From Paramecium tetraurelia (taxonomy: Eukaryota; Ciliophora; Oligohymenophorea; Peniculida; Parameciidae), in contig NW_001799288.1 in NCBI RefSeq assembly GCF_000165425.1, positions 523,067 through 587,066 on the forward strand: 64,000 bases of DNA. The letters are read 5' to 3'. This document shows, piece by piece, positions 1 through 64,000 of the stretch; the stretch's first letter is position 1, and each line of letters opens with the position of its first letter. The notes under the pieces are model-generated. The model saw only the letters and a list, made by a program, of their open reading frames with translations, did not search any database and had not been told where the DNA came from. The translations under genes and the position numbers were made by a program.

Positions 1-183
1 TAAGTTCAATCTCTCATACAAATGTTAAACCTATTAAGGCATCTCATTAGTCTCATTTATCTTTATGCTCTCCTCCTAGAAATAGTTTTCTTTAAGATGA
101 ACATTAAATTCAAAGGAGATCAAGCCGAATTGAGTTAATAAGCAAATTATAAAGCCCAGGTGAAATCAGAGTTAGTTCGATGA
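1..183 (+). CDS. 3' part of an unidentified gene cut by the left edge
   Basis: Frame 1 is open from base 1, with TAA/TAG read as Gln, to a TGA at 181-183. The first ~30 residues are hydrophobic (LLRHLISLIYLYALLLEIVF) and look like a membrane segment; the rest is hydrophilic. The gene may not end here: further coding-like pieces lie on the plus strand to about 770 (for example RFEKQKLIWPHIRYNFQPKF near 440-500), and the TGA could fall inside a short intron starting gtgaaatcag or gttagttcga. I could not settle the splice pattern and do not recognise the protein. The start lies outside the window. Confidence 0.35.
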
Positions 184-833
184 ATAGAAGAAACACAAGA
201 ACGTTGGTTCCAAATCTAAATTTGACAGGAATTTCGAGTATAAAATGATATTTAAATATATATACACAGTGTATTCTAACAGTTTTAATTATAATTCTAG
301 TAGATAAACAACTAAGTTTATAAATAAAATAACGTATTAATTTAAAAAACAATTAATAATATATCCTAGTAGTTAAGTTAGAGCTTCGATAGTGTAATAG
401 CAAAAAGGAAGGATAATGTTGTGACTGTAAAAGTGCGAGATTTGAAAAATAAAAGTTGATTTGGCCTCACATTCGCTATAACTTTCAGCCAAAATTTAGA
501 GATTATCAATTAAATTTGAAATTAACTTATTTGATAAAAGTTATTATCAAACTATGAATAATTTAGTTATGTCTGAGGTATTAATGAACTTAGTAGAGAA
601 GAAGAAATGCAATAGAATTAATAGATTCTTTATCAAAAAAATTTAAAATTGAATAAGAATTTATCGAAGTTAAATGGAAATTCTAAAAATTTTTATGATT
701 AAATAGTTGAAATTATTTTATTTGTATTTTACTTAAACTAAATAGTGAATTAAAAAATTTGATATTAAATAATAATATTTTTATTTATTATTTTCATATT
801 TAATACAAAATTATATTATTAATGAACTTTTAA
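184..833. other. unresolved tract, possibly more exons of the left-edge gene
   Basis: AT-rich tract. Around 400-545 the plus strand has a coding-like stretch containing a Cys cluster (CCDCKSARF), and 580-775 can be read as a Gln/Asn-rich tail if a 19-27 nt intron is removed near 575. Exon borders are not firm. Nothing on the minus strand looks coding. Confidence 0.3.
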
Positions 834-3535
834 TCATAATGATTTATTTGAACTATCATCGATTTATGATTGCAATTGCTCATTTTGATTGCTTGATTTA
901 TCAATGTCTTGTTCTTATTACTTTTAACAATCTGTCTAAAGATTATTTCCTTAAATTTAATTAACTTAAGGGAGAGAAATCTAATCATTTTATTTTTCAA
1001 CTTCTTCTTCCATAATGAAAGTTCCATCCTTGAAATTGCCATCTTATATTTTCCCATCTATAAATTATAGATAACCCTTCCCATGAGGTTAATAGTTTTT
1101 AATCTATCCTATTTAATAAATCTCTTATTTTACCTTTATAAATGCTGTCATTTGGGAATTTAATAATAATATCTTGATTTAACACAAACTCATCTTATGA
1201 AAATTATCCTTGGTACTTACAATTATTATCTTATAAGGTAATCACTCCAAAGCCATCCTTTAAATCATCCAGCCATTCTCCTTCGTATGTATACTATTTG
1301 GCTAAAAACAAATGAAATTTATGCTTACTTTAATAGATTCCCATTCCATGTCTCTTTCCTGCCTTGTATATCCCTTTATAAATATCACCATTTGCCCACA
1401 CATATTGACCTTCTCCTTAAAACAATCCTTCAGAAAATTAACCAACATAGACATCTTTGTTGGGCAATATCAGTTTTCCAGTTCCACTATAACATCCATT
1501 TTTAAACCATCCTTCATATATTTAATTTTCTTTTTACAAATTACCATAGCCATTAAATTGATTATTTCTAAAATCAAACAATATATATACTCAAAATGAC
1601 CATCATATTAAAATTCATTGACAACAATCAGTATGCCATCTCCATGAAATTTATTATTTTTGAATTGACCCTTGTATTAAAATTTCTTATCCATTAACTT
1701 TTCATATCTTCCCTAACCATGTCGTAGGAAGTCTTGGATTTACCCTAAATATACTCTTTTTTAAAACAATTCAATCATTCCTCCATATTACATATTTCCA
1801 ATAAAAATGTCTGCATTTTCAAATACTTTGTAGAATGGGACTGTTGAATTTTTATCAAAACATTCAGAATTAGTAATGATAGAATAATCAAATGATTTTA
1901 GCCATTTTAGTCCGTTCTCTGTTTTAGTTATCCAATGTATGATTCCTTTTCTATTATGCTTTCTTATCACTCTCATTAAATCATATAGCAGATTACGATA
2001 TTCCTTAATTTTTAATTCATTAACCAAATCTTCTTTATGCTTCTTTATTTCTAATTTTTACGGGTCTTAAGATGCATTATCATCATCATCAGAGCTCTTT
2101 TTATTATAGATTCTAATATTACATCTTATGGACTTATTTCTTATTTAATTATCATACTCTTTCTGGTTCTTATTGCAGTCAATTTATTTATTCTTTCATC
2201 AAATGTTTATAAATTGATAAAAAAATAGCTAATTTCTGATAACAGTTTTATTTAATGATCATGTATTATTTTTCTGATCCAATCTTCACTTCCTTGAAAT
2301 GTTATCTTCTGACTTTGAATAGGAATCAATCTCTTTAACAAATCTTATTAATTCAAATCCAATTATTTTAAACAATCTGTATTAATGGCACTGTATAGTT
2401 ATTTTTCAATTAATTTAAGACTTAATTAAACATATACTTTACTTTAATAATTTCTTATGCTATTCTCTTAAGATATTTAGTTCTCCAGTGTCCACATCTA
2501 TAATGATATCCGGATTCAATTGATTGAGACCTTTGATAAATTTGTTCGTAGTCCCAATCAAATACCCTTTAAGATTTTTACTCTGAAGCATATTGATATC
2601 GGTCACACTAAAATGCATAAATAATCGATAGGTCTCACTAAATATTTTAAAGGGCAATCCAAAATTACTCAAGTAGCTTGCCTTGAAATAATGAAATTGA
2701 TTACCTATAGTAATGACTTTTTGGTTTACAAATTAAAATTTAACAAACCTGGAATCAGAGATAATAAACTGATTATAAATCTAGAGCAAACACTAGAAGA
2801 TTAAGAGTATATAATTATTTTCATCTAATATTAAATTGCCTTCAAGATTTTAAGTATTTTATCTTTGAAAATCCAAAAGACTCCTATCAAATTAGTATCG
2901 GTGTATAAAGCTGAGATCTCAACATTCCTTAAATCAAAGGTTTATTAAATGCTGTCAAATGCATAATTTAAAATTGACATATCTTTAAAGTCTTATAATT
3001 GAAAATACGCCTCTATAGTTGGTTCCAACCTGCTCTTGATATATCCAAAGAGTGGTACGAAGGATAAAAGGCAAATGGCTTTTTAGATATGTCCTCTAGT
3101 TAATTCTGGGTTCTGCTTTTTTAACTCCTCTGTCACTTTAATCTATTTGAAGCATGTTACTCCAAACAATTATTTTGTCTGACCATTGATTTATGCATCA
3201 AAATTAAAATATAAGTAGTCTTCATTTGCATTATGAACTGCATCTGGCAAAGCACATGTCGTCACTGTGTTAACAATATTCTCAATATCATTTGTCAATG
3301 ATGACAATTCAGGGTAACAGTATTCAATTTCTGACCCCCTTTTATGATGAAATCCAACTGCAAATATTGCTAATACTGGAGTTTATTCCTATTAGAGAGC
3401 ATATAAATCCATTAATTTTTATTGCAATTCAACATCAAAGATTTGTTCAGGACTTTTAAAGATTTCTTATATTTATTTACTAAATCCTTATGAATCTCTA
3501 TTTAGATTTACTTAAATTAAATTATTGGAGGTCAT
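834..3535 (-). CDS. AVL9-family DENN protein with C-terminal MORN repeats
   Basis: AVL9-type DENN proteins act in late secretory/vesicle traffic, often as Rab regulators; MORN repeats bind membranes or scaffold cortical structures. The N-terminal half follows the AVL9 pattern in order: VLAIFAVGFHHKRGSEIEY, CALPDAVHNANEDYLYF, FGVTCFKQI, GHIQKAICLLSFVPLFGYIK, a segment ending SLLSLIP, LKGYLIGTTNKFI...PDIIIDVDTGE, and GSEDWIRKIIHDH. After an acidic linker (SSDDDDNASQD) come about five to six MORN-like repeats, e.g. YKGQFKNNKFHGDG, YKGIYKAGKRHGMGIY, YEGEWLDDLKDGFG and YKGQIKNYQPHGKGYL, then a Gln-rich tail. Six introns of 22-32 nt (one at 1109-1133) give 849 codons, i.e. 848 aa. Start ATG 3533-3535, stop TGA 834-836. 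The fusion is seen directly; trafficking function is inferred from the family. Family call is firm. Confidence 0.85.
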
Positions 3536-4290
3536 TATCTCCCAATAATTATAACACTTTTCTGAATTCAAATATTTTCTCATATACCTTTCTTTTCTTG
3601 TAAGTCTATGTTTATTTTAATCATCTGAAAGTTTTTAATTCAATTTTTTCTACAGCCACTTTTTCATTAAATTAATTAAGAATTATTATTGTCTAATTAT
3701 TTTTAATTAAAACAATACTAAAAGGAATTATTGATACATTAGATATGATATCATTCCTAAATTTCTTATACTGAATTTAATGGCAATATATGTATAGCAA
3801 TCCGATATGAACTAGTGTTAGCTTTGAAATCAAAAAAAGTGTTAAAAAATGCAAAAATTATAATATGATTAATTTAGAATTGTAGATCTATTTGAGCTGA
3901 AAATAAAAAGAATTTGAAACAATAGTTGGTAAATTTATTATGAGAGCATGTATAAAAATTTAATAATTTAAAAAAAATTTGTCCTTCTAATAATGATGTC
4001 ACCTAAATACTTACGAAAATATCTTAGCTACAAAATTTATAAACCAATAAAAAGTAAAGGATCTTTATAAAAACAATATACAACTATTTTGATATTTGTC
4101 TTTTCCTTTGGTAAAGATTTTAAGAATCTTTAAAATTGTCGAACCAAAATGTATAAGATTCAATTAGTTTACAGGTGAAAAGCAGATATTTATATGAAAT
4201 ACAATCTAGGAGAAAACTTTATAATGTAAATCTTTATATTCATTTTTAAATTGTATGTTATTAACAAAAATAAAGGAAAATACTTATATT
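3536..4290. other. intergenic, AT-rich
   Basis: About 755 bases between the AVL9-MORN start and the next stop codon. TGA is frequent in all frames on both strands and no conserved protein piece, RNA gene or repeat was recognised. The upstream regulatory region of the AVL9-MORN gene must lie here. Confidence 0.5.
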
Positions 4291-5705
4291 TCATAATTCA
4301 CTACTTAACTTTGACACTTTATGAATAAATTTATTTGTTTATTCTTTTCGTGCTCTTTAACTCAAAATTTCATTTTTATCAGCTACCTAATTCAAAAGAA
4401 AGCCAATTAGTTTTCTTTTGAATTAATTTTCACTTTAGAATTTTTTAAATTCTTCATGTTAAATGGTTTGCTTTTCTTCATTTTGAAATTATTCAGACAC
4501 AGTTCTCGCTGATCTTTGTATCTCCTAATTCATTCTTCTTATTTTTCTTTTAAATTATTTTTTTTCCTTCTTTTGTTCATCTTCTAATTCAACACAATAT
4601 CCTATAATATCTTGCATTTAATGCTAAGTATCAGGATCCACACCTTTTCCATTCCACTTTTGTTTAGTCGTCAAGAATGTCTAAGAGTGCGTATGTGTAT
4701 TCAAGGCAGTTTGAGGCCTTGATTCAAAATTGCTAATTTCAGGAGATTATCTATGAGACAATGGTTTATTATTAATTCCAAATTTTAATCTCCTTTTGAC
4801 CTTATTTTATATTTATTGTTGTGGGGGAGTCCTATAAAATTTTCTTAGATCTGCCTTTTATGTTACATTTTAAACTTCATTTTCAAAGATTTAAGCAAAT
4901 AGTTTATCTTAGATTTCTTTTTATTTTTTAAATGTAGTCATTTTTAATTTATTCTTTTTACTATACTCCGGTTCAAATTGATCAAACCTAGATTCTTTAT
5001 ACACTTTGACCAAATTATTTTTCTCATCCTTACTTATTATTTAATCCAATTCCTCTTAATTAATCCTCCTTTCTATCAATTCATTTAATTTGTCCTGATG
5101 TTGAGTCATGGAAACCTTCTCAACATCTACATTTAAAAGTTTACCAATATCAACCTCAGGATGTTATTTGCATAGTTCGGTCAGAAAGTAATTAATCTAT
5201 TAATCATCACTCAATTCAACATGATTAAGTTCTACTAGGTTACATTTTTTTTGAGCTTGCAATTTTTAAAGGTTGGCTTTGAGATTAGCCATTTTGTATT
5301 CCTGATATAAAGAACTAGTGGAATTCTATTTCATCAATTCATCATGAATAAGAGATGCAACCTTTTATTCTGGTTTCGGTTAGACTTTATGTGATTTTTT
5401 ATGATTAGAAATTTTTGGTCTTGAATAACTTTCATCTTATGAAATCTCTCTCTTTTAAAATTTACTAACTTTATTTGGTGTATCAATATTTGTTTATATG
5501 TTTAAACTAACTAAACTTTAAGCATTAACAGTATTTGTGCCATTCGACACTAGTTTATAATTTTTATACATCTCATGTCAGCAAGTTTTTTATTTATATA
5601 AAGAGTCAAGTTCTGTCTCTAATAATCTTAGTAAAACCCCACTTGTTGTCTGATTGGATGATCTTGTATTGTTTTTTTTACAAGAAATCCCGTAAAAGAA
5701 GACAT
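4291..5705 (-). CDS. coiled-coil protein, unknown function
   Basis: I do not recognise this protein. Removing one 32-nt intron (gtaaaaaaaa...ccaatcag, near the 5' end) leaves 461 codons from ATG 5703-5705 to TGA 4291-4293, so 460 aa. It is hydrophilic, rich in Lys, Glu and Gln, with predicted helical stretches such as LLRLLETELDSLYKQK near the N-terminus, MANLKANLQKLQAQKKCNLV in the middle and EDEQKKEKKQFKRKIRRMNQ near the C-terminus. There is no signal peptide or membrane segment. The intron ends in CAG. It is probably a cytoskeletal or scaffold protein, but that is only composition-based. Confidence 0.75.
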
Positions 5706-5743
5706 TAAATTTAATTATAACGAGTTATGTAAAATATAATATT

Positions 5744-7376
5744 TCAATCATTGGTATTTTGCAATTCACATTTTCTCTTATTTTTCCATTTTGAAATCAG
5801 ATCACTTTTATTTAAAAACTAAAATTGGTTATCCTTATAATCTAAAAATTAATTACCGATTGATCTTGTTCCAAAATTAGTTCTTATTAATAAATACATA
5901 ATTATGGAGATTGCAATGGACTCAGAAGAGGAGATTTTCCTATAGACTAAGAATTATTAAAATATAAAGGAGTATGGACAATAGATGCTGATTGATTGAA
6001 TTCAAATAGATTAGGAAATTAATCTTTACAACACTAATGCACATTAATCCCAACACCAATTGATTAATAAACATTGTTTGAGTCTTACTCATTAGTCTGT
6101 TCTTTTATTTTACTGTTCGATAAGCTTAATTAAGGTTATTCTAAATTTTAGAATGAGTCAGAAAATATTTAAGTTGAGATTTTATTTTACTCATTACAGC
6201 TGTTGTTAATTTCTTGCACCTTAAAGCTTCCAAGATAATTAAAATCAGATAAACTGCTCCTATTCCCTAAGCTTTATGTATCACAATTTCCTTAGGTTGA
6301 ATAGCAAAATTAATTCTTGACTTATTAAAGTAAGTAGATATATTGATTTTCTTAGTTTATTGCATTCTAGTCAAGTTTTTCAGTATCAATTTTAACTTTT
6401 TTTGATTAAATAAGAATATCTTCCTTCAATTCTTATTTTTCCTCTTTATGAGGGATGGTTTTCTGAATTTTGTCTTTAGAAGTTTCCATTAAATTACTGT
6501 CTTATTTGCTTTTATGATCTGGGCTCCTTAGTGGTCTTTTTGAGATATATTACTTAACTGCAATAAGTTCATCAATATCATCATCATCTTATTCTTAATA
6601 TATTCTATGAAGTAAACTTTTATATCTATTATTTTAAGATTAAAAACATACCTATTTTTCACTTAATTTTCGGTTCTACCATCTAAATATTTTGAGATCA
6701 TCGACCACCTTTTGCCATTCTCAATTGCTAAAGATAATAATTAATGATCTTCTCTATCTGTCCAGCTTGACCTAATATAAATAAAATATTTATTAAACTT
6801 TTTCAAAATAGGATTTAAATAATTCATCCACCTTTCTCTGACTTGTTTTGGAGTTCTAACGTAGAGACCATTGTTGTGATTATATAATTCCAATGCTATT
6901 TCAGTCCATATATGTTTCCCTTGCTTAACACTATTAAATAATTTAATAATAACTCCTACTTCATCTATGACTTTATGATGTCGTCCTCTTCTTTTTCCCA
7001 AATTAGACTTTTGGCCATTGGGGTTATTAATGTTATCCATCTTTATTTTAAGGTTTATTCCTCTTATCCGAAAATACTTGTTAATTCTTTCCATTCTTCA
7101 GATGTGGGATTGATAGTTTTTTTATTTTTCATCTGAAAATACTTGATCATAGCCAAAATGAATGACTATTTACACTATTAGTCCCATTTTTTATTTAATT
7201 TGTGGTAATTTTGGGTTAAAAGCCTTACATAAATTTATAATTTACTTTTCTGAAATTTCATAAAAATTAGGATTGATTAGGCTTTCCTTGGTTTTAAATT
7301 GATTTCTATAATAACAAGGAATGTCTATTTCTTAGTAATTTCTCAATTTATTCAAGAAGTCATGGAAATTTTGCAT
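5744..7376 (-). CDS. R2R3-type Myb DNA-binding protein
   Basis: Two adjacent Myb/SANT repeats are clear: repeat one from LIWEKEEDDIIKSQ through WTEIALELYNH to RTPKQVRERWMNYL, and repeat two SSWTDREDHQLLSLAIENGK...WSMISKYLDGRTENQVKNRY. Conserved Trp spacing and the NQVKNR recognition-helix motif support sequence-specific DNA binding, so a transcription factor or CDC5-like role is likely. The ~70-residue N-terminal extension is unrelated; the long C-terminus is Ser/Asn/Gln-rich, as expected for a regulatory tail. Four introns (25, 29, 26 and 23 nt; two end in AAG) give 510 codons, 509 aa. Start ATG 7374-7376, stop TGA 5744-5746. A second Myb gene (46013-47202) has three repeats and is not a close copy. 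Confidence 0.85.
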
Positions 7377-7790
7377 TATAATTTATGTTACTAAATCTTA
7401 ATAATAAATATTTAATTAGTTATTACACCAGTTAGTTGTAATTTAATTTCAATAAAAAATTCTCTACAACAATAATCACCAAGAAATATTCCCTTTTTTT
7501 ATAAACAGAAAATTCAATTTAATTAAAATGATATAATAATTATTTTTCCAATCAAATCACGAATAAGTTTATAATAATAAAGTGATATCATAATTTCATT
7601 AAGATATTTAAATAGAAAAATAATGGCCAAATTTACAAAACTTTGGCTTTTTTATAGATCAAATAAAATGAGTGAAACTACAAATTTATTTCTTAAAATA
7701 TCTCATAATTTGAATAACTAATTATATAATAATATTTAAAATGCAAATTAGAGTAATTGGATAGTGAATTTAAATCAACAACTACTAATC
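7377..7790. other. intergenic, AT-rich
   Basis: About 410 bases upstream of the Myb gene and downstream of the phosphatase pseudogene. Long A/T runs, no recognisable coding or RNA feature. Confidence 0.5.
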
Positions 7791-8847
7791 TCAAATTTTT
7801 CCCCTACTCTCATCATCTGTTTGATCATCCAATGTCATTTCTAAATTGGAGAATTAAGATTTGCATCAGCTATCAATTCAATTTCCTCATTGCAATAATT
7901 AGCAGTGTGAGTTCTTGTCTTTGGAAATCAACTTTATCTTTATTTCTCTGATTAATTAAAATCATATTTAAAGAAAGTATCTGTCTTTTTGAATGCTTCT
8001 TTTATGTCAATTCATTCATAAGATATTATTTATATAATTAAGAGACTGGACGAACATCAATTTACTTAATATTACAATAAATTAAATACCTAACTTAACC
8101 TAATAAGAAATGGTAATAGAGACTCAAGTTCAGTATCATTCTTATCTGTAGTGAAGTCTTTGATCAAAAATCCATTCTCCCGCTGAAATAGAAATGATAT
8201 CTTTGAGTTCTAAGATATTATAAAATTATCATCCATCTATAATGTTCATGATTGGATCTGCATACTCTTTCAAACTTGCAGTCCACATTATTACCTCATA
8301 GTATTCGCTTAAAGTCTATATGAAGTTTCTACCCCAGGTCTAATTGTCACAAATACTTTAAACAATAAACTTTACACTATGATCTAATATATTCTGCATT
8401 ATTACATCAAATGAAAATCATAACTATTATCTGGTTTATATTGACAATGGACCAATGTTTCATCTAAATATAAAACACAAATTTTTCTACACTAATATAT
8501 TTATTTTTCAATTTTACATGTAATTTTGGGGAATCGATTCCTTTAATTGATACTTTTCATTGGTTTTGTGGGTTTTTTTACGAAAAAAGTAATTGCAAGA
8601 ACACAACTTCTCTAAACAATTTGGTTATCTTTCTAACCGTTCTTGCCACTGCTAATATACAATGTAATTTGTATTCATTCTTTATTATTTAAATAATGAA
8701 TTAAATTTACAAATTACTTCTTTAGAGATGAATTTTCATTTCAATCTTATTGTTGTCACTAATAAAAATAAGAGAATTTTACAATAAGTTAGAAAAATAA
8801 CTAGATAACATTTTAGATCTAAGAGAATCAACAAAATTCTTGATCAT
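7791..8847 (-). pseudogene. decayed FCP1/NIF-type (CTD-like) HAD phosphatase
   Basis: Read from 8847 leftwards, the family blocks appear in order but in broken frames: an N-terminal MIKNFVDSLRSKML segment; KICVLYLDETLVHC (the catalytic motif of this family is DLDET; here the first Asp is Tyr); VFVTIRPGVET; LSEYYEVIMWTASLKEYADP; NSKISFLFQRENGFLIKDF; then DTELESLLPFLIRLS and DVRPV. Defects: an in-frame TGA at 8557-8559, a one-base frameshift near 8326, loss of about 40 codons around 8226-8240 (the region of RLYRxxC and KDL), and Gln for Asp in the conserved DNS motif near 8204-8212. C-terminal remnants continue in shifted frames to a TGA at 7791-7793. An intact member of the same family is at 26024-27765. 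I infer loss of function; small introns alone do not repair the frame. Confidence 0.75.
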
Positions 8848-9003
8848 TTCAAAAATTAACTCTATCTGTGTTTTATGTATAATTTGAATTCATGTGAAAT
8901 GTTGATTCTTGAGAATGAAAAATTTGTAACTGCAAAAATAAGGATATGTTGATGAAAATTACAATAAAGTATGAAAAATGATAATTATATATAGAACTGA
9001 AAA

Positions 9004-9699
9004 TCATGATTTATCTAGAAGATCTGCAACTGTGTACATTCTTCTAAATGTTTTTTAATTAGATTTCGGTTTTTCCTCATTTGGATCAATAACTTTGATT
9101 TAAATTTGTTTATTAAATGAAACTATTTTCTTTCCAGGATTGAATTGTGGAGAATAGTCTTCCTTTTCAATTGGTTGAAGTGAAATTTATTTACTGTGCT
9201 TAAGTCTATTGAAATTTGGTTTTTATTATTATTATTTTAAATCCTAATTATCTAACTCAAAGAAATCAAAAATATCAGCATGTTCTCTACTGTTAGAGCT
9301 TTTTCTTTTTAGAATGCTTTTTAATTAAGTCTGCTAATCTTCAATTTGATCATCTTTTCTTAATCTACTTCGATGAGTAGATTCCTATTATTTAATTAAA
9401 GGTTTGAGCACTGTATGCTTCTTGTCTTATCTAAATATTTCTCTAATGAGTTCTTTGCGCTAGATTTCCATACGTGATGTAATATGATCAGCATTGGATT
9501 CGACCTATGAGATTTTGAATAAGTTAAGCTAATCCATTCCTTTTGACGATTTGAAGATTGAGTTGGATTATTGTTTTTGAAACTAATTCTAGGATGGAGT
9601 CTAAACTATTTCAGGCAGAAAACTATTATTTCTGGAGGAAGGACGAGAAAAGTGAATCTATTTTTTATTGTCTTATCTCAGTTGTGCTTGAGAATTCAT
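9004..9699 (-). CDS. low-complexity hydrophilic protein, unknown function
   Basis: A single uninterrupted frame of 232 codons (231 aa) from ATG 9697-9699 to TGA 9004-9006, with TAA/TAG as Gln. The protein is basic and rich in Ser, Gln, Lys and Asp, with no membrane segment, signal peptide or known motif. One mildly acidic patch (HADIFDFFELDNQDL) is followed by a Gln run and then a Lys/Pro-rich stretch. It is likely largely disordered. I do not recognise it; confidence concerns the gene, not a function. Confidence 0.7.
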
Positions 9700-9834
9700 T
9701 AAATAAATTATAAAACTCACTCATCATTTCAATTAAACAACATTATGAATTTTGTAACTACTAATTTCATTAACATAACAAACTTTGAAAAATCAAGAGC
9801 CTTTATAGTAATAAATCTAAAAATGTAAAAACAT

Positions 9835-12800
9835 TCATTTTTCTGTAAGTTCTCTATACCCTTTCCAATCATGTGGAGCCTTTCCACCGTTGGAATGAAT
9901 CACATCCAAAAGAGTATTGGAAGGACCGTCCTTATGTTCAGGAATCATGTTCTTCAAACTTAAATTAAATAGAATACCAAGGTTTTTTGAAATATTAATT
10001 GAGCCTTGTCCCATGTGCCTTTGATGTAATGTTAGAACCCTTCTTTCCAGGTGTTATAGAATTCCTAAAATATAAGATCTAAAATTAGATTACTATTGTA
10101 AAAGGTTCTCTAGCATAAAGGAGTTCTTCATCAGTAAGAAATTGAGCTGCAACATTAACTTTGTCTTTTGAAACATCCTTTTGTAATTGTTCCCTTTTGA
10201 ATCGACTAAGAACTCGAAATTGCTTTTATTCCTTCTGATTCATCTTGCTAGTGTCAAACTTGTCTTTCAACTCCTTTGATTTTTGAATCAAATTCTTTAT
10301 TGACATATCAATAGTGTGAATTTCCACTGGTTCTACACTGCCCTTCACTGTGACAATGTCAATCATTCTTAATTATTGTTGGCATTCTTAAGTCAAATAT
10401 TGTTTTAAGATCCCACTTATTAATATTATAGAACCAAACTATTTAGTCGCGGCTTCTAACCTAGATGCCATATTAACATTAGGACTCAAGTAAGAAGCAT
10501 CGATTTTGAAAGATGAACCAATTGCTCCTTCAATACCCCATCCCATATGTAATCCAAATCCCATCTTCACTGAATAATCTTTCATTCTTGCATTCAAACC
10601 AGCATGCTTCTTGTACCTATCTAATTTCTTTGAAATTGATATTGAAGTAATTATCTTCAAGAAAGCCAACACTGCCATGTCTCCTTTTTGTTTGATATGA
10701 TGATCTGTTTTCACTATCAACTTAGATGGATTTTGTGGGTTGGGATGATATTCCATTGGTAAATATTTCCAAACTAATAGGAATGCATCTCCAATATTCT
10801 TATTAGCAGATCCTCCATATTGATCAACTGTTGAATGCACAATCTCAGCAATTTCATTCACAAATACCATTACATCTTACTATAAGACTTCTGTTGCATC
10901 AGTGAAATTTCTAATATCACAAAAACCAAATATTGCCATTATTTTCTTACCTGGGAGCATTGGATCTACACTCCCTCCTTTCTTAATATTTTCTGCAATG
11001 ATTTCAGAGCCTGCCTCCCCAAATCCTACGGCCAATAAAGCACCAACTTTCATGATCAACCTTTAAAGAATATATGTTTCCATTTGCTTCTCTATATACT
11101 TCTCCTTTATCTTCTCATGATCCTCATTCTATTCCAATTGCTACATTATCAAATCCTCCTACTCCTCTATGTTTACTGCCTCCAAAGGATTCTGAGCTAT
11201 TTATTCTATCTTTTCCATCATCTTCTCTATTGGGTCTATAACCAAATCATTCACGTTTTTATTAAACAAAATGGCACTAGAGGCCAAAACTATGCATACA
11301 AATACTGTCTAAAATATTGAAAGAATGGCATTTGTTTGATTGTAGTCAACTAAATCACCTACTGAACATGTTATTAATTTATTATTTATATCCACTGCAG
11401 CATAATATTGTTTATCAGAGAATCTGTACTCATCGATATTTTGGTTTGTCGAAGAAAACCAATCAGGGTTTTGAGAATAATTGAATATTTAGAAATTTGT
11501 CTCGTTTAATTTTGGGAATTAGTCTGTTACATCATTTCTTAATACAAAAACAGCCAAAATTGGAAAAATCTCGTCCTAATGAAATTGAACATATTGCCTT
11601 GTTAGGATCTGTACAAGTTTTTGATCATTTCTAAACTAACCAATTCTAAAAATACCAGAATCATAAGAGTTTATTATTTCTTAATAAGTATCTAAAGTTA
11701 ATACTGGTATACTAATTAATATTGCTAAAATAATAGTTATGACTCTTCTCATTACTAAATCAGATAATCGAGAACCAACATTGCTTTCATGAACCTTTTC
11801 GCTGAGCTATAGAGATTATTGACTCTACCTTATCTACTCATTACTACTACTTCCTTATGCATTTTGATCGGATGGTTATCCTTATTAAATAGATAAAGCA
11901 GACAATTACGAACTATTTAAATTATTTTGTTGAGAATTCTATTATTGTTATTATTATTATTATTGTTATTATTATTAAATTTAACCTAAAAATGGCTTGC
12001 AAGTCTCTTTAATTTGCTATTACAATTCACTCTATTCTTATTTATCATCAATATTTTTATATTATTGGGCACGAGATGGAGGAGGAGATGGAAGAGATTA
12101 ATTCCTTTGAATATATATTTATTTTTGAGATTATGAATTGATTTTTTATTATTATTATTGCTGTCTTTAATTCTCCTCACTGATTAATCTATTTTATTTT
12201 AATATATCTTAAAGGATCTTTTTTTATTAATCCTTCTCATATTATTGTCTGGCATGTTTATATAGTTTTACCAGCCTTACTAGACGAATAATCCTAATGA
12301 CTCTGGCTGCTTTTCTTGCAACCCTGGATGCCCTACCCAAAGCCTTGATTGTTGCAGCATTACCGATATCTCCTTCATCTCCATACCATAAATCTGTTAT
12401 CCATCCAATATCCAAAATCATTGTTGCAGTTGATATTACATCAAGAAAAAAATAAAACTAATCTTAGCACTTAATTAATTACATTTAGAATATAATTTGG
12501 ATTTGCTATTGAGGTTAGAATTATTTCTATTGTAAAAAAAGACATGCTTATTATTGTGAGAATAAAGAAGATATCATCTAAATCTTTGTTGACACTTAGG
12601 ATTCTTATATCATCCCCAAAAAGTGCATAAAGTGTAACAATCGCCATTAAAATTGAGAATGCCCATCCTTCAATAAATTAAGAAACGAATTGTTAAATTG
12701 CAGATGTTTATTTTAAACTTTATTTTTTCTAAAATCTCGCTTTAATTTTGCTGTTCATTTTCCTTATTTATTTCTTCTTAGGCTCATCACTGATTTATTG

Positions 12801-13260
12801 ATTACTCATAGGCTTTGCACTCCTACTACTCTTGGCACTCTTACCACTCTTACCACTCTTGATACTCCTTGCGCTTGATTAACTTTTATTTGATTTTTAA
12901 TCATTGATTTCTCCTACGCTTGAAGGACTCCTTACTTTTCTAATTTTTCCTTCTTAAGCTTCAATTTCTTCTCTACTCAATTCTTTTTTTACATATGGTA
13001 AGGATTTTTATTTATCAGTTAGCTTTTTATAATTGTTTACTTTTATACCAAATGGCCTTGTTATTATTCTTTGTCATTTAATTTTCCTTGGCTAACTGCA
13101 TTGAAATCTATGTTTTTTGCATAAAAAATAGCATTGTAATATATACTGGATGCGGTTAATTTATAACAATATTCATCATCGCAAAGCTAGGCTTTCTTTA
13201 TTCATCATTTTCAGATTCTCTTGAGGGATAGTATTTCATAGATTCATCTCTCTCTGTCAT
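9835..13260 (-). CDS. class III nucleotide cyclase with N-terminal voltage-sensor-like domain
   Basis: Makes cyclic nucleotide from NTP. Order of parts: Ser/Lys-rich N-terminus; four hydrophobic segments (WAFSILMAIVTLYALF, IFFILTIISMSFFTIEIIL, a third ending TATMILDIGWI, then the basic S4-like ALGRASRVARKAARVIRIIR LVRLVK); Gln-rich linker; TM (VITIILAILISIPVL); ~150-residue extracytoplasmic region; second TM (VFVCIVLASSAILF); catalytic domain. Catalytic features: FGFCDIRNFT and NIGDAFLLVW supply the two metal-binding Asp; a Lys before the second and Asp in KIDASYL suggest ATP; VNMASRLE gives the Asn/Arg pair. The tail DGPSNTLL...HDWKGYRELTEK resembles other ciliate cyclases. No S5-pore-S6 or selectivity filter follows S4. 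Introns of 25, 29, 26 and probably 28 nt give ~1,105 aa; the first ~60 codons are uncertain. Known ciliate adenylyl cyclases carry K+ channel domains. Confidence 0.85.
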
Positions 13261-14257
13261 CTGATTAAATTAATTATATCAATTAATAATTAATAAGCTT
13301 GAATTTTTTATCTTCATTAATACATACTAATCAAAAATTATTCAAAAATTATCCTAAAAATTGAAGTTTGTATTTTTATTAAATTAAAAATGAAATGAAC
13401 ATTTAGGTGTTCAACTTATTCTAATTAGGTTTAAATTTATTTATAGATATTTTTATAGAATAAAATTTAATTGAGGATAAGTTTGTAAACTCTTATTTGA
13501 ATTTTAAACATAATGTTAAGGATTGTTAAATTTAAATAAATGAAGAAGTGAATAGAACTGATTTTAAGAATAAAATATATTAAGATCCCAAATAACATCA
13601 ACTTCTAAATCCACCCTAAAGTCAATGCAAATTATATGTTAAAATAAAACAAATAAGCTCAAATTTATAAATTGAAAATTTACCAGTTACTTTTTTGAAA
13701 ATTAGAAAATTATTATTCTAGTTATAAAAGTTTCGAAAAGTATTTGTATAATTTATAGTTAATGAAAGTTTAAATTTCATCAATTACTTAGGTTTAAGGA
13801 TTGACATCAAGAAATTTATCTGCTTTTTCATATTACCAATTAACTAAAGTGTTGTTTTAAAGGATCAAATAATAAATGTGACATCAGTTTAAGAATATTA
13901 ATTAATTCTATTTTAGGATTTATAATTCTTATTACTTAATTTAATTAAGAACAGAATAAGAAAGTAATATATTTTTAGAAGTTCTATAATAATTAGTTCC
14001 ATTGTTGATTAAATTAAATTAATAGAAATAATTCTTGAATTAATTTAGATATAAATTCAATATTGTGTCATGCATTTTTAATACTTAGTTATTCATGAAT
14101 AGTGTGATAATATTATTGATGGTAGGAGTATTGTAGAAATACATCATAGAATTGAGTCTTAAATTCTGATAAGAATTTAAGAATTTTAATTATAAACAAC
14201 ATTATAATTATAATGAGATTTTCAGTTTTTATACATTAAATAAGTAATAAAATATTT
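13261..14257. other. large intergenic gap, AT-rich
   Basis: Nearly 1 kb without a recognisable gene, long for this window. All frames on both strands are cut by TGA every few dozen codons. No tRNA-like cloverleaf, tandem repeat or conserved peptide was seen. It holds the upstream region of the cyclase gene. Confidence 0.45.
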
Positions 14258-14985
14258 TCATTCTGCAAGCAATTGCTATGCTTTATTATTTTTGAGTGCT
14301 GAGATTATTTTAAAAGAGTTTTCAGCATAAAAAGTTTATATAATTTCATCGCAATATTAATATTCTTTAAGTGAAAATTTTACAATACGAGCGACCAATA
14401 TTGTCCTTCGAATTAATCTCAGTAGAATCATCAGCTCTATTAAGATTAGTATGGCTAAAAAGAGATAGAATGGAAGATCAAGTTTCATTGTTATCATAAT
14501 GGCCACTTCAACAATTATTATTAATAGCAAAATAAAAAAGGCAAATGCATATGTGATCTGCTGCTTTCTTGTTAGGTTTTGACATGATAAGCTAACTTAA
14601 ATTGTAATATCTACTTAGTTTCTAAAACTGTGGGGTAATATAAATTGCAATAAGGGCACTACATAATTCCATTTCCTTATTTATATTCTAATTTTATGTG
14701 AGTTATTAGACATAATAAATGATATTACCTGTCCTAACAAGCACAATACTTTGCGGTAGGTGTTGATGTATGTTTGCTGCAGAAGTGGCAGAAATGGTTT
14801 GCACCGTTAACTGATGAATTTAAGATTTTATTCAGGTGAAACTAATTAGCAGTAGTCTATGGATGCAATGTTTTTCGTAAACGGTATAAATGTTCAGCGG
14901 GAACAGAAGAAGTTCCTTAAACTGTAATCAATTTTGATTCAAATGTTTCAAATTAAGGTTAGTTATGTGCTGTAGTTGTATCCAT
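14258..14985 (-). CDS. Cys-rich double zinc-ribbon protein with two C-terminal TM segments
   Basis: After removing introns of 24 nt (gtctaataac...aattag) and 23 nt (gtagatatta...agttag), 227 codons remain (226 aa), ATG 14983-14985 to TGA 14258-14260. An N-terminal hydrophilic region (~85 residues) precedes FCHFCSKHTSTPTAKYCAC and then MQCPYCNLYYP, four Cys pairs able to form one or two zinc sites. Two strong hydrophobic segments follow (AFAFFILLLIIIVEVAIMI and YLFLAILILIELMILLRLI), then a basic tail. This order resembles TMEM55/PIP4P-type lysosomal membrane proteins, but the match is weak and the catalytic CX5R motif was not seen. Best described as a membrane protein with a cytosolic Cys-rich domain. 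Confidence 0.75.
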
Positions 14986-15009
14986 ATATAAATAAATAAA
15001 TTAATTTGG

Positions 15010-15783
15010 TCATTTTCGAGCTCCAGTGTTGTTATTCCTCATCAGAAAGAGTAACTCCTCCTTTTCCTATTTCAATCTTGCATTCTCCTTCTGCATCATT
15101 AGAATTTTTTCTTCATTCTCATTTAACACTTCTAATTTTTGAGCATAAGACTTCAATTTCTCGACCAAATTTTCTTTAAATAAATCAGTTTATTTTTAAA
15201 ATTTTATGAAATTTTTTTCACTTATTTCCAACTATCTTGTCAATGTTTAGTTTTTTTCTTTCAACATTTAAATCTCTTGATTTTGAATGAGGGACTTTTC
15301 TTGTTGTTCTGCAACTAGAGATTAGAGTTGTTTAATGGTTTAATCTTGATCTTGAATTCGACTTGTATTATTGTCAACTTTAAATTTTGATAATCTTTAA
15401 GGTGATTAAGTATTAAAATATGATAAATTGGTTGATGCTGATCTATTAGTTTTATTTGATTTGTGAAATACAGCCGATTGCTCTTAAAATGATATTGCTG
15501 ATTATTCTAAAGTAGGCATTCTTCTTGATGAATATCTTCTTTAATTTTAGGTGATCAACTCTTAATCTAAAATGTCAATTAATTCAGTCTTCTCATTCTC
15601 TAGAAGGGTTTCAACTGTCTGTTAATTTTGATTTTGCAATCTGGATAATGATTTCTTATGAGCAAATAGTAAGTCCTTTTATTTCAATTGATTCTCCTAT
15701 TGTTTCAGATTTTGACGTTATTCTAATAATAAACTCAATTTTTATTGCATAGTCTATGGTAATTCAGAATCCCAAGTTTACAT
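15010..15783 (-). CDS. coiled-coil protein
   Basis: Intronless, 258 codons (257 aa), ATG 15781-15783 to TGA 15010-15012. Heptad-like helices cover residues ~8-75 (QQKLSLLLEQRQNLKQQENQ...) and ~150-250 (QTIKQLQSLVAEQQEKSLIQ..., ARLKQEKEELLFLMR), separated by a Ser/Asn-rich stretch (residues ~90-145). No membrane segment. Likely a structural or scaffold protein. Its start codon is only 14 bases from the start of the divergent K+ channel gene, so the two must share a promoter region or have overlapping transcripts. Confidence 0.8.
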
Positions 15784-15797
15784 TTTATAAATAAATA
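15784..15797. promoter_or_regulatory. 14-bp divergent start-to-start spacer
   Basis: Only 14 bases, all A/T and including TATAAATAAAT, separate the ATG of the coiled-coil gene (minus) from the first ATG of the K+ channel gene (plus). If the channel actually starts at its second in-frame ATG (15834-15836) the spacer would be 50 bases. Confidence 0.4.
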
Positions 15798-18700
15798 ATG
15801 AATTTACAACCTGTAAGTTCTGGTTCAATCAATATGTCGGGTGATAGTAATCAGAACGGTCTTGATCACTATCTCAATGAACTCAATAATTAAAACTTGA
15901 TGTAAGTGAGGAGACCGAATGAAGAGTAGATTTTGGCATTTATTGATTTTGAAGGCATTAAGCCAGATCAAGTGATTTAACACAAGACTTTCCCTGATAG
16001 TCATAAAGAAAATAAGAGTAAAGGAAGTAAGTCTTCTTAATAGAATCGACGGAATAGTGTAGACATGTCTGAAGTATCACCTTTGAAACAATCTCTTAGG
16101 GATGATTTGATTCCTTTGGATAGTCCAAATATTGAATTTAAGAAATTGGGGGAACCAGAAGATCATCGAAAAAGCAAGACTGTGAATAGTCCAGCTGTTT
16201 AATCATCTAAATCTCCAAAACGAAAAAGCAAACATTTCTCAAAGATCTTTTCCAAATTAACTAATAGAATGCATTTGGCTAGGAAATTCATACAAAAGAT
16301 TAAGTTATTGTCTCCATTTGCAAAGAAAATTTAGAAATCTCAATTGTAATTAATTTAGGATTTGAGTTCCGATATCGGTAATAGCAACGAGAAATATAAC
16401 AATATTAGTTTCATTAAGATTAGAGATAAATCAAAATAGAAACATGCATTGAAGAGGATTGAGAGTATGAAGGCATTCATTGCACTCAAGACTTATTTTA
16501 GTGTTTGTAAAATTTAACAGATTCTTGATAAGTTAAAGAATGAAACGATAGATCCTCAAGGGAACTTTCTATTCATTTGGGAGTTATTAAAGTTTTTTGT
16601 GACTTTGGCATCACTATTCCAATTATCAATTCAAATATGTTTCAATTTGAATGTTTTGAATTGGTTTTTCATTTCTGAAAAAGAAAATTCCCAAATTATT
16701 CTGATTTTGATGTTTATATATTATTCATTTGATATCGTTTTAGGATTTAGAACAGGGTATTATGAAAATGGAGAAGTTGTAACAAAGTAATAAAGAGTTG
16801 CTAGAAGATATTTAAGGAAATACTTTTTTGTTGATTTGATATCAATAATCCCAATATTCGCAAATCTAATCTTAATTTAATCCTTTGAAACAGATAATAC
16901 AGGGATAAAGATAGTGAATTGTTTATCATTTTTAAGATCAAATGCTCTTAGTAGAGTATACCATTCGTTAGAAGGGAGATTATTAAGTAATCCAAGATTC
17001 GTTATTGGATATCGTTTTTTGAGTGTGATAGGGACAGTATTTTTGTATGCCCATGTATTTGGATGTCTATGGTATGTTGTAGCACAAAACAATTAAAATA
17101 ATTGGATCAATAAAGCAGGAATAGTTGAGGATTCTTGGTTCGCTCTTTATAGTTACTCGATCTATTGGTCTGTTATGACGATGACTACCGTGGGATATGG
17201 AGATTTAACACCGGCTAATCATGAAGAAGCCTTGTTTTGTGTTTGTACTATGTTTATTGCAAGTGTTGTCTTTGCATATTCAATCAATACAATAGGTATG
17301 ATCATTACTGAAATGAATAAGTTTGATGAGAAAATCAATGAAAATATGGCTATTATAAATAGATACATGCAAAGAAAGAATTTCGAGTAGTCTTTGCAAT
17401 TTAGAGTTAGACAATACCTATAGAATGTGTGGACTTAGGAAGAGAAGTTTCGGATTGTTGATGAAAATAAGATTATTAACTGTTTAAGTCCAACTTTAAA
17501 GGAAGAAATCTAAATTTGTTTATATGGACAATTCATTACCAACATTCACATCTTCTATAGATATTTCAGTTAAGAATGTCTTCTAGAATTGACTAAGAAT
17601 GTTCAAGAATATAGAGTGGCTCCAAATTCTTATGTTGTTGAAAATGGAACTTATGATGGAATTGCATTATATTAATTAGTAAGTGGAGAGGCTGAAATGT
17701 TTGTGGATCTATAAGACAGGAAATATTACATTGGGAAGATGAAACAAGGAGACATATTCGGCCATGGTCCATTCTTTATGAACAATGTTCATCCTTACAG
17801 CATTAAAACTGATACAGCGTGCTCCTTTTCTTACTTATCTAAGCAAATGTTCTTAGACATTCTTCAATCTCACCCTGGTGATTATGTAATATTTTAAGTA
17901 ATATAGTAAACCTATAGAATGATCATCGATTAATGGACATTCGAAAATTAGAAACTAGATCTAGGCGTTAAATGTTTTGGATGTGGAGAAACTAATCATG
18001 AGATAGATTAATGTCATAGATTGCATTTAATTATTAACAAATAGATCGTATTAGCAAAACATTTGTTTTCAGTGCCTAACAAAAGAATTTAATATCAACG
18101 CAATTGCAGGAGAACTACCAATGCTAAATTTGGATAGAGATTATTTGAAGATGCTGTCTCTTTATTCTAAGAAAATAATTACTCTTTTTCCTCTGAAGAA
18201 GAGGAACCTAATCCTAGTCAAATCGAAAGGACTCATTAAACCAAACAGACTCAAGAGATGAGATATTAGGAACCTACTCATAACACTCATAGATCATAAT
18301 AACAATAGCATTAGCAATCAAAAAATGTGAGATTTAGGAAAAGATCAAGATCTCTGAATTCAATTAGTGTCCATTCTGATGAAGAATCTAAATTTTAGAA
18401 ATCCATATCAGGATATAAATCCAATGACTCTTAAATAGATAAAATAAGTGGTATTCCAGTTAAAGTATAATAATTGCCAAGTTCGTAATTATCATAGAGT
18501 TCATTTAATGTATTTTTAAAAGAGCATCCAAAAAGAAAAATATCAAAATAATAAGACTCTGATAAATATTCTAATCATTCTATTGGATAACGATAATAGT
18601 AGTAATAGTAATAGTAGTAATAACAATAGCTATATTAATAACAATAGTATTAGCATAAATCAAGTAGTCAATCAAGTAGTGGCAACATTCCTTAGAGTAG

Positions 18701-19268
18701 TATTGGAATATCTCCTTTGCCTACTGGATCTCCGCCTTTGCTTTATTAAGAAGAGAAATAGACATTTTAAAAAGGGTTTGTAGATGATAGTTTATTTGTT
18801 GCACAGGAAAGAAAAAAGAAATCTTTGATCGGTACTAGTTATACGAATACAAAATCTATAAAAAATCCCCTTTAAGCTATACCTTCTGTTAGTGAAATGA
18901 ATGAAACTGAGAAAAACAATAATAACTTAAAGGAAGCTTCATACACTTCTAAATAATTATCGATGTAAAGTAGATCGAGAAGTTAGAGATACACAATTTC
19001 AATCCGCACTGAAAGTTAAAAAATAAGAGAAGACACTAAACATGATACTAATTAAAAACATGAAAAACATGATTTCAAGTTAAAAACTGATACTTATAAA
19101 TAATATCATGAGAGTAGTCCCTTAAATGAAGAGTAATTTCATAACACATTTGAATAAGCCTGCAATTTAAATTCCTACTACCCACAATACAATAAGGATA
19201 GAATCATAGAAAAATATAAGAAATAATAATGCCGAAAAAATATTTACTTATATTAATTCAAGTCTTGA
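15798..19268 (+). CDS. cyclic-nucleotide-binding-domain K+ channel (EAG/HCN/CNG superfamily)
   Basis: One open frame of 1,157 codons (1,156 aa). Order: ~250-residue N-terminal cytoplasmic region; S1 to S4 from about residue 260 (LWELLKFF..., ILILMFIYYSFDIVLGFRTG, YFFVDLISIIPIFANL, then a weakly charged S4 with SFLRSNALSRVYHSL); S5 (VIGTVFLYAHVFGCLWYVV); pore helix and filter MTMTTVGYGDLTP, a K+-selective GYGD; S6 (FIASVVFAYSINTIGMII); C-linker (RYMQRKNFEQSLQFRVRQYL); a CNBD-like beta-roll (VVENGTYDGIALYQLVSGEAEM, MKQGDIFGHGPFF); a CxxC-type GVKCFGCGETNHEIDQCH knuckle; and a long Gln/Ser-rich tail encoded largely by TAA/TAG. Such channels set ciliary membrane excitability. Whether it binds cyclic nucleotide is uncertain: the phosphate-binding Arg is not obvious. 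Confidence 0.9.
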
Positions 19269-19373
19269 TATATATTAATTATTTATTATACTATTTTAAA
19301 TTTATGAAAGAATTAAATAAATTGATTCATATGGTTTGAAACTATTATAGTATGTGATTAATAAATTATATAT

Positions 19374-19580
19374 ATGAACAAGCATTCAGGAGCCTCGACA
19401 TATTAAAATAGTTAAAGACAAAAATCACATTATTCCTAATAATCAAACCTACCTGAGAAAATCAGATTGGAAAGTCATGGTTTAATAGTTGCCAAAGAAA
19501 AGGAGAAAAAAACCAAGAAAGAGGAAATTAGAAAATATTTAAAGAGCCAGAACCAAAAGTACATTAAAGATTTATATTGA
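19374..19580 (+). CDS. small basic protein (68 aa)
   Basis: ATG 19374-19376 to TGA 19578-19580, no intron. Starts MNKHSGASTYQNSQRQKSHY, then a strongly Lys/Glu-rich helix (KEKEKKTKKEEIRKYLKS). Hydrophilic, no known motif. Composition and codon use look like coding DNA for this genome and differ from the flanking A/T tracts, but there is no family support. Confidence 0.5.
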
Positions 19581-19678
19581 TTAACTCATATTTATATTTT
19601 CAAGATAGTATTAACATTTAGATATTAAAATTATGAATAGATAATAATAAGAAGCTGCAAATATCTGTAATTAATTCG

Positions 19679-20318
19679 ATGACTTAGGTAGTGTTGAAGA
19701 GAGTAAGAGATGCTTTGAATGCAAGAGGAACAAAGACAATTAGGAGTTTGGGAATATGCTTCAGGTGTTTGGACTCATATGATGGAAATAGAAAATTGGA
19801 CAAGAATGAATTAAAGGTTGGATTAGCGGAGAATGGAGTTCAACTCTCTTGGAATGAAATAGATGTAGATAATTAAATAATGTAAGATTTTATTCGCAGC
19901 CATGGACAGAGATAGAAGTGGAACAATTGATTTCGATGAATTCCTAGTTGCCATACGAGTAAGCAAGATAACTATTAATTTAGGGCTAACTCAACCCAAC
20001 AAGAAAGGCTATCGTTGATTAAGCATTCAAAAGGTTTGATAAAACAGGAGATGGAAAGATAACTGTTGATGACATAAAGTATAGACTTTATTAATAATAT
20101 AAAGAGGAGTATACAACACTAAGTTGCATCCAAAGGTTAAGAATGGATAAATGTCTGAAAACTAAGTTTTAGATGAATTTTTAGTGAATTTTGGAGATGT
20201 AGACAGAAATGGATAATTAACTTATCAGGAATGGCTTGATTATTATGCCGCCGTGTCAGCCTCTGTTGACAATGATGAGCACTTTGTATTGTTGATGAAA
20301 ATGGCATGGAAGTTATGA
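19679..20318 (+). CDS. CAPSL: calcyphosin-like EF-hand protein
   Basis: Four EF-hand units align along the whole length with calcyphosin/calcyphosin-like proteins: LKRVRDALNARGTKTIRSLG, DSYDGNRKLDKNELKVGLAE, MDRDRSGTIDFDEFLVAIR, FDKTGDGKITVDDIKGVYN, FGDVDRNGQLTYQEWLDYYA, ending LLMKMAWKL, the same terminus as animal homologues. EF loops 2-4 keep acidic positions, so calcium binding is expected; loop 1 (DSYDGNRKLDKNE) is slightly atypical. Introns at 19865-19886 (22 nt, AAG), 19959-19983 (25 nt, TAG) and 20079-20104 (26 nt, AAG) give 189 codons, 188 aa. An upstream ATG at 19633 opens another frame; 19679 is chosen because it continues directly into the conserved frame. Likely a cytosolic calcium sensor. 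Confidence 0.9.
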
Positions 20319-20612
20319 ATCAAATAATAAAATATCATAACAATAGATATTTTTGTAATAATTTTATTACCCTTTTGGATCAAATTTAATTCTAATATTA
20401 TGGGAATTAATATATGATCAAATGACATCTTTGAATATTGGTATGAATGAAATGAATACTGAAGATCTTCCTAGTCTAATATTAATTCTATTTTCTATTT
20501 TCTTCCATTCCTTCTATTAATCACTTAAGAATGAGTTTCTTAATAGAAATTTCTATAGTTGATAATTTCATCTTTAGATGTATATAATTTAACAAATAGG
20601 ATATTAATATTA

Positions 20613-21395
20613 TCAAATTAATTTATCCAAACTTTCTTAAATACTTTCTAAATTTTCAAATAGATCCTGAATCTAAGCCTTCTAAAACTTTATACCAAAT
20701 TTCTCAACTTTATTAGATTCACCAGAAGGCTTAGTTTCAAATACAAAGGTTGTAGCTGGATTTCTTGCATCATATGAATATAAATCATTAGCATCTTCAA
20801 TTTTACCGTCAACATTCATAAAATTTGCTACATCTGTAATTGATACTTTATTATAGAATACTCTTTTATGGTAATCTTGATTCATCAACTTATAAACTGA
20901 TTTTCCAATTAAAAGAATGTAATACATCTTAAACAGCAATAGGCTTCTCTCTTATTCTAATAGAATACTCATTTCCATATTGTATCCATTATTGTCTAAA
21001 AACTTCAATGTGATCCTAGGACTATTAAATATAGAATAGTATAATACCATTCCATTTTATGCTAGTACTTCTTCAACTTGACTCAAATTTCTTTCTGCAA
21101 CAACATGCATTAACACAAATGTAAATGCATTAACAATATTAGCTAATTGCTACTCTGCAATATTCAGATTATTCTGAAATTTCTTAATCTCATCCTCTGT
21201 AAATAAATCTTTATATAATTATCCTGGTTTGCTAAAGATTCTTCCAATAACTATCTCAGTCCTTGGAATACTTAAAGAATTCAGATTGAGAATCGCATCT
21301 TATAAATTCTTATTGACCTTCATTGATAAATTATATTTATTTATAATGGAATTCTCATAATTAGAATTGACTAGATTAGTATGATTGAAATTCAT
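20613..21395 (-). CDS. COMMD10: COMM-domain protein, COMMD10-like
   Basis: COMMD proteins form hetero-oligomers (Commander complex) acting in endosomal recycling. The N-terminal helical domain shows LFTEDEIKKFQNNLNIAEQQ...NAFTFVLMHVV; the COMM domain follows with VLHSFNWKISLQVDES (the conserved Trp), TTFVFETKPSGESNKVEKFG and the terminal helix KAQIQDLFENLESIQESLDK, closely like the end of COMMD10. Introns of 26 nt (gtattatact...taatag) and 28 nt (gtattctata...attacag) give 243 codons, 242 aa. ATG 21393-21395, stop TGA 20613-20615. An internal ATG at 21321-21323 (MKVNKNL...) matches where the human protein begins and may be the real start. Confidence 0.85.
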
Positions 21396-21406
21396 TAATT
21401 TTTAAA

Positions 21407-22175
21407 ATGTATATCCCAGTAAATGAAGTACAAAAGCATTTCAAGTCAGAAACACCAATGATGTCAAATATAACCCATAAATCAGATTAATGGAGTCCTT
21501 ATCATGATAATTCAGGAACTGTATTAGGTAAGACATCGAATAAAAATGGTAAGCTATTGGAATCCCAGGAGCTGTGTTAGTAGCAGGAGACACTAGATTG
21601 AGCAATGGTTATAATATTCTTACTCGAGATGCAACTAAGTTATCATAATTGACTGATAAGTGTGTTTTAGCCACCGCAGGTTAATATGCAGATTTTATAG
21701 CCTTAAGGAAATTCTTGTAATAAAGACTCCAATTATATGAATTCTAAAATGAAGTTTAAGTATTTAACTATATAAAAGAAAGGCTTCAACACAAACTGTA
21801 GCTCATTTGCTATCTAGAGAACTTTATTCTAGAAGATTTTTCCCTTATTATACTTTCAACTTATTGGCAGGCCTTGATGAAAATAACCATGGAGTTGTCT
21901 ATGGGTATGATGCCATAGGTAGTTATGATTAAATGACTTATGGTGTTTAAGGCAGTGGACAAGAATTAGTTGTTGCTGTTTTAGATAACTAACTCAAAGG
22001 TTACAATAAAATCAATAAAACTTTCCCTTAAACTCAACAAGAAATTTTAGATCTCATATTAGATTGTTTCAGTTGTGCTGCAGAAAGAGACATTCACACA
22101 GGTGACAATGTTGAAATTCTTATCATCACTCCTACTGGAACAGAGAGGATTGTTAAACCTCTCAGAAAAGATTGA
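21407..22175 (+). CDS. PSMB1: 20S proteasome beta-6 subunit (PSMB1 type)
   Basis: Beta-6 is a non-proteolytic beta-ring subunit of the 20S core. Conserved blocks in order: WSPYHDNSGTVLAIGIPGAV, LVAGDTRLSNGYNILTRDA, LSRELYSRRFFPYYTFNLLA, GLDENNHGVVYGYDAIGSY, AAERDIHTGDNVEILIITP, and the C-terminus PLRKD, as in animal PSMB1. There is no Thr-1 catalytic start, expected for beta-6. Introns at 21528-21553 (26 nt) and 21760-21782 (23 nt), both ending AAG, give 240 codons, 239 aa. The start codon is 11 bases from that of the divergent COMMD gene. Identification is firm. Confidence 0.95.
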
Positions 22176-22238
22176 TTATTAATGGATATCTTTGAATATT
22201 ATTTATTAATTAATATCAATATTGTTTTTTTAGCATTT

Positions 22239-23914
22239 TCAACTTCGTCTGTAGTCTCCATTGGTAAAACACATTGAATTCTAATTACAATAATCTATAA
22301 TTAAATCTAAATATTTATCATACTTTTTCTTCCCTTTTCTCTAACTTAAAAGATGGGCTCTCATTTTTTTGAATGATTACTTCAACAATTTAAATTGTTT
22401 AGAACCTAAATATTTCTCTAACTTTTTCTTATTTATTTTTCTTCTCCTTTAAGATTCCCAATGCGATTTCAAAGCACCAAATGTATAGATAATTCTTCTT
22501 TAGATGTAGAATTGGGAACTTAATTTCAACTCTCTTTGGTATTACTTTATTACTCCTTTTATAAACAACTGGAAGTAGTCTCTTTGTAATCTTTCTAAAT
22601 ATTATTTTATATATACTATTATAATAACTTTGAGCCTTCTCATCCTTTTACTTTATCAAATCATAATCATATTTTAAGGATTTAAATACTTTGCTTAGTT
22701 ATTGTAATCTCTTTTTATTTTAATAATTTATTAATTGTTCCATCTTCATTTTCGAAAGATCAGTAAAATACTTAATTGAATAAAAGATCATTTAAATGAA
22801 CTTAATTCTCTTATACTATGAATATTTGTTCAATTTCCAGTTATTTTTGAATGATCTAAACCCTTATATTAAAAGTTCCAATTTTCTTTATTTCAACTTT
22901 GCTTGTAACATTACTTTATTTAAACCCTTCTTCTCTATTTTGCTTTCATAAGCACGTCTCCAAAATAACAAATATCGTTTTTTTCTTTTCTTCTCAATTT
23001 AGACTGTCAATATTAATTCTTTATCCTATAACTTCAATTATATTTATTTGATTTCTTCTATGTATTATTTCCAACTCTAAAAAATCTTGTACATGTAAAA
23101 TCCTTTAGCTAGTTTATCTTTTTAAGAATCCAATGTTGCATCCTTCCAATAATTAAAAAATGTTTGTTTCCTCCATTTATTATGAATTGGTTAGTATTTA
23201 GAATTTCTTTTATTATTTTATTCTTTTGTGTAATTTCTCCAATTCTTAAATATTTTACAAACCTATTCCAATTGAGTTTAATATTTCTTTGAATCCAACA
23301 TATGTCTTTTCCAACCTTTAAACGCTTTTTTTATTAAGACTTCATTATAATATATAGTAGAATCTTAAAGTAATTATAGGTGTAATCTGTAATTTTACAG
23401 TTCAATCACCCATTTATCAAAATATAATTACTTTTTCTTCTTTATGATTGTTTTTTCGTTATTCTTTCTCTTTTTCAAAATTTTTGATGCTTTCCTTAAT
23501 TTTAGAAACCATTTCATTAATAATTTATCATTGTAACATTCAATAATGGCATTATTAACTTCTCTGTCCTTTTGTTAACCTTATGCTACACTTTTCATTT
23601 TTTCAAAATATCTCCTCAATTGGAGAATTTTGATTTAGTTAAGAATAACTTGTTTCTATTGAAAAGTAAAATGGATGAGCATACATTTTATATGATGGTT
23701 TTGAAGGCTTTGAAAACTTTTTGTTTCAATAAGGTTTGATACTCAGTGTGTCTCTATTATTTAATTGCTTTTATTGTCTAGCAAATATTTTAGGTTTTGT
23801 TACTTTCCGAAATAGTTGTTTGTATCTGAAGATAGTGGCATTAATCAAAAACTGTCTCTGGTTTATTTTTGATATATGATATTCTACCCATTTATAAAAG
23901 TATTTCCTTAACAT
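22239..23914 (-). CDS. Sfi1-type centrin-binding repeat protein (probable)
   Basis: After one 26-nt intron (gtatcaaacc...aaaaag) the frame gives 550 codons (549 aa), ATG 23912-23914 to TGA 22239-22241. The protein is extremely basic and made of degenerate helical repeats with a hydrophobic-x-x-x-[FYL]-x-x-W pattern: KYFYKWVEYH, ICKIFKNWRNYT-like, TFFNYWKDATL, YKIFQSWKQYIE, YLLFWRRAYES, ALKSHWES. This matches Sfi1-like repeats, each binding one centrin; in Paramecium such proteins build the contractile infraciliary lattice. Repeat spacing is irregular, so the alternative is an IQ-like or generic basic helical protein. Confidence 0.6.
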
Positions 23915-23955
23915 TAAATTTATATTACTATTAAATTTATCACTTTAATAGAGTC

Positions 23956-25933
23956 ATGGAATAAATACAATATGGGAGTGCTTCAGAATACAAGAGTCAC
24001 ATTTTTCAAAAAAACGTTTCTTATTATGTTGAACTCTTTATTTTCCAAAAATTAGGGTAAGAGGCAGAGTTAAATATCCTATGTGCATTTTCAAGATTAC
24101 CTGTAAAAATACCTGTTAGACATTAAAACATTGTTAATATCGAATGCATATATGATTTAGAGGTGTGGATGGAATTCTTCGCGATCAAGTTAAAGTAAAA
24201 ATGAATAGTATTTGCTTACTAGAGAATAGAATAATTTTAGTTGTCCAGGATGCAAATAATATGTATACTTTTCAGATTTCGGTATAGACTTTGGATTATA
24301 TCATATTTTGGCAGAAAAGCAACTTTTAGAACAAAGTGGCCAAAAACTATTAGGTAATAAGATAATCTATTCACTCAACAATGGAAAAGTAATCTATTAT
24401 GCACTATCCAAATAAGATAAAAAGACAAAACTTAAAATTCCTGGAACAAACCCCATATTTAGATTATAAGTATCCAAAAATAACCTCAATATGAAAAATC
24501 TTAATCCAAGACAATAAGACATTCTTGATCAAATGAATTACACTATTTCAAAAATAAAAGATTTCATATCTTTTAAAATGCATCAAGGAAAATAGAAAGG
24601 AATATAGATTAATTAAATGAAGTAAGTATTAAAAGCAAAACTTGAATAATTAAAGACTACGTTCAGAAAATCCTAAAATTTAGTTTAATTGGGTGTCAAA
24701 TCTTTGGAAAGTCAATTTATTTTTGGTCTTAAGAAACTTTAAAAAGATGGAAAAAATGCAGGGAGCGTGGTATTGTTTCTTAATAACTATAGCTTATTGT
24801 ATATTATCCACATTTAGGAATATGGTAGGATTATGAAATAAAGACAACTCCAGAAAAACATTTCCAATATGAATTTTAATTATATGCAAAGGAATAAGGC
24901 TCAGAAAAGGAGAACATCATCTATGTAATAGGAGGCAGAGTAAAAAATTTTGAATCAAGCAATTTATTTGTCAGAATCAGATTTCCTAAAGACCCTTTTA
25001 CTCTAGAAAAATCGGTATATGTCGATTATCTACCCAATTTACCAAATGCAGCATTCAACTATTTGGGAGGATGCTACGATAAGTATGATTTTGATTAACT
25101 TTAGTAATGTCTATATCTTTTGTGGCCAAAAAAGAACTCTAGATTAATAAGGTAGGGCGAATGATACAATTTTTGATGTTGGATATACTTTTAAGAATGG
25201 GTAATGGAATAAATTGAATGAGAAAGTTGAGAAAAGATATGATGGTAGTTGTACAATAATTAATCATTAAAAATATGATAAATGTCTAATCTTATATGGA
25301 GGAATTGAATAATTACTTGATGGTAGAGTTGGATACAATGTTCAATAATAATAACATGTAGTTCAAGTATTCTAATTTAAATAAGAAAAATTCTTAGGCA
25401 AAGGATTCAAATTGAAATTTTCAGACAATCACCAGGATAATTATTAAAAATATATGTTCTCATGTCCAATATTCTCAATTCCATATGGTACTCATAGTGA
25501 ACTATTGATCGCAGGAGAATTTTTGAAAACAAATTATAAAGAAGGAAGAGAAGTCTATATTTTTGATTGGCAAGAGGGCACAATTACAAAAAATTAACTA
25601 CAAACATAACCTCTGGAATAAATATTACTTTCTAATATTCAAAAAAATTACAATTACTCAGCTCCTGAATTACTTTAGCCTGTCTAAGATATTGAAGGTG
25701 CTTTCTTGTTTGGCAATTATTACACAATCCATTAAGAGGAGATATAAATAGATTCTAGAACTACTTTTTAAAACTTTCAGTTATTTGAATATAAGGCAGC
25801 CAATGGATAAGGTATATAATAAATTTTAAATGTGTTAGTATCAATTAGACCATTTTTGCAAAGAGAAGTTTCAATTAAATAAGCAATTGAAGCATTGTAA
25901 AATTTACCAAATTAAGAAAACAAAAATTTATGA
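23956..25933 (+). CDS. kelch-like beta-propeller protein (probable)
   Basis: Begins MEQIQYGSASEYKSHIFQKN 41 bases from the divergent Sfi1-like gene. Introns of 20, about 38, 23 and 22 nt give 625 codons (624 aa), stop TGA 25931-25933; the second intron is the least certain. Propeller-like units carry GG or GxG after hydrophobic strands: IIYVIGGRVKNFES, YLGGCYDNNVYIFCG, CLILYGGIEQLLDGR, ELLIAGEFLKTNYKEGREVY, IEGAFLFGNYYTI. A Lys/Gln-rich helix sits between the first and later blades. Kelch propellers are usually protein-interaction platforms; no BTB, F-box or catalytic domain is visible. Confidence 0.6.
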
Positions 25934-26023
25934 ATTATCCATAATATAAATCAATTTAGGTAATAAATTTAGATAAGATAAATAAATTTTAAATAATCAA
26001 AAATTGTGATAATATATATCTTT

Positions 26024-27765
26024 TCACTCTAAGCTTAAATGCAAATGAGGATCTGATATTCCAGCCTCTATGTTTCTTTGCATTTGATCCCTGAACTTCC
26101 TTAGAGCCTCCCTTACATCTGGAATCTTCTTCTAGACAATTTAAATTAATAATGGAGACAACAATAATAGAGCTTGATCATCTAAATCCCCGTACCAACT
26201 TTAGATTTGTATTCCATTGTCAGGTTGCAATTAAAAATTTTCAGCTAAATTATCTATGATTATGGTTTTCTTAATATCTCTTCCAATCTTTTAAATATCC
26301 TTTACATATGTGTTTTTGACCAGAGTGGTATGTTATCTGTATAGTCTATGGGTGATGGATTTATCTTCATCAATAAGATCTAAAATGAAATCTGCGTAAT
26401 CTTGTTGTGCAGCAGTAAAAATAACAATTTCATAAAATTTAGACATATCCTTCAGAAATTGCTGTGCAAAAGGTCTAACTAAGAACTGGCCCTCATCTAC
26501 TAACTATATAAAAAATCAATGATTACTTCTTAGTAATGAACCAAAGTCTCATCTAAATCTATGACTAAAGTGTATCTATTCGTCTTAGATAAATAAGGTA
26601 TCTAATAACAATCTATCACTTCTTCATAGTCAAATTAGAAATCTTATGAATCCATTGTCAATCTTAACTATTCAATGTGAGATAACTACACAATAATGTA
26701 AGAAATGATACAATTTTTTGATATTCCTGTTTAATGAATTCAGTTCCCTAATGTAAAGTGATTCTATCTAGGTTTGCTAAGGTTTTTTCCAAAGAACTTA
26801 GTTTATCATCTGTTGAATTCTCAACACTAAGAAATATTGATAAATAAATACAATAATACTAGGAGTGAATAAACGACATTGCAATTTTTACGGATCAAAT
26901 TGATATCTAAAAATTGATAGTTTTTTTATGGTCTGACTTTATTTAATCTGGCTTGTATCAATGCTCTTTGAGATTGTGAGAGAGTATTAGATTGATTGAT
27001 TAATTGAAGATGTAAAATCATACTATTGTGAATATAGAATAACAGGTTTTTTAAATTCTATTGATCTTCTTCAAAAGTGTCAGATAATGCTTTGTATAGA
27101 ATAACTAAGATGCCTATTCTCTCTAGATGTATTTACTTAGAGAGTATTTGTTAAGTAATTTTATCTTTTTCTTCCAATATGAAGTGAGATATTCGATTAA
27201 GATAATTTTTACATTAATTGATGACTTTCTTTTTTCTACTAATAACTGCCATGATGGTAAACACAATTTCTTCTAAATTGATGAGATTTTAAATTTATTC
27301 ATCTGAATCATTTATAGTAGAACTTGTTGATTCATTTTTATGAGACTTTGATTCTTCAGTCTTATATTTTTAAGTATCTTTATTTTTGCAATTTTGTTAT
27401 TATTTTTATTAATCTAGTCTTTGATTTATTTATTAGTAGATTTTTTTAATCTCAAAAGGCATTTAGTAAAGAATTTGAGGCGAAATAGATCGTTATGATT
27501 TATTTATAGATGTGTTGTCTAGTTATGATTTTGGACTGGAGGTTCTTTTAAATAATTGTTCTTGAGAATTTTATCTTTTGTAAAACAACTCTTGTAAAAT
27601 TGCATGTGCTTTTGGAATAGATTTTTTTTTATCATTAAATGACTTATTTATTGGGGACTTATCTGCTGATTACTCGTAATTATTTCTTGATGATCGAATA
27701 TCAATAGGAGGCTTATTAGTTTTGAGTTAATTGGAAGTTTTCAGTTGCTATTGATTGCTCTGCAT
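26024..27765 (-). CDS. FCP1/NIF-type HAD phosphatase (SCP/Dullard family)
   Basis: Ser/Thr phosphatase of the HAD fold. The C-terminal ~200 residues contain LVIDLDETLVHYQ (DxDxT nucleophile motif intact), FYEIVIFTAAQQDYADFILD, HRLYRQHTTLVKNTYVKDIQ, KKTIIIDNLAENFQLQPDNG and DLDDQALLLLSPLL. The Dullard-type VDNS motif reads IDNL, so the Ser after Asn is replaced. The N-terminal ~300 residues are Ser/Lys/Gln-rich then helical. Introns of 25, 29 and 23 nt give 555 codons, 554 aa; ATG 27763-27765, stop TGA 26024-26026. Targets could be the RNA polymerase II tail or lipin-like proteins; the sequence does not decide. Confidence 0.85.
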
Positions 27766-27817
27766 TAAAATTATTTTATTAAATATAGAAATTTTTAATT
27801 AAAATATTATAACATCA

Positions 27818-30800
27818 TCAATCATCTTTTAATTTTTCACATTAAGAACCATCATTTTCGACATTTTTCATCATTTGTTCCAATAAGTATTCTTGTCTTT
27901 TCAAGACTTTGGTCACCCATCCTGGCTCATCAGGAATCACAGTTTCAATTATAAACTTAAGCCCAATTACGATGTGTTCTGCAGCAATAAGAAGTAAGAA
28001 ATTTCGAAGAGCTTGCTATCATATTAATGCTATTATTACTGATGATTCATCTGTTTCATCTACTTTGCCAATCAAATTATTCAATTGATCTTAATTTGCA
28101 TAGTAAATTGTCAAACAATTGATTATTGTACCTATGTATCCGACAATGAGTAATACGCTATTCCATAATCCAATTGATTTCTTAGCTTCAGCTCTGGGTC
28201 TCTTTACAAAAGTAATGAAACCATAAAGGAGACCATCTAAATTGATAATATTAAATAACAAAATAGCTATGGGTATTAATTGCGAACTGGCACTAAACAT
28301 AGTAACCATGCAAAATTGGAGAATCTAAAATATTCAACAATGCCTTACAAAATAAGTAAATTGATCAACATGATTGGGAGTAGGAATCATAATCTTATTC
28401 TATTCAACTGATCTAAGGAACTTTTTATAGCCCATGCTTTTTCTGTCAAAGCTTTTGTTGGTCTGATTTTGAGTTTCATTATCTAAAATACTGGCCATCT
28501 ATGAAGTGTACATTTTTCTCCATTTCCCTTCCAGAAACAATTCGAATTCTTTATTCAAGAAGTACTTCTTAATTGAGTAATGAATCAAAGGGACAATCGT
28601 AAATCTAAGATAGTGCATGACAGCCCATACAATAGTAAATGTAATAGACATGATATTTAATTCATCTGCGTCTGGATCAATGACAGACTTGTAGAATAAA
28701 CGACCGAAGGAATTCAAAAAAGCAAAAGAGAACACCTTTATTATGTAGACATCTTCCAATTCATTTTGATACTAATGATTTTCATATTCAAGTGACAATC
28801 TTGCAAAATAATTAAATATTTCGTTAGTAATTTTTATTGATATACCCAAACCAATAGAACAAAGTATAGTAAATTCAGTAGTGCGTTCTTTCAATTGAAT
28901 AATATAATAGTAACCAATCTACTCCCCTGCAATCAATATTACAGCCAAAAGCACCAAAGGCGTGACTGATTTATAGTATTTCCATCTGTCTCTAGTAGAA
29001 TATTTAATTTCAATCTTGTGAGTGACATCTTCAATCCAAAATTGTCCTTTGAATGATGGAATTGTCTATTTTTCTTCAGTCTCAACATGCATATCAAATT
29101 GAAACATCATTTCACTTTGTTTTCTCTTCCAAAATTCAAAGAAGATAGTTGCCCAAACAGCTAATGCTATAGTGTAGATTGGAACAAATAAAGAATTAAT
29201 TTCATTTGTTGCATAGACATAAACCCCAAGCATTATGCCTGGTACAGCTGGAAGGAATAGCCAAGTGGTGAAAAAACTTAAAAAAACAAAAAAGAATCCC
29301 ACTTCTGCTCCAAAATATGCTTTAATAGCACTTGGTGTTCTACATTAATTTGATTTCAATGATAATGGTTCTTTGAGTAGTTCCCATTTCTCTCTTTTCC
29401 ATTAATTATAGATCAGTACCTTCTCCTCATCATCATGCAATGGGAAGTGATCTAATAACAATTTATCATGAAGGAACTAATCTAAATCAAATTCGTCATA
29501 CAATAAGGACAAAATAATCTATTGATCATGATAATGATGAAAATTTTCATATGTCTCTGCTTTATTTCTGTCGAATTGACAAATTATCCCTTCCTTAAAA
29601 TTATAGATCATCATCTTCTCATAATCAGCAACTAGATTTTTCAATTCATTTGAGACCTTAATAATATAATAGAAACAAGATTCATCATAAGATCTTATAG
29701 GCACTGCCTTAAATTTACCTACCTTCACTTTAGTCTTAATATTGTCCAATTGCTATTTTACTAAATTTTCACTTGCATTAGTTCCGACCAGTACATATTT
29801 GTAACCACTTTTAATTAAGTTCTTCTCTGTTTTCAATAATGTTTATCTTAATTCCTTAATGGCTACTGATCTTGAAGATGCAAAGGCTGTTTAATTTCTA
29901 AAATTATATAAGTGATGATCTGCACCTATTTTAATTAAGTACCTCACAATCTTTTCATGTCCCTAAAATCAAATCAATATTATGTTTAATACTTATTCAA
30001 CTGCAATATGTAGGGCTGATTACGGCTTTTCTATTGTCATTATGTTGACCAATTTCTTAACATTAAACTTTTTAATTTAATTCTCAGATTCAAAAAAGAG
30101 TTCTACCAATTTATCATGTCCATGGTAGGCAGCTGCATGAACTGCATTTCTTCCTTTATATGAAGGAGCAAATGGAGAGAATTATTATTTTAATAATGGT
30201 TTCACCAACTCCAAATCGCCTAAAACACTTGCCCAAAACAAGTAATTCAGACCAACCATTTCATACTTGCGTCTGTCTACTGTATCCTTATGTATCTCTT
30301 CCTAATTGAGTTCAAATTCGCTTTCCTCCATATTTTCATCTAAACTTTTTAACTACTGAATATGTTGCTCACTCTTGAAGTAATGAGCCAAGAATTTAAC
30401 TATTAAGTATTTGACCACCTTTTTCTGAGTCTCTTGATCTTTCCCTTTCATTAATGCTACGTCAATTGGAAACTATTTTCTATCGTTCTTCTTCAGCACT
30501 ATCTTAGAATTATTCTTACTTAGATTAGGATTTTTCCATAATAACAACTGGGTTAACTTAAAATCACCGTAAAAGCAAGACCAATGCAATGGATTATTTA
30601 TATAGTCTTTTAAATATTCGCCTAGCGTGGCTCCCCTTTATAAAAGTAATTTAGCTATTTTGTATTTCGTTTCTGCTATCAATTACTTATCCCTGGGTTT
30701 AATAGTAGATTCATCAATGTCCTAATTGTATCCTCTTACACAAACCAACATAAGAGCTGAATTCCCTATTCAAGAGTTTAGAAAATAAGATTATACCTTA

Positions 30801-31418
30801 GTTATCCTTCGAATTCAGATCAAGGCAATGAAGATCGAGAAAATACTCTACAACATCGTAATGTCCTCTATAAGCAGCCTTTATAAAGTATTTATTTACA
30901 TAATGTAAGGCATTTCTTCCATAATAATCAGATTTCTTACATGCATCTTAAAGGTGTTTAGAAGTTAATGAATCCTGCTGTTTTGAAGTTAAAGAGAGCA
31001 ATTGTTTTTTAATAAAATCCAATTTTCCATCTTATGCTGCCTTTGATAATATTAATCATTGTTTATTACCTCAAGAAGGTTAATTTCTTCATGAACAAAA
31101 AAATGCATTTAATTTAATAATATAATCAATAACTAAGCATCTCTTATCCCCAGAATCTCATAACACAAATTTCCTTCCTCCCTTCCCTTATGTTCCAACA
31201 ACTATTCTTAAATTCTCAATTATAAATTGAAAGGTTCGACATTCTAAATTTATTCTTTAACTCCTATTATTTAGAATATTTTCAATCTTAAAATTGTAAA
31301 TCGTTTCAAGACTTGACCGTAGATAACTAATTAAAATCAAAAAAGTAATTATGAAGTTTATAGGAATAATTAACTTAAAGCCATTAAAATGTTAACAGAG
31401 AAAAAGCTTTGCTCTCAT
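27818..31418 (-). CDS. ankyrin-repeat anoctamin (TMEM16) fusion
   Basis: Anoctamins are calcium-activated chloride channels or lipid scramblases. N-terminal half: ankyrin repeats (INLLEAAQDGKLDFIKKQLL, GRNALHYVNKYFIKAAYRGH, NPLHWSCFYGDFKLTQLLL, GRNAVHAAAYHGHDKLVELF, GHEKIVRYLIKIGADHHLYN). C-terminal half: anoctamin blocks FPLHDDEEKVLIYNQWKRE, AIKAYFGAEVGFFFVFLSF, ALAVWATIFFEFWKRKQSEM, IIKVFSFAFLNSFGRLFYKS, and a last segment LLLIAAEHIVIGLKFIIETV before the stop TGA at 27818-27820. At least seven short introns are needed. The far N-terminus (MRAKLFLCQHFNGFKLI from ATG 31416-31418) joins the ankyrin part only if one T is dropped in a seven-T run (31097-31103); otherwise ATG 31106-31108 (MHFFVHEEINLLEA) is the start. 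Confidence 0.85.
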
Positions 31419-31656
31419 TAATGCATTTTCTAAAATATCAAAACAATATATTCTGTCCTTATAAAATTATAGAAATTTACATAACAGTTTATTGTTATTT
31501 GTTTCACTTCTAATACTTAAGTTAAACAATGTCAGATAGATAATTAAATTAAATCCTTATTCAAATATCTATTTTCTTATATATTATTGATTTCATCCTG
31601 AGGCTCATGTTTTAAATAAGATATTATTATAAATATTATTATTTATTAAAGTTTAA
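31419..31656. other. short AT-rich intergenic region
   Basis: No coding or RNA feature seen between the ankyrin-anoctamin start and the stop of the next minus-strand gene. Confidence 0.5.
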
Positions 31657-32082
31657 TCAATTATTTTAAATTTAGATTGTCGCACTTATTTACTCTTTTA
31701 GATACATATGTGAATCTTCATATTTTAAATTGCAATATTACTTTGCTACCTACTAAAAATTGTATTAAATTTATGATTATTTAATATTTTATTCCATCAA
31801 AGACCTAAAATATAAATCATTTATTGGCAAAATCTAAGACATTTCCTTTAAGCTTTATTCTCTAGTTTCTATCGCATTAAATACTTTTATGAATAGGATT
31901 TCATATTTTTGCAAAAACTCAATAATATTTTTAATCCCATTTAACCTTATTTCAACATTGATAGACCTTAGAAATAAAGAAGAATCTCTGAGTTCTATCA
32001 ATTATGATTTCTTTTTAATAGACTCCTAAAATTAGGATAAATTACTTACTAATGCTTTAATTTCTCTTGAGATTTAAAGCAT
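31657..32082 (-). CDS. small helical protein (141 aa), unknown function
   Basis: Uninterrupted 142-codon frame, ATG 32080-32082 to TGA 31657-31659, with many TAA/TAG as Gln. Starts MLQISREIKALVSNLSQF; the rest is amphipathic helix with mixed charge (IINVE..., AIETREQSLKEMSQILPIND) and no signal or TM segment. A 24-base stretch in frame (gtaagtaatt...attttag) has the form of an intron without a stop, so the true product may be eight residues shorter. Coil-like; no family recognised. It starts 30 bases from the divergent WD40 gene. Confidence 0.6.
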
Positions 32083-32112
32083 ATTAAATATTATATATTA
32101 AAAGTTCCGTTA

Positions 32113-34152
32113 ATGGAATAAAATATTTCAATCAAATGTCCAATTCATAGAAGAGAATTAATAGTAACAGGATGTATTAATCCAAATTGCAATCGTTCAC
32201 CTTTGATTTGTCAAATGTGTCCAGACGCTCACTCTGAGCATTATTCAAATATAGTTCAAATTTCAGAATGGCTTTAGAAAGTAGCCAAGACTATTTAAGA
32301 AGGCTCGAAAACCTTAAAATAGATAAAAGATATCAATTAAATTGATTCTGTTTTAAAGTGGTGTGAAGATAACGAGATGCATCTCAAAAAGGTTGATGAA
32401 CATTGTAAAGCTTAGAAGGCTTTAATTAATGAAGATTTCAATTATCTGAAAGATCTTTTTGTAGAAAAATGCAATTAAGCATAAGCATAATTAGAATAAG
32501 ATATAGAAGACTTTTATACAAAATATAAAGAATAATTTAAAATCTGTAAACTGATTATGGATGACTCATATATTTTATAGAAATAATGTAATCCTTATAG
32601 TAATGTGCACAACTTAATTTATAAATTACAGTAATCAAATTCAAAAGAAGCTTAAGAATTGATTAATTCAATTAGAAAATTAATTAACAAGCCATATGAT
32701 CCAATAGAAAATATCAAGTAATGTGCAGAATCAATAACTGAAATGACATATAACCTTCCTGTGTTTGCATTTTAAGATGGTGTAGATAGCTTCGTAAATT
32801 AATTGGCTGATTAAATACACAACCATTTTAAAACAAAACTAAACATTACCTTGCCCAGAAAGATAGTGTCACCCATAAAATATTAACCCAAAAATCTTCA
32901 TAAATAGTATTCTTTGCCAACTGAAAATATGACACACAATTACAACAGCAATTAAAATGTATCGAAATCACCCCGTATAAATCAAAAACTCACGTTTTCT
33001 CCTTAAAATAGCATAGCTATGCATTCAAAAACTATAGTAGGGCAATGTAGTGATTTTACATTAAAGCCTTTAAAAAAATATTAATTAGACTTTAATGTAT
33101 CAGCAATTGAAGTTATTACTCCATAGATATTTGCAATGACATGTAGTAATGACCCTCATTTGAGAGTGTTTGATACAATTTAAAAGCGAATTCATACATT
33201 GTCTACTCATATAACTCCAATCATATAATTACACAAATCAATTGATTAGGTTGTTCCATTACAGTAACATAATAACTCTAAACCATCAACTTATTTGTTT
33301 ACATTATCAAATGAATAGTTAGTTGTCTGGGCTTTTGATTTTACTAATTCATCAATGATTGTCCCATACATCTATCATAAATATCTATTCAACAACTAAA
33401 TAACATAAACTTGCTATTTATAGGATAACTCTTGTCTTGTACTTGGAGATTAAGTTGGAACTGTGGAGGTGTATAACTTTTAGTCATCTAAATTATAATA
33501 GAATGGCATCAAGGGAAAACATTAGAAACAGATATCATCTATTTTATTATTAAAAAAACATGATAAGTTTATTTGTAGTTCTTATGATTAAACATTATCA
33601 ATTTGGAAAATGTTATACAATCAGTAGTCTTTTGAAAATACTTATTGTGAATCAATCATTTAATGTGGGAACATGCTTGGATAAATTTAAATAATTAATT
33701 AGTTTTAATCAAATCCAAATTTATTGTTAGTTGGAAATCTAGAGGGTATTATTGTATAATAATTAAAGGGTCATTAAAGATTGTCAATTTGATGAATTAA
33801 TGTGTCATTTTAGAATCGGACATTCAAAAAAATACTAATTCGATCTGTGATTTTATTATAGCTGAAGATGCCAATAAAGGTATTTGAATAATAATATCAA
33901 ATAGAAACAATATCAGTGATAACATATTTATAGTCTAGTAAATCTCTAAGATTTTGGAGATTGTAGAACAACGATATGGGTTGGGCTTAAAATGAATAAA
34001 AGATTGAAGTTGCTTTATCATTATCTGAGAATATGATCAGATCAAAACTTCAATTAGTTTAAATGCCTTCCAGTACTTAAAACACTGTAGTTTTAATAGC
34101 TAATGAAATCAACAAAGAGTTGTTAGTTTATGAAATTATTAATAAATAGTGA
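32113..34152 (+). CDS. B-box-like zinc finger, coiled-coil and WD40 protein
   Basis: N-terminus: Cys/His cluster KCPIHRRELIVTGCINPNC...PLICQMCPDAHSEHY, which fits a B-box zinc finger. Residues ~55-260 are helical and Gln/Lys-rich (coiled coil), then a Ser/Pro-rich linker. From ~330 there are WD40-like blades: VITPQIFAMTCSNDPHLRVF, QLVVWAFDFTNSSMIVPYIY, SCLVLGDQVGTVEVYNFQS, DKFICSSYDQTLSIWKMLYN, NLLLVGNLEGIIIVNLMNQ, SKSLRFWRL. Two introns (26 nt AAG, 25 nt TAG) near 33755-33905 give 663 codons, 662 aa. This order (B-box, coil, propeller) recalls TRIM-like proteins without a RING, a layout frequent in Paramecium; a scaffold role is inferred. Confidence 0.75.
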
Positions 34153-34176
34153 TTATTTAAATATCAATTATATGAA

Positions 34177-35798
<1,622 letters not shown>

Positions 35799-36338
35799 TA
35801 AATAAAATAATTATTTTAATTAATCAAAGAATCAGGATTATTCAAAAGGATGATGATTTATGACAAAATATCATAATTTTATTTTTCATTTTATTAAATG
35901 TATTATCAAAAATTGAAAGAGTTAATTAAAATTATTATTATATTTTTTTAATTAATGCTTTATGGCAATTGACATAAGAAAAGTATGTAATAATCTTGAT
36001 GCTTTAAAGGAATCTTAGTTTTTTAAATAATAATTTAATTATTAAAAAATTATTGTTGAACTCTAATCTTCGTGATTATGTTCAAATAAATAATGTATTA
36101 AAGTGAATATTATAGGGATTTCGTATTCTTTAAGATCTGAAAACAGCAATTTGATTATTCTCAATGAAAAGATATGTGAATATTTTATTAATCAACAGTA
36201 TTCACATTATATAAAATACATTGAGATGTATTCAAATAGTCTTTAGATTATTCTTGTTCTGAGTATTAAATAAAAGATATAAGTATTTTAGATACAAATC
36301 AAATGATTGTTTAATTAATAAATATTATTTATTTTGGA
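35799..36338. other. gap with one doubtful small plus-strand reading
   Basis: AT-rich. A possible small plus-strand gene from ATG 35962 (MAIDIRKVCNNLDALKESQF...) needs two introns (about 32 and 24 nt) to reach a TGA at 36165-36167. Composition is coding-like but there is no family support, so it is not listed as a gene. Short inverted repeat around 35850-35870 (tgatttatga...tcataatt). Confidence 0.3.
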
Positions 36339-36830
36339 ATGTGGTATAAAAACTTTTCAAAACAAAGTTGGAATCTTCGTGTTTGGAGGTACATTTAAGT
36401 TCTTATCATAATTAGAAAGGCTAACATATTGTTCAATTAGGATGATATTGGTATGTTCAAAACAAAAGGAGTTTTGAGATGGAAGGACACTGTATTTAGA
36501 ATGGCAAGAAGTGAAGCTTGTGTAATTAAACTTATTATATAACATTTAGCTTAGAGGATTCAACTTTTTTTTCTTTGCTGGTATGATTGGATCATTCATT
36601 TGGGTTAAATCAAACTATTATGATCCAAAATATGTTGCACCCAAAAAGGTGGAAAGCGAAAAGGAATTGGAAAGATTAGATGCTGAAGCTGATAAAATAT
36701 TGTTCAAAAATAGATTAGAGGCCTATTCAAGACCACATAGAAGTTTGGAAGATCTGATTGCATTCTTATCAGGGTATGAGGGTTGAATTAAGCTAATAAT
36801 AGTTCAAAGACCTTTGATTAGTTTGACTGA
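36339..36830 (+). CDS. small single-TM protein, possibly mitochondrial
   Basis: Best-supported part is the C-terminal half: TLYLEWQEVKLVQLNLLYNI, one TM segment (FNFFFFAGMIGSFIWV), then SNYYDPKYVAPKKVESEKEL and a charged helix. With a 28-nt intron near 36451-36478 and a 29-nt intron (gtatgagggt...aataatag, 36775-36803) the frame from ATG 36339 to TGA 36828-36830 has 145 codons (144 aa), ending GSKTFDQFD. If the last intron is not used it stops at 36786. The first intron would end in GAG, so the N-terminus is uncertain. The size, single TM and charged C-terminus resemble small inner-membrane respiratory subunits, but I do not recognise it. Confidence 0.5.
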
Positions 36831-36841
36831 TTTCATCAGTT

Positions 36842-36967
36842 ATGAAGAGAGCAATGAATAACAGTATGGATCAATAAAATGGTTTGGATTCTTGGATGGA
36901 TGACTAAGATTAAAGAATGCTTAAATATTACCAAAGAAGTATTGGACGTACCCCAAAATTTGATTGA
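36842..36967 (+). CDS. possible 41-aa protein
   Basis: ATG 36842-36844 to TGA 36965-36967. MKRAMNNSMDQQNGLDSWMD then a charged stretch ending GRTPKFD. Composition is unlike the surrounding A/T tracts, so it may be a real small protein; no family evidence. Confidence 0.3.
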
Positions 36968-37126
36968 TTTTGCAATACGATCACATAAGCATATATAAAA
37001 TATCTATAGATTGATAATTATAAAATGGAATTAATTTTCTTATGAGGTAATGATTGAGAATCAGAGTTATTAATATTGAAAATCTCGATAATTTTTAACA
37101 TTTTTATTATTTAAAATTCAAATAAG

Positions 37127-37567
37127 ATGGACCTTTTTGATTAGTTTTAGAGATTCAAGACTACCTTGAAGACTCAAATTGAGCATCGACCTCATTCTCA
37201 ACAAAGGAACACTGTGCTAAAAACCAAATTTAATTAATCAACACTTTAGACATAATAATAATAATAAGTATAAGATGTGCAAAGGAAAAAAACATTGTAA
37301 CATCATAGAAGTTCTACTCTATTTAGTGCTGCTAAAGAGAATTAGGATAAAGTGTAAAAGCAACAGTAACAATAACAAAGATTTACAATGGTGCACAAAT
37401 AGTTGCCTGAAGTATTACCGATGTAATAGATATAACAGATGTCCGATATTTTAATTGATTGTAGTGAGGGTTAAATAAACTCGTTATCAACCTAATATGT
37501 CGAAGAGTTAGTTAAATTATCAAGCATTATTATGTATAAAGTGAAAAATTCAAAATTCTACTCATGA
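37127..37567 (+). CDS. Gln-rich small protein (146 aa)
   Basis: Single exon of 147 codons, ATG 37127-37129 to TGA 37565-37567. Starts MDLFDQFQRFKTTLKTQIEH; the middle has Gln runs encoded by TAA and CAA; the C-terminal ~50 residues are more ordered (DILIDCSEGQINSL, YVEELVKLSSIIMYKVKN). No signal peptide, TM segment or known motif. Its stop codon abuts that of the convergent CXC gene: the two stops form TCATGA at 37562-37567, so the genes have no intergenic space between their coding ends. Confidence 0.65.
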
Positions 37568-38577
37568 TAATTACACTCTCTTTTATTATTATATTTAAAA
37601 TTCACTTAATCTTTGAGCCTCATGCAGATTAATTTCATAATTCATACACCCTTCGCATTTGCAATCCACTCCACATTTTTTGCCTGCATTATAACATTCG
37701 CAGTATTTTTTTAAGCATTTACTTTTTTTGCAAAAGCATTTAACTTCATCATTCAGATTTCTGTTTATTTGACTTCTTGTCTATTCAATTAATTCTTTAT
37801 TCTATTCATTATTACAGCAATCCAAACATTCACAAGTCTCTCCACAAAATTTACCTTATTGGAAACATTAGCAATAAAATTTCAGACATTATGTCTTCTT
37901 ACAAATACACCCTTATTTAGACAGTGGTATTAACGACAATCGATCAGGGATGATTTCACATTATTTCTCCAAAGTCAATTTGTTAATCAAATCTTCAATT
38001 GCATTTTGATTATTTGATTCATCTTGCCATTCAAACACAATTTCTAATTCATTTTCTTTTGATTTTCTATTTGATATATTGGATGGTCTGAAAGAGGAGT
38101 TTCTTTGTTCAAGACTTTGCTTTTCACTCTTCTCACTTTTTTCGCTCTTCTCACTTTTTTCCAAACTGAATTTTTATTATTATTCAAATGTTTAACTAAA
38201 TGTTAAACTATTTTTAGGTTATTAATCATTGATGTTATATCCAGAAAATCGATTAAATAAATTAAAATTAGATCCTCTTGATTAAAACGATTAGATAGAT
38301 TACTTTTATAACATTTGGTCTTCCACACTCATCAATGATCTAGATTAAAATCTAATAAATACTTTTTTTCAACAAACTCTTCATCCTATTGCTTTTATTA
38401 ACTTTCTCTATCCATTAAGTATTACATCCTTGGTGCTTATGAATTCCTTTAAAATGATTATCTCCCAAAACCACTTTCAGCCAAATTCCATTCGTTAAAG
38501 TTATCATCTAGTTCGTTCCCTCCTCTGACAAAGCATATATTATTTTATTTCTTATCACTTCCTCTCTCCTATGTCAT
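37562..38577 (-). CDS. CXC-domain (tesmin/TSO1/LIN54-like) protein
   Basis: CXC proteins bind DNA (CHR-type elements) and act in cell-cycle gene control. Two cysteine-rich CRC motifs sit near the C-terminus: GCICKKTQCLKFYCQCFQQG...[13 protein letters not shown], a linker with NRNLND, then [20 protein letters not shown]...[13 protein letters not shown]. The N-terminal ~200 residues are Ser/Gln-rich with a SEK tandem repeat ([13 protein letters not shown], near 38110-38160). One 23-nt intron (gtatttatta...atctag) gives 331 codons, 330 aa; ATG 38575-38577, stop TGA 37562-37564. It faces away from a second CXC gene that starts 165 bases to the right. Confidence 0.85.
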
Positions 38578-38742
38578 TATAATATATTATAATGAAAAAT
38601 AAAAATATTATACAAAATATAGAATCTAATTATAATTACCTCTTATCTCATCGAAATCAATATATTTTATAAACCTTCCAAATTTAATTTAGAATATTAT
38701 TACCATCAAATGTATAGATTATATAAATAATTAAAATTTTTA

Positions 38743-39744
38743 ATGAATACTAGAGCTTAAAAGAAACAGAGTTTACCTTCACAAATTCCTACAGGTATGA
38801 AACATAAGATAGTTTAATGGATATAATAAGCTATTTTATCTATATTTTAAATTATTTATTTATTATTTAGAATCAAAAACTAAGTAAGAAGAGCTAATTG
38901 GGGAACCAGTCATTTCAAAAGTAAATATTGATAATGATGAATCTAATAACAAGATTACAAGTCTGAATTTTAGATTCAACCCAGGCATTAAAAAACTATA
39001 AATAACTAAAACATATCCTAATGAGAAAAGTGGTAATTGCATTATAAATGTCAGGTTTTAAGGCTCAAAAAGCTAGGAATAAGCCTATTGTTTTGAATTT
39101 ATTAAATTGTATTAAATAAGGTTATGATGGTAAACTCTATGATGTCATGGATGTAAATACTTATATTTAATTGGTGAGTGACAAATAATAATCTCAAAAC
39201 ATTCCTAAATCTTTAAAGTGTAAATGTAACAAATCTATGTGTTTAAAACAATATTGTGATTGCTTTGCAAATGGTAATATGTGTACTACTCAATGTTAAT
39301 GCCAGGGGTGTCATAATACTGAAGATTATAAAGAGGAAAGAGGTGAAGCCATAAATAAATTGAAATTGCAAAATTAATCAATTGAGGTATTTAATTAATA
39401 ATATTGATAAGAAAGAAGTACCTGTTGGAATTAGTTGCAAATGCAAAAAATCGAAATGCTTAAAACGTTATTGCGATTGTTTTCAGAACAATTAGAAATG
39501 CCATGAAAGTTGCCAATGTTCTAATTGCTCAAATTAACAGGAAAAAGTAGAGTAGGGAGATCAACGATTAATGATGAATTCTATTTCATAATTTGATGAA
39601 AACAGCAAATTGCCAAAGTCACCAATAGTGTATAACAGACAAGGGTTTTTCAGAAGAAATGATAGTATGAACTATTCGAATTCTTTTGGATACTCCAGAA
39701 GTATATAAAATAATTAATTAATTAGGAATGCTCGTACAACATGA
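38743..39744 (+). CDS. second CXC-domain (tesmin/TSO1/LIN54-like) protein
   Basis: Two CRC motifs: LKCKCNKSMCLKQYCDCFAN...CTTQCQCQGCHN, then after a 25-nt intron [20 protein letters not shown]...CHESCQCSNCSN. The N-terminal part is basic/acidic and not alignable by eye with the neighbour's. Introns: 76 nt (38795-38870), 22 nt (gttttaaggc...agctag) and 25 nt (gtatttaatt...gataag) give 293 codons, 292 aa; ATG 38743-38745, stop TGA 39742-39744. The 76-nt intron is far outside the size range seen in the rest of the window. Likely a DNA-binding regulator; probably an old divergent duplicate of the gene on the left. Confidence 0.8.
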
Positions 39745-39830
39745 TGGACCATACTTTTTAAAGTAAGACTCGTAAGGTTTTAATTGAATAACATAATAAC
39801 TGTAATTATAATTCAATTTTGTAAATTGTA

Positions 39831-40066
39831 TCACGGAAGACTCTTTCTAATGTTCTCGAGGGTTTATGTAATATGATTGACAGAGGTAGTGAGCTATAGG
39901 ATTATTGAGTTAATAATACTTGCTCAGCAGTGCTTTTGATGCCGTTTATCTGAGCCTCCAATTAATTGAGTTTTTCTGGGACTGCTTTGAGAGTGACGGC
40001 ATTTCTTTAAATAGCAGCAAAATCATCTTCAATTTATTGCATTTGAGGTACTTAACATTGACCCAT
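39831..40066 (-). CDS. short coiled-coil protein (69 aa)
   Basis: One 26-nt intron (gtattattaa...cctatag) joins MGQCQVPQMQQIEDDFAAIQ...LKAVPEKLNQLEAQINGIKS to LTTSVNHITQTLENIRKSLP, 70 codons from ATG 40064-40066 to TGA 39831-39833. Heptad pattern over nearly the whole length suggests a coil such as seen in small adaptor subunits (BLOC-1, DASH or kinetochore-like), but none is recognised. Gly-2 and Cys-4 would also permit N-acylation. Confidence 0.6.
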
Positions 40067-40116
40067 TGTATAAAAATAAAATTTAATTATTAATAAATAA
40101 ATTAATTAATTTAAGG

Positions 40117-40671
40117 ATGTCAATGAGTGATTAGAGTAAGACAGAAAATCGGATATTTGTAACAGGATATTCAACAAAAGATAAAAATGAGGAAGATATC
40201 AAAACTCTTTTTTCCAAATATGGAGAGATTAGTGAATTTTCTTGGAAGGGTCGTTTTTGTTTCATTGTATTTTAGCATATATTATATTAGGCTTATTCAA
40301 AAGCTGAAGAAGCTACAGAGGCAGTGAATGAAATGAATCAAAAAGACTAAGATGGGAACACTTTCGTTGTTGAGATAGCCAGAGCCAAGAAAAAGGACGG
40401 TGAATGCTATCAATGCGGCAGAATAGGACATTTGTAATTAATATGATGATATGAATTAGTGCTCGTAATTGTAGATAAAAAAGAAGATCATCAAGCTCAA
40501 GTTCAAGGTATTTATTTAATACTAATTAGACGTCACAAAAGAAAGAGTAAGAAATATAAAAAGAGAAGTCCCTCCAGCTCTTCAAGTTCATCATCTTCTT
40601 CATCTTCAAGAGACAGGAAGAAGAAATAAAAAACTAAAAAAAGAAAATAATCCTCATCTTCAAGTGATTGA
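40117..40671 (+). CDS. SR splicing factor: RRM, CCHC knuckle and RS tail (SRSF7/RSZ-like)
   Basis: RRM in residues ~10-85 with RNP2 RIFVTGYS and RNP1 KGRFCFIAYS; then one CCHC zinc knuckle CYQCGRIGHFARNC; then a Ser-rich RS-type tail (SSSSSSRRHKRKSKKYKK, a long Ser run, RDRKKK). This layout is that of SRSF7/9G8 and plant RSZ proteins, which promote exon definition and mRNA export. Three introns of 24, 26 and 22 nt, all TAG, give 161 codons, 160 aa; ATG 40117-40119, stop TGA 40669-40671. One intron splits the zinc knuckle. Confidence 0.92.
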
Positions 40672-40737
40672 TTTAAAAGAATTTGGATATATATCAATGA
40701 TTAAAAATTATCGTGTTTTTGTTGTGAATAAATCTAA

Positions 40738-41841
40738 TCATTTTTTCAATGCTTATTCGTTGTCTCTTAAAATTTAAAAGGCAGTCTTTAACGAATTCAA
40801 TTGTCCTTCTCTCTTACTAGCATTGGATCTGAAATTTGAATCATATAAATCTTTTTGAACTCTTGTCGTTTCTAATAATTATTAAGTATTTTCCTAATTC
40901 AAAGTCAACTGTTTATTTCTTCTCTATACAATATTCTATATGTCAATAAGTGATTTAAGCATACCAAATCATTTTATCTATTCTTCAAAGAGCTGCTAGT
41001 CTTCTGATTGTCCTATCCTAATTTCTCTCTTAAAATTGACACTTCATTAATTAATGAGTTAAAGTTTTGTTCTGCAGCTGTTTGATTTTCTTCTCTGAAT
41101 TGTTAACCATCCTTAATTGATGCAATTATTTATTCAATTAATTCAATAGCTTTTCTAGCTGTTACTTCATCAAATCTTAATTACCCAATACATTTACTTC
41201 ACAGATAAATCTAATAATAAGGCAAGAGGATGTTTATGTCCTAATTCTTGTTTTACTTATTTTATTATTTCTTATTTTTCAGTTTCTTCAAGGAATGAAC
41301 CTGAATTTGAAAGAACAGCCTTAACCAATTTATCATGAATTTCTTCTAGAGCTCCTAAAATCTTTTAAGCAGCAGTCTAATTAGTTTATACAGACTAGAT
41401 CTCCTTAGCTCTATTATCGCGGATTTACTCTTCTCTTTAATTTATTGCTTCTAATTGTTTCTTAATGGAAACACTAGTAGATGTAAGTGTTGAAATTGAT
41501 TATGTAATTTCTCCTATTTTTCGATTTGTTGTTTAAACTTCATTTTATAATGATGCTAAATTTGCCTCTAATTATTCTATGCTCTATTAAAATGCAGCCA
41601 TTCTTGAAGCATATTCCAAATTTGCAGAATTAATTTATCCAGTTAAATCATCGATCATTTTTTATAACAACTCAAAAACACGATCTAATTATCCGCCTGC
41701 CAAACTTAATTCCAACATATCAACTAATTGTGAATTATATTCGCTTTATTCTAATTTTTTTCTTAATTGCTAAAGAGCAGGACTTTCAGTAGCAATTGCC
41801 ATTGTTACTAATAACAACACTAATAGAGACTTGTGTGACAT
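40738..41841 (-). CDS. trichocyst matrix protein (TMP family)
   Basis: Secretory-granule crystal protein of Paramecium trichocysts. N-terminal signal peptide MSHKSLLVLLLVTMAIA, then ~330 residues of heptad-rich helix: LQQLRKKLEQSEYNSQLVDM, LDRVFELLQKMIDDLTGQI, IEQLEANLASLQNEVQTTN, ISTLTSTSVSIKKQLEAIN, AEQNFNSLINEVSILREKL, ending FQILRDNEQALKK. TMPs are made as precursors and cleaved inside the maturing granule; a possible processing region is around SGSFLEETEKQ. Introns of 22 nt (AAG) and 29 nt (TAG) give 351 codons, 350 aa. ATG 41839-41841, 30 bases downstream of the stop of the same-strand gene to the right. Confidence 0.85.
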
Positions 41842-41871
41842 TTAATCCGTTTTTATATTTATTATTAATAA

Positions 41872-43150
41872 TCATTATTGTGGTTTTCTTTAGGGAATCT
41901 ATGCAGGGGATTATTTTATATGTTATTAAGGCGAAGCATACTATGTTATATAATATAATTTCTTACTGATTCCTTTCTAATACATGGTGTTGGATGAATG
42001 GCTTCCAATGTTAATTCACCATTTTGTCTTAATAACAATGCTCTGTCTTATTCACTTAATTTTTAAAGTTTTGGATTAGCTTTCAAGTTTCCTTAAATTT
42101 ATTTAAATATCTCAATTAAATTATCTTTTTTATATTGAATAGTTGCCTTTCTTATTGGTGATCCCTAGATGTCTTTACTTCCTCTATTATTGAATATATT
42201 TTTATAAATACTTATGTTTAGCTGGTTAAATTTATTCTGAAGTTTTTCTTGAAGTTGACTTTTTTTCAACATACTAATAATTAAATAAATTAAAATACTG
42301 GACTCTATTGCACCTTTGGAGGCTTCTCGACATTTTTTACATTTTGCTCCTACTTTTCTAATGATTATTTTTCAACATAAATCTCTTTGGGTCCTGATGA
42401 TGGAGTCTTTGTTTTTTTATCTTAATGCTCGACTTACTCGCTTCCCTTTCGTTCTTAACCTGATTATTTTCTGGGATTTGGTTATTGCTATTGAACTGGA
42501 GGATAATATGGTTTGGCAGTCTTTTCTTATTATGTCTATGCTGCAACATCATCCGAAGCCTTTCTTATATATAAATTTTAGAACATTTAGTTATCTAAAT
42601 TACTAAGACACTATTACTGTATTGATATAAGTATTGTGCTTGATTGTTGAATCCCAAACTCTTTGTCAGTGATTGATACACATTTTCTGGTTCCACATAT
42701 GCCTTTAATGGATCTTTTGGATCATTCACTGCTTAATCTAAAAACTTCAAGCCAATTTCATCATCCTTAAATGTCACTCTACAACATCCGCCTTCAAATG
42801 ATATCTCACACTCAACGTTCTTCAGATATTTTTCAATCAGGTAAGCTTTGAAATCTGCATTTGTTTAGCTGATTTCATTTATTATAATATTCTTTGTGTG
42901 TGGAGGTATCAATAGAGTCACATATCCTTCATGCAATTTGCAATTTTTGCATTGCTTCAAAGCCTATCATAGATATATATTATCTTACTCCTAAAATTTC
43001 TTCTATGGAATGCTTTGCTAGCGAGTATTCTTTTTGAAGTGCCACTATTGGTAGATTCAAATTTGGGTCCAAGTTTTTTAGAAGGTATTTATTTTTCTCT
43101 AGGTGTTCTCTTGTGAACATGCCATCTAATTGTTTTATTAAATCAGTCAT
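41872..43150 (-). CDS. La-related-like RNA-binding protein (tentative)
   Basis: N-terminal ~60 residues (FTREHLEKNKYLLKNLDPNL, NLPIVALQKEYSLAK) resemble the second half of a La motif, where LxxDxFLxxxMDxxGxVPI is usual. A following alpha/beta segment (YVTLLIPPHTKNIIINEIS, ECEISFEGGCCRVTFKDDE, LKFLDQAVND) could be an RRM. The rest is disordered and basic/Gln/Pro-rich, with a terminal helical block (KDNLIEIFKQIQGNL, ALLLRQNGELTLEAIHPTP). Five introns (25, 23, 25, 28 and 26 nt) give 384 codons, 383 aa. ATG 43148-43150, stop TGA 41872-41874. In ciliates La-family proteins include the telomerase assembly factor p65, but nothing here proves that role. Confidence 0.55.
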
Positions 43151-44180
43151 TAAAAATTTAATGAATAAATAAAATATAAAAAATACTACGTAATGGCCTT
43201 CTTAAACTTACACTTTAAGAATATAATATAAATTCAATCTTTAATCATTTTCTTATTTCTAAAAAAAAAAGAAACTTTTAAGAAAGACAAAAGATTGTTA
43301 AGAATTTATTATTAAATTAATATATTTTAATTAATAATTTATTTTATAAATCCTAGTGTCTATATAAAATATTAATATGCTTATCAAATTTCCCTTGTCA
43401 TGAAATTTTCTATTTGTTTATCTAAAATTGACAAAATATTTATGAATTTCATTTCTAAACAAACATTAGATTGGAAGTTTGATAATACAAACTTTATTTT
43501 AGTTTAAATTATGAAATTATCTATTCTATAGATGCAAAAGATAATTAAGAATAATCAATTAGAAATTGAAATCTAAAGGGAAAAATAAAAACTATATAGG
43601 CTTAAAAGAAGTCTCCAATTTATCATAATTTAGAAATAAAATTCTTTCAATTTATCAAATTTATATACTGTAAGAGATTATCAATGAAGATTTATAGATC
43701 TCAAACATAATATTTCCTAGTAGAAATTTTTGATTTTATTATTTGTTTAATGTATAAAACTAAATTATTAACTTATATCTTTTGTACTGTCTTTATTTTT
43801 AATGCATTCTATATTTAATCTAAAATTGGTATTAGATATGAAAGACAGTTAATGTCTTGATATAATCTAATTTTACAATTTACAACCTTTGATTATATAT
43901 TACCTTAAAACAAAATTACTAAGAAGGAGTTACTTATATAACAAAATAAAATAAAGGGTTCAAGCTATTTTGGATTGTTTTTAATTCCGATTTACCTAAA
44001 TAGATTAATTTTTAAATGCATTTCCTATTAACTGCAATCTCTTTAATAATTATGAGCAGATTACATAAGGTTATTATAATAAAGACCTTTAAATAAGCTT
44101 AAGATCATATATAAATTCCTTTGATAATAGAAAAAATGAGACTTCATTTATAATTTGTACTTATAATAATTATTAATAAA
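43151..44180. other. large AT-rich intergenic gap
   Basis: About 1 kb between two divergent genes. One short plus-strand frame (ATG 43532, MQKIIKNNQLEIEIQREKQK..., 51 codons to a TGA) has a helical look but no other support. No RNA gene or repeat seen. Confidence 0.45.
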
Positions 44181-45991
44181 ATGTATAACTATAATGAATT
44201 AGATTAATTGGTCATTAAGGGGAGTACAAGATTTCAAGAAGTAAATTTTAATTAGCCGAGACTCTTTTAGCCAAAGCTGAATATTATCAAGTTAAAAGGA
44301 TTTCAATAATTAGTAGATTTAATTAAGCAATAAGAATCGTTTTCGAAACATAATTAGATTCCATAAATTAATACTTAGAAAAATCTGCCATCAATTTTGG
44401 CTTATCCTCCTAAAGCAGAATTAATTACTACTTCAAAAAAAGAAATATCAATAAGAAAATATAGTGAAACAAGAGTTTATGGCAGAAAAAGTTTTACTGA
44501 AACTGCTGAGCCTCATTCTCTTGAGCCAAGAAGAATCAATACAATAAGAAACAAATTCGCAATTAAAAAGGCTTTTCCAAATAAATAAGAAGAATAAAAC
44601 ATGTTTGAAAATCCTTCCGATTTTGCTACAATCCTAAGCTTCTCAAATTTATTAATGATAATTCCTTAAGAGAAGATAGTCTACAAGGCATTTATAACAA
44701 AAGGAAATAATGGATAACTTGTTAGACAATTAATAAAGTCTCGATCTTGGTGGATTTTACTTGATACACCTTAAACTGATGTGAATCTTTATTGGACATA
44801 ACTCAGAAAACAGGGATTTTATAAGGATCTGATAACCCTTACCGGAAATCAGTCGACATTCACAAAAGGCTAGAAAAAATAAGTTTATGATAAGTTAAAG
44901 CTGAAGTTGGATGAAGAAAAGTATACAAATTTCGTTTCGAGTAATATTTTAAGAGTACATAATCACTTAGAAGGCAATTTCTAGATCTCAAATAAGAAAG
45001 CATTATATTATAATATGAAATCCTATTATGAATCAATAGGACAAGATCCATTTCAGTTCATACCATTGACATTTCATATTTAAGATGGTATTAAGGATCC
45101 TGTGTATTAGTAATTTGAAGAATATGCAAGAAAGAACAATATAAATGTATGGATAATAAAACCAGGGGAATAATCGAACAGAGGTAATGGAATAGAGGTA
45201 GCCAACTCTATATCTTAAGTCAAAAGACTTGTGTCTTATAAGGAATTGCATTCAAATGGTGTAAAAAAGACTTTTATTGTCCAATAATATATAAATAAGC
45301 CATTATTATACAACAAAAGGAAGTTCGATATAAGATGTTTTATGTTGATAACCTGTATAAATCATCAATTCAAGGCTTACTGGTATTAGGAAGGGTATAT
45401 AAGAACGAGTTGCAAGGAGTTCAATTTGGATGACACAGACTGTAAATATACTCATTTGACTAATGATGCTGTTTAGAAGTACAGCAAAAACTATGGAAAA
45501 TACGAAACAGGAAATAAAGTAAATGATTAATTTAATTTAAGGTCTCTTTTAATGATTTTTCTAAGTATGTTTAGGAAATCTATAATTTAAATTTTAATAA
45601 CACGATAGAACAATTAAAGAGTTTATGCTCTGACATCGTCAAAGCTTCTTATTAACATCTAGATCCAAATCGCCATTTCTATACTTTTGAGTTATTTGGA
45701 CTGGATTTTATGATAGACAGTGATTTCAAACCTTGGCTCATTGAAGTGAATACAAATCCATGTCTTGAAACTTGTTGTCCTCTATTGTCTAGATTGATAA
45801 ATCATTTAGTCGAAAATACTATTAGAATTGCAATAGATCCAATGTATCCTGCTCCTACCAAGAAAAAACCACTGCCTGAATTCAAAAACAATTTTGAACT
45901 TATTTTCTATACTTCTCTCAAAGAATAATGTGGGAAACTACCAGAAATTTAATAAGATGATGACGATCTTGATGTAGATGATGATAATTGA
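44181..45991 (+). CDS. tubulin tyrosine ligase-like (TTLL) amino-acid ligase
   Basis: TTLL enzymes add Glu or Gly chains to tubulin; ciliates have many. ATP-grasp core motifs: NINVWIIKPGEQSNRGNGIE (nucleotide-binding Lys), KKTFIVQQYINKPLLYNKRK, FDIRCFMLITCINHQFKAYW, YTHLTNDAVQKYSKNYGKYE, FELFGLDFMIDSDFKPWLIE and VNTNPCLE (metal-binding Glu/Asn). The N-terminal ~190 residues are a basic, Ser-rich extension; the C-terminus is acidic (DDDDLDVDDDN), itself tubulin-tail-like. One 23-nt intron (45519-45541, AAG) gives 596 codons, 595 aa. The WIIKPG form is closest to TTLL3/8/10-type ligases, so glycylation is possible; subfamily is not certain. Confidence 0.9.
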
Positions 45992-46012
45992 ATTAATATA
46001 TATATTTATTTG

Positions 46013-47202
46013 TCATTCTAATTCCATACTCATTTTACTTAATTAATATTGTAATTATAGGTCTTGATTAACAATATCACTATCTGTTCTCAAATATAAA
46101 GATGCTTTCTTTGATAATGATTATTGATCTTATTGATCATCAAGTAGATCATGAAAAGGAAGTTAGACATCTTGAAATATATTGGATCCTTGTTGATTAA
46201 TATCTGTCGCATAGAGATGTTTCTGTTCTAGACTCATTTATTGTGCAAATTACAAGAAATCGCCATTAGAATTTAGAGAATCTATGCAATTTATAATATT
46301 TTCATATACCAGCTTTCCCAAGTCCATTATATGAGGTTTGCATATAATGGTTATGTTATTATAAGTTATTTATTGAGTTTTCTTGCTCAAACTAGCTCTG
46401 TATAGTATCTAGTTTTTTATCTTCCTTTTATATTTATTCTATTAAATAATCTTTTCCTGTGAAATCACACTTTGAGTATTGTTATTGAGGAGTAATCTCC
46501 TTACCATCCGAATCGGATTCCTTAGTTTAAATATTATAGTGCTTCTTTATATGAGAGTAAAATCGATTCTTAACCGAGTTTTCCTTTATTATTTGATGAA
46601 AAGATTACAGGTCTTCCTATTAAGTTCTTTGATATTTCACTCCATCTTGGACCCAAACTTATATACAATTTATAGATTTCCTCATCTTCCCTCTCATCAA
46701 ATGGATCATGATTAATAGTTTTATCTAACTTATTGATAAATCTTTCTCTTATCTATTTCCCACTTCTCCCAGTCATCTCGTTTTCAATTCTTTTCCAATT
46801 TTTTCCAAACTTTTAAATCAAACGTAACACCTGTCTATCTTCTTCTTCTGTCCATTGCTTTCTCATTTTAATCTTATAATAATCTCTATTATACTCTATT
46901 TGGATTTATTCTTTTCCATCTTTATGAACACTGCGATTAATTTCTTCCAGGTATTGCTTAGGCTACTTGTGTCCAATTTCCATTAAATTTTTCATAACAG
47001 TCTTACAACATCTGATCTTCTTCAGGTGTCCATATTTTTACAATTCTCTTCTTAATCATTGGTTCTGAGTCTGATGCATCCGAGTCATAGTAATCAGAAC
47101 TATATTTCCGAATGCTTTTTTTGGATATCTAGCTCTGTTAGCTATTGGCTCTATATTCACATTAAATATATATAAATACCTAGCTCTTGTGCTTTGACTC
47201 AT
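46013..47202 (-). CDS. three-repeat (R1R2R3) Myb protein
   Basis: Three consecutive Myb repeats: R1 KIWTPEEDQMLQDCYEKFNG, NWTQVAQAIPGRNQSQCSQR; R2 KQWTEEEDRQVLRLIQKFGK, NWKRIENEMTGRSGKQIRER; R3 DEREDEEIYKLYISLGPRWS, EISKNLIGRPENSVKNRFYS. Trp/aromatic spacing is intact and the R3 recognition helix NSVKNRFYS is the classical c-Myb form, so binding to AACNG-type sites and cell-cycle gene control are plausible. The N-terminus is short and Ser-rich, the C-terminus Gln-rich. Four introns (29, 22, 25 and 28 nt) give 362 codons, 361 aa. ATG 47200-47202, stop TGA 46013-46015, convergent with the TTLL gene with 21 bases between the stops. Confidence 0.9.
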
Positions 47203-47361
47203 TTAAAATATAATATAAGTGAAAAATTAAAAATGTTATTTGATAAAAAAACTAATATTCAATAGAGGTTAAAAATTATTTATTAGTTATATGACTTTTT
47301 TAATTGTCATCAAACATTATATATTAATTCTTATAAATTACAATTTATTCAGATTAAATTG

Positions 47362-48246
47362 TCAAATGAATTTACTTTGAAAAAGATGTTTCCTGCTTTG
47401 AGTAATGGATTAAAGTGATGGTAGAGTTTTTTAAATAGGAGTAATATTTGCTTTAACTCTTGTAGTTATATGATACTGATTTACAAAATAATTTTTCTGT
47501 GTAGGAAGATATTACTTTAGTACAACTGGTTTGGGAGTTATTCTCTTTCTGAAATCTAGCTTTAGATCAACCAAGGGAGGTTCTACTAAAACTGGAGTTT
47601 GATTGTATTGAAACTGATTCTCCATTTGGGTTGACAAACTTGATATATGATATTTTTTGCTTTATAATTATTTTATTTTATGCATTCTAATTAAAGATTG
47701 CTGCTTGATTTAATTTCTTGTGTTGTATTTCATTATTCTCAATTCCGAATTGATTTGATGCTGGGGTCTTACTTAAAATGTATTCGACCGTTTCTCAAAC
47801 TCACTTTATTGGCCACAATTAGAACAAAGACAACTCTTCCTTCTGACTGTATTGATCACTCTTTGCACTCTTGCTTCAATTTATTAGTCCTCACCAAATA
47901 TTTGTCTACTGTACGACATTATCCTTTGAATTTTCCCTTATTTCAAGATATCTATTTTACTTAAAAGACTGATTGATCTCTAATCTCTTAAATAAATTAG
48001 TTGGTTTACCTTTGATCATTGAAATATGAATTTCTTTTGTGTGATGAGTGTTTTGGATATAAATTTGTTTCGGTTTCTTGAACATACCTAAGCTCATTAT
48101 AGAATTAGAGAAATCTATTGATATTTTTTCCTTCTCATAACCTGCAGGTTTTTTTTGTTTTAAAATCAAATCAAGCAGTGAATCCTTAATTCACAATTTT
48201 ATTGTACTTTTTAATATGAATCATCCTGAGAATTGCTTGAATCCAT
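47362..48246 (-). CDS. basic Gln-rich protein, unknown function
   Basis: With introns of 23 nt (gtacaataaa...attaag) and 25 nt (gtacagtaga...gtgag) the frame from ATG 48244-48246 to TGA 47362-47364 has 279 codons (278 aa). The N-terminus is acidic (MDSSNSQDDSYQK); the rest is basic with short hydrophobic patches (SLLDLILKQKKPAGYEKEK) and one CxCxxC cluster (SCLCSNCGQQSEF). No TM segment or recognised family. The second intron would end in GAG, unusual, but it restores a clean long frame through RVQRVINTVRRKSCLCSNCG. Likely largely disordered. Confidence 0.6.
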
Positions 48247-48459
48247 TAATTAATAAAATTTTCAATTTGTTATTTACATTTATATGAGTGATATATTTAA
48301 TTTTCTTACTGAGTCAGTTTTAAAAAAAAGATTTTAGATTTATTTATTGTTGTTTGCCCTTAGAAAGGTTCTTTAAGTTGAAATTAATAAAATGAAATAA
48401 GAATTATTAATTAATGATATAATTTATATAGGTTCTATTTATTATTGTATGGTATTATA

Positions 48460-49670
48460 TCATTTATTTTGGGTATCTAAATTTTTGTAGACATTGTTAA
48501 ATCTCCAATTATGATAATAATGAGCAGGAGAATAGTCCGAATAAACATGATTGGGATCCTTCTTAGAATAAATGATAGAAGGAACGAATTCCTTTCCGAC
48601 TTCAGTTCTGTCTTTGAGTAAAAGGTGAACACCATCATACATAGATAAGAATCTCAAATAAATATAATAAGTACTTAGTGAATCGACTTGCAAAAACAAA
48701 AGATTAATCTTTGAATTCATAAATCCAATGGTCTAAATAAATTTGAATTATTTACTTAAGGTATTATTATCTCCTTAAACTGAATGAACATCATGTCCAA
48801 AGCCTCTCACTTATGGACATACCTTTAACATTGGTAGAGTATTGGTTCCTAAGTGCACCCATCTTGAAAATTCAGGGAATGCAAAATGAGCTCTGCCTGT
48901 ATACAGACCAGCTTTGACTGGCCAGAAGGCAAGAGAGTCAGCCTTATTAAATTAAATATTGTCATTTAAGAATTTGAGAGCAAATTTCCAATCCCATTAT
49001 CCTGAAGGTAATTTAACAAGATTATCACTAAAAATAGATCTCCATTTAACACACTATATAGAAATAATTAAATAATTTAACCTCTATGTTTTCTTTGAGA
49101 AATGCCTCAATTTATGATTTGGTCATTTCTTTAGTATTAATTTCTGACAATTTCTTAATGAAGCCTCTGAATTCTGTAAATGCCTCATGATATCTTTAAT
49201 CCATAGGTGAGTAGTCAATACAAAAAACACCTGTTGTTCTTTCAGGATGATAAGATCCAGCAGCTAAAGCAACCTTTGCACCAAATCCATGTCCAGCCAA
49301 AGTTGCCATGGTGATTTTGTTATAATACATGTATCTAACAACATCATTGGCCAGATCTTCAACATCGAATGAGTAATGTTTATCTGATGTACCAAAATTT
49401 CTTGGACTCAAAATATGCACATTTCTATAATCAAGAATCTATCAAATTCACACACTTTTCTACCTTATTGGCTGGGTCACTGAAGAATGGGATCCAATTT
49501 TCAACAGGATCACAGGCTTCAGGGAAGAAGAGCATATTTGGTAAATCATTATATCTGCCTTTGAGAGTGACTCCTCTTAAGACTACATTCTAGGAAACAT
49601 TCTAGTGTTCACTAACTCCTTTGTGGAATTGGAGTGTACTGAATTTCCAAAGTTATCGAAATCTGTACAT
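48460..49670 (-). CDS. ABHD11-like alpha/beta-hydrolase lacking the nucleophile Ser
   Basis: The fold follows the ABHD11 pattern: VLRGVTLKGRYNDLP, a loop with DPVENWIPFFSDP, ILDYRNVHILSPRNFGTSD, FDVEDLANDVVRYMYYNKI, then TLAGHGFGAKVALAAGSYHP, CIDYSPMDQRYHEAFTEFR, AFWPVKAGLYTGRAHFAFP, and GFGHDVHS near residue 290, which carries the catalytic-His position. The nucleophile elbow normally reads GHSMGG; here it is GHGFGA (49280-49294), so the Ser is Gly and ordinary hydrolase chemistry is not expected. A C-terminal extension of ~95 residues is unfamiliar. Introns of 25 and 28 nt give 386 codons, 385 aa. ATG 49668-49670, stop TGA 48460-48462. Basic N-terminus (MYRFRQLWKFSTLQFHKG) may be a mitochondrial presequence. 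Confidence 0.8.
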
Positions 49671-49694
49671 AGATATTTTAATTAATTAATTTAA

Positions 49695-50449
49695 TCATAT
49701 ACTATCATAGCCACCATGTCTAAATCTCTGAACCTGAGTTTACAACCTATCTACACCAAAATGAAAGATTGCTCTTGCCTAAGGAATAAGAGTTTTGATT
49801 AAATGAATATGAGGGATGGCTTCCTCTCCCTCTATTTGCAATTTCTTACGATTGTATAGGAATCGGCCCCCAAAATACAAACAAATAATAAAAATGAACT
49901 TAAGAAACCAATGTGAACCTACATTATTGATATGATATCGATACTTGCATTTCTGCAGCCAACATGATGACGAATTTTGAATTGATCTATGCATTCATTA
50001 TCTGGCAAGACTGTGAATGTGGCATCATCATCTCCACATTCAATAAAAAAATGAGCTTGTCTAGGTTGCATAACCCCAGTTGGTTATTTTGGATCCATAC
50101 ATAAGTCTCCCTAGGTGTACTTTACAACTATGCCTTTATTTATATCTCTTTAATCCAAATGTTCAAACGTTTAAGTTTCTACCAATCCAGCTACATCACA
50201 ATTCTCTGTTATTTATCCCATTACTGCCAATGCTTCAATAGCTCCCACCTATCTATCATGACATCTAATTGGTTTAAAATCACAGAAATTGAAAATGTAA
50301 ACCATACTAAACATCCCCATCCCACTTGTTTCGTCTTTCAATTGCCATCCTCCATCTTTATCTAAAGACTTCAAATTATAAGTGTATCCTGAATCATCTG
50401 TCCAAGTGCATAACTAAGATGAACCAACTCCCAACAAAAGTAACAGCAT
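49695..50449 (-). CDS. type I membrane protein with M6PR/MRH-like lumenal domain
   Basis: Signal peptide MLLLLLGVGSSQLC; lumenal domain with evenly spaced Cys: CTWTDDSGYTYNLKSL, YIFNFCDFKPIRCHD, CDVAGLVETQTFEHL, GIVVKYTQGDLCMDPKQPTG, HFFIECGDDDATFTVL, CIDQFKIRHHVGC. This is the mannose-6-phosphate receptor homology layout also found in Atg27-type sorting receptors. One TM segment (WFLKFIFIICLYFGGRFLY) leads to a basic/acidic cytosolic tail. The 26-nt intron (gtatcgatat...aatgtag) gives 243 codons, 242 aa; stop TGA 49695-49697. Likely sorts cargo between Golgi and endosome/lysosome; glycan-binding Gln/Arg/Glu/Tyr residues were not individually verified. An upstream out-of-frame ATG at 50474 is not used. 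Confidence 0.75.
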
Positions 50450-50514
50450 AATTAATGTCAAATTAGGACACATATGTTAATTTATTTTATTATATATATT
50501 ATTTATCAATATAT

Positions 50515-53500
50515 CAATAAGCTCTAATTGATTGTTATTGCATCTTAGCCTTTAAATCTTAGTTTTCACTTTCCAATTCTTGAATGTGTTTGTCAAAGTT
50601 ATCCAAATCATCATTCAATTATCCAATTATATCATCTTGTTCCTTCAATTTATTTTCAGCTACTTAGTACTTGTATTTCAAGGCTTCAATCTGAGTTGCT
50701 AACATAGCTATCTTACCCTCATTATCATACTAAAAACATTAACTTCTTTATTACCTTAATCTATTCCAATTATTCAATTTATTATTATAATTATCCAATC
50801 TTCTCCTTCAATTATTAGTTTTCATGATCTCTCTATTGCAATTCATTCTCTAATTGTTATTGATTTATCAATTGTTCATTTACTAAATTCAATTAGTTTT
50901 AAAGGTCGTTCACACTAAATGTAAAATAAAAATTACCTAGCCTTGGCTTAGTTCAATTCATCTGACTTGGCTGTCAAAGTTTAATGAAGAGTAGAGTTTT
51001 CTTTCTCTAAATTTTGCACCTTCTCTTCAGCCTAATTTAAGGCATTATCCAAACTTTAAAGTTCCTGTTATAAATGTTCATAATCTTATAACTTTTCTTC
51101 TAATTCCTTTATTGTGTTTTAAGCTCCATTGTATTTTAACTTAGCTCTCTCTATTTCAGGTCCAAGTAATGCAACTTTATTTTACAATCCATAAACTTCA
51201 TTATTCAATTTATTTATTTCATCATCCTTCTTCATTAAATCCAATTAATCTTGGTCTGCTTTCTTCTTCATTTCTGAAATTTATTCTGATAATCTTGTAT
51301 TTTCTGGATCCAATGGCTCAAGTTATGCAACAACATTTGATAACTATTTAAATACATATTTAATTATACATCTGTATTTTAATTAGTTAATTCATCTATT
51401 TTTTCTTATTTATTTTTATTTAAATGTTTTTATCTCTCAATTTCTGCAGCCAACATTGCTATTCTCATATCTAGATTCTCCTTTTCCTTTGTCACTTTAT
51501 CCAATTATAAAGTGGTCTTATCTAAATCTTCCTTTGTCAATCTCAAGTCTTAAGCTCTAAAATGGTTACAAATATTGATACTTTTCAGCATAATTTGTTT
51601 ACAATTTTTAATAGTCCTTTTCCATTACTTCATATGCCTCTATTTTTCCTTCTAGCTCTTTTACCTTAGTCTAAGCCTCTCCTAACTTTTTGGCTAATTG
51701 TTTGTTTTCACCTTACAATTTATTGACTAATTGTTATAAATCATTAACTTAAGTTTATAATGGTTCAATTTAAGCTACCAATTATTCTAATTCTGCAATT
51801 CTCTATTTCAAATCTGCTATTTAATGCTATAAATCTTCTTCCATTATTTACTTCTCCAAAGTTATTGCTTTCAATTATTTTGTTAATTTATTGAAATTAT
51901 CTGTTAATTCATCATTTATTAATCTCATCTAAATGGCTTCAGCTTTATAAACTTACAATGTCTTAACCTCATTATCTTTTTATAAATATTTAGCCTTCCA
52001 TTACTCTAATTCTTCCTTCAATTAGGTAATCTCGTTTTTCAAAGACTCATTTTCTTATCTTACTTGATTAAGTTTAGTATCCAAAGTAAGGTTGAAACCT
52101 ACTGCTTCTTTTAATTCCTATTCTAATATTCTGTCTTTAATTATTTTTCCTTCCAATTCCTTAATATACTTCTCTTGTTATTCAATTTTATTTTTCAATT
52201 GATCTAATTCCTTAGTAGCTTTCTTTAATTCATCAGCTGTCTTCTAATGCTATTATTATTCATTGAAAAATGCTTATTCCAATTTTGCAGATTAGAGTCT
52301 CTAATCATTCAATTATTAGACTACCAAAGAATAATTAGATTCCAATTATTATAAATTTGATTTTACTTGGAATAAGGTTCTGATTTATAATTCTTGTTAA
52401 CTCAATTACTCATTTTAAAGATTGATTTAGTCATTATAATCTAAGTTCTATTTTGCCAATTTGTCTACTTGATTTTGTAACCTATTAGCCTTTTATTCTA
52501 ATTAAGGAATCAATTCTTATAAGTGACTCAACTCATTAACCTTTTATTCTAAAGCCTTATTCTTCCTCTTAAGCTCTTCAATCTCTTTTATTAGGTTTTG
52601 TTTCTCTTATCTCAATCTCTCTACTTCATTCTTATAGATTTAGGATTATTGATCTGTTCTTAATAACTTCTTCTCTAAATCAGAAACTTGTTACATATAT
52701 GTTGGCAATTTGATATTGAGTTCAGTGATTTCTTTACTCTTTAATGTGTTTTCTGCTTTTAACTTTTCAATTATTGCCTCGTATTGTTTATTTTAATCCT
52801 CAAACAAATGTGTTTCTTGAATCTTAATTTATAATGATCTGATCTCACTTTGTAATTTGCTTATTTAATCTTAATAATTTGTATTTAAGTCAGCCAATTA
52901 ATTCTTTTAGATTGTAACATCATTCAATTTTCTTTCAAGACCCTTCAAATCAGCCAATTAGCGATCATTTTCTAAATACTTCTCCTTGTACTAATCAGCT
53001 AATTTCTAAAGAGCTTTGATTTCCTCTTATTTGCGGAGAATTTCTTCTCTCAATTCTTAAAGTTACAAATGATGATCATTTTTAAGAGTATTTATTTAGT
53101 CTTATAAGCTTTGAACAGTTTTCTTAAGATTGAGTAATTCAGATTCCAATTCTTTGATTCTGTCTTATAATTTTGCATTTAACACTATCTAGTTATCTAA
53201 TTCTTGTTGTTTGTTCTACAATTAATTATTGAGAGTATCAATTTACTATTCAGCTTTTGCCAATTTCAATCTCAAATCTTCAATTTACTAAGATTTTTAA
53301 TTTAAAAGAGTGTTATTTCTTTATAATTCAATATTAATTTAATTATCTCTTAAATTATTAACATTCTTCTATTATTGGATGTTCTATAATTATTATTATA
53401 TTTATTAATTTCTTGAACTTAAATCAGAATTAATTTTAAGTGTCTATTCATACTTTTATTGTAAAACTTTCAATTAGCTTTGTAATTCAGCTAACCCATC

Positions 53501-55428
53501 AACTTATGATTATAATTATTGATTTTCAGCCTCTAATTAAGCTAATTATAAATTAAGTTGATCATTCATTGATTTATATGTTTCACATTATTAGAAAATC
53601 TTTAAATACTCTGTCTCTTTAGATATCAATTCTTTCAATCTTTATTCCAATTCAAAGTTTTTAACAGTCAAATCTTTAATTTACTTTCTCAATTCAGCAA
53701 GGTCTCTATCCTTCATATCTAATTAAGACTTAGCTCTATTTAATTCTAATTCAATTATTCTCAATTATTATAATTTTTCTTATAAATTCTACAATTCCTT
53801 TTCAACATTAGCTAATTGTTCACTCTTTAATTTGAGTTCTTTGTCTAATGATGACAATTCTGATAACAAACTTTACTTTTCAATTTATAATTCATTTATT
53901 TCCAAGACTTATTATCTTAAAGTGTTATTATCGTTTTCAACAAACTTTAATTTATTATTTAGTTTATCATAAGCTTACTGTTTATTTTCAAGTGTTCTGT
54001 TCAATTGATCAATTTAATAATTCAAAACACCATTTTACTTTTGCAAATCTGTATTGTAACTTCTGATCTGTTCCAATTGCTTTTTCAACTTCTCATTCTC
54101 TAGCAGTTATTTGGCTTATTCATCATTTTTTCTTTTTAATTCATCAATGACTCTTTATTTCTCTTAAATTTGTTGTTTCAAGCCTTGTAATTCTTTAATA
54201 TGATCTTCAGCTTATTAGAGACTAATTTATTATTATTTATTACTTGGTCTTTAACCTTTCTATTTCTTATTGTTTTGATGCCAATTATTGATTCAATCTT
54301 TCGATTTCTTTTACCAATAACTTATTATTGTTATCTTAATCAGTTACTTGAACCTGGAGATCAAATACTTATAATTCTAAAGTCAAAGCCTTCTTTCTCC
54401 ATTAATCTAGATCATTTAATATTTAATTAATTTAATCTCTCAACTTCTTATTCTCATCTTCTAACAAATCCATAGTAGATAATTGACCTCTCTTAACAGA
54501 ATCCAAGTTCAATTGATTCATTCTTTCCAACAATTCTCTTAATTCCTATAATAATCTGTTTCTATCTTCCTCGGACAACTTGAATTTATCTTTCCACATA
54601 GCCAATTCATTTTCTAGATTCTTGATCTTGCTTTATAGTTCAAAGTTTTCAATTTCTTATTTTCTGGCATCTATCAAAAGTTCTTCCAATCCTTATAGTT
54701 TTCCTCTTAACTGAAAATTCAAATATATATTACCTCTAAGTTTTCATCTTGTTTTTTCTTGAGCAATTCTTGGAGTGCATCATGTTCATGTTAATTTAAT
54801 TCAAGTTAATAAATTTTATTATCTCTCTAAGCAATTGCTAAGTCTTTCTGTTCATTTTCATTGATAAGTTGTTTAATTAATGCTAACAACTTTCCGTTTT
54901 CATCTGACAGTATCTTTAATCTCATCTCATACATTCCAGTCTATAATGTTTATTTTCATTAAATACTAGTTCTTCCAATCCTGTGCCACCGCTTGTAATT
55001 TAAAGAGCAAAGAATCTTGCCTTCCATTACTCCACTTCTATTTACAGTTAACTAACCTTATCCAAGTCAGACCCATCTCCATCTTACTTAATGATAATGG
55101 CTAACAATTATCTCGATATTCATTACTTTATTGGGGTCTAACGAGTGTGGGCACTATCCTTGATGTTATCATTGGCTATATGGATCCGTTAGGCATTTAG
55201 AAATACTCCAACTGATTTACCACGGCTGATTGTGTCATGGCAACAGGAGGCTAATGGATTAAGATCATTGATTACTGAATTAATTACTCTTACACTCGAC
55301 CCTGCACTAGATCTCTTCATCTTGTCATTAGGAATGATGATGTGACTCTCAGAATTGACTCTCGATTGTTAATTTCCTTGTTAAGGTGATAAAAATCTGC
55401 CTCGATTTGGGGTTTATTATTCACTCAT
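50515..55428 (-). CDS. very long coiled-coil protein (~1,600 aa)
   Basis: Continuous minus-strand coding over 4.9 kb, from ATG 55426-55428 (MSEQQTPNRGRFLSPQQGNQ) to TGA 50515-50517 (end QQQSIRAY). After a ~130-residue Ser-rich head the protein is almost entirely heptad-repeat helix rich in Leu, Glu, Gln, Asn and Lys, with TAA/TAG as very frequent Gln codons. A few introns interrupt it, e.g. 23 nt around 54712-54734 (gtaatatata...tttcag); others are likely near 50735, 50920, 51570 and 54945. No motor, kinase or membrane domain is visible. Such rods are typical of basal-body, rootlet, epiplasm or Golgi-tether proteins; I cannot assign it to one. Exact length needs intron mapping. Confidence 0.8.
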
Positions 55429-55662
55429 TTAGATTAAATTAATATCTTTGCAATAATTTTTATATCAATATATATATATACATATATAAATAATTAATTA
55501 GTACTTTAGGTTGCTTCTTGATTGATTGCTCTATCAAATTCCTTTGTTGGGGATCATGTAAAATTTCTAATTAAACTCATTCATTAAATATAAGGATTTA
55601 TTTTATTTTCTAATATTTAAAGTCACTGAGACTTGTTAAATTTTATTTAGTAAATAAAAATT

Positions 55663-56045
55663 ATGTCTGAAGAAAATATTAGTTAAAGAAATTAGTTTGA
55701 GCTTGTCAAGCATGCCAATGCAGTGAAAAGATTTGAGAATCTCGAGAAGCTTAAGTTAATTGATCGTTTAGAAACATTAGAGAAAATTAAAAAATCTAAT
55801 GATAGATTAGAAATTAAGAAATTTATGTTTCAATTACAACAAAGAATGTTTGATGCACCTGATTAGTTTTCAATTATTAAATTTTCAATAGGTCTAAAGC
55901 TAATTTTAGAGAATATGCCTAAAGAAGTGTAGAGAAATTAAAGCGTGATTCGAAACTTTCTCGCTCTCCTGATTCACGCCAGACTACAGCAGCCGAGAAA
56001 TAAACAGAAATAAAAGAAATTGAGGTTAAACCATTTAAAGTGTGA
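55663..56045 (+). CDS. small helical protein (118 aa)
   Basis: Starts MSEENISQRNQFELVKHANA, charged helix (VKRFENLEKLKLIDRLETLE), then after a 26-nt intron (gttttcaatt...caatag) KANFREYAQRSVEKLKRDSK and a Ser/Thr-rich end (SRSPDSRQTTAAEKQTEIKE). 119 codons, ATG 55663-55665, stop TGA 56043-56045. Hydrophilic, predicted coiled coil; no family recognised. Confidence 0.65.
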
Positions 56046-56393
56046 TAGTTTTAATTAGTTATATATGATTGCAATTATCCATACAAATATTAATTAGTCT
56101 AATATTCATCTAACTGGATTAAATGATGATCAATTTTTATTATTCAAAAATTATAGAATAATTTTCATATGATTATATGAATGATCAAAAATAATATTTA
56201 AACTCTTCGTATTTTTATTCAGATATCAATTCTATTATTTAGGTCTTTAAAGTAATAATATTTATCTGGCCATATAAAATCATTTCAATAAAATGAAATT
56301 AATCATTTTGTAGATAGTTTTGAATATCTTTCTATGATTGATCATGTAAAATAATACAAAGATTATATGCAATAATTATTCAGCTTTAAGTCA
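56046..56393. other. AT-rich gap between convergent genes
   Basis: About 350 bases between the stops of two convergent genes. No coding, RNA or repeat feature recognised. Confidence 0.5.
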
Positions 56394-56945
56394 TCATAAA
56401 TATGATCTTAAGAATATTTTTTTTTTCAAAACATTTACTTTTCTATTAATACTATTTTTAGGACTCAAAGCAACATCAAAATGAACACTTTTTACTGATT
56501 TTTAAACGTCTGATACTTATTGAAAATATTATGATTTATTATTGATAAGTTCTTTTTTCTTCAAAATGCTACGAATTCCTTAGCTTTAAAAAGAAGTAGA
56601 TAACTTTGTAGTTAATGATCTTGTTTTTTTGGAAGGTTTTTGTTTGCTTTTACTCTTCAGGTAATAGGAAGTCAAATTTTCTTTTGAAATACTCAAAATA
56701 TCAACATGAGGTGAATAAGATTTAGACTTTCGTTTATTTTTTGTGATTAGACGATCATATTGTTCCATGACCAAAAATAATGCAAAGTCATCTTCTTCTT
56801 GAAGAGGCAGAATTTGTTCCAAAGGAATAGGTTTTTTGAGATCTGCGACGAAAATTTGAAAATTGGTGTTTCTTTGTTCCATTTTTAGCTTCATTTCTTA
56901 AATTGGGTCTTAAGGAGTTTTGCAACAGCAAGGTTATGAACCCAT
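56394..56945 (-). CDS. small N-acylated protein with SILK and RVxF-type motifs (predicted PP1 partner, copy 1)
   Basis: Single exon, 184 codons (183 aa), ATG 56943-56945, stop TGA 56394-56396. N-terminus MGSQPCCCKTPQ: Gly-2 plus three Cys, a classic myristoyl/palmitoyl membrane anchor. Middle: IFVADLKKPIPLEQILPLQE, EDDFALFLVMEQYDRLITKN, then a Lys/Ser-rich stretch. C-terminal part: GIRSILKKKE (SILK motif) and 20-odd residues later KSVKSVHFDV, which fits the RVxF docking pattern. SILK followed by RVxF is a known pair of docking motifs for protein phosphatase 1 catalytic subunit. Copy 3 (58231-58737) shares the acylated start, the acidic DDxxL...YxxLI block and the motif pair, so these two are paralogues. 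PP1 binding is inferred, not shown. Confidence 0.75.
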
Positions 56946-57580
56946 ATGTTCTATAAATTCTCTTTTATTTTTAATTAGGTTCTTAAAACCTTCTAATTAA
57001 AAATAAAGATTGTCAAGAATCATTCAGAATTTCTCATTTTTCTCAAATTGGCATAAGAAGCATAATAAGAATGATTATATGAAGCATTACAATATTTCAA
57101 ATAAACTTGTCACTTTACTGATTAGATTTGTCTTATGAATAAAATTGTGTTATCAGTATTTCAAATTTAACCCAAAATATGAATGCATAGTTTTGATTAT
57201 TCAACAAGTATGCTGTTAGAAATTGCAAAAGCAAATCTGTGAACAAGCTATTGAGATATTGCTTTGATTTTCTTTAGAAAAATTAATAAATATTTTTTGT
57301 TTAATAAATTTACTACTTGTTTGTAGTAATTATTATAACAAATAAAATTAATTTAATATAGATATAGAGTAATTACATTATTCTTTAATTTGTAATAGAT
57401 TTTTGATATCGTGCTTCCTATTATTATTGTGTCTAGTATTTTAAATTTATTTAGCAATTGCAATTTACAAAGTTGGTTATTAAATGAATATTTGAGATAA
57501 TGATTGAATAAGAATAATTATTTGTGATTAGAATGAAATTACATTTCATATACACATAAAACAAGTAGTATAATAACAAA
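56946..57580. other. AT-rich intergenic gap
   Basis: About 635 bases between two same-strand SILK/RVxF genes. No coding frame of note; might hide decayed remnants but none was recognised. Confidence 0.4.
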
Positions 57581-58108
57581 TCAAATATATGAAACTATCT
57601 TATATCCAGTTTACTTTGGTAATAGCTTATACTTTTATAACAATTTTTCTGAAAACCTAACTCTTTTTTATTATGAAGAATTTCTTTTTTCCTAATCCTA
57701 AATCACTTCTTTATTTTTTAGAATGCTCTTAGGTGGTATTTCAGGGAGAATGTTGTGAATAAATACACTTTTTGATCGATTTTTAATTCCATCAGTTTTG
57801 TTATTTGCATTTAAATCAGTTATTTCATCTAGCTCTCTTTGAGAATGATTTTTTGTTTCTTGCTTGTAGATCGACTCAACTATACTGATATTTGTTTCTA
57901 CATCGTAATTCTATTTATCTTCATCTTAAGGGAGTTATAATTTAAGTTCATTTATAGTTTCAGTTATCACTGCACACTACTATTGATAAGTCTTCTTAGA
58001 ACTCTTATTCTTAAAGCATTCTCTCTTAATTGTACGTTCTCTTAAATCTGTTATTGATGAATCACAATTTGATATATTTTTTGCACATATCTATTACATT
58101 TGCCCCAT
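57581..58108 (-). CDS. small protein with SILK and RVxF motifs (predicted PP1 partner, copy 2)
   Basis: Single exon, 176 codons (175 aa), ATG 58106-58108, stop TGA 57581-57583. N-terminus MGQMQQICAKN has Gly-2 and one Cys, a weaker acylation signal than the neighbours. The body is Ser/Lys/Asp-rich and probably disordered, with SKSVFIHNILPEIP before the motif region. PPKSILKNKE gives SILK; 17 residues later KRVRFSE is a textbook RVxF site with a following Ser. The tail is basic (KLLQKYKLLPKQTGYKIV). It lies between copies 1 and 3 on the same strand. Sequence outside the motifs is not obviously alignable with them, so common descent is less certain for this copy. Confidence 0.7.
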
Positions 58109-58230
58109 TTAAGTAATTATATTTATATAAATAAAGAAATTAATAAAAAGAAAAGAAAATCTTTAATTCTTACCTCCTCTATGATTAATAAAATTTTATA
58201 TAAAATAAACTCTTATTCAAATATTAACAT

Positions 58231-58737
58231 TCAGATTTTAGTATTACATTATAAAATGAAAGGTAAGAAGGAAACTTTATTATTTTTAAATCTTTTCTAT
58301 AATTGAGATTCCTGAGTATAAGATCGTTTTTTCAATATACTGGTAGGCTTATATGTTGCGTGTGATTGTTTCGATCCATTGTTAATAAGTTAATTGGCAC
58401 TTAAGGATCTGTTATATAGTAATTTTCTCCTTTTGAAGTGCTTTGCGTTCTTAATAGATTCTTTATTCATTTATTATTTATTATCAGCCGAGATCGAACG
58501 ACTTCTAATATTAGAAGAGCAATGAAAGCTTGTGCTTATTGATTTTCTAATAATTAACTATTCATATGTTGCCATAATTTCAAGTAATGAAGCATCATCA
58601 TCTTGATTGATCTGAACAGCTTAATTAAAAAGTGGTTATTTAAAAAAAGTCACATGCATTTCATTATCATTTATAGTATCTTATTACCCATTAGAATAAG
58701 ATTGAGGGCAGCAAAAACAACTAGGATATGTTCCCAT
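58231..58737 (-). CDS. small N-acylated protein with SILK and RVxF motifs (predicted PP1 partner, copy 3)
   Basis: Single exon, 169 codons (168 aa), ATG 58735-58737, stop TGA 58231-58233. N-terminus MGTYPSCFCCPQS: Gly-2 plus three Cys, as in copy 1. Then HVTFFKQPLFNQAVQINQ, DDDASLLEIMATYEQLIIRK (compare EDDFALFLVMEQYDRLITKN of copy 1), a Ser-rich stretch and a basic stretch. KPTSILKKRS gives SILK and, 17 residues on, NNKVSFLPF gives RVxF, the same spacing as copy 2. An additional 3' intron could change the last residues. Inferred membrane-anchored PP1 regulator. Confidence 0.7.
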
Positions 58738-59539
58738 TTTATATAACTTAATTAATTTAAAGAATATTCATATTAACTCATTTTATATGAGACCAAAAAA
58801 GAAGAATATTCTTGAACTTTTTATATAATTATTAGAATTCAAGAATACTTTTCTATTCAAATCATCTTCTTAGTCATTTGATTAAAGTCTACTCTTAAGA
58901 TACATGATAATTTTTAATTTAATCAAATTTTGTTACACAAAATGTCATTTGTTTTTACAAAATGAAAATTTGAATAATTTTATGCTTCCTGCATCTAATT
59001 AACTTTAATATTGCATTATTCGAATTAATTTATGAGCAGCACTTAATGGATATCTATCAAATCAAAAGAAAACTCAGCGACTATTATCCTTAATAAATTT
59101 AAAATTTTATTATTTTATAAGAATTTTCTTTATCTACAAATAGTATATTGATGGAGAGAATATTTTAAGTCTTTTAATAGTAAACCTAAAAGAACTGTTT
59201 AGATTAAATCTTCCCTTGATATTATTTAAGCTAGAAAATACTATGAAAATTTAAATTTCTTTAAAGTTTTGATTAATACAATCTAGTTTTTATTAACTCT
59301 TTTTTATTTATTCCATAATCTTAATCAAATTGTACTGATAATAGTAAACTATTTATCCATAAGGTTTATTATCTATTTTTGTTTGCTTTAACATTTTCAT
59401 AACATTATTGATTACTAAGCTAAACATAAGCCCCTTAATAGGGTTTTAGTTTTTGTTAATAATCAAAGAAGGAGTTAAATGGGGCACAGCATCATGAGTA
59501 ATAAGCTTTTAATATGAATAATAATAATAATAATTTAAT
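58738..59539. other. AT-rich gap with a doubtful hydrophobic plus-strand frame
   Basis: About 800 bases. A TGA-free plus-strand stretch runs ~59152-59513 (FKSFNSKPKRTVQIKSS... then Phe/Leu/Ile/Tyr-rich), but it has no start codon or splice site I can defend and its later composition is what A/T DNA gives by chance. Inverted-repeat-like gaatattcttgaa / aattcaagaatac near 58803-58848. Confidence 0.35.
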
Positions 59540-61995
<2,456 letters not shown>

Positions 61996-62163
61996 ATTTA
62001 TAGTAATTTTAATAACCTATTTTTAATTTTAACATTTATAATTTCTAGACTTCAAATCAAATTAAATATTGAATTCCAATTATTAGATTCAGATATTTTA
62101 GAAAATTTGAAGATAATGAGGAAAACAATAATTGAAATAATAAATAAGAGCTTAATTAATAAT

Positions 62164-63001
62164 TCATTATTTTGTATTGTATGAGCCACAGTGATTGCAT
62201 TTTAGATAGTAGTTAGAAGAGATATCATTCGAAATTTCTCTACAATCCAAGCATTTAATCTAAACCTTTTACTTCTAAACTTGAGGAGATAATAATTTTT
62301 TTGAGTCTTCAGCTAATTTATCATATTATTCAATCTCATTTAGAGTCATTTTCTTTTAATATATCTAATATTTACAAATATAGGAAAGCTACAAATTGGG
62401 CAATTTCTTTAATTGGATTAAATTAGTTAATTGAAGCATTTTGAATGAATGAAGTGAACACAATTAGGTAATTACATTATATAACTTGTAGAAGCCTTTA
62501 GATTTTACAAACAAATAGGGCAATCGTTTTCGGCGGCTTGATTTAAACATTTATGTGAATTTTATATTGATTTACTTAAACAGATGCCGCATGTATTACA
62601 ATGAAAATTGTTTTCTTTAACTCCCTAGTTTAGTATATGATAATTACTCTCCTGCACATATTACATTAATCACAATGATAAATGTCTTTATTAGGATCGT
62701 CATCATATAATTTACAAATGGAACAAAAATATTTAGCAAATTTTATTCCGCATTATATACACTTATTGGTTGGGGGTTGTTCACATAAGCATTTTCGACA
62801 TCTTATTACGGTAACATTATATCGATCCATGATTTCTGTTTTGCATCTATCAGAAGTTGATCCTTTCTAATCAGAGTCATGACAAAGCCTGCAAGGGTAA
62901 AACTTACCACAACAAGGAGCCTTCTTATCACAATTTCTTTAATAATGCTGGCAATTAGGTACTGGAGTTATTATCTTTTTTAAACAATTTACTAAAAACA
63001 T
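62164..63001 (-). CDS. RCHY1: Pirh2/RCHY1-type CHY-zinc-finger RING E3 ubiquitin ligase
   Basis: CHY finger: NCQHYQRNCDKKAPCCGKFY, PCRLCHD, VIRCRKCLCEQPPTNKCIQC, FAKYFCSICKLYDDDPNKDI, YHCDQCNMCR; CTCHY part: ENNFHCNTCGICLSKSIQNS, HKCLNQ; RING: DCPICLQNLKASTSYIMQLP, NCVHFIHSKCFNQL, NCPICSF; then the C-terminal zinc ribbon IKCLDCREISNDISSNYYLK, CNHCGSYNT. All zinc-ligand groups of Pirh2 appear in order. Introns of 23 nt (TAG, in the CHY/RING junction) and 23 nt (AAG, after the RING) give 264 codons, 263 aa, the usual family length. Start ATG 62999-63001, stop TGA 62164-62166. Transfers ubiquitin from an E2; substrates cannot be told. Confidence 0.93.
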
Positions 63002-63199
63002 AATTTTTCAAATGACACATCATTAACTTATAATCTTTATATTCATTTATACTGAGGTTTAAATAATTTAGAAATTTATGTAATAGTATAATAATTGAAG
63101 ATAGCGTTTATTCATTCTAGAATACATATAGATAACTAGGCTACTAGATGAGCAGAATATTTAATAGAAAACTCTTGCATAGGTGACAGAGAAATCATT

Positions 63200-64000
63200 A
63201 TGTTAAAATCAATATTCCACATCATAATCCTCTTCATTCCAGAAGCAAATGGATGTATTTGGAGAGTATGAGGTAATTGTGTACCAGCTCAGATAATTTG
63301 TTAATTATTTACATCAAGCATAATATGTATATCCTACAGTAATGAGTGTATAGATATGAGAGATAATGATACTATTATCTGATATATCTTTGGGGATGTT
63401 AAACTTATTTCAGGATTGTATATTAAAATTAGTTATTGTTTTAACTCTGATAAACTTAAGATCAAAGAAGATGGCTATTCAATAGATTTTGAATTTGTTA
63501 GAAAATAATAATAATAAAACTATTTAAATTACTTTATTAGTATTGATTAAGTATCTTTTTGTCTTCCATTGTTTTGGCTATTTAGAAGAAAAACTATATT
63601 TTATTGTCGCTTTTCTGATAAATTATTATATGTTGAGAGAAAATTATTAATTAAAATATTTATAGATTTATCTTGGTTTCTGTTGAGGAAATCAGAATGG
63701 TTTTTGCTCATTAGTATTTGAATTTAGTTTAACTCAATACCTCGGTATTGTAAATTTTAGAGACAATTAGAATCATATACTCACTCATAGAATTTCAAAT
63801 TCGAAATGCTTCCTTATCTTAGTAGAAATGATAGCAGACTAATTAACAATAGTAATTAATATCTTTAAATATATATGAAAGAATGAAGAACATTGTCTTT
63901 GCTATACATGCTTTTGCTGTATTCAGACATACATTAAGAATGGTTATAGATGGAGGGTTTGAATACAGATTTGTAGGGGTTACTAAGATTCTTTAGGAAC
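63200..64000 (+). CDS. secreted or membrane protein, partial at right edge
   Basis: ATG 63200-63202 opens MLKSIFHIIILFIPEANGCI, a signal peptide, then coding-like pieces in shifted frames: CVPAQIICQLFTSSIICISY, NECIDMRDN, IFGDVKLISGLYIKISYCFN, IDFEFVRK, and near the edge a Cys-rich CLCYTCFCCIQTYIKNGY. At least one or two short introns are required (for example gtatgaggta...accag at 63227) and could not be placed with confidence. The gene may continue beyond base 64000. Family not recognised. Confidence 0.4.

Follow-up and report, generated by a model that had tools for sequence, protein, structure and literature searches.

A lipid-anchored regulator of PP1 is known in CHCHD3/MIC19, which combines a myristoylated N-terminus with an RVxF motif. 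The docking motifs of other regulators are described in several articles. The RVxF consensus is [RK]x(0,1)[VI]{P}[FW] (PMC4794898), and the SILK class is [GS]IL[RK], which usually lies N-terminal to RVxF in known regulators (PMC9582199, PMC12109034). The lysine of SILK is held by Glu54, Glu56, Asp166, and Glu167 of PP1, and a phospho-switch was reported with Aurora B for the SSILK of KNL1 (PMC9582199). In inhibitor-2 (PPP1R2, PF04979), which docks on PP1, the SILK-type motif precedes the RVxF-type motif (PMC3735429, PMC9582199). In mouse Rif1, SILK (2128-2131) and RVSF (2150-2153) are 18 residues apart, and both contribute to PP1 affinity (PMC5437018). Inhibitor-3 (PPP1R11) combines a SILK-type motif, RVxF (40-43), and a CCC motif (60-62) on which binding and inhibition critically depend (PMC10066265).

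The window analyzed here, a stretch of 64,000 nucleotides, corresponds to positions 523067-587066 of contig C166 in a genome of 69 Mb and 231 contigs. Its reading frames are open under genetic code 6 (TAA and TAG read as Q), and this code and the duplication pattern fit Paramecium. To judge from their sequences, three neighboring genes in the window (A1, B1, and C1), together with eight genes of similar build that were read elsewhere in the genome, point to an undescribed set of proteins that would hold PP1 at membranes. PP1 targeting in ciliates seems to be little described; no such ciliate family was found in the titles and abstract openings of the open-access papers listed for ciliate PP1, RVxF, and myristoylation.

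Structure of the gene trio

The first-pass annotation had described three adjacent single-exon genes on the minus strand, each encoding SILK followed by an RVxF motif (KSVHF, KRVRF, and KVSF), with the starts MGSQPCCC in the first and MGTYPSCFCC in the third. All three ORFs were present under code 6, the starts and motif pairs were as described, and the product of B1 also begins with MG (Table 1). The identical 17-residue spacing that had been claimed for the second and third genes was found in B1 (to RVRF) and C1 (to KVSF), but it is not strict, as the ohnologue of C1 has 16 residues and the A copies 21-22. In A2 and A3, no in-frame Met precedes the MG codon; A1 and A4 have a further in-frame ATG upstream of it.

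Table 1. Features of the three genes in the window (all positions refer to the window)
Feature	Position	Strand	Frame or residues	Remarks
Gene A1	56394-56945	minus	single frame, 183 aa + stop	MGSQPCCC...SILK...KSVHF; paralogues A2, A3, A4
Gene B1	57581-58108	minus	single frame, 175 aa + stop	MGQMQQIC...SILK...KRVRF; ohnologue B2 (C181)
Gene C1	58231-58737	minus	single frame, 168 aa + stop	MGTYPSCFCC...SILK...KVSF; ohnologue C2 (C181)
A1 N-terminus MGSQPCCC	56922-56945	minus		DNA pattern search of the genome
A1 acidic/hydrophobic block LQEEDDFALFLVMEQYDRLI	56745-56804	minus		common to A and C
A1 SILK	56559-56570	minus	residues 126-129
A1 KSVHF (RVxF type)	56478-56492	minus	residues 152-156
B1 SILK	57716-57727	minus	residues 128-131
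B1 KRVRF (RVxF type)	57653-57667	minus	residues 148-152
C1 N-terminus MGTYPSCFCC	58708-58737	minus
C1 acidic/hydrophobic block QDDDASLLEIMATYEQLI	58552-58605	minus		homologous to the A block
C1 SILK	58330-58341	minus	residues 133-136
C1 KVSF (RVxF type)	58267-58278	minus	residues 154-157

The acidic block that the first and third genes were said to share was borne out, and B lacks it. A and C were homologous by hhalign (probability of 92%, E-value of 8e-7 as a single comparison) over KP..EDD..ME.Y.RL..SILK, but no convincing relationship of B to either was obtained (probability of 3.6%). Thus, the trio represents two independent occurrences of the motif pair, A/C and B, and the original description of the three genes as a local family had to be revised, the more so as a similar architecture also occurs elsewhere in the genome. 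The statement that the proteins have no other recognizable domain stands for the eight proteins of the window families (four A, two B, and two C copies), none of which had a Pfam match above the cut-off; weak matches of P0002 (E-value of 3) and of the copies L011 (best E-value of 0.046) and L014 (best E-value of 1.7) were far below the cut-offs and were ignored. A search for homologues with solved structures yielded none with the A profile and one match with an E-value of 1 with the B profile. In a charge-hydropathy analysis, all 11 proteins read (the eight together with D1, E1, and E2, described below) were on the disordered side. As a guess, it is the acidic/hydrophobic block common to A and C that might bind the target.

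Beside the trio, at 59540-61995 of the window (plus strand), there are frames with repeated zinc-knuckle stretches, which we take to resemble ZC2HC1-type proteins; C181 has retained the flanking DNA.

Paralogues and purifying selection

Protein searches of the whole genome located A2, B2, and C2 on contig C181 within one 10-kb stretch, with the order of the trio kept; because the order and the flanks match those of the window, the two regions form an ohnologous block. A3 (C25) and A4 (C230) are both inside a block duplicated between these two contigs. No further SILK-RVxF pair was found in the 10 kb around A3 or around A4, and the protein searches with B and C gave no match at the C25 and C230 blocks.

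The aligned paralogues had identities of 71% (A1/A2), 68% (A3/A4), 49% (A1/A3), 65% (B1/B2), and 66% (C1/C2). The dN/dS ratios (Nei-Gojobori) were 0.34 for A1/A2, 0.35 for B1/B2, 0.28 for C1/C2, and, as rough values owing to dS of 1.5 and 1.9, respectively, 0.13 for A3/A4 and 0.22 for A1/A3. The range of 0.13-0.35 in five pairs demonstrates that the A-C genes are kept as proteins by purifying selection.

Conservation of the motif pair

Both motifs and Gly2 were retained in all eight window-family copies, all of which are paralogues, while the SILK codons vary synonymously (AGC/AGT, ATT/ATA, TTG/CTC/TTA/CTA, and AAG/AAA). The distance from SILK to RVxF is 16-22 residues in the A-C copies and 9-15 in D and E. 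Among the four A copies, 57 of 183 columns are invariant, and a seven-position mask (S, I, L, K, [RK], V, F) was wholly invariant at a single one of 153 offsets, the real one. The same mask passed at 13/151 offsets in B, 9/144 in C, and 41/215 in E, which are two-row families with little power and in which the mask does not stand out through conservation alone. SILK lay upstream of an RVxF motif in 11/11 proteins read, with D and E having been selected for both motifs. In the 11-row alignment, the invariant columns were M1, G2, SILK (for D and E by selection of those rows), and one F, whose invariance is an artefact for C because the C rows place the Phe of LPF there and not that of KVSF.

Among random 176-aa sequences drawn from the local composition, the frequency of those containing SILK and, 8-40 residues on, a loose RVxF motif was 7.6e-4, and it was 1.9e-4 when the strict form [RK]x(0,1)VxF was required after SILK; shuffled A1, B1, and C1 produced a pair at rates of 1.1e-3, 3.4e-4, and 3.7e-4, respectively. 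The window contains seven SILK occurrences, four of which have the pair (A1, B1, C1, and one loose match at 5785 on the plus strand). Beyond the window, 17 sampled stretches (170 kb) contained nine SILK occurrences in frames of 100 aa or more, none of them with the pair.

The residue before the Ser of SILK is basic in A, B, D, and E, and T or N in C. By analogy with KNL1, this Ser could act as a phospho-switch in A, B, D, and E.

A 231-aa ORF at 9007-9699 of the window (minus strand), starting with MNSQAQL, has KKQIHF near its start, KSILKRK, and, approximately 60 residues on, KKIVSF. It had no Pfam match at E-values up to 1 and has no MG-C start. To judge from these motifs, it is possibly another PP1 docking protein.

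Predicted acylation of the N-terminus

Met1 is followed by Gly2 in all 11 proteins, and the number and spacing of the Cys residues vary: CCC is kept in the four A copies, B has Cys at residue 8, and D and E have Cys at residue 4, which in E is the only one among the first ten residues. A DNA pattern for MGxxP[CSGR]CC (ATGGGNNNNNNNCCNNGYTGYTGY) had exactly four matches in the genome, A1-A4, and none in the reversed control. The N-myristoylation consensus (PROSITE PS00008) has a small residue (S, T, A, G, C, or N) at residue 6. Inspected by eye for this position, A (4/4) and C (2/2) had a small residue, and B (2/2), D1, and E (2/2) did not. An acylated N-terminus is plausible on sequence grounds for A and C, and less so for B, D, and E.

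The window and the 170-kb samples together have 597 first-Met frames with a length of 100 aa or more, and five of these begin with MG and have a Cys within the first eight residues; as many of the frames are not genes, this background rate is a guide only. B1 and C1 were two of the five; the others amount to 3/595, one being a protein kinase ORF.

An ORF at 35076-35798 of the window (minus strand) starts with MGLCRSK and continues into a protein kinase domain (Pkinase, E-value of 1.8e-46) of what we take to be a CDPK-like appearance. This kinase is possibly acylated and perhaps extends past an intron.

Similar genes elsewhere in the genome

A DNA pattern for KSILKK matched 235 places in the genome, compared with 163 in the reversed control. 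We read 27 sites, namely those judged by eye to encode KSILKK among the 100 listed of the 235 places. An RVxF motif followed in the same frame within approximately 50 residues at four of the 27, with some of the other frames or stretches ending sooner. D1 (L068, on C17) encodes MGTCAQC...KSILKK...KSVHF, and E1 (C108) and E2 (C121) encode MGSCQIQ...KSILKK...RSVRF, each in a single frame. L057, in which KSILKK is followed downstream by RNISF, was not counted as a gene because there is no Met in the 36 residues of the frame before SILK. L071, where no RVxF follows KSILKK over 50 residues, was set aside; it contains a stretch LGFKYGEGLG that resembles a G-patch. No Pfam match was found for D1 and E1 at E-values up to 1.

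In D1, E1, and E2, three of these four sites, the first in-frame Met is that of an MG start with Cys4, compared with the 3/595 other first-Met frames that have MG and an early Cys. As their KSILKK and RVxF motifs were selected for, only the MG-C start, which was not used in choosing them, is independent evidence from these genes, and it is the strongest support of that kind. The sequences of D and E are alike along the greater part of their length (37 bits, E-value of 5e-7 in BLAST among the 11 sequences), so that the three genes make up about one or two independent events rather than three. The co-occurrence of the motif pair with an MG-C start, to which the first-pass annotation had pointed, holds for D1, E1, and E2 but does not extend to L057, which lacks a Met, or to the ORF at 9007-9699.

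Besides the copy on C17, D has paralogues at C206:303963-304604 and C199:317095-317706, the latter covering a KSILKK site in frame. Outside the 27 sites read, two additional DNA patterns revealed 29 other KSILKK sites besides A4, and one of the 29 lies, by its coordinates, in this C199 paralogue. In total, at least 13 genes were found (four A, two B, two C, three D, and two E), of which 11 were read as sequences and two are known by coordinates only.

Two KSILKK-encoding sites on opposite strands of C226 (245221, minus; 246689, plus) are 1.4 kb apart and could be another local cluster. A DNA pattern for KSVHF matched 182 places, compared with 78 in the reversed sequence; among the first 100 matches listed, cross-matching by eye with KSILKK gave no new member. 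Matches to this pattern with identical letters occur near contig starts, four on C4 (353-1751) and one on C153 (483-497), and are perhaps a subtelomeric repeat.

The PP1 catalytic subunit of the host

L001 was identified as PP1, with PP1-beta/delta (1s70) as the best match (E-value of 6e-145), and L003 as a C-terminal exon of PP1, matching PP1-gamma (1it6; E-value of 1e-40). Residues are given in our own numbering. The four acidic residues that hold the SILK lysine are all present in L001 (LELEAP and IDEK). The RVxF groove, which we take to consist of Ile169, Leu243, Phe257, Arg261, Val264, Leu289, Met290, Cys291, and Phe293, is complete in the L001 and L003 alignments. Asn86, mentioned in PMC10066265, is also conserved. 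Judging from these alignments, the genome encodes a near-canonical PP1c in which the grooves for SILK and for RVxF are both intact.

Proposed function and alternative explanations

We consider, with a probability of roughly 0.6, that the A-E proteins, small and for the most part disordered, target PP1 and are anchored by acylation of the N-terminus; in this explanation, we infer PP1 binding, acylation, membrane location, and targeting rather than inhibition. Their anatomy, in which MG-C is followed by approximately 120-160 residues predicted to be disordered, SILK, a gap of 9-22 residues, RVxF, and a tail, is consistent with a tethered bivalent docking protein. With the C-terminal SILK and RVxF motifs seated in its two docking grooves, PP1c would be gripped at both and keep a free active site, which would make targeting more likely than inhibition. 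Lipid modification of the N-terminus, which has Gly2 and one to three Cys up to residue 10, would keep the complex at a membrane, where the tethered PP1 may act on membrane or cortical substrates. Somewhat short of an even chance is the broader and tentative proposal that the five groups, together 13 genes or more, form in this ciliate a dedicated superfamily of membrane-tethered PP1 receptors, in which an acylated N-terminus and a SILK-RVxF clamp, the main features in common, would provide an interchangeable toolkit for different membranes, built by duplication and perhaps convergence.

The motif pairs might instead be due to chance or serve another partner, in fast-evolving disordered proteins of unrelated function. 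Pairs are expected at approximately 3e-4 to 1e-3 per protein of similar size, which by inference gives tens of spurious pairs over tens of thousands of genes, and the isolated SILK of Scribble was judged unlikely to explain PP1 binding (PMC8569552). Nevertheless, retention in 8/8 copies, the unique mask invariance in A, the appearance in three neighbors at once, the recurrence together with MG-C, and a SILK-before-RVxF order as in most known regulators (PMC9582199, PMC12109034) make this explanation improbable.

PP1 docking may also be real without general anchoring, with A and C acylated and B, D, and E cytosolic. The failure of B, D, and E to match the consensus at residue 6, the lack of demonstrable homology of B to A and C, and the MNSQ start of the ORF at 9007-9699 all agree with this, but MG is kept in B1, B2, D1, E1, and E2 together with a Cys at residue 8 or 4, and we regard such a division as rather unlikely. 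For A, the best alternative would be that these proteins bind PP1 as inhibitors, with the N-terminal cysteines (CCC in A, CFCC in C) taking the role that CCC has in inhibitor-3, where it engages the active site, and not that of an acylation site. The conservation of CCC in all A copies would suit such a role. The CCC of inhibitor-3 lies C-terminal to RVxF, however, and the cysteines here lie approximately 120 residues before SILK; a fixed Gly2 with Cys of varying number and spacing fits acylation better, and E has just one Cys up to residue 10. We therefore hold an inhibitor-like role to be quite improbable. With targeting by an anchored N-terminus as the preferred reading, the interpretation of the first-pass annotation is partly supported; what it described as a local trio is now seen as an architecture that recurs at several places in the genome, for which PP1 binding and acylation are predicted.

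A lipid-anchored SILK-RVxF set, if true, would provide handles on how PP1 reaches the cortical and ciliary membranes of ciliates, and would exemplify the retention of docking motifs and an anchor in proteins whose intervening sequence mostly drifts.

Comparison with known PP1 regulators

The order of a SILK-type motif before an RVxF-type motif is shared with inhibitor-2. Membership in that family was rejected, as IPP-2 was absent among the Pfam matches of the eight window-family proteins at E-values up to 10. The search of the genome with the IPP-2 profile gave no match, but neither did the control genomes, so that absence from the genome does not follow; no HYNE motif was seen by eye. We know of no N-terminal MG-C in inhibitor-2. 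Inhibitor-3 is similar in uniting a SILK-like motif, RVxF, and CCC in one small protein, but it differs in motif order and spacing, the CCC of the A type being at the extreme N-terminus behind Gly2 (homology was compared by the Pfam scan only). The C-terminal region of Rif1 resembles the trio in its canonical SILK upstream of RVSF, and KNL1 does so in its SSILK. Rif1 and KNL1 differ in being large nuclear or kinetochore proteins that are not known to carry a lipid anchor. CHCHD3/MIC19 is comparable as a lipid-anchored regulator and differs in having RVxF beside the anchor, a CHCH domain, a mitochondrial location, and no known SILK.
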